From assembly GCA_900319505.1 (NCBI GenBank), contig ONOV01000022.1, positions 1 to 28,593 of the forward strand: 28,593 bases of DNA, read 5' to 3'. Shown piece by piece: positions 1 through 28,593 of the stretch; position 1 is the stretch's first letter, and each line of letters begins with the position of its first letter. The notes beneath the pieces were generated by a model that worked only from the letters and a program-made list of their open reading frames with translations, did not search any database and was not told where the DNA came from. This DNA comes from an uncultured Erysipelotrichaceae bacterium (GTDB lineage Bacteria; Bacillota_I; Bacilli_A; Erysipelotrichales; Erysipelotrichaceae). A program made the position numbers and the translations under genes.

Positions 1-465
1 ATTTGCAATTGGTATCTTACTTTTTATTGACGGTTTGGTTCGTTCATCACGCCCATAATGATTGAATATTCCTGCTGGAGGAAAATAGGGTATCCCAAAT
101 AATTGTGCATTGAAACGACGCTATAAAGCATGATGCGTAAATACGATTAATGTAGTATACTGGAAGCGTGATAGCAAAGCAAAGCGTCAGATTACCGTTT
201 ATTTCATAAAAATCTATGGCGAGTTGTTAACTATTCAATTGTCACTTTTTCAAAAAAAAGCAATTCAGAAAAAACTGCTAAGATGTTAACTTTTCATTGT
301 AAAATATTTTCAAAAAACAGCTAAAGATGTTAACGATTCGATTGTCAATTTGCACAATCTGCAAAGTTACATTGCAAAAGTTTCTAAGACATTATAAAGT
401 TTCTAAGTTTTATCCCTCTGGGATTGGAAAAATGTCATAAAGCTCAGTAAATATCAGTATTTATG
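1..465. other. AT-rich region with no intact gene; holds a repeat array
   Basis: I see no intact coding sequence here. On the minus strand a frame is open from about position 131 to the left edge, with no clear start codon, so it could be the end of a gene or a remnant that continues outside the window. The stretch is clearly more AT-rich than the sequence after 2985. Its only organised structure is a set of spaced repeats (226-407) ending in a terminator at 466-495, which suggests the end of a mobile element rather than a gene. Confidence 0.5.
226..407. repeat. Spaced imperfect repeats, possible transposase-binding end
   Basis: GTTAAC occurs at 226-231, 285-290 and 329-334. Each copy is followed by a TTC-ATTGT-like string, and the first two also by a TTTTCAAAAAA string. 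The latter two are preceded by an AGCTAA(A)GAT-like string. A second repeat, AAAGTTTCTAAG, occurs at 377-388 and 396-407. Multiple spaced repeats at an element end are typical of IS21-family elements, but no IS21 transposase is visible here, so the family assignment is only a guess. Confidence 0.45.
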
Positions 466-495
466 GGACGTTGGCGAAAGCCAGCGTCCTTTTTT
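466..495 (+). terminator. Rho-independent terminator
   Basis: A 10-bp stem (466-475 with 480-489, one G-T pair) closes a GAAA loop and is followed by six T residues. It would stop rightward transcription coming from the repeat region or from beyond the left edge. Confidence 0.8.
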
Positions 496-529
496 AACTC
501 GTCAGATTTTGCTACATTAAAAGTTTCTA

Positions 530-1060
530 TTAATTATTACCAAAATGTTCTTTAACAAATGCATCATTGGCTTCATTCAGCTGATCCACTGCATCATCAC
601 ATGCCTTCAGGATCTGATCAGCCGCTTCACTTTCATAGGCTGTTCTTTTGTGATCTTTACCGACGCACTTGATCTTTCCATCACGGTAGAAATAGACTGC
701 TTTACTGTTATCCTTACGATCCATGAAATAATATGCCAGCTGTCCTTCATCAATATCCTTTGTATCAATGGAAGTCATCTCGGCATCCTTCAGATCATCT
801 CTGACCATATCCAGCAGTTTATCATCAATCTTATTTCTCTTTTTACAGTAATCCTTTGAATTTTCTGTCTGATAAGCATCACAGCTCTCATTGAAAATGA
901 CTGAACTGTCTTCACTCTCTCCTTCCACTTTCCAGTACATGGCAAGATTTACCGGATCATCGTCTGTCAGAAATTTCATTTCATCCGGCAATGATGAAGA
1001 AGCGCCGCAACCGCCCAGCATAAGCGCCAGTCCGGCCGCAATGATAAGTTTCTTTTTCAT
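530..1060 (-). CDS. Small putative lipoprotein
   Basis: A 176-residue protein with a classical lipoprotein signal: a lysine-rich start, a hydrophobic core, and a lipobox LGGC with the modified Cys at residue 18. It would be anchored on the outer face of the membrane. The mature part is hydrophilic and acidic and rich in Asp, Lys and Glu, with scattered Cys, Tyr and Phe. I do not recognise the family. The start is supported by AAAGGAAAAT directly upstream, and a TATAAA-like -10 lies within the 84-bp gap to the next gene. It follows the broken secreted-protein gene on the same strand. Confidence 0.75.
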   Translation of the reverse strand: MKKKLIIAAGLALMLGGCGASSSLPDEMKFLTDDDPVNLAMYWKVEGESEDSSVIFNESCDAYQTENSKDYCKKRNKIDDKLLDMVRDDLKDAEMTSIDTKDIDEGQLAYYFMDRKDNSKAVYFYRDGKIKCVGKDHKRTAYESEAADQILKACDDAVDQLNEANDAFVKEHFGNN

Positions 1061-1143
1061 ATTTTCCTTTTTTTCTGTTTCATTAATCAGATTGATTTCA
1101 CTAAGGATTTTTTATACGAAATATAATCAATTAATGAGTATAA

Positions 1144-1570
1144 TCAGCCATAACTTTCTGTATATAAACAATAATTAGCATGATAATTCCACGATGTATA
1201 TGAATTTGAGTAACCTTCTTGATAAGGAATGTAACCAATACCGTTTACATCGTAATATTCTACTCCATATACTTCTCCGCTAAAGATTGCAACAACTGCA
1301 TTAGCAAAAGGATCGGATACCTTATTTGTAATGTAAAAATATCTTGTTTTCTTAATCCTTGCAGGAATTTTGACTGTAGCATGCAGCTCATAAGCTGTTG
1401 TTCCACCACATATACTATGTATCAATAACCCATTGTAAACAATCATTGGCTCATCATCGACAATATCCGGATTACTTTCTGTAACATTCGTAGCATATAT
1501 TGGAGTGCTTCCTACGCAATATTGCCAAAGCACTTGATACAGTCATTTTAATTATATTTTTATTTTTCAT
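1144..1570 (-). pseudogene. Secreted hypothetical protein, frameshifted in the signal peptide
   Basis: An ATG at 1570 with AAAAGG about 9 nt upstream opens a typical signal peptide (MKNKNIIKMTVSSALAI), but that frame stops soon after. The continuation lies in another frame, open from 1533 to 1144. It begins with CVGSTPIYA, which looks like the end of the same signal peptide with a cleavage site after IYA. Removing one base near 1515-1520 joins the two into a secreted protein of roughly 140 residues. The mature part is Tyr-rich, with many aromatic residues near the C-terminus (residues 100-129 of the longer frame). I do not recognise the family. The frameshift could be a true mutation or a sequencing error. 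Confidence 0.6.
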
Positions 1571-1983
1571 TTTATATACCTTTTCACTAACTTCACAAAA
1601 TTAGCATAATTACATATGGTAGAATTCATTAATATCTATTCAATTTCAAACAGAAACTCAATCAACACAATGTGATAAATGAAAAATCTCTTTTCATCTG
1701 ATATTACGCGGATTTGTTCCGCTATTCGATGTCTCCAGTTTTATACCTCATTATATTTACAGACATATTATCTTTTCCTTTTTCTATTCTAATTTCAAAA
1801 GCTGTTATTAATTATTAAGACAGATATTTTATTCAAATCCACCTTGTCTTGAACATTTTCCAAAATCTATACCCACCATTAGTATGTTCATTTATTTTCG
1901 TATATGCAAGCAATTCTTGCCAGTTATGTTATTTTTCAATAGAAATATTAGCAAAATACTTTAGAGAATTAAGAAGTCACACG
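1571..1983. other. AT-rich intergenic region, nothing recognisable
   Basis: Over 400 bases with no ORF of note, no clear terminator and no RNA gene that I can recognise. It separates the frameshifted secreted-protein gene from the transposase remnants, and its composition matches the rest of the AT-rich left end. A short frame at 1984-2172 (minus) has no family signature and I leave it out as a gene. Confidence 0.5.
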
Positions 1984-2211
1984 TCAAAATGAAACTCTGG
2001 CAATGATACCAGAGCTGATTGACTGTGACTTTTTAATTCGATTGAACTGACTCGCGATCTGCACTCTGTATGGAGAAAAGTAAATCGTTATCACCCTCCA
2101 TATTTGGCCATGAAAGCAGCTGTTACGTGCTGAGTATACACTGATCCAATGATAAAAGCACGACGAAAACACCCGCTGGTGGGCAGGCTGAAAAAAATAT
2201 GAAGCCTATAA

Positions 2212-2645
2212 TCATTCGATTAAGCGAAGAGCTGATACTGGAACGATCAGTTTATGGCACCTCGGGCATTTCCTTGGATCTCTGCCGATCATCCTTGTAA
2301 TGATACCGATAGTATCTTTGACGTATTCTGTTCTGGAAGGTGCATTGGTTAATATTCGCAGACGTATGATTCGCTTCTTCTTATTGGCATTAGCCAGAAA
2401 GCCATGATGTCTGATTTTGGTAAAGCCCTGCGGCAGAACATGCATCAGGTAGCGGCGCACAAATTCCCGTGCTGTTATTGTCATCTGTCTGATGGAACTA
2501 TGGTCCTGGTAGTCTTTGTAGGAGAAAGTAACCATGCCGTTTTCAAAGGATCTGATTCTGGCATTTGATATGGCTATGCGATGTGTGTATCTGCCCAGGT
2601 ACTGAATGACAGTCTTCGGAATCTCAAATGGCTCTTTTGTAAAAG
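2212..2645 (-). pseudogene. IS91-family transposase, C-terminal fragment
   Basis: The reading frame carries the conserved C-terminal part of IS91/IS801-type Y2 rolling-circle transposases: KEPFE, then YLGRYTHRIAISN, then FSYKDY, FVRRYLMHVLPQGF and IRHHGFLAN, ending with a CPRCHK motif. Intact members are two to three times longer. The N-terminal zinc-binding and catalytic tyrosine regions are missing. The open frame runs to 2685, but homology ends near 2645, where an IS66 TnpB fragment starts on the opposite strand. It is therefore a dead remnant, cut at its 5' end. Confidence 0.8.
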
Positions 2646-2827
2646 GCCTTCTCTGGGAAGGTGATGGATTTCTGCTCTTATACAAGCGCCTTGAGAACGG
2701 CAGGTATCAGTGGCCGATGGATCGCTCAGAAATGGCTCAGCTGAAACCTAAAGAATTTGATCGTCTTGTCAATGGACTGTCAGTGTATTCGACGATCCGA
2801 TCATCCTCTGCAAGAACGATCGGATGA
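2636..2827 (+). pseudogene. tnpB: IS66-family TnpB, C-terminal fragment
   Basis: The translation contains the hallmark C-terminal region of IS66 Orf2/TnpB: LLWEGDGFLLLYKRLENG, followed by a WP and a region ending in FDRLVNGLSV. Full TnpB is about 115 residues. Only about the last 60 are here, and neither TnpA nor TnpC (the DDE transposase) follows. The upstream boundary at about 2640 coincides with the boundary of the IS91-type fragment on the other strand, so the two elements were joined by insertion or recombination. Confidence 0.8.
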
Positions 2828-2857
2828 GGGTGTATTCCCATAATTCGAAGGAAGGAG

Positions 2858-2871
2858 AGCGCTTCGGCGCT
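2858..2871. other. UUCG-loop hairpin between IS remnants and first core gene
   Basis: AGCGC-TTCG-GCGCT forms a short, very stable tetraloop hairpin. No T-tract follows, so it is not a standard terminator. It could be part of a transposon end or of a lost gene's terminator. A second small CCC-TTTA-GGG hairpin lies nearby (about 2908-2917). Confidence 0.3.
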
Positions 2872-2935
2872 ACGTTCGCACTTCCGGGGCCAGCTGTAAG
2901 CTTCGACCCTTTAGGGGGCGGAGTAATTGACAAGG

Positions 2936-2944
2936 TGCTATAAT
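2936..2944 (+). promoter_or_regulatory. Extended -10 promoter of the aminotransferase gene
   Basis: TGC-TATAAT (2936-2944) is a perfect extended -10 and needs no good -35; none is found at the right spacing. The predicted start of transcription is near 2951. A perfect 6-bp inverted repeat, AATCAG-n5-CTGATT (2954-2970), follows at once and could be an operator or a 5' leader hairpin. Confidence 0.6.
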
Positions 2945-2984
2945 GCAGGCATGAATCAGAAATACTGATTGCAAGGAGGACACA

Positions 2985-4223
2985 ATGTCTTTTACAAGAA
3001 AAAGTGCTGATCTGACGCCTATTGTCGATACCGTATTCGCAATTGTCGAAAAGGCAAAGGAAGATAAGAAGATCAACGGAGACGATGCCGTCATCGATGC
3101 GACCATCGGTTCTCTGTATGATGAATCTGCTCAGTTAGTTGCCTATGATACAGTCTTTGATCACTATGATGCGATTGATCACCGTTCCAAGGCAGCCTAT
3201 GCCGTCAGCTTTACCGGCAACCCCGACTTCCGCAGAGAAGTCTATGACTGGGTCACTTATGGCACAAAGCTCAATCTTGCCCATTCCGTCATCGCAACAC
3301 CCGGCGGCTCCGGTGCTGTCTCCATCGGCTTTACCACTTTCCTTGATGAAGGTGAAACAGCCATCCTGCCGGAAATCGCCTGGGGCTCCTACAAGCTCAT
3401 GGTTCATGAAAACAATATGAAGGCTGTGTTCTACAAGAACTTTGACGGCGATCACTTCAACCTGCCTTCTTTGAAGGAAGCGATTGATTCCGTTAAGGAC
3501 AGACAGGACAGAATTGTCATTGTTCTCAATGATCCCTGCCAGAACCCGACCGGCTATACCCTGAGCCATGCGGAATGGAAAGAACTCATCGCCTGCCTCA
3601 ATGAAGTGTCAAAGACAAACCATGTCATCCTGATCAATGATATCGCCTACTTCGACTATGCCTATGAGTCCATGAAAGAGACAAGATCCTACATGAACTA
3701 TTTCAATGACATTTCGGAAAATGTCATGATTGAAGTATGCTTCTCCTGCTCCAAGACCCTGACATCCTATGGCCTCAGATGCGGTGCAGCCCTTGTACTG
3801 GCTAAGAACCAGAAGGATGTGCGTGAAGTTGAAATCATCATGGAGAAGAAGGCCAGAGCGACCTGGTCCAACATCCCGAATGCGGCCATGAAGAACTTTG
3901 TCTGGGCGGTGACAGACGGCAGAGATCTTTTCCTGAAGGAAAAGGCAGAGTATGTTGCTCTGATCAGGGAAAGAAGCTCGCTCTTCCTCAAAGAAGCGGA
4001 TGAAGCAGGCCTGCCTTATTATCCTTACAAAGAAGGTTTCTTTGTCACGATCAAGGTAGAAGACAACAAAGTGCGTGATGCCTTCCACAATGCTCTGATG
4101 GCCCATCATATCTACACCGTTGAAGTCAACCACGGCATCCGGGTTGCGGTATGTTCCCTGCCGCTGAAGAAAGTCCAAGGCCTGGCCGCCAAGATGAAGC
4201 AGATTCTTGATTCCGTTCAGTAA
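2985..4223 (+). CDS. Class I/II PLP-dependent aminotransferase (aspartate/aromatic type)
   Basis: A 412-residue fold-type I aminotransferase, cytosolic, probably acting on an aromatic or dicarboxylic amino acid with 2-oxoglutarate or a similar acceptor. Visible landmarks are the NPTG motif at residues 187-190, Asp219 and Tyr222 for cofactor binding, the Schiff-base lysine in SCSKT (Lys257), and Arg265 in the following YGLRCG. Length is normal for the family. The start has a strong AAGGAGG 6 nt upstream. A phospholipase C-like gene follows after 9 bases and is probably cotranscribed. Substrate cannot be read from the sequence; the SCSKTLTSYG context resembles the aromatic/aspartate (AspC/TyrB) branch. 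Confidence 0.88.
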   Translation: MSFTRKSADLTPIVDTVFAIVEKAKEDKKINGDDAVIDATIGSLYDESAQLVAYDTVFDHYDAIDHRSKAAYAVSFTGNPDFRREVYDWVTYGTKLNLAHSVIATPGGSGAVSIGFTTFLDEGETAILPEIAWGSYKLMVHENNMKAVFYKNFDGDHFNLPSLKEAIDSVKDRQDRIVIVLNDPCQNPTGYTLSHAEWKELIACLNEVSKTNHVILINDIAYFDYAYESMKETRSYMNYFNDISENVMIEVCFSCSKTLTSYGLRCGAALVLAKNQKDVREVEIIMEKKARATWSNIPNAAMKNFVWAVTDGRDLFLKEKAEYVALIRERSSLFLKEADEAGLPYYPYKEGFFVTIKVEDNKVRDAFHNALMAHHIYTVEVNHGIRVAVCSLPLKKVQGLAAKMKQILDSVQ

Positions 4224-4232
4224 GGAGAACAC

Positions 4233-5093
4233 ATGCCAGCCGCAACAACGCACGCAGAATTTGCCAAAGACGTTCGTGAACTGCTGGATGAGGAAATACG
4301 AAAGCGGATCAGTGATGATCATATGTATCTGATCGGTGCCCAGGGACCGGATCTTCTGTTCTTTTCGGGCATGGGTGTGCTGCCCGGCACGATGGCGCCG
4401 ATCGGCGGACGCATGCATGATGAAAAAGTAGCGGATGTCATGCGCTACTTTGATATACATGCCGCGGCTGATCCGGCCCTGCGCAGCTACTTTCTCGGCT
4501 ATCTGACCCACTATGCGCTGGACTCCAGCGCCCATCCGCTCATCTGTTCCCTTGCTCACAGTGAAAGCATGAAGACCGGACGCACGGAAAGTGAAGTTCA
4601 CTTCCGCATCGAAAGTGTCTATGACGTTTACACGCTGCACAGAAAAGGAAAGCGTGTATCCGACTACAATGTGTATGATGATCTGAAACTGAATAAAGAA
4701 GATACCCAGAAGCTTGCCATCCTCTACCAGGGCATGCTGAAAGGGGTATATGATATTGATCTGAGTGTGCCAAAGCTCATGAACGGCATTCATGATGTTT
4801 CACTCATGACGCGCCTGCTCAAGCCTTCCAAGGCCAAATACAGATTTGCGGATTATATGGAATCGCTTCTGAAACAGCCCAAGATGATCACCGCCCTGAT
4901 GCTGGATGAACATAAAGACATGCGCTATCTCAATGAAGCACATAAATTATGGTCGCCGGTCTATCAGCCGGATGAAGTGCGCAATGAATCATTCATGGAT
5001 CTTTACAGCAGTGCTCTTGGCAAGGCATGCCGCATCATGAAATCTCATGATGACAGTGACTTTGCCGTCAACTTTGTCGGTGCGCCATACTGA
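4233..5093 (+). CDS. Zinc-dependent phospholipase C family protein
   Basis: A 286-residue protein of the zinc-dependent phospholipase C / S1-P1-like fold. The trinuclear zinc ligand set appears complete: His7, Asp40, His62, His93, Asp97, His101, and the HxxxE pair His123/Glu127, arranged as in clostridial and Bacillus PLC. Unlike the secreted toxins it has no signal peptide, so it is probably intracellular. Such cytosolic relatives are common in Bacillota and their substrate is unknown. AAGGAG precedes the start by 6 nt. It lies 9 bases after the aminotransferase gene and is followed by a strong hairpin terminator. Confidence 0.8.
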   Translation: MPAATTHAEFAKDVRELLDEEIRKRISDDHMYLIGAQGPDLLFFSGMGVLPGTMAPIGGRMHDEKVADVMRYFDIHAAADPALRSYFLGYLTHYALDSSAHPLICSLAHSESMKTGRTESEVHFRIESVYDVYTLHRKGKRVSDYNVYDDLKLNKEDTQKLAILYQGMLKGVYDIDLSVPKLMNGIHDVSLMTRLLKPSKAKYRFADYMESLLKQPKMITALMLDEHKDMRYLNEAHKLWSPVYQPDEVRNESFMDLYSSALGKACRIMKSHDDSDFAVNFVGAPY

Positions 5094-5098
5094 TACGA

Positions 5099-5138
5099 AC
5101 ATGAAAAGACGAAACCGGATGGTTTCGTCTTTTCATGT
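5099..5138 (+). terminator. Hairpin terminator between convergent genes
   Basis: A perfect 18-bp stem (5099-5116 with 5121-5138) closes a GGAT loop. The T/A-rich inner stem and the position between convergent genes suggest that it works for the phospholipase side and perhaps in both directions, although there is no long T-run outside the stem. Confidence 0.75.
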
Positions 5139-5143
5139 GCTTC

Positions 5144-5530
5144 CTATTCAGAAAAGCCCCAGCTGGGGATGGTATTGCCTCTTCTGATCAGAACCGTCTT
5201 CTGATAATCTGTCTGATTCAGAAAACGCAGCACGGAATCCGTTTCTTCATCCGTACAGCCGACCAGAATCTTGACATCCAGTTCCTTCATCAGTATATCT
5301 GCGGCAACCACCAGCGCTGTGATTTCAGAACGGTCGCCGCTGCCCGCATAGACGGATACACCGTCTTCCGCTGATTTGGTATCGGTCAGCTTGCCGTAGT
5401 CAACGGGATAGATCAGATTGCGGAATGTAGGATGTACTTCCCCTTTTTTCTTTGTCATCTGCAGATTTCCGGAGAGAAATAATGTATCAATTTTCTGCCA
5501 GAAAAATGCATTGTTTTCATAATCTGCCAT
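5144..5530 (-). CDS. Small inorganic pyrophosphatase-like protein
   Basis: A protein of about 128 residues. It contains HPTFRNLIYPVDYG, which resembles the family signature HPxFxxLxYPVNYG found in small Bacillota proteins annotated as inorganic pyrophosphatase. It is much shorter than the true soluble enzyme and lacks a recognisable run of catalytic Asp residues, so its activity is uncertain. I chose the ATG at 5530 rather than an upstream one (5596), because a consensus promoter sits between them and GAGGTG precedes the ATG. It is transcribed on its own, just downstream of the truncated MocR gene. Confidence 0.6.
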   Translation of the reverse strand: MADYENNAFFWQKIDTLFLSGNLQMTKKKGEVHPTFRNLIYPVDYGKLTDTKSAEDGVSVYAGSGDRSEITALVVAADILMKELDVKILVGCTDEETDSVLRFLNQTDYQKTVLIRRGNTIPSWGFSE

Positions 5531-5557
5531 AAGCACCTCAATACATCTTTCAGTACT

Positions 5558-5586
5558 ATTATACCTTTCGCCCAAATAAATGTAAA
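5558..5586 (-). promoter_or_regulatory. Sigma-A promoter of the pyrophosphatase-like gene
   Basis: Read leftward, TTTACA (5586-5581), a 17-bp spacer and TATAAT (5563-5558). Transcription would start near 5551, 21 bases before the ATG at 5530, which supports that start. Confidence 0.75.
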
Positions 5587-5613
5587 CAAATTGCAATATT
5601 TATGAAATTTCTT

Positions 5614-6666
5614 TCATATATTCCTGCGCTGTTTTCTTTTAATACGATTGAGATTGCGCTCAAAAGTACCATTTTCCAGCAGTTCTGCCACTGTCAGCTG
5701 ATCAAATACCGATACCGGGCAGGAACGATAGGCAATCTTCTCTTTCATTTCCTCTTTCCTGTTTTCCGGCAGAATCATATAGCTGAGCCGAAGCCCATGG
5801 CCGATGGTCTTTGTAAAACTGTTGATATACAGTACATGTTCACCTGGCTCCATGGCATACAGTGTACTTTCATAGCCGAAATGATCCGCAAATTCACTGG
5901 CATAGTCATCTTCAATGATGATGGCATGATGGTTTCTCGCCCATTCGATATAAGTACTGCGTTTGGACGCATCGGCGGTGATGCCGGTGGGATAGGAAGT
6001 AAACGGGGTGACATGCAGAACGGAAGCCGGGGTGCGGCGCAGTTCACTGTCCAGAATGCCGTGTGCCCCCATCGTCAGCGGGTCAATGCGGACTGACTGG
6101 CTGCGGTAGATTTTACGTATCTTTTCATAGCCCGGATTCTCAATGGCATAGATCCGGCTGCGTCCGAGAATCTGCACGATCAGGCCATACAGGTCCTCAC
6201 TGCCTGAGCCGATCACAATCGCATCCGCAGCTGCCGGCATACTGCGCGAGCGGGCCATATAACGTGACAGTGCTTCCCGCAGTTCAATGCATCCCCATGT
6301 CTCCTTGCGGCCTAACAGATCCTGTCCATGCATGGACAGAACATGACGGGCGGTTCGGGCAAGGGCGGAGAAAGGAAACATGGTTTCGCTGCCCGACAGA
6401 ATCTGTACAGCCCCTCTTTCTTCCTCTGCCCGGGGCATCAGAAAATCGTCCGGACGGAAGATGACCGTACTGGCCTGCCGTTCCTTTGACTGTATGTAGC
6501 CTTCATCATTCAGCAGATTCAGGGCATGTTCCACCGTCACTAAGGACATATTGTTCTCTTCGGCCAGGACACGCTTGCTTTTGAGCTTTGAACCATAGGG
6601 ATAGATCCCTTCCGTGATCTGCTTTCTGAGCTTTTCATACAGCACTTCATATTTCTTTTCTTCCAT
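5614..6666 (-). CDS. GntR/MocR-type regulator with truncated aminotransferase domain
   Basis: A 350-residue fusion of an N-terminal GntR winged helix (about residues 1-68) and a fold-type I aminotransferase-like domain (about 85-350), as in MocR/PdxR regulators. The cofactor region is kept: Asp253 and Tyr255 in EDDYASEF, Lys286 in SFTKTIG, and Arg293. MocR proteins are normally about 450-490 residues; this one ends right after the GTFERNLNRIKRK helix, so the C-terminal subdomain of about 90 residues is missing. The gene ends just before the promoter of the next gene. It is either a 3'-deleted relic or a shortened regulator. The DNA-binding half is intact. The exonuclease gene lies 9 bases upstream, in the same operon. 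Confidence 0.75.
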   Translation of the reverse strand: MEEKKYEVLYEKLRKQITEGIYPYGSKLKSKRVLAEENNMSLVTVEHALNLLNDEGYIQSKERQASTVIFRPDDFLMPRAEEERGAVQILSGSETMFPFSALARTARHVLSMHGQDLLGRKETWGCIELREALSRYMARSRSMPAAADAIVIGSGSEDLYGLIVQILGRSRIYAIENPGYEKIRKIYRSQSVRIDPLTMGAHGILDSELRRTPASVLHVTPFTSYPTGITADASKRSTYIEWARNHHAIIIEDDYASEFADHFGYESTLYAMEPGEHVLYINSFTKTIGHGLRLSYMILPENRKEEMKEKIAYRSCPVSVFDQLTVAELLENGTFERNLNRIKRKQRRNI

Positions 6667-6675
6667 ACGCCCACC

Positions 6676-7233
6676 TCAGAGTTCACGGATATGGGTATGA
6701 CAGGCTTCCAGCATTTCCTCAATGTCAAAGATGCCGGTCAGATTCATGACCTGGGCTGCAATCATAGCACAGCCATAGGAATCAGATAAGGCATTGTGAT
6801 GGTTCAGTTCAACCTGCAGATAATCGCACATATCATCCAGCCGGTGATGAGCCAGGGCCGGAAAAGCATGACGTGATAATTCCAGGGTATCAAAGTAACG
6901 CAGAACGGGAATGGGCTTTCCTGTATTGAGACATGTCTTTTTCAGGCAAGTCATATCAAAGCGGGCATTATGGGCACAGACGATGCTGTTATCAAGAAGA
7001 TCGGTCAGATCGTGATAGATCTCGGAAAAAGTCGGGGCTTCACGCACATCTTCAGGATGAATGCCGTGAACCTGGATATTGCGCCAGTCAAAGTAATCCA
7101 CATTCTCTTCCGGCCGGATCAGGCTGTAGAACTTTTCCTCCACACAGCCATCCTCCAGAACAGAGACACCAACGGAGCACACACTGGCGGGCGAACCGTT
7201 GGCGGTTTCAAAGTCAATTGCCGTAACTCTCAT
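6676..7233 (-). CDS. DEDDh 3'-5' exonuclease (DnaQ-like)
   Basis: A 185-residue stand-alone proofreading-type exonuclease. The four acidic ligands and the general-base His are in place: Asp7 and Glu9 in IDFET, Asp93 in NARFDM, and His146/Asp151 in HNALSD. There is no polymerase or helicase domain, so it is an epsilon-like single-domain enzyme that removes 3' nucleotides from DNA or RNA. Its ATG overlaps the stop codon of the ArsR regulator (ATGA), so the two are translationally coupled. Confidence 0.85.
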   Translation of the reverse strand: MRVTAIDFETANGSPASVCSVGVSVLEDGCVEEKFYSLIRPEENVDYFDWRNIQVHGIHPEDVREAPTFSEIYHDLTDLLDNSIVCAHNARFDMTCLKKTCLNTGKPIPVLRYFDTLELSRHAFPALAHHRLDDMCDYLQVELNHHNALSDSYGCAMIAAQVMNLTGIFDIEEMLEACHTHIREL

Positions 7234-7580
7234 CTGTGATGATCCTCATGAATGTGTTCCAGCGCCATCCGGTAAATATTCTTGATATGCTCATCGGCCA
7301 TGGAATAGAACACGTTCTTGCCTTCCTTGCGGGAAACAACAAGCTTGGTGCGCTTGAGGGCGGAAAGCTGGTGGGAGATGGCACTCTGGCTCATCTCCAG
7401 CAGCTGGGAGAGGTCTGTCACGCACAGTTCCCTTGTAAACAGGGCGTTCATGATCTTAAGACGGGTGGAATCGCCGAACATGGCAAAGATCATGCTCATG
7501 TCATCATATTCTTTTTCTGTCAGCATCTCTCCCCTACAGGCTTCCACTGCCTCACTGTCGATGATCGGTTTTTCCTTCAT
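7230..7580 (-). CDS. ArsR/SmtB-family metal-sensing repressor
   Basis: A 116-residue winged-helix repressor. The recognition helix region is SQSAISHQLSALK (residues 64-76). The last helix carries Asp96, His98, His109 and Glu112, which have exactly the spacing of the zinc-sensing alpha-5 site of SmtB (Asp104, His106, His117, Glu120). A zinc or related metal sensor is therefore likely. There is no adjacent metal pump: its neighbours are a two-TM protein upstream and a nuclease downstream, overlapping by 4 bases at both ends. The C-terminus is His-rich. Confidence 0.85.
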   Translation of the reverse strand: MKEKPIIDSEAVEACRGEMLTEKEYDDMSMIFAMFGDSTRLKIMNALFTRELCVTDLSQLLEMSQSAISHQLSALKRTKLVVSRKEGKNVFYSMADEHIKNIYRMALEHIHEDHHR

Positions 7581-8035
7581 CTGCTTTTCCTCCGTGCTTT
7601 TTTGACTTCCTTATGCGGCAGGTACAGTTTCATATAGCGGCTGACGGCATAGCGGCCGTACATATCAACAGATTCGGTTGTTCCATCTGTCAGAGTGAAA
7701 ACAAGCAGATCGCAAGAGCCGTGGTACTCATACTGCCAGCTGACCACTTCATCGTAATAGATCATCGCGCATTCATCCCGGTTCTGCCGGTTGTACAGCA
7801 GAACATATTCCGGCATGAACTGCACCAGAATCCGATCCGGCATGCCAAGCAGGCAGAACAGCGTCAGAATCATGATCGGCAGGGCAATCCCGATGGTATA
7901 GGACCTGGCTGCCACAAGCACAATGCCGACCACAAACAGAATGATCAGCAGCCACCACGGCTTGACTCTGACGGTATAGGCGTTTTTGCGCACCGTTTCC
8001 GGTATATTGCGTGTTTTGATGTACTGTGATTTCAT
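7577..8035 (-). CDS. Two-TM membrane protein with PH-like C-terminal region
   Basis: A 152-residue protein. Two adjacent hydrophobic segments (about residues 27-43 and 47-66) form a hairpin in the membrane. The rest looks like a small beta-rich, PH/YcxB-like cytosolic domain and ends in a basic tail. Function unknown. It is the first gene of a leftward operon with the ArsR regulator. No ribosome binding site is visible before the ATG at 8035, and the best promoter would start transcription only about 3 bases upstream, so translation may begin on an almost leaderless message. Confidence 0.65.
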   Translation of the reverse strand: MKSQYIKTRNIPETVRKNAYTVRVKPWWLLIILFVVGIVLVAARSYTIGIALPIMILTLFCLLGMPDRILVQFMPEYVLLYNRQNRDECAMIYYDEVVSWQYEYHGSCDLLVFTLTDGTTESVDMYGRYAVSRYMKLYLPHKEVKKARRKSR

Positions 8036-8044
8036 GTCCAGTTG

Positions 8045-8053
8045 ATTATAACA
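8045..8053 (-). promoter_or_regulatory. Extended -10 promoter of the membrane protein/arsR operon
   Basis: Read leftward, TGT-TATAAT at 8053-8045. The predicted start of transcription is near 8038, about 3 bases from the ATG. An inverted repeat AGCAG-n6-CTGCT (8060-8075) lies between this promoter and the divergent tgt promoter and could be an operator. Confidence 0.5.
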
Positions 8054-8071
8054 CGAAGAAGCAGTGCATTC

Positions 8072-8080
8072 TGCTATACT
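8072..8080 (+). promoter_or_regulatory. Extended -10 promoter of tgt-queA-queH
   Basis: TGC-TATACT at 8072-8080. Transcription should start near 8087, only about 17 bases before the tgt ATG. That leaves no room for a preQ1 riboswitch. Confidence 0.55.
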
Positions 8081-8091
8081 ATACAGGTTGA

Positions 8092-9237
<1,146 letters not shown>

Positions 9238-9238
9238 T

Positions 9239-10294
9239 ATGGCATTGGATCTGAACAATCTGAAAACAAGCGATTTTGATTATGATCTTCCCAAGGAACT
9301 CATTGCGCAGACACCGCTGAAGGACCGCAAGAGCTCCCGCATGATGGTTGTGCATATGGAATCGGGAAGACTGGAAGACAGACATTTCTATGACATTGTG
9401 GATTATTTCCATGCGGGAGATGTACTGGTCAGAAACAATACGCGGGTGATTCCGGCAAGACTTTATGGGACAAAAGAGGAGACCGGAGCGCATGTGGAAG
9501 TACTGTTATTAAGACAGCTGGAAGATGACAACTGGGAGTGTCTGGTCGGCAATGCCCATGTCGTCAGGCTCGGCACGGTTGTCAGTTTCCATGACGGCCG
9601 GCTCAAGGCACAGTGCATTGAGGTCGGCGACCGCGGCATCCGCAGATTCCATATGATCTATCAGGGCATCTTCAATGAAATTCTCGATCAGCTGGGTGAA
9701 GTTCCCCTGCCTCCGTATATTCATGAAAAGCTGAATGATCCGGAACGTTATCAGACCGTCTATTCCAAGGTGGAAGGCAGTGCGGCTGCCCCTACCGCCG
9801 GCCTGCACTTCACGCCGGAAGTCTTTGAAAAGCTGAGAGCCAAAGGCGTCACCATCGTTGATGTTACCCTGCATGTTGGGCTTGGTACATTCCGGCCGAT
9901 GGATACGGAAAACGTCAAAGACCATGATATGCATGCGGAAGTCTGCTACATGAGTGAAGAAGCAGCTGAAACACTGAACCGTGCCAAGGCGGAAGGCAGA
10001 CGCATCATCGCCATCGGCACCACATCCGTGCGTACGCTGGAATCCGTCTGGAACAAGTATGGAAAGTTCGCCCCCTGCACCCTGGAGACAAAACTGTTCA
10101 TCTATCCGGGCTATACGTACCATACCATCGACGGCATGCTGACAAACTTCCATCTGCCCAAGTCCACGCTGATCATGATGATCTGTGCTCTGGCCGGCTA
10201 TGATCTTGTCATGAAGGCATACAGGCATGCCGTGGAAGAGAAATACAGATTCTTCTCCTTCGGCGACTGCATGTTCCTGACCCATGAAGACTGA
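9239..10294 (+). CDS. queA: S-adenosylmethionine:tRNA ribosyltransferase-isomerase
   Basis: A 351-residue enzyme that transfers the ribosyl part of SAM to preQ1 in tRNA, giving epoxyqueuosine. Family signatures include FDYDLPKELIAQ near the N-terminus, RNNTRVIPARL, AAPTAGLHFT, TLHVGLGTF and GTTSVRTLES. I start it at the ATG at 9239, preceded by GAGGG with 7-nt spacing; an upstream in-frame ATG at 9218 lies inside tgt and has no clear binding site. The gene overlaps queH by 11 bases. Confidence 0.96.
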   Translation: MALDLNNLKTSDFDYDLPKELIAQTPLKDRKSSRMMVVHMESGRLEDRHFYDIVDYFHAGDVLVRNNTRVIPARLYGTKEETGAHVEVLLLRQLEDDNWECLVGNAHVVRLGTVVSFHDGRLKAQCIEVGDRGIRRFHMIYQGIFNEILDQLGEVPLPPYIHEKLNDPERYQTVYSKVEGSAAAPTAGLHFTPEVFEKLRAKGVTIVDVTLHVGLGTFRPMDTENVKDHDMHAEVCYMSEEAAETLNRAKAEGRRIIAIGTTSVRTLESVWNKYGKFAPCTLETKLFIYPGYTYHTIDGMLTNFHLPKSTLIMMICALAGYDLVMKAYRHAVEEKYRFFSFGDCMFLTHED

Positions 10295-10997
10295 AGAAAT
10301 CGAGGAATATAAAGCGTATCTTTCTTCCCGCCACAGTGCAGAGAAGAAAAACTACTACCAGTTTTCTTTAAAGGAGCTGGAAGACATCCGTCAAAGCGGC
10401 ACAAAGCCGAAGCTTCTTCTGCATGCCTGCTGCGGTCCCTGTGCCGGCTGGCCGCTGGAATTTCTGCATGATGCCTTTGCCATCACCATTCTCTACAACA
10501 ACTCCAACATCTATCCCGAAAAGGAATACACGAGAAGAAAAGATGAGCTGCTGAAGCTGCTGCATCTATTGGGATATGATGATGTCAATGTCATCATTCC
10601 TCCTTATGACAATGCCGCTTATACAAGAGATGTGCTGTCAGACAGAGGGGATGATCCGGAAGGCTGGAAGCGCTGCTTCCATTGTTATGAGGTGCGGATG
10701 GAAGAAGGATTTGCATATGCGGAAAAGAATGGCTTTGACTGGTTTACAACTGTCATGACCATCTCCCGTCAGAAAGATTCCCAAATACTCAATGCCATCG
10801 GGGCAAAGCTGGCTGAAAAACATCCTTCTGTACATTATTTCTATTCTGACTTCAAAAAAGCCGGCGGACAGAACCGCCGGGATGAAATTGTCCGTGAATA
10901 TGATCTGTACCACCAGGATTACTGCGGATGCGTTTATTCTTATACCGAAAGACAGAAACAGCTGAATGAAAAGGCGGCAGAGCATCAGGATCACTGA
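10284..10997 (+). CDS. queH: Epoxyqueuosine reductase QueH
   Basis: A 237-residue protein of the DUF208/QueH family, which reduces epoxyqueuosine in tRNA to queuosine and replaces the cobalamin enzyme QueG. It has the HACCGPC motif (Cys49, Cys50, Cys53) near the start, and the C-terminal Cys pair in DYCGC (Cys214, Cys216), which with the first cluster binds iron. It is the last gene of the tgt-queA-queH block. Its start overlaps queA, and its stop codon lies inside the terminator hairpin. Confidence 0.93.
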   Translation: MKTEEIEEYKAYLSSRHSAEKKNYYQFSLKELEDIRQSGTKPKLLLHACCGPCAGWPLEFLHDAFAITILYNNSNIYPEKEYTRRKDELLKLLHLLGYDDVNVIIPPYDNAAYTRDVLSDRGDDPEGWKRCFHCYEVRMEEGFAYAEKNGFDWFTTVMTISRQKDSQILNAIGAKLAEKHPSVHYFYSDFKKAGGQNRRDEIVREYDLYHQDYCGCVYSYTERQKQLNEKAAEHQDH

Positions 10998-11011
10998 TGT
11001 CTGCCGCTTTT
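10974..11011 (+). terminator. Terminator overlapping the queH stop codon
   Basis: The stem GCGGCAGA (10974-10981) with TCTGCCGC (11000-11007) continues, after a one-base bulge, into CATCAG/CTGATG. A T-rich tail follows. On the minus strand a TTTT run also follows the stem, so it can serve the convergent gene too. Confidence 0.85.
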
Positions 11012-11012
11012 A

Positions 11013-11333
11013 TTATTCTTCTGTTCCTTTCTGATCGAGCAGTGCAAGCTTCTCATTGAGCAGCTGAATCAGCTTCTTCTTCGCATCAATCAGCTTCAGA
11101 AGATCATCCACATTGCCCATCTCGCCGCCGCTTGACTTTGCATTGTAATATGCTTCACCAAGCCTTGCATATGTCTTTGTGATATCTCTTTCATTCTGGC
11201 CGATTTCACTCTTCAGCTTCATCTTCTGCGAGCCGAGATCCACCATGTCCTTCACATTCTTCATATGCTGGTTCAGCGTCTTTGACATACTGTCGACAAA
11301 ACTGTTGAAATCATTATTGTTGTTTTCACTCAT
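11013..11333 (-). CDS. Small coiled-coil protein
   Basis: A 106-residue hydrophilic protein with an Asn-rich start and two predicted helical stretches (about 15-60 and 72-103), rich in Leu, Lys and Glu and probably forming coiled coils. There is no signal peptide and no zinc-ribbon cysteine. Function unknown; it resembles small helical proteins that sit next to regulators in Bacillota. AAAGGA precedes the ATG, which overlaps the end of the TetR gene by 8 bases. The pair is therefore coexpressed and may be linked in function. Confidence 0.65.
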   Translation of the reverse strand: MSENNNNDFNSFVDSMSKTLNQHMKNVKDMVDLGSQKMKLKSEIGQNERDITKTYARLGEAYYNAKSSGGEMGNVDDLLKLIDAKKKLIQLLNEKLALLDQKGTEE

Positions 11334-11904
11334 CTTTTCTATCCTTTCCGGGACCTTCCAGAAGATCCCTGATCATCTGACTGATCACATCCGCGTCTTC
11401 TCTGCCTCTTGCCACAAGATAGGCAATGCCGCCGGTGATCAGATCCGCATAATAGTCCACATGGTCAATGTGTATCTTTCCTGCCTTCTTTCCTTCTTCC
11501 AGCAGTTTCTCAAAACTTCTGCCGGCTTCTTCCCTGGCCTGTTTCAGAGCCTTGAAGGTCAAAGCAGAAAGATCCACATTTTCATTCTCTCCCTTCAGGT
11601 TTTCTTTCATCTGTTCAAAGGAGCGGACACAGCTGTTTACAAAGTATTTCAGCTTTTCATCCCAGTCAGTGCTTTTCTCCGGCTGCGATATGGAACGGCT
11701 GAAAGCTTCATTGTAGCGTTCACTGATGGCATCAATGACATCGTCCTTGGATCTGAAATAATAGTAGAACAGGCCTTTGGCCACATCCACTTCCTTGACG
11801 ATATTATTAACAGTGGTATCGACGATGCCGTTCTTCTTGAACAGTTTTTCCGCCGCATCCATGAACTCCTGTCTTCTTTCATCACTTGCTTTGGTCTGCC
11901 GCAT
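11326..11904 (-). CDS. TetR/AcrR-family transcriptional repressor
   Basis: A protein of about 192 residues. The N-terminal helix-turn-helix is clear: AAEKLFKKNGIVDTTVNNIVKEVDVAKGLFYYYFRSKDD is read as two pieces, the scaffold (about 16-35) and the recognition helix with FYYYF (about 42-52). The C-terminal ligand-binding domain is not specific enough to name a ligand. I start it at the ATG at 11904, which has AGGAGG 5-6 nt upstream. A palindrome within its own promoter indicates self-repression. The coiled-coil gene follows with an 8-base overlap, and rlmA diverges from it. Confidence 0.85.
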   Translation of the reverse strand: MRQTKASDERRQEFMDAAEKLFKKNGIVDTTVNNIVKEVDVAKGLFYYYFRSKDDVIDAISERYNEAFSRSISQPEKSTDWDEKLKYFVNSCVRSFEQMKENLKGENENVDLSALTFKALKQAREEAGRSFEKLLEEGKKAGKIHIDHVDYYADLITGGIAYLVARGREDADVISQMIRDLLEGPGKDRKDE

Positions 11905-11921
11905 AGCTGCCTCCTGTCTTA

Positions 11922-11950
11922 GATATAGCATATGACTGACCGACAGTCAA
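11922..11950 (-). promoter_or_regulatory. TetR-gene promoter with embedded operator
   Basis: Read leftward, TTGACT (11950-11945), a 17-bp spacer, and TGC-TATATC with the -10 at 11927-11922. The perfect palindrome TGACTG-n5-CAGTCA (11933-11949) overlaps the -35 and the spacer, the usual place for a TetR-type self-repression operator. Confidence 0.7.
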
Positions 11951-11964
11951 CTGAACATACCCTC

Positions 11965-11993
11965 TTGATTTCTTCCGCCTTCTTCGCTAATTT
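11965..11993 (+). promoter_or_regulatory. Promoter of rlmA giving a leaderless message
   Basis: TTGATT (11965-11970), a 17-bp spacer and TAATTT (11988-11993). Counting from the -10 places the start of transcription at about 12000, the A of the rlmA ATG. Confidence 0.5.
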
Positions 11994-11999
11994 AAAAAT

Positions 12000-12776
12000 A
12001 TGAATATTCTTTGTCCAGTCTGCCGGGAACCCCTTCGGATCAGCCCGCATGCGGCTGTCTGCCGCAATCATCATTCCTTTGACATAGCCCGCAGCGGCTA
12101 TCTCAACCTTTACCGCTCCAATAAGAGCGGACATGGCGATAATAAGGAAATGATCAGAGCCAGAAGCACTTTTCTGGAAAGCGGCTCGTATGCGTTCCTG
12201 GCTGAACGATTAACACAGATCATGAAAGAAGAAGATCCTGACAGTGTCGCTGATCTTGCCTGCGGAGAAGGTTATTACACAAGACGTCTGCCGGGAAGTG
12301 AAAAATACGGCATTGATCTTTCCAAGGATGCCCTTGCCCATGCGGCAAAAAGAGATCCGGGCACCAGATATCTGCTGGCCTCCATCTTTGATGTGCCGCT
12401 GCGCAGTGAATGCGCGGATATCATCCTGACGTGCTTTGCTCCGCTGGCAGACAGAGAAGTCATTCGTCTATTGAAACCGGGCGGTCATTTCATCTTCGTC
12501 TCTCCCGGACCGGATCATCTTTATGAGATGAAACAGGTGCTGTATGAAAACCCCTACCGCAATGAGAAGAAGAAAATTGAAAACTTCCTGCCGCTGGTCC
12601 ATGAAGAAACCATCACAGCAGAATTCACCCCTGATCACGACACCCTTGAAGCCCTCTTCAATATGACACCCTATGCCTATAAAACCGGAATTGAAGGCAT
12701 GAAGAGACTGTCTGAGACAGATCAGCTGACATTAACTGCTCAGTTCTGGATCCGCATTTTTAAAAAGACTTACTGA
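12000..12776 (+). CDS. rlmA: 23S rRNA (guanine-N1)-methyltransferase, RlmA-like
   Basis: A 258-residue protein with the RlmA layout: an N-terminal zinc finger (Cys5, Cys8, Cys21, His25), the RSGYLNL segment, and a class I methyltransferase domain with the SAM loop DLACGEG (85-91). RlmA I/II methylate G745 or G748 in helix 35 of 23S rRNA, near the peptide exit tunnel; in Gram-positives the G748 enzyme affects macrolide binding. Which base is modified here cannot be read off. There is no ribosome binding site upstream, and the promoter predicts a leaderless transcript. The zinc finger near the N-terminus supports this start. Confidence 0.88.
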   Translation: MNILCPVCREPLRISPHAAVCRNHHSFDIARSGYLNLYRSNKSGHGDNKEMIRARSTFLESGSYAFLAERLTQIMKEEDPDSVADLACGEGYYTRRLPGSEKYGIDLSKDALAHAAKRDPGTRYLLASIFDVPLRSECADIILTCFAPLADREVIRLLKPGGHFIFVSPGPDHLYEMKQVLYENPYRNEKKKIENFLPLVHEETITAEFTPDHDTLEALFNMTPYAYKTGIEGMKRLSETDQLTLTAQFWIRIFKKTY

Positions 12777-12797
12777 AGCAGATGAAGCTGCTTTTCA
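12776..12797 (+). terminator. Weak terminator after rlmA
   Basis: AAGCAG with CTGCTT forms a short 6-bp stem around an ATGAAG-like loop, followed by TTTCATTT. It starts at the rlmA stop codon. Confidence 0.5.
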
Positions 12798-12805
12798 TTT
12801 GATGC

Positions 12806-12842
12806 GAAAAGGACCGGAATACAATCCATGTATTCCGGTCCT
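12806..12842 (-). terminator. Terminator of the hsp20 gene
   Basis: A perfect 14-bp stem (12810-12823 with 12829-12842) closes a 5-base loop and, read leftward, is followed by a TTTT run (12810-12807). It lies downstream of hsp20. Confidence 0.75.
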
Positions 12843-12909
12843 GTATCTCACCTTTACCTGACGTAAAGTTCAAATTTCATCATGCGCTGATGTGTGGCTG
12901 TTGGAAATA

Positions 12910-13311
12910 TCAGTCAATATTAATGAATTTCTTTGTTTCTGCTTCCTTCTTCTCTGCGGTCGGGAAGGTTACTTTCAGAACACCATCCTCATAGGATGCA
13001 TGCAGATCTGTATCTCTTAATGTTTCACCGACATAGAAGCTTCTGGAAACAGCACCGTTCAGTCTTTCAGAACGGACAATTTCACCCTTCGCATCTTTCT
13101 CTTCCTGGGTTTCCGTATGGTTTGCACTGATCTTCAGCACACCATTGTAAAGAGAGAGTCTGATATCGGATTTCTGATAGCCCGGCAGCTCAACGCACAT
13201 TGTATATGTGCCGTCTTTCTTATAGACATCCGTTCTCATCACACTGCCTCTGTCACCGAATGCATCATTGAAGAAGTCATCGAATAAAGTTCTTTCAGGT
13301 ACGTATCTCAT
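12910..13311 (-). CDS. hsp20: Hsp20/alpha-crystallin small heat-shock protein
   Basis: A 133-residue holdase chaperone that binds unfolding proteins in the cytosol as an oligomer. The alpha-crystallin domain covers about residues 24-118, with VELPGY and the conserved DGVLKVTFP near its end. The N-terminal arm starts with a DDFFND segment, and the C-terminal tail is short. AAGGAGG precedes the ATG by about 8 nt. The promoter region has a near-perfect CIRCE element, so the gene should be repressed by HrcA and induced by heat. Confidence 0.93.
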   Translation of the reverse strand: MRYVPERTLFDDFFNDAFGDRGSVMRTDVYKKDGTYTMCVELPGYQKSDIRLSLYNGVLKISANHTETQEEKDAKGEIVRSERLNGAVSRSFYVGETLRDTDLHASYEDGVLKVTFPTAEKKEAETKKFINID

Positions 13312-13343
13312 AGGTTCCTGCCTCCTTATTTCTTACACCTCAT

Positions 13344-13371
13344 ATGATAATCAAAAAATTAGCACTGTCAA
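13344..13371 (-). promoter_or_regulatory. hsp20 promoter
   Basis: Read leftward, TTGACA (13371-13366), a 16-bp spacer and TATCAT (13349-13344). The -35 lies inside the CIRCE element, so bound HrcA would block RNA polymerase. Confidence 0.7.
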
Positions 13372-13385
13372 TAGTTGAGTGCTAA
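13359..13385 (-). promoter_or_regulatory. CIRCE operator (HrcA-binding site)
   Basis: TTAGCACTG-n9-GAGTGCTAA matches the consensus TTAGCACTC-n9-GAGTGCTAA at 17 of 18 arm positions. It covers the -35 of hsp20. Confidence 0.93.
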
Positions 13386-13447
13386 TTTTTTGATTCTTTT
13401 ATAACTTCTTTATTTATCAGTATATTTCAATATTCCAGATATCCGGT

Positions 13448-13474
13448 TTAGCACGTCATTAAGATCAGTGCTAA
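13448..13474 (-). promoter_or_regulatory. Second, degenerate CIRCE-like site overlapping the tdk stop
   Basis: TTAGCAC-n13-GTGCTAA keeps the outer seven bases of each CIRCE arm at the correct overall length of 27 bp; the inner two of each arm differ. It lies 89 bp upstream of the first element, and the tdk stop codon is inside its right arm. Confidence 0.55.
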
Positions 13475-14052
13475 TTTCTCTTTTCATCATCTGCACTCAG
13501 TTTGCCTTCCAGGAAATGCTTGCGGCATAGGGCAATGTATTCATCATTTGCCCCCAGCATGATCTGTTCACCGGTACGGACAATGCCGTTCCTGTTATAG
13601 CGCGCATTGCAGATGGCTTTCTTCCCGCACCAGCATACGGTCTTGATCTCTTTGATTTCATCCGCAATGGCCAGCAGTCTGGCGCTGCCTTCAAACAGGT
13701 TCAGCTGAAAGTCTGTCCTGAGGCCATAACACATGACCGGCACATTGAGTTCATCCACAATACGGGCCAGAAAATCAATCTGTTCCTTTCTGGCAAACTG
13801 TATCTCATCCACAATTACCGCATCATACTTCTGAATTTCTTCATCCGGCATGGCACAGATATCACTTAACAGAACACATTCCCTCTCCAGGCCGATCCGG
13901 GAGCGGATCGTATGTACTCCGTCTCTTGTATCAAGATTTGTCTTGGCTAAAAGAACTTTCTGTCCTCTTTCCCGGTAGTTGTATTCCGCCATCAGCGCAT
14001 TGGCTGATTTGGAGCTTCCCATCGCTCCATAATAAAAGTAAAGCTTGGCCAT
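13471..14052 (-). CDS. tdk: Thymidine kinase (type II)
   Basis: A 193-residue salvage enzyme that phosphorylates thymidine to dTMP with ATP. It shows the P-loop GAMGSSKS (9-16), the DEIQF motif with catalytic Glu83, and the structural zinc ligands Cys140, Cys142, Cys176 and His179. Length is normal. It is the last gene of a leftward operon; its ATG directly follows the end of the frameshifted membrane-protein gene, with one shared base. Confidence 0.94.
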   Translation of the reverse strand: MAKLYFYYGAMGSSKSANALMAEYNYRERGQKVLLAKTNLDTRDGVHTIRSRIGLERECVLLSDICAMPDEEIQKYDAVIVDEIQFARKEQIDFLARIVDELNVPVMCYGLRTDFQLNLFEGSARLLAIADEIKEIKTVCWCGKKAICNARYNRNGIVRTGEQIMLGANDEYIALCRKHFLEGKLSADDEKRN

Positions 14053-14568
14053 TATTTCTCCTTTTTCTTTTTCTGTATGGTCTTTACATCCGGCAGGTAT
14101 TTCTTCAGCGCAAAGTAGGCAGATTCCATCTCTTCTACATCTTCCCTGCAGCCAAGACCATAGAATGTTCTGCCGCTGTATGCTGTTACCAGCAGCCGTT
14201 TCTGACCGATGGCATAAAAGACTGCTTTACGGTATCTATCCGTTTCACTTTCCGCCATAGCAGCATAGACAACTCTGCCGAGGCTGATCTCTTTTCCATC
14301 TTTATACACGATCATCTCATCTTTATTGATTTCCGTCTCATACGCATGATACATCCTTCGCCGCATCAGCACATGATACCCAAGTGCTATGGCAAGCCCC
14401 CCAAGAGCGATGAAAAACGGCTGTCAGTCCATTGACATGCATGGTCGGAAACAGAAAGTAAAGAAGCGTAAAAAGCAGGGCTGCCGCGATGGCAAAGACA
14501 ACCGGCGTTCCCAGCCACAGGAACAGATAGCCGGCTCTGGTATAGGCATGAAATGAAAATCTTTTCAT
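14052..14568 (-). pseudogene. Two-TM membrane protein, interrupted by a frameshift
   Basis: The first part (from the ATG at 14568, preceded by GGAG) encodes one membrane segment (about residues 13-40). Its frame then loses sense and stops. A second frame, open to 14052, encodes what looks like the second membrane helix (ALGGLAIALGYHVL) followed by a basic stretch and a cytosolic domain with a lysine-rich C-terminus. Removing one base in the five-A run at 14413-14417 joins the two into one protein of about 171 residues. Family unknown. Its ATG overlaps the thioredoxin stop codon, and its end touches tdk. A real mutation and a sequencing error are both possible. Confidence 0.65.
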
Positions 14569-14885
14569 ACGACTGACTCCAGAAGATCACACATCTGCTT
14601 TATTCTTTCCGCCGACTGAAACCCGGCTGTATGGTCCAGTATCCTGCCATGATACATGGCAAAGACTGCCGGCAGATGCGACACATGCATGAGCGTATTG
14701 ATTTCTGTTTCCTGGTCCGCATTGATCTCAAGAAAAGAAAGATTCTCATAAGCCTCTTCACAGACTGTGAGAATGGCTTTTTCCGGACCGCATCCAGTAC
14801 ACCAGGCACTGGAAAACAGCAGTACAACCGGCTTTTTGGCATCTAAAGCTTCTTCTTTGAATGACAGCAGAGTGATCTTCTTCAT
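14565..14885 (-). CDS. Thioredoxin-like protein
   Basis: A 106-residue single-domain protein with a redox-active WCTGC motif (Cys29, Cys32) in place of the usual WCGPC, followed by a GPEK turn, and a cis-proline in HLPAVFAM (around residue 72). It lacks a signal peptide, so it acts in the cytosol, in thiol-disulfide exchange. It is the first gene of the operon with the broken membrane protein and tdk. GAGGAG precedes the ATG, and an extended -10 lies 19-27 bases upstream. Confidence 0.85.
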   Translation of the reverse strand: MKKITLLSFKEEALDAKKPVVLLFSSAWCTGCGPEKAILTVCEEAYENLSFLEINADQETEINTLMHVSHLPAVFAMYHGRILDHTAGFQSAERIKQMCDLLESVV

Positions 14886-14903
14886 GAGCTCCTCACGGGT
14901 TTT

Positions 14904-14912
14904 ATCATACCA
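14904..14912 (-). promoter_or_regulatory. Extended -10 promoter of the thioredoxin-tdk operon
   Basis: Read leftward, TGG-TATGAT at 14912-14904. The -35 region is poor, as expected for an extended -10 promoter. Transcription should start near 14897. Confidence 0.5.
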
Positions 14913-14989
14913 CGATTCTGCCCTTTCCTTTATATTCCACAGGAAACGTGTATGAAGTATTCTTAAGATCCTCCTGTGTCATATTTCCG

Positions 14990-14995
14990 TATAAT
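14990..14995 (+). promoter_or_regulatory. -10 element of the ABC export operon
   Basis: A perfect TATAAT 20 bases before the first ATG, without a good -35 at normal spacing. The missing -35 could mean that the promoter needs an activator. Confidence 0.4.
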
Positions 14996-15014
14996 ATCTG
15001 TGAGGTAAAAGATT

Positions 15015-16178
15015 ATGAAGAAAAAAGCAAAAGCAGTCACAGCATCGCTGATCGCAGCCGCTGCTGCGGTCGGCGGTGTGATGATCCATCACGTTCGTCA
15101 AGGGGCATCTGTGAATGAGAATACCGTCTATGTTACAAAGGTATCCGAAATTACCGGTACCGCGGCAAATGAGGTCAGCCGTCTTTCCGGGGTTGTGCAG
15201 GCTCAGTCCACTGCCGACTTCACCAAGGCAGATGACAAGACCATCGTCTCCATCAATGTCCAGGCAGGCCAGACCGTCCATAAGGATGATGTGCTGTTCA
15301 CCTATGATACCAGTGAAGCATCCAGGAACATTGCCAGTACCAATCTGGATATTGAACAATTGAACAGTGATATCAGCGCCCTGAATGATCAGATCGCTGA
15401 ACTCAACAGCCAGCTGGCTTCTGCCACAGGTGATGACAGGCTCAATTACACAACGGAAATCCAGTCCAAGCAGAGCGAGATCCGTTCCGATCAGTATGAT
15501 ATTGAATCCAAGAAGAACGATATAGCCAATTACCAGAAGGAAATCGACAGTGCTTCCGTGAAGAGCACCGTTGACGGTACGGTCAAGGCCGTTAATCCTG
15601 ACGGCGGTACAGATACCGGCGGCAATACCATCCCGATCGTCTCCATTACGGAAAGCGGTGATCTCAAGGTCAAAGGCATGCTGGATGAAGTCTCTGTCGG
15701 CACCATCACCAGCGGTCAGAGCGTGATTATCCGGGCCCGCAATGATGAAAGCAGAACCTGGTCCGGCACTGTATCCCAGGTAGATGCCGAGCCTTCTGCT
15801 ACTGCCAGTACAGATGGTACCGACACGTCCAATCAAGCTTCAAAATATCCGTTCTATGTTTCCCTGTCTTCCTCCGAAGGCCTGATGCTCGGCCAGCATG
15901 TCTATATTGAACCGGATGTCGGTCAGACCGCGCAGAAGGACGGCATCTGGCTGGATTCTTCCTACCTTGTTACAGAAGATGGTAAAACGTATGTCTGGGT
16001 CAGCGTAAACAATAAACTGCATAAGACTGAAGTCACCACAGGCAAAAAGGATGAGGATCAGGGCACGGTACAGATCAAAGACGGTTTATCTGAAAAGGAT
16101 GCCATTGCCTGGCCGGATGATACCTGTAAAGAAGGTGCCGCAGCTCAGGAAACAGCCGGCGTCGGGAGTGCATCATGA
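15015..16178 (+). CDS. ABC exporter adaptor subunit 1 (MacA/HlyD-like)
   Basis: A 387-residue membrane-fusion protein. One N-terminal membrane segment (about 9-25) anchors it, with the rest outside the cell. It has the split lipoyl domain (about 57-100 and 181-200), a coiled-coil hairpin (about 102-178), and a beta-barrel with a C-terminal domain (about 200-370). In MacAB-like systems this subunit links the permease to substrate and stimulates the ATPase. The ATPase gene overlaps its end by 4 bases. GAGG lies about 9 nt before the ATG. A second, different adaptor is encoded two genes downstream. Confidence 0.85.
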   Translation: MKKKAKAVTASLIAAAAAVGGVMIHHVRQGASVNENTVYVTKVSEITGTAANEVSRLSGVVQAQSTADFTKADDKTIVSINVQAGQTVHKDDVLFTYDTSEASRNIASTNLDIEQLNSDISALNDQIAELNSQLASATGDDRLNYTTEIQSKQSEIRSDQYDIESKKNDIANYQKEIDSASVKSTVDGTVKAVNPDGGTDTGGNTIPIVSITESGDLKVKGMLDEVSVGTITSGQSVIIRARNDESRTWSGTVSQVDAEPSATASTDGTDTSNQASKYPFYVSLSSSEGLMLGQHVYIEPDVGQTAQKDGIWLDSSYLVTEDGKTYVWVSVNNKLHKTEVTTGKKDEDQGTVQIKDGLSEKDAIAWPDDTCKEGAAAQETAGVGSAS

Positions 16179-16864
16179 TACTGGAACTGAAGGACATCTG
16201 TAAGAGCTATGGTTCGGACGATATGAAGGTGCCGGTATTGAAGAATGTTTCCCTGTCCGTAGAGAAAGGCGACTACATTGCCATCATGGGACCTTCCGGT
16301 TCCGGCAAGAGCACCACAATGAATATCATCGGCTGTCTTGACCGGTTTGATTCCGGTACATATCTGCTGGATGGCGAAGATGTATCAAAAATGAATGATG
16401 ATGCCTTGAGTGATGTCAGACTCAATAAAATCGGTTTTGTGTTTCAGACGTTCAACCTTCTGCCCGGTGAGACGGCGCTGGAGAATGTAGCGCTGCCGCT
16501 GATCTATGCGGGTGTGCCAAAGGCCGAAAGAGAAGAAAGAGCCCGTCAGGGACTGGAAGCCGTGGGTCTTGCCGACCGCACTTCCTTCCGCCCTTCTCAG
16601 CTTTCCGGCGGCCAGAAACAGCGGGTTGCCATCGCCCGGGCCATGATCAACCACCCGCGTATTCTTCTGGCGGATGAACCTACCGGCGCCCTTGATCAGG
16701 CCAGCGGAAAGCAGGTCATGAAACTGTTCCGCCAGCTCAACAAGGAACAGGGGGTCACTATTGTCATGATCACCCATGACGCCTCGGTTGCGGCCAATGC
16801 GGATCAGACACTCCACATCATCGATGGTGAAATCATCGAAAACAGAAAAGGAGGCGCACAATGA
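16175..16864 (+). CDS. MacB/LolD-type ABC transporter ATPase
   Basis: A 229-residue nucleotide-binding subunit that powers the exporter from the cytosol. Walker [10 protein letters not shown] (39-47), Q-loop Gln91, signature LSGGQ (143-147), Walker B with ILLADEP (163-169) and the switch His201 are all present. The type is that of the LolD/FtsE/MacB ATPases, which work with FtsX-like permeases. It overlaps both adaptors by 4 bases, so the operon is translationally coupled. Confidence 0.95.
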
Positions 16865-18435
16865 AGAAAAGAAAGATCATCATTCCCATTGTCTGCCTTG
16901 CGGCGGCTTCTGCCGGCATTGTCAGCTGGCGCAGCAGATCCGCCAATGGCGTTGCGGTCATAGCTGTTTCCGATCTTTCCTCCGGCGGCATGATGGACGA
17001 TGCCGTTTCTTCTACCGGCACGGTGTATCAGGCAAGCAGCCAGTCTGTCTACCCTTCAAGCAGCGACATCATCAAGGAAGTCTATGTCAAACAGGGCGAT
17101 CAGGTCAAAGCCGGCGATCCGCTGCTGGCCTATGATGTCACCAGTCTGCAGCTTTCCTATGCCAAAAAACAGCTGGCGGTGGAACAGGCCGAAAATACAT
17201 TGAACGCTGACCGCAGCAGACTGACAAAGCTGCAGCATACCGCCCCTTCCATCATCCCCACGGTTGAACCTGAAACAGCCCCCACGCCTGCACCTTCAGT
17301 CACACCGGCCATCAGTAAAACCCAGACAGACGATGCCTGGAACGCTGTGGATGCGGATTCGCTTTCTTCTGATCATCCCCAGTATGTCACGGATGAAACC
17401 GGACAGTACGGTACGAAGGATCATCCCTATGTCTTTGTCGTCACAGAGGATGCCGTGGTATACGGATCCTTCTTCAATGCCCTGCAGGGTTCTGACAGTT
17501 ATGTCTCTTTCCGCATTTATGAAAACAACATCGTCAATCCGGATGAACTTGTCTCAGAATGGAATATCAGATGTTCCCTGCTTATGGATTGTGATGACAG
17601 CGACGCCTGGTCTATCCTGACCCACCACGCTGTTTCTGCCGATCCGCAAACAGAAGAAGCACCGGTTGAAACCATCGAGAAAACAGAGTCTGATAACGGC
17701 TCGTCCTACACGGCTGCTGAACTGGCCCAGGCCATCAAAGAACAGCAGCACACCGTAAGAAACGATGACATTGCCCTGCGCAAGGCACAGCTTGAGCTGC
17801 AGGTGCAGAAAGACTCGCTGAACGATGGTATTGTCAGAGCAAGAACAGACGGTACGGTTACCAAAGTATCCGATCCCGAAAACCGACCCAAGGACGGTAC
17901 CGCTTTTCTCACTGTCGCTTCCAGCGGCGGTACAACCATCCGCACCTATGTTTCCGAACTCATGCTGGATCAGGTCCAGCAGGGCACAGAGCTCAATGTC
18001 ACGGATTATAATGACGGTTCTTCCTATACCGCCACGGTAACAAGTGTCGATGACACCCCTGCTTCAGACGTGGATCAGTACAATGACGGCAATCCCAATG
18101 TCTCCTGGTATCCGGTCTATGCAGAGATCAATGAGCAGAACAGCCTGAGCGCTTCTTCTCTGCTTGGCGTCAGTCCGTTACAGACGGATACCGGCAGTGA
18201 TATCGTGATTTCCAATGCCTTTGTCCGCTATGGAAACGGCAGATATTACGTCATGAAAGATGATCACGGAAAACTGAAGAAACAGAATGTGGAAGTCGGC
18301 AGTATCTACTGGGGCAGTGATTATGAAATCACTTCCGGTCTTTCCCAGGATGATGCCATTGCCTTCCCCTATGGACGCAGGACAAAGGAAGGCGCGAAGA
18401 CAAAGAAAGGAAGTATGGAGGATTTCTATGGGTGA
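16861..18435 (+). CDS. ABC exporter adaptor subunit 2 with an inserted tip domain
   Basis: A 524-residue membrane-fusion protein. The N-terminal membrane segment covers about residues 5-22. The first lipoyl half is about 52-92 and the second about 323-345, separated by coiled-coil helices at about 93-125 and 283-322. Between the helices, where the hairpin tip should be, there is an insertion of about 155 residues (126-280). It starts and ends in Pro/Thr/Glu-rich linkers and holds a compact, aromatic-rich, probably beta-type domain (about 155-255) containing two Cys (238, 244). A beta-barrel and C-terminal domain follow. It overlaps the ATPase gene by 4 bases and the permease by 8. It is much longer than adaptor 1 and not a simple duplicate. 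Confidence 0.82.
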   Translation: MKKRKIIIPIVCLAAASAGIVSWRSRSANGVAVIAVSDLSSGGMMDDAVSSTGTVYQASSQSVYPSSSDIIKEVYVKQGDQVKAGDPLLAYDVTSLQLSYAKKQLAVEQAENTLNADRSRLTKLQHTAPSIIPTVEPETAPTPAPSVTPAISKTQTDDAWNAVDADSLSSDHPQYVTDETGQYGTKDHPYVFVVTEDAVVYGSFFNALQGSDSYVSFRIYENNIVNPDELVSEWNIRCSLLMDCDDSDAWSILTHHAVSADPQTEEAPVETIEKTESDNGSSYTAAELAQAIKEQQHTVRNDDIALRKAQLELQVQKDSLNDGIVRARTDGTVTKVSDPENRPKDGTAFLTVASSGGTTIRTYVSELMLDQVQQGTELNVTDYNDGSSYTATVTSVDDTPASDVDQYNDGNPNVSWYPVYAEINEQNSLSASSLLGVSPLQTDTGSDIVISNAFVRYGNGRYYVMKDDHGKLKKQNVEVGSIYWGSDYEITSGLSQDDAIAFPYGRRTKEGAKTKKGSMEDFYG

Positions 18436-19693
18436 GAATATACGTTTATCCCTGAAAGGCATTCTTTCGCATAAGATGCGTTCCTTTCTGACGATGCTCG
18501 GCATTATCATCGGCATTGCAGCCATCATTGCCATTGTTTCCACCATCAAAGGAACCAATGATCAGATCCAGAAGAATCTGATCGGTTCCGGTTCCAACAA
18601 TGTCAATGTTGTCCTGTATCAGAACGATTATGACTATGACATGTCTTCCGGTCTGCCGGCTGGGGTACATCAGGTCAGTGATGACACAATGGATTCTTTG
18701 AAGCAGATTGATCACGTTGAAGATGCCGCAAAGTATACAAAGCGTACGGAATACAATGGCGTCTATTATCAGAATGCCAATCTTTCCAATGGCAATGTAC
18801 TTGGTGTGGATGAGAACTATCTGAATGCGGCAGATATGAAGATCACTGCCGGCCGGGGCATCTCAGCTGAGGATGTGAAGAAGTACCATAAGGTTGCAGT
18901 ACTTGATGATGGAGCAGCCAGAGTCCTCTTCAAAGGAGCTTCCTGCATCGGAAAGACCATTGAAATTCACAGTGTTCCCTATGTCATCATCGGTACCTGT
19001 GCAGCCCGCAGCACCTATGAACCGGTCATTGAAACCATTTCAGACTACTACACCTACAATTCTGATCAAAGCGGCGGCAGTGTCTATATCACTTCTTCCA
19101 CCTGGCCCATTGCCTATCAGTATGATGAGCCGGAAAATATCCTGATACGCGCCGACAGCACCAAAAGCATGACATCCATCGGAAAGGAAGCAGAAACCAT
19201 TCTCAATACGACCATCACATCCACTTCTTCCGATTCCACAAACGCAGTCACATACAAAGCCCAGGATCTGATGGAACAGGCGCGACAGATCCAGCAGCTC
19301 TCCCAGTCTACCAATATGATGCTCATATGGATTGCGGCGATCTCATTGCTAGTCGGGGGCATCGGCGTCATGAACATCATGCTTGTATCAGTTACTGAAA
19401 GAACAAGTGAGATCGGTCTGAAAAAAGCCATCGGTGCCCGTAAGAGAGTCATCATGCGTCAGTTTCTGACGGAAGCGGTTGTATTGACCAGCATCGGCGG
19501 TGTGCTCGGTGTGATTGCCGGTATTCTCTTAGCCAAGATCATCTCTCTGCTCAACGGCACCCCGGCCTCCATCTCCTGGCCGGCCAGCTTACTCGCTGTT
19601 CTGTTTTCCATGGCCATCGGTATTATCTTCGGTCTGCTGCCGGCCCATAAAGCCGCCAACCTGGATCCGATTGAAGCATTGAGAAGAGAGTGA
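18428..19693 (+). CDS. MacB-like ABC transporter permease (FtsX family)
   Basis: A 421-residue permease. TM1 lies at about 18-40, a large outer domain of the MacB type at about 45-290, and three C-terminal TM helices follow from about 297. The FtsX motif SEIGLKKAIGARKR and the end AANLDPIEALRRE are typical. I start it at the ATG at 18428, with GGAGG 6 nt upstream; an open frame reaching back to 18287 lies inside the previous gene. It should form a homodimer with the ATPase. Its substrate (peptide, lipid or drug) is unknown. No sensor kinase or immunity gene is next to it. Confidence 0.92.
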   Translation: MGENIRLSLKGILSHKMRSFLTMLGIIIGIAAIIAIVSTIKGTNDQIQKNLIGSGSNNVNVVLYQNDYDYDMSSGLPAGVHQVSDDTMDSLKQIDHVEDAAKYTKRTEYNGVYYQNANLSNGNVLGVDENYLNAADMKITAGRGISAEDVKKYHKVAVLDDGAARVLFKGASCIGKTIEIHSVPYVIIGTCAARSTYEPVIETISDYYTYNSDQSGGSVYITSSTWPIAYQYDEPENILIRADSTKSMTSIGKEAETILNTTITSTSSDSTNAVTYKAQDLMEQARQIQQLSQSTNMMLIWIAAISLLVGGIGVMNIMLVSVTERTSEIGLKKAIGARKRVIMRQFLTEAVVLTSIGGVLGVIAGILLAKIISLLNGTPASISWPASLLAVLFSMAIGIIFGLLPAHKAANLDPIEALRRE

Positions 19694-19707
19694 TCATGAT
19701 CACACAG

Positions 19708-19737
19708 GCTCATCCCCCTGCGGATGAGCTTTTCTTT
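19708..19737 (+). terminator. Terminator of the ABC export operon
   Basis: GCTCATCC (19708-19715) with GGATGAGC (19722-19729), a 6-base loop, then TTTTCTTT. Confidence 0.88.
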
Positions 19738-19864
19738 CCCAAAGCTTCAGCTTTTCTTCACCCTCAGGGCAGTATCTTTTCACCTTCACCCGTTATATTT
19801 ATAACCGTCAGATGAGAGAGCTCATCTGTGATATACAATCCCCTTTCTCCCAGTAATCAGAATG

Positions 19865-19899
19865 AAACGTATCGTCAGATCAGACGATACGTTTTTTTT
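19865..19899 (+). terminator. Strong stand-alone terminator
   Basis: AACGTATCGTC (19866-19876) with GACGATACGTT (19883-19893), a 6-base loop and a run of eight T residues. It lies 130 bases after the operon terminator, with no gene before it, so it either backs up that terminator or ends a short RNA. Confidence 0.85.
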
Positions 19900-19973
19900 C
19901 TGCCTTTTCTGCTTCCGACAGAATTAACATAATGGTTCATGGAATCTTCACTTTCTCTTCCTGCCGTTTTTAC

Positions 19974-19998
19974 AAAAAAACAGAAGCACCTGCTTCTG
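19974..19998 (-). terminator. Leftward terminator without an obvious gene
   Basis: CAGAAGC (19981-19987) with GCTTCTG (19992-19998) and a 4-base loop. Read leftward it is followed by seven T residues (19980-19974). It would end a transcript coming from the 20000-20350 region, where no intact gene is visible. Confidence 0.75.
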
Positions 19999-20354
19999 CT
20001 TTCAGAAAATGGATCAGCTGTGATCCGGATGTCAGCACATATCTGCCAGCGATGCTTCCGCCTGGCTGCAGTCATCCATGGAACAGATCAGTTCGTTCAG
20101 ATAACTCCGAACATCCATCCGCCAGCGATGGTCTTATCTGTACCATGTCCAATTCTGACCGCGCAGCACCTTGCGGCCAGTGCACATTCATCAGAACTGA
20201 TACACCATGTACTTTGTCTGTTCTATAGTATTTCTTTCCATGGGCTGCAAGTGCTCTTCTGCGCAATTATCCCCTCTGCCGAAAGGATGAACACATGGAA
20301 AACTGCGTTTACATAGCGGCCAGCCGATTCATATGCGTCTGAATGATACAGATG

Positions 20355-20382
20355 AAAAGAAGAACAGCTTTCACTGCTCTTC
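20355..20382 (-). terminator. Terminator of the hyp operon, overlapping the hypA stop
   Basis: Read leftward, a 9-bp stem (20382-20374 with 20367-20359, one G-U pair), a 6-base loop containing the hypA stop codon, then TTTT. Confidence 0.75.
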
Positions 20383-20730
20383 CTCTGTTTCTGCTTCTAC
20401 TTCCTTGATGATGCATTCATTGCCTGTCAGCAGCCATGTATTGCCGGAATGACAGTACGGGCATTCTCTTCCGTATTTCACGGTTGAATATGTCTTCTCA
20501 CAATCGCCGCAGAATGTGACTGCAGGGGTGATTTCCATCTTCAGTTCACAGTCTTTCAATAAGGGATGTTTCAGACGGAAATAATTCCAGCAGTCAGTAA
20601 AAAGATCTGTAACTATTCCGCTGACTTCGCCTACCTGCAGCGTAACGGAACCATACTTTGTAATACCGTACTGCGGTGCCATCTCATCCAGTGTCTTTGC
20701 GACATGGGTGACAATTCCCATTTCATGCAT
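20371..20730 (-). CDS. hypA: Nickel metallochaperone HypA
   Basis: A 119-residue protein that delivers nickel during maturation of NiFe hydrogenase and some other nickel enzymes. It starts with the invariant MHE (nickel ligands at His2 and the N-terminus) and has the zinc site Cys74, Cys77, Cys90, Cys93. Length matches the family. Its ATG shares one base with the stop codon of the 926-residue oxidoreductase gene, so it is the last gene of the operon. No hydrogenase subunit, HypC, D, E or F is encoded in the window. Confidence 0.93.
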   Translation of the reverse strand: MHEMGIVTHVAKTLDEMAPQYGITKYGSVTLQVGEVSGIVTDLFTDCWNYFRLKHPLLKDCELKMEITPAVTFCGDCEKTYSTVKYGRECPYCHSGNTWLLTGNECIIKEVEAETEEEQ

Positions 20731-23510
20731 TATTTCTTCTTTGCATGAAGCAGAATCTTCATTTCACGCTTTGCCGCATACGGGGCGATCAGCTTCATCT
20801 TGTCTTCTGCCCTGATCATTCTTGTCGCATCCGGCAGATCACGGCTCAGATGAATCGCATCAAACTCACACTTGGTCGTGCATAACCCGCAGCCGATGCA
20901 GCGGTTGACATCCACAGTTGTGGCACCGCAGCCAAGGCATCTGTGGGCTTCTGTTCTGACCTGCTCTTCGGTAAACGGCAGACGGTTATCAGCAAACGGA
21001 TCATCCACTTTGCGTATGCCCGGCGCCTGACGCTTTGCCGTATCATAGGATTCAATTTCAATATCATCCTTGTTCAGTTCATTGAACTGACGCAGATCGC
21101 GGGCAATGGTCAGTGACTGCCCCGGATGAACATATCTGTGCATGGATTCGCTGGCAAGCTTGCCTTCAGCAATGGCATCAATGGCAAATCTGGCTCCATG
21201 ATAGATATCACCGCCGACAAAGATATCCGGTACGGATGTCTGGAAAGTGATCGGATCAGCCGCTGCACATCTGCCCCGGCCAAGTTCAATCTTCTCATCC
21301 TCAGCAATCGTGCCCCATTCGGCCGACTGACCGATGGCCTGCAGCACATTCTCACAGGCAATCGTAATGGTTTCGTCTTCTTTGTACTGCGGGTTGAAAC
21401 GTCCGGTTTCATCTTTGACCTGCGTGCATTTCCTGAAGACAATGGCATTTACCTTACCATTTTCTTCTCTGACTTCCTTCGGTCCCCATCCATTCAGTAC
21501 CTGAATGCCTTCTGCCTCTGCTTCTTTGACTTCATCTTCCGCAGCCGGCATTTCTGCTCTCTGTTCCAGACAGAGCATGGTTACCCTGCCATCTGTGATA
21601 CGGGCTGCTGTTCTGGCAACATCAACGGCAACATTGCCGCCGCCGACTACCACAACATCGCCATGCAGGCGAATGGTATGATCCTGATTCACGCGCCGCA
21701 GGAAGGAAATACCGGATTCCACACCTTCTGCATTTTCACCCGGTACACCGGCTTTACGGCCGCCCTGTAAACCGATGGCAAGATAGAAGGCCTTATAGCC
21801 CTGGTCGCGAAGATCCTGAATGGTGAAATCTCTGCCGATTTCCACGCCGCATCTGAATTCAACACCCATCTGCTTCAGCACATCGATTTCAGCTTCCAGG
21901 ACATCTTTTTCCAGACGGAAGCTCGGAATTCCATTCATTAACATGCCGCCCGGTCTCTTCTCTTTTTCAAAGACCGTGACATCATATCCTCTTTCTCTGA
22001 GGTAATAGGCACATGACATGCCGGCCGGACCGGCACCGATGACAGCCATCTTATAGTCAGGCCCCCAGAAGCCGCCATGATCCGTTTCACAGAGAGGAAT
22101 GTATCTTTCCTTTTCATTCAGCTCTTTTGCCGCGACAAACTTCTTGATTTCATCAATGGCAATCGGCGCATCAATCGTGCCTCTTGTACATTCATCCTCA
22201 CATCTTCTGTTGCATACAGCACCGCATACCGCCGGGAACGGATTATCCTGCTTGATGAGCTTCAGTGCTTCCAGATATTTGCCTTCCCCGGCCATATGGA
22301 TATAGCCCTGCACGGCAATATGAGCCGGACAGGTTGCCTTGCATGGTGCAGTGCCTGTCTCATAGCAGTTGATCTTGGCATCCTCACGGTAATGAATATT
22401 CCAGTCATCTGCCGTCATTCTTCTTTCATCCGGCAGCGGGGAAAGCGGATATTCCATCCTTCCGTGCTTTGTGCAGAGCTTCTGACCGAGCTTGGCCGCC
22501 CCGACCGGACATACCTCCACGCACTTGCCGCAGGCAACACACTTATCATGATCCACATGGGCCCGATATGCACTGCGTGACATGTTCGGGGTGTTATAGA
22601 GCTGGGAAGTACGGATGGCATTGCATACCCCAGGGGCACAATTGCACAGTCCCACAATCTTATCTTCCCCGTCGATATTGGTAGTCTGATGGACAAAGCC
22701 ATGGCGCTCACTTCTTTCACAGATCTCAAGCGCTTCATCCTTTGTGATGTAATGGCCCCGGCCGGTATTGACACACCATTCCGCCAGGTCACCGAAACCG
22801 ATGCAGCATTCCTGTTCGATTTCACCATCGCCTTCATTGCGCATGGTCTGCTGGCGCCGGCATGTACAGACACCAACGGAAATCTTTCCATCATACTTAT
22901 CAAGCCAGTGGGAGATATGTTCCACCGGAACGGATTCATTTTCCGTTTCAATGGCCTTTTCCACCGGAATGACATGCATGCCGATACCGGCACCGCCCAG
23001 CGGTACCATCGGCGTGATGCCTTCCAGCGGCATCTGGGTCATGTAGTTGAAGAAGGAAATGATATGCGGATGTTCTTCGACCAGCTGTTTGTTCATGACC
23101 ATGAATTCGGCAATGCCCGGCACAAAGATCGGCACATCATACTGGATATGATGATCTTCATTTTCACGGTTTGTCTCAACACAGCCAATCCAGCATAAGT
23201 GATCCAGGATTTCCCTGGCATCTTTCTCGGTCAGATGATTGCGCTTAGCCACTTCGGACAGATCCAGATTGGTTCTTGTCTTTTTAAAGCTCAGCATCAC
23301 CCGTACCTCCTGCTTGGTCAGCACTTCATCCAGGCACCATACCTCCGGATCATCAGGCTGGATGGTATGGGTATAGCGGGCAACATAGCGGTCGGTGATC
23401 ATGCCGGCCAGCCGGATCAGAAGTCTCAGCTTCTCCTTGTCCGGGTACACATAGTCCTTGGGGAGAACATAATCGTTCTCATTTACCATTCTGTTTTTCT
23501 GCGGTTTCAT
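20730..23510 (-). CDS. Large FAD/NAD(P)H-dependent iron-sulfur oxidoreductase (GltD-like core)
   Basis: A 926-residue multi-domain electron-transfer protein. In order: a helical/winged-helix-like N-terminus (about 25-115); a Cys-rich domain with CTC at 215-217, CC at 235-236 and CNC-n4-C at 289-296; a 4Fe-4S ferredoxin motif (Cys324, 327, 330, 334); a GltD-type cysteine region (Cys390, 394, 429, 433, 437, 441); the FAD fold with GAGPAG (492-497); the NAD(P)H fold with GGGNVA (623-628) and a second FAD contact GGD (766-768); then CLGC (858-861) and a last 4Fe-4S motif (Cys871, 874, 877, 881). The core resembles the small subunit of glutamate synthase and NfnB. It lies between hypB and hypA, 19 bases after hypB. 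I keep the ATG at 23510 because AGGAG precedes it; the later Met8 has no binding site. It may supply electrons for a nickel enzyme; this is inference. Confidence 0.8.
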   Translation of the reverse strand: MKPQKNRMVNENDYVLPKDYVYPDKEKLRLLIRLAGMITDRYVARYTHTIQPDDPEVWCLDEVLTKQEVRVMLSFKKTRTNLDLSEVAKRNHLTEKDAREILDHLCWIGCVETNRENEDHHIQYDVPIFVPGIAEFMVMNKQLVEEHPHIISFFNYMTQMPLEGITPMVPLGGAGIGMHVIPVEKAIETENESVPVEHISHWLDKYDGKISVGVCTCRRQQTMRNEGDGEIEQECCIGFGDLAEWCVNTGRGHYITKDEALEICERSERHGFVHQTTNIDGEDKIVGLCNCAPGVCNAIRTSQLYNTPNMSRSAYRAHVDHDKCVACGKCVEVCPVGAAKLGQKLCTKHGRMEYPLSPLPDERRMTADDWNIHYREDAKINCYETGTAPCKATCPAHIAVQGYIHMAGEGKYLEALKLIKQDNPFPAVCGAVCNRRCEDECTRGTIDAPIAIDEIKKFVAAKELNEKERYIPLCETDHGGFWGPDYKMAVIGAGPAGMSCAYYLRERGYDVTVFEKEKRPGGMLMNGIPSFRLEKDVLEAEIDVLKQMGVEFRCGVEIGRDFTIQDLRDQGYKAFYLAIGLQGGRKAGVPGENAEGVESGISFLRRVNQDHTIRLHGDVVVVGGGNVAVDVARTAARITDGRVTMLCLEQRAEMPAAEDEVKEAEAEGIQVLNGWGPKEVREENGKVNAIVFRKCTQVKDETGRFNPQYKEDETITIACENVLQAIGQSAEWGTIAEDEKIELGRGRCAAADPITFQTSVPDIFVGGDIYHGARFAIDAIAEGKLASESMHRYVHPGQSLTIARDLRQFNELNKDDIEIESYDTAKRQAPGIRKVDDPFADNRLPFTEEQVRTEAHRCLGCGATTVDVNRCIGCGLCTTKCEFDAIHLSRDLPDATRMIRAEDKMKLIAPYAAKREMKILLHAKKK

Positions 23511-23529
23511 TATCTTTTTTATCTCCTGT

Positions 23530-24186
23530 TTATTTCCGCCACTCTTTCAGTGTGCTTTCAAGCCAGTCCGTCCATTCCGCCATGCCTTCTTCTGTTTTTG
23601 CAGAAAGCGGGAAAATGGCAATATCAGGATTGAGTTCTCTTGCATATTTCTGACAGCGTTCCAGATTGAAATCAAAATACGTCATGGTATCAATCTTGGA
23701 TATAATCAGCACATCGCTCTTCTGAAACATCAGCGGATATTTCAATGGCTTGTCGTCCCCTTCCGGTACGCTCAGAATCATGACATTCTTTCCTGCTCCG
23801 GTATCAAATTCTGCCGGACAGATCAGATTGCCGACATTTTCCAGAAAGATCAGATCATTCTTCTCTTTCATGTTATGCAGTGCTTCTTCTGTCATGCCGG
23901 CGTCCATATGACACATGCCGTCGGTATGAACCTGAATGCTTTCTGCCCCCAATGCTTCAATGTGCCTGGCATCCACATCCGATTCAATATCCGCTTCCAT
24001 GACACCGATCTTATACTTATCCTTCAGCGCCTGAATCGTTGCACTGAGAAGTACCGTCTTGCCGGAACCGGGTGAGCTCATCAGATTGATGAGCAGAACC
24101 CCCTGTTCCTTCATTTTCTTTCTGATTTCATCCGCATCACGGTCATTGGATGCGGTCACACTTTCATGCAGTTCAATGATCTTCAT
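23530..24186 (-). CDS. hypB: HypB-type nickel-insertion GTPase, copy 1
   Basis: A 218-residue GTPase of the SIMIBI class. P-loop SSPGSGKT (37-44), the metal-site CHMD with Cys92 and His93, and a third metal ligand Cys123 in NLICPAEFD are present. The base-recognition motif reads SKID (163-166) instead of NKxD. There is no His-rich or CxxCGC nickel-storage segment at the N-terminus. HypB passes nickel, with HypA, to the target enzyme on GTP hydrolysis. Its ATG overlaps the end of the other hypB by 4 bases, and a 19-base gap leads to the large oxidoreductase. Confidence 0.9.
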   Translation of the reverse strand: MKIIELHESVTASNDRDADEIRKKMKEQGVLLINLMSSPGSGKTVLLSATIQALKDKYKIGVMEADIESDVDARHIEALGAESIQVHTDGMCHMDAGMTEEALHNMKEKNDLIFLENVGNLICPAEFDTGAGKNVMILSVPEGDDKPLKYPLMFQKSDVLIISKIDTMTYFDFNLERCQKYARELNPDIAIFPLSAKTEEGMAEWTDWLESTLKEWRK

Positions 24187-24854
24187 TTCAGTTTCTCCGC
24201 AATCTTATAATTCAGATAGTCAATCCAGCTGCTGAATCCTTCGCCATTCAGCGCAGAAATCGCAAAGAACACACAGTCCGGATTCAGCGCTCTGATTCTT
24301 TCTTCTGCCTTGGCCGGATCATAGTCAAACACCTTGATGGCATCCATCTTGTTCTCAATGACAACATCTGCTCTTCTGAACATCAGCGGATACTTCAGCG
24401 GCTTATCATCGCCTTCCGGCACACTCAGAATTTCCACCCGCAGATCAGCCCCGACATCAAACTCCGCCGGACAGACAAGATTGCCGACATTTTCAAGAAA
24501 GACCACATCCACATCATCAATTCCCATGGTCATCAGACCTTCCATCGTCATGCCGGCATCCATGTGGCAGCTGCCCCCGGTATGAAGCTGGATAACCTTG
24601 GCTCCGGTCAGCACCTGAATGGTTCTGGCATCCACCGAGGAATCAACGTCCGCTTCCATGACCGCAATGCGCCACTTCTCCTTCAGGCCGTTGATCGTAC
24701 GCACTAAGGTTGTCGTCTTGCCGGCCCCGGGAGAAGACATGACATTGACCAGGTATACTTTCTTTCTTTTTATATAAGCACGGACATCAGCCGCATTCTG
24801 TTCATTCAGCGCTTCTACCCGTTCCTTTACATCAATGATCTCTATATGATTCAT
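24183..24854 (-). CDS. hypB: HypB-type nickel-insertion GTPase, copy 2
   Basis: A 223-residue paralogue of the next gene. P-loop SSPGAGKT (40-47), Cys96/His97 in CHMDAGMT, Cys128 in NLVCPAEFD, and NKMD (168-171) for guanine recognition are all present. The metal- and GTP-binding parts are intact, so both copies should be active. I start at the ATG at 24854, with AAGAGG 8 nt upstream and a promoter 20 bases before; an in-frame codon at 24884 lies before the transcription start. First gene of the operon. The two copies differ at many positions, so the duplication is old or both were acquired. Confidence 0.9.
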   Translation of the reverse strand: MNHIEIIDVKERVEALNEQNAADVRAYIKRKKVYLVNVMSSPGAGKTTTLVRTINGLKEKWRIAVMEADVDSSVDARTIQVLTGAKVIQLHTGGSCHMDAGMTMEGLMTMGIDDVDVVFLENVGNLVCPAEFDVGADLRVEILSVPEGDDKPLKYPLMFRRADVVIENKMDAIKVFDYDPAKAEERIRALNPDCVFFAISALNGEGFSSWIDYLNYKIAEKLK

Positions 24855-24874
24855 AATCTGAAACCTCTTACAGT

Positions 24875-24903
24875 ATTGTATCAAAGCTCAAAAATACACA
24901 CAA
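24875..24903 (-). promoter_or_regulatory. Promoter of the hypB-hypB-oxidoreductase-hypA operon
   Basis: Read leftward, TTGTGT (24903-24898), a 17-bp spacer and TACAAT (24880-24875). Transcription should start near 24868, giving a 14-base leader to the first hypB. Confidence 0.6.
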
Positions 24904-24914
24904 TACGATTTTTC

Positions 24915-24923
24915 TGTCATAAT
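24915..24923 (+). promoter_or_regulatory. Extended -10 promoter of the HAD gene
   Basis: TGT-CATAAT at 24915-24923, with a predicted transcription start near 24930. It is divergent from the hyp promoter, and the two share about 20 bases between their elements. Confidence 0.5.
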
Positions 24924-24945
24924 ATTGCTCTATAAGGAGACGATC

Positions 24946-25563
24946 ATGATCCGCAATATTATTTTCGATATCGGCAATGTACTGACGCTGTTCCATCCTG
25001 AGGATTATATTTATGCCGTATTTGACAAAGAGAGGGCAGCCCGCTTGTATAAAGCCCTGTTTGAATCAGGCAGATGGTATGAAATAGATACAGGCAGTAA
25101 GACAGATGAAGAGATGATTCAGTCCTTTCTGCAGGAAGAGCCTGCCCTGGAAAAGGAAATCCGTTTTCTCTTTGACCACATCAATGGTTTCATCACCCTT
25201 CCTGCCGCCACAGCTCCCTGGATTTCAAGACTGCATAAAGAAGGCTATTCTCTCTATTATCTGAGCAACTACGGCACCGCCATGCGGGCCAGAACATGGA
25301 AGAATGAACTGTCCGTACTCAATCTGTTTGACGGCGGCATCTTCTCCTGTGATGTGCATCTGCTTAAACCCGATCCGGCTATCTATAACCTTTTACTGAA
25401 TCAGTATGCTCTGAACCCGGCTGATTCTGTCTTCCTGGATGATTCCCCAGCCAATGTAAAGACTGCAGAAAAGCTTGGCATGCATGCCATACATGTGGAA
25501 AAACAGCTGCAGGCCATACAGGATCTTGACCGGCTGTTAAAAGAGGAAAACGACCTGTTATAA
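24946..25563 (+). CDS. HAD-superfamily phosphatase (YihX-like)
   Basis: A hydrolase of about 205 residues. HAD motif I is FDIGNV, in which the usual second Asp of DxD is Gly; this is normal for the YihX/sugar-phosphatase branch. Motif II is LSNYG, motif III Lys in LLKPDP, and motif IV LDDSPANV. A cap domain lies between motifs I and II. It probably hydrolyses a phosphorylated metabolite such as a sugar phosphate; the substrate is unknown. I start at the ATG at 24946, preceded by AAGGAG, not at an earlier in-frame start at 24925, which lies before the promoter start. The DUF362 gene follows after 28 bases. Confidence 0.88.
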   Translation: MIRNIIFDIGNVLTLFHPEDYIYAVFDKERAARLYKALFESGRWYEIDTGSKTDEEMIQSFLQEEPALEKEIRFLFDHINGFITLPAATAPWISRLHKEGYSLYYLSNYGTAMRARTWKNELSVLNLFDGGIFSCDVHLLKPDPAIYNLLLNQYALNPADSVFLDDSPANVKTAEKLGMHAIHVEKQLQAIQDLDRLLKEENDLL

Positions 25564-25564
25564 T
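25556..25564 (+). promoter_or_regulatory. Extended -10 in front of the DUF362 gene
   Basis: TGT-TATAAT at 25556-25564, overlapping the stop codon of the HAD gene. The DUF362 gene can therefore be transcribed independently as well as by read-through. Confidence 0.5.
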
Positions 25565-25591
25565 ATCGTCAGCTGAAAAGAGGACATTCTC

Positions 25592-26716
25592 ATGGAAAAA
25601 GCAAAAGTGTACTTTACTGACTTCCGTACCAGAATCGGTGTACCGCTGCCTGCCAAACTGCAGACGCTCATCAGGGCAGCCGGCATTGGAAACATCGACA
25701 TGGATGGAAAACTTGTTGCCATCAAGATGCATTTTGGTGAAATGGGCAACATTGCCTACCTGCGTCCCAATTATGCAAAAGCTGTAGCGGATGTCGTCAG
25801 GGAACTGGGCGGCAAGCCTTTCCTGACCGACTGCAACACCCTCTACCCCGGCTATCGCAAAAAAGCCATTGACCATCTTTATAATGCGGAGGTCAACGGC
25901 TTCAACTGGATGACAACCGGCTGTCCGGTCATCATCGGTGACGGCTTAAGAGGAACAGATGATATTGAAGTGCCGGTCCGCAATGGTGTGCTATGTAAAA
26001 CAGCCTATATCGGACATGCCATCATGGATGCGGACGTATTCATATCATTGACTCACTTCAAGGGCCATGAATCCACCGGCTTTGGCGGTACATTGAAGAA
26101 TATCGGTATGGGCTGCGGTTCAAGAGCCGGCAAGATGCAGCAGCATAACGCCGGCAAGCCTCATGTCATTACCGAAAAATGCCGCGGCTGCCATAGATGT
26201 GCCAGAGAATGCGGTTCAGATGCCATCAGCTACGATACCGGCAAAGCCTGGATCAATCCGGATCTCTGCAAGGGATGCGGCAGATGCATCGGCGCCTGCT
26301 CATTTGATGCCATTGAAAATGACAACTGGGATGCCAATGAAATTCTCTGCAGGAAGACTGCGGAATATTCCCAGGCTGTATGTGACGGCAGACCGTGCTT
26401 CCACATCTCTCTGATTACGGATGTTTCTCCTAACTGCGACTGCCATGGTGAGAATGATGCCCCGATCCTGCCCAATATCGGCATGCTGGCATCCAGTGAC
26501 CCCATAGCGCTGGACCAGGCCTGTGTCGACCTCTGTCAGAAGGCAGAGCCGATCCGCAACTCACAATTAGGCGACAACCTTGCCAAGCCTGACTGGCACT
26601 GCCACCATGACCACTTCATGGATTCCAATCCCAATGTCAGATGGAAAGAGACCCTTGAACATGGCGAAGAAATCGGCCTTGGCACAAGACAGTACGACCT
26701 CATCACACTGAAATAA
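25592..26716 (+). CDS. DUF362 protein with two 4Fe-4S clusters
   Basis: A 374-residue protein. A DUF362-type domain fills the N-terminal half and the C-terminus. A di-cluster ferredoxin insert has Cys197, Cys200, Cys203, Cys207 and then Cys226, Cys229, Cys232, Cys236. The C-terminal part carries more Cys and His (for example CDCHGEN and HCHHDH). The family is common in anaerobes, and its reaction is not established; the clusters imply electron transfer. GAGG lies about 9 nt before the ATG. A terminator follows. It lies next to the hyp operon, divergent, so a link to nickel or redox metabolism is only a suggestion. Confidence 0.85.
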   Translation: MEKAKVYFTDFRTRIGVPLPAKLQTLIRAAGIGNIDMDGKLVAIKMHFGEMGNIAYLRPNYAKAVADVVRELGGKPFLTDCNTLYPGYRKKAIDHLYNAEVNGFNWMTTGCPVIIGDGLRGTDDIEVPVRNGVLCKTAYIGHAIMDADVFISLTHFKGHESTGFGGTLKNIGMGCGSRAGKMQQHNAGKPHVITEKCRGCHRCARECGSDAISYDTGKAWINPDLCKGCGRCIGACSFDAIENDNWDANEILCRKTAEYSQAVCDGRPCFHISLITDVSPNCDCHGENDAPILPNIGMLASSDPIALDQACVDLCQKAEPIRNSQLGDNLAKPDWHCHHDHFMDSNPNVRWKETLEHGEEIGLGTRQYDLITLK

Positions 26717-26719
26717 TAC

Positions 26720-26748
26720 AGATCCGGCATCACCCGGATTTTCTTTTT
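26720..26748 (+). terminator. Terminator after the DUF362 gene
   Basis: ATCCGG (26722-26727) with CCGGAT (26734-26739), a 6-base loop, and TTTTCTTTTT. Confidence 0.8.
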
Positions 26749-26786
26749 ACTGATAAGACAGTCATATCGTGATAAAGGAGTTACAG

Positions 26787-27389
26787 ATGAAAGAATGGGA
26801 AAAAGCCCAGGCAGGCTTTCTATATGATGCCAGTTATGACAGGGAGATTGTCACAGCACGGGAAAAATGTGCCGATCTCTGCTTTGCTTTCAACAATACC
26901 CGTCCCAGTGACCATGAAAGACAGAATACATTACTGAAACAGATCATCCCGGACAGCCAGAGCATGGTTATTACCCAGCCCTTCTATTGTGACTATGGAA
27001 CCAACATCACCCTGGGCGCCAACTTCTACAGCAATCATAACCTGACCATCCTGGACGGCGCCCACGTCACCATCGGCGATAATGTTTTTATCGCTCCCAA
27101 CTGTGTCATCACAACCGCCGGACATGCCCTTGACGCCGCCCAGCGGATCAAAGGCCTGGAAATCGCCCTGCCCATCCATATCGGTGATAATGTGTGGATC
27201 GGGGCAAATGTCACTATCCTGCCCGGTGTTTCAATCGGCTCCGATACCATCATTGCGGCGGGCAGTGTTGTCAGCCGGGATATACCGGAAAGTGTGATTG
27301 CGGCCGGTGTGCCCTGTCATATCATCCGCCGGATAACTGAAGCAGATCAGAACAGATATCCTGTATACAGAGACAAAACAAGCCGCTGA
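26787..27389 (+). CDS. maa: Maltose/galactoside O-acetyltransferase-like hexapeptide enzyme
   Basis: A 200-residue left-handed beta-helix acetyltransferase that moves an acetyl group from acetyl-CoA to a sugar hydroxyl. It has the N-terminal helical cap with FNNTRPSDHER, the catalytic His113 in TTAGHALD, and the hexapeptide-repeat coils ending in GVPCHIIR. I start at the ATG at 26787, with AAAGGAG about 7 nt upstream; an open frame from 26769 includes the binding site itself. A terminator overlaps its stop codon. It seems to be a single-gene unit. The preferred acceptor sugar is unknown. Confidence 0.9.
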   Translation: MKEWEKAQAGFLYDASYDREIVTAREKCADLCFAFNNTRPSDHERQNTLLKQIIPDSQSMVITQPFYCDYGTNITLGANFYSNHNLTILDGAHVTIGDNVFIAPNCVITTAGHALDAAQRIKGLEIALPIHIGDNVWIGANVTILPGVSIGSDTIIAAGSVVSRDIPESVIAAGVPCHIIRRITEADQNRYPVYRDKTSR

Positions 27390-27411
27390 TGTGCTCAGCG
27401 GCTTTCCTTTA
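27380..27411. terminator. Bidirectional terminator
   Basis: AGCCGCTGA (27381-27389) with TCAGCGGCT (27395-27403) and a 5-base loop. Rightward it is followed by TTCCTTT; leftward by TTGTTTT. It lies between convergent genes and serves both. Confidence 0.85.
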
Positions 27412-27975
27412 TCAGCGATACAGTTCTCTGCAAACAAGTTCATAAGCCAGGACATGAACAGCCTGCTGGAACTTTCCCGTCTGAATCATCTCTTCCAGTT
27501 CTTTTTCCGTATATGTTTCCACATTGAGAAACTCTGTCGCATCCAGTTTCTGTTCTGAAACACGATGACAATTCAGAGCAAGATAGATATAGGCATAGTC
27601 ATCATTCATGGTAGCAGAGGAAGGAATGGTCAGCAGATGTTTCCATGTATCAGAAACATATCCTGTTTCTTCCTTCAGTTCACGCTTTGCAGCATGCAGT
27701 GCTTCCGCTTCGCTCGGCCTGTGTCCTGTCACTTCAATTCCCCCGGCCGCAAACTCACAGGTCACTTCGCTGATGCCATAACGGTACTGTCGAACACAGA
27801 GAAACTTTCCTTCTGTATCCACAGCCGCAATAACCGCATAGCTTTTCCTGGAAAAAGCATAGTATGGTCCGGATACGGTACCATCCGGCAGTTCGTAGGT
27901 TTCTTTGCGAAAGTCGATCCACTCATCCTGAATGACGTGTTCGCTTCCCACTTTCTTCCACTTCAGCTTATCCAT
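27412..27975 (-). CDS. Nudix hydrolase, ADP-ribose pyrophosphatase-like
   Basis: A 187-residue enzyme that hydrolyses nucleoside diphosphates linked to another group, most likely ADP-ribose. The Nudix box ends in REL-EETGYV, with an AAGGIE motif just before; the loop between is one or two residues longer than the standard box (GHRPSEAEALHAAK). The N-terminal region with a DGT turn and YAFSRKSYAVIAAV fits ADPRase. I start at the ATG at 27975, which overlaps the upstream LOR gene by 8 bases; an in-frame GTG at 28011 is possible, and neither has a clear binding site, so translation is probably coupled. Confidence 0.85.
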   Translation of the reverse strand: MDKLKWKKVGSEHVIQDEWIDFRKETYELPDGTVSGPYYAFSRKSYAVIAAVDTEGKFLCVRQYRYGISEVTCEFAAGGIEVTGHRPSEAEALHAAKRELKEETGYVSDTWKHLLTIPSSATMNDDYAYIYLALNCHRVSEQKLDATEFLNVETYTEKELEEMIQTGKFQQAVHVLAYELVCRELYR

Positions 27976-28593
27976 TGGCACTGCCCGCTGTCGAATTACC
28001 GGCCGTCTCACGGTCTGTGATCATATGTTCCAGAGCGATGACAATTGCCACAATGATATCCATATGTTCGATGTCATAAAGATCAATGGAATACTTATCA
28101 TGCAGAGACATCGCCTTCTGTCCGATGACGGCAAGTACTTTTCCCTTCTCATCCCTGATGACAAAGTTCATCTGCAGGATATTGCCTGACAGCTGCCAGC
28201 CAGGCCCTTCAATATTGGTTACATCTTTGATGATATGAAACAGTTCATTGGAAAGAGTAAATGCTGTTCCATCGGCCATCTGGACGTTTCTCACTTCATG
28301 AAGGGAAAAGATCTTACGGCTGATGTCCGCCACTTCTTTTCCTTCCGCATCTTTAACCACCGTATGATCATGCAGGGAAACAATGGCTGTATCACTGGTG
28401 TAGAGTATATTGTCATTGTTATCCGTTACATCAATGTGCTCATGCAGGGTAATCAGCGGTTTACTGGTATACAGCGACTTTACCGGTTCACCATAGTCCA
28501 TGCGGTTTCTCTCATCCGCAGCAGTGCCTCTTTCATGGAATCGCTGCTGTTTCAGCGTCACGATGATCATGATGATCACTGCTGCGAAGATAA
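27968..28593 (-). CDS. LURP-one-related (LOR)/Tubby-like protein, 5' end outside window
   Basis: At least 208 residues, with the reading frame open to the window edge. It starts in a membrane helix (IFAAVIIMIIVTL), so the intact protein is membrane-anchored at the N-terminus. The rest forms a beta-rich LOR-type domain with four copies of a T/S-L-H-E/D motif (ITLHEH, VSLHDH, FSLHEV, MSLHDK). Such proteins are thought to bind lipids or nucleic acids, but the role in bacteria is unknown. Its end overlaps the Nudix gene. A GTG at 28579 is an internal codon in the membrane segment and not the likely start. Confidence 0.7.
   Translation of the reverse strand, partial: IFAAVIIMIIVTLKQQRFHERGTAADERNRMDYGEPVKSLYTSKPLITLHEHIDVTDNNDNILYTSDTAIVSLHDHTVVKDAEGKEVADISRKIFSLHEVRNVQMADGTAFTLSNELFHIIKDVTNIEGPGWQLSGNILQMNFVIRDEKGKVLAVIGQKAMSLHDKYSIDLYDIEHMDIIVAIVIALEHMITDRETAGNSTAGSANG

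Follow-up and report, generated by a model that had tools for sequence, protein, structure and literature searches.

IsrA, a putative isoprene reductase of Acetobacterium wieringae, was proposed in 2023, and its homologues have been described as 'clade 9' (PMC10134865). The occurrence of hypA and hypB beside isrA has already been reported, and the survey of 988 IsrA homologues in that study gives frequencies of 0.73 for a nearby hypA, 0.56 for hypB and 0.4 for DUF5692 (PMC10134865). A. wieringae ISORED-2 is described there as lacking a [NiFe] hydrogenase, IsrA is proposed as a client of HypA/HypB, and nickel at the six-cysteine site of IsrA is put forward as a proposal left to future biochemistry (PMC10134865).

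The window analyzed here, a stretch of 28,593 nucleotides from an uncultured Erysipelotrichaceae bacterium (contig ONOV01000022.1, assembly GCA_900319505.1), carries two hypB genes, one hypA gene and a gene for a 926-residue oxidoreductase, hereafter OXR, with the following features.

24183-24854, minus strand: hypB1, first gene of the operon, HypB-type GTPase with a CobW/HypB/UreG domain (TIGR00073, 222.3 bits; PF02492, 71.7 bits)
23530-24186, minus strand: hypB2, second HypB-type GTPase (TIGR00073, 246.6 bits)
20730-23510, minus strand: OXR, 926 aa, oxidoreductase very probably of the IsrA family (Fer4_20, Pyr_redox_2 and Fer4 matches)
22623-22868, minus strand: proposed nickel/Fe-S site of OXR, Cys215, Cys217, Cys236, His274, Cys289, Cys291 and Cys296 (from invariance)
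22509-22541, minus strand: ferredoxin-type CxxCxxCxxxC motif of OXR, residues 324-334 (PF00037; invariant cysteines)
21126-22370, minus strand: GltD/NfnB-like diaphorase part of OXR (Fer4_20, FAD, NAD(P)H), residues 381-795 (Pfam/NCBIfam and solved relatives)
20868-20939, minus strand: C-terminal ferredoxin-type cysteines of OXR, residues 858-881 (second Fer4 stretch, conserved cysteines)
20371-20730, minus strand: hypA, nickel metallochaperone (PF01155, 93.9 bits)

The operon and its oxidoreductase

The four genes, their strand, their order and their junctions had been proposed in a sequence-only reading of the window and are borne out by the open reading frame coordinates and the Pfam and NCBIfam matches, as is the position of the oxidoreductase between nickel-delivery genes. 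hypB1 overlaps hypB2 by four bases, a 19-base gap separates hypB2 from OXR, and OXR overlaps hypA by one base; hypB1 starts with ATG, and an alternative TTG start at 24884 is possible. The two HypB proteins share 53% identity in an alignment and both exceed the TIGR00073 cut-off of 121.2 bits, while HypA passes PF01155 (93.9 versus a cut-off of 28.9 bits) but fails the stricter TIGR00100 (64.7 versus 88.1 bits); the gene identities assigned earlier are upheld by the TIGR00073 and PF01155 cut-offs. By sequence reading, the hypA product begins with MHE and holds two CxxC pairs, and an alignment shows that hypB1 retains the CH...C residues of the GTPase nickel site, the motif being taken as given in section 9 of PMC10134865. 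The operon had also been credited with its own promoter and a terminator, and neither gained support: the promoter-like site at 24920-24891 (9 of 12) is one of eight in its region, against 6.9 +/- 2.6 in shuffled sequences, and no terminator-like site was found 3' of hypA on the minus strand.

HypA and HypB are shared with the [NiFe] hydrogenase maturation system (HypABCDEF), unlike which the window operon contains neither a hydrogenase nor hypF-, hypD- or hypE-like genes. A Pfam scan of 14 window open reading frames (HypA and 13 of the 39 frames of at least 150 aa) detected no HypC, D, E, F or hydrogenase. A [NiFe] subunit had been noted earlier as missing from the window, and the metagenome-assembled genome of this organism (1.56 Mb, 239 contigs, 92% complete) gave no match to the large-subunit family PF00374.

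OXR resembles IsrA in its length of about 900 aa, its N-terminal region without a named domain, its FAD/NAD(P)H core with Fer4_20 and flanking ferredoxin motifs (one of them C-terminal), and in having hypA and hypB within a few genes and no [NiFe] hydrogenase. Its six N-terminal cysteines include two CxC pairs at the IsrA spacing: Cys215/217 and Cys289/291 are 74 residues apart and the ferredoxin motif follows 35 residues further, as do Cys180/182, Cys254/256 and the ferredoxin site from residue 289 in IsrA (PMC10134865). This likeness is set by the published description, namely architecture and motif spacing, and not by sequence identity. The gene content differs in that the isr operon has two hypA genes, one hypB gene and a separate ferredoxin gene, whereas the window has two hypB genes, one hypA gene and no ferredoxin gene. 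Residues 1-294 of OXR have no Pfam family match, and none of the 25 NCBIfam families listed for the protein reaches its cut-off. The closest solved relatives are subunits of the Nfn/Stn bifurcating transhydrogenases and DPD (dihydropyrimidine dehydrogenase), which match mainly residues ~380-865; NfnB/StnB and GltD-type oxidoreductases are alike over the same stretch but, unlike OXR, have no match to its N-terminal Cys6/His domain. Because architecture, CxC spacing and the hypA/hypB neighbors all match the IsrA description, OXR is very probably an IsrA-family protein and the window operon a further member of the described family, which the sequence-only reading had missed.

Gene neighborhoods and a candidate substrate

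The neighborhood of OXR was compared in 34 loci (the window included, two of them likely double entries), in an order sample of 167 Erysipelotrichales genomes and in a phylum sample of 295 genomes from 120 genera, the two samples sharing genomes. The full order hypB-hypB-OXR-hypA occurs in 14 of the 34 loci, with two more cut by contig ends; in four (L026, L028, L029, L030) a hypB-hypB-hypA set faces OXR, two carry just one hypB, and the remaining 12 show no hyp gene within the available stretch, mostly 1.5 kb of flank. Among Erysipelotrichaceae relatives, Lactimicrobium massiliense carries the same four genes; single-protein scanning of genome contigs gave at least four loci. Gene maps, drawn by a simple longest-frame rule that hides some short genes, show further arrangements, including OXR-hypB-hypB-hypA (L092), isomerase-hypB-hypA-OXR (L108), and a hypB-OXR-hypA order in loci that also encode DUF5692 proteins close by (L102-L104, L106), to which L102 and L104 add a transporter-like gene. 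Outside the order, hypB stands directly before OXR in all 11 short loci (L144-L146, L148-L154, L157), and in the same 11 genomes hypA follows the N-domain stretch on its strand at a distance of about 1.8-1.9 kb. Among the OXR matches listed, a counted OXR gene is no more than 3 kb away for 44 of 50 HypA genes, some of them in loci where hypB-hypB-hypA faces OXR; the 50 exclude six from hydrogenase genomes and five beside stand-alone ferredoxins. Conversely, of the 73 OXR genes or pieces counted among the matches listed, 29 lack a HypA gene in the 3 kb around them, and their genomes carry HypA elsewhere, G164 excepted; the 73 were drawn from at least 76, and one of the three fragments left out adjoins the HypA of G122, which is counted as unlinked. 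Synteny is thus conserved in relatives, and a linkage that survives rearrangement argues for a functional tie; the gene set of the window is more than a chance assembly.

A flavoprotein recurrently encoded near OXR genes is a homologue of PDB 2b9w (E 3.9e-114), an entry named 'putative aminooxidase' that we take to be the polyunsaturated fatty acid isomerase of P. acnes. The P. acnes isomerase turns linoleate into trans-10, cis-12 CLA (PMC13365329); it would be a partner enzyme and not a reductase, and its homologue lies outside this window. The homologue is present in 19 of the 167 order genomes, all 19 of which have the N-domain, and 11 of the 19 isomerase genes lie within 5 kb of an OXR gene among the OXR matches listed. 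Three of these are codirectional at 26-34 bases and two at 2.8-4.0 kb, five are divergent at 278-310 bases, and one is 1.1 kb away with hypB and hypA between; in G006, isomerase, hypB, hypA and OXR all run in one direction. The other eight isomerases have no OXR on the same contig among the matches listed. They include that of the window's own genome, which is on a separate contig (G000:C30), so the isomerase link of the window's OXR rests on relatives. In a tree of 56 OXR rows, including nine of the 11 isomerase-linked genes, the linked rows are scattered over several places, so that well-supported branches require three or more changes. One trio of isomerase-linked proteins is sister to the clade of the window with a support of 86, below the 95 mark. 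The own-genome isomerase (L161) is oriented divergently to a set of acyl genes, which encode an AMP-binding acyl-activating enzyme, an acyl carrier protein and a protein resembling acyl-ACP thioesterases. The same set recurs in G132 (L167), where its neighbors are the isomerase, OXR, a flavoprotein of the amine-oxidase family and a ferredoxin reductase-like protein.

A. wieringae strain Y is reported to reduce a single double bond in isoprene and in 1,3-butadiene and not to reduce ethene, propene or fumarate (PMC9765523), a specificity that fits a reaction in which a conjugated diene becomes a monoene. Taken together with the isomerase linkage, it leads to the working hypothesis that OXR, matured by HypA and HypB, reduces the conjugated fatty acid made by the isomerase. 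The probable activity of OXR is the hydrogenation of conjugated double bonds, which may be those of fatty acids from the diet, and a conjugated fatty acid as its substrate is a plausible assignment that we would place a little under an even chance. The substrate may instead be a terpene, an isoprene-like hydrocarbon or another diene, with the isomerase link holding for paralogues only, a reading that we consider possible but on the doubtful side. The best-studied member of the family is isoprene-induced (PMC10134865), no isomerase stands beside the window's OXR, and gene maps and the tree reveal a separate OXR clade linked to DUF5692 in place of the isomerase; however, the sister position of the three isomerase-linked proteins, at its support of 86, and the acyl genes next to the own-genome isomerase speak for a fatty acid. 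In butyrivibrio genomics, the fatty acid oxidoreductase was described as unsearchable, being in no database, with one sequence reported (PMC4478896), and a sequence for CLA-R, the CLA reductase of Butyrivibrio (Fukuda 2007), is cited in PMC4478896 and PMC2654759. Among the papers listed in the literature searches, the scope of which left out most subscription journals and all preprints, there was no joint report of the IsrA family and linoleate metabolism, nor one of this working hypothesis.

The Cys/His domain and its metal

The N-terminal domain of OXR is conserved at its candidate metal site. Across 18 diverse aligned reference proteins, the extremes of which are only 19-20% identical, Cys215, Cys217, Arg218, Cys236, His274, Cys289, Asn290, Cys291 and Cys296 are invariant, among others. 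The residues of the Cys6/His site are also kept in 160 distinct strong matches, one truncated sequence row excepted, and His274 is present in all 160. These remained from 120 database proteins and 107 locus segments once identical sequences had been removed, and the database proteins among them carry no information on HypA linkage. Six more distant relatives of ~420-430 aa keep the six cysteines and have Gln at the His274 position (6/6) when it is counted as 38 residues from the third cysteine; in the profile alignment, the His274 column of these six reads Gln in four, a gap in one and His in one, and in five of the 18 reference proteins the His lies at 39 rather than 38 residues from the third cysteine. 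HypA is absent from all four genomes that hold only the weak Gln relatives (G020, G163, G246, G258). The six weak relatives look like a single family, so the His/Gln change would count as one event and not six. The distinction, on a single branch, nominates His274 as a nickel ligand.

Profile comparison of the N-domain with the sequences of solved structures returned short or weak matches only, to repeat proteins and the like. An AlphaFold2 model of the domain alone has a mean pLDDT of 69, and a fold search with it gave nothing at an E value under 0.015, the top ranks being mostly MarR-like winged helices. The full-length AlphaFold2 model has a mean pLDDT of 79 and is confident in the N-terminal helical part and the diaphorase; it is poor around part of the site, with pLDDT under 50 at residues 166-198, 293-304 and 307-317, and the best 50 matches of its fold search share the diaphorase part only. 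Spatial clustering of the six cysteines, and of the cysteines alone, is a feature of the published IsrA model (PMC10134865).

Nickel at the N-domain site appears reasonably probable from these residues and from the company of HypA and HypB. HypA and HypB may instead deliver zinc or cobalt to OXR, or help to assemble an all-iron cluster of the double-cubane or P type, which we regard as unlikely. The Cys6 site has been likened to P-type and double-cubane clusters (PMC10134865), and the six cysteines are also kept in the HypA-independent relatives, a point that counts against a nickel role. On the other side, HypA and HypB retain known nickel-binding residues by sequence reading, and His274, found in every strong sequence, gives way to Gln in the HypA-independent relatives.

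Co-occurrence with HypA and the probable client of the nickel-delivery proteins

Presence of HypA follows that of the N-domain across genomes. In the order sample, 52 of 167 genomes have a strong N-domain and 57 have HypA over the Pfam cut-off, 51 having both. The six HypA genomes without the N-domain coincide exactly with the set that matches PF00374 (in part, over 70 positions), and the one N-domain genome without a HypA match, G164, carries OXR and is 87% complete. In the phylum sample, a strong N-domain occurs in 17 of 295 genomes and HypA in 18, that is, in the same 17 plus one genome with a hydrogenase match; outside the order, the two sets are identical, with 11 genomes each. PF00374 has no match in the 51 order genomes with both HypA and the N-domain, in the 11 further phylum genomes, or in any strong-N-domain genome of the order sample. 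Among 11 genera compared, seven hold both states and no genome is discordant. The Fisher values for the co-occurrence are 6e-35 and 1e-26 and ignore phylogeny. The HypA count excludes 19 of 76 order genomes with HypA matches only under the cut-off, and the N-domain count excludes genomes with weak relatives only (G020 and G163, two of 54 in the order sample; G020, G246 and G258, three of 20 in the phylum sample).

Ech-type hydrogenase subunits fit the complex I 49-kDa family, as does the PF00374-matched protein of L089, a locus in which hypF, hypD and a hypE-like gene accompany hypA and hypB beside an Ech-like hydrogenase. Three of the six hydrogenase-match loci share this gene cluster (L089-L091). 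Five genomes (G009, G019, G044, G072, G056) have HypA with neither a full-length OXR, among the matches listed, nor a PF00374 match, and in each of them hypB and hypA are direct neighbors of a ferredoxin of 367-387 aa that has the N-domain at its start; the HypA frame of G056 is short, with a Pfam match over 66 of 112 positions. These genomes point to the N-domain as the common factor. The published survey describes HypA/HypB as not associated with its ferredoxin (PMC10134865), in contrast to the association found here in five genomes.

Other nickel enzymes were sought as clients. LarA is encoded in the own genome, on another contig than the operon, and in 27 of the 167 order genomes, eight of which lack HypA; it occurs in 19 of the 57 HypA genomes (Fisher p 3e-5, uncorrected for phylogeny), an association that perhaps reflects shared genus. 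Urease has no match in the own genome and is present in one of the 62 genomes with HypA and the N-domain. Prismane-family proteins are found in seven of the 62, and the only one classified, the sole match of the own genome, is a hydroxylamine reductase/HCP fragment and not a CODH, the six others being unclassified. None of LarA, urease and Prismane-type proteins explains HypA. That HypA and HypB serve another nickel enzyme, be it LarA, urease, CODH or a hydrogenase missing from the assembly, with OXR a mere neighbor, is very unlikely: the LarA gene, its association with HypA and the incompleteness of a 92% complete assembly speak for it, but LarA is present in just 19 of the 51 HypA genomes that lack a hydrogenase match, urease and Prismane-type proteins are as rare as stated, and PF00374 has no match in those 51 or in the 11 further phylum genomes.

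It is highly probable that HypA and HypB serve OXR. The target of the module had been called not known; the most economical client is the oxidoreductase of the same operon, as already proposed in print for the IsrA family. The view of HypA and HypB as a nickel-insertion set without a hydrogenase, forming one unit with the oxidoreductase, was right.

In the proposed mechanism, the operon would make an IsrA-family reductase together with dedicated nickel-delivery proteins, and the HypB paralogues and HypA would load the N-terminal domain with nickel, or with a cluster that contains it, at a site formed by the six cysteines and His274. Electrons from NAD(P)H would be taken up by the FAD of the GltD/NfnB-like part and cross the ferredoxin-type clusters to the Cys6/His site, where a conjugated diene would have one of its double bonds reduced, leaving a monoene. 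The likeliest substrate class in these gut bacteria would be conjugated fatty acids from the P. acnes-type isomerase. As a whole, the explanation that HypB, HypB and HypA load nickel into a diene reductase with a conjugated fatty acid as its likely substrate is one that we hold with moderate confidence. A broader possibility, offered tentatively, is that widespread HypAB-matured nickel-iron-sulfur ene-reductases with a Cys6-His site may carry out the reductive step in the biohydrogenation of polyunsaturated fatty acids by gut bacteria, once a P. acnes-type isomerase has formed the conjugated diene, and that His274 versus Gln may separate nickel-dependent members from a HypA-independent, all-iron branch.

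The IsrA family and the location of hypA/hypB beside IsrA-type genes were already known (PMC10134865). What is added here, all of it computational, is the exclusivity seen across genomes, the distinction between His and Gln, and the link to the fatty-acid isomerase. HypA and HypB without a hydrogenase are easily mistaken for remnants. Across the two overlapping samples, a hydrogenase match or else the Cys/His domain is enough to explain why they are present, a pattern indicative of a further class of nickel enzyme. The conservation of the Cys6/His site supplies exact residues for testing, and the recurrent isomerase neighbor makes the reductase a concrete candidate for the enzyme that reduces conjugated fatty acids during biohydrogenation in gut and rumen.

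Genes neighbouring the operon and its relatives

Two genes away from the hypB1-hypB2-OXR-hypA operon, in which OXR is the IsrA-family flavin/iron-sulfur oxidoreductase, the window carries the following gene:

25592-26716, strand opposite to the operon: DUF362 protein with two ferredoxin motifs

A relative of this protein was found in only one of the 43 other mapped loci (L111), and it is therefore not a conserved neighbour. A CopA-like P-type ATPase lies near the hyp genes at L001, L084, and L114, accompanied by a CsoR-like gene in two of the three loci, both labels having been assigned by reading the sequences.

OXR genes with DUF5692 membrane proteins nearby occur at six loci (L095 and L102-L106), five of which fall in one clade of the OXR tree. 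Between hypA and DUF5692 at L102 and L104 (genomes G035 and G112), a membrane protein of 233-234 aa with a His-rich loop is encoded, which looks like a nickel transporter of the NicO/UreH type. The L102 protein scores 28.4 bits for PF13386, whose cut-off is 24.9 bits.

An interrupted OXR gene

At L111 (contig 1 of G029, 9891-13839), the OXR gene of a relative is interrupted between residues 148 and 150 by an insert of ~3.9 kb with two IS3-like transposase genes (rve domains). In the gene map, frames for hypB and hypA adjoin the split gene.

Ferredoxins related to the N-terminal domain

Cys-rich ferredoxins of ~420-430 aa at L158-L160 and L191-L193 are related to the N-terminal Cys6/His domain of OXR, carry Gln at the position of its conserved His274 (window numbering), and are present without HypA in four genomes. 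At L087, L088, L194, and L195 (G019, G009, G044, and G072, respectively), a stand-alone N-domain ferredoxin is found with hypB and hypA; these three genes precede one for an old-yellow-enzyme-type FMN/NAD oxidoreductase (complete copies 639-667 aa), and L087 and L088 also carry a divergent regulator read from its sequence as TetR-like. The ferredoxin and the oxidoreductase of these four loci are possibly a two-protein form of the chemistry proposed for OXR, the reduction of one double bond of a conjugated diene.
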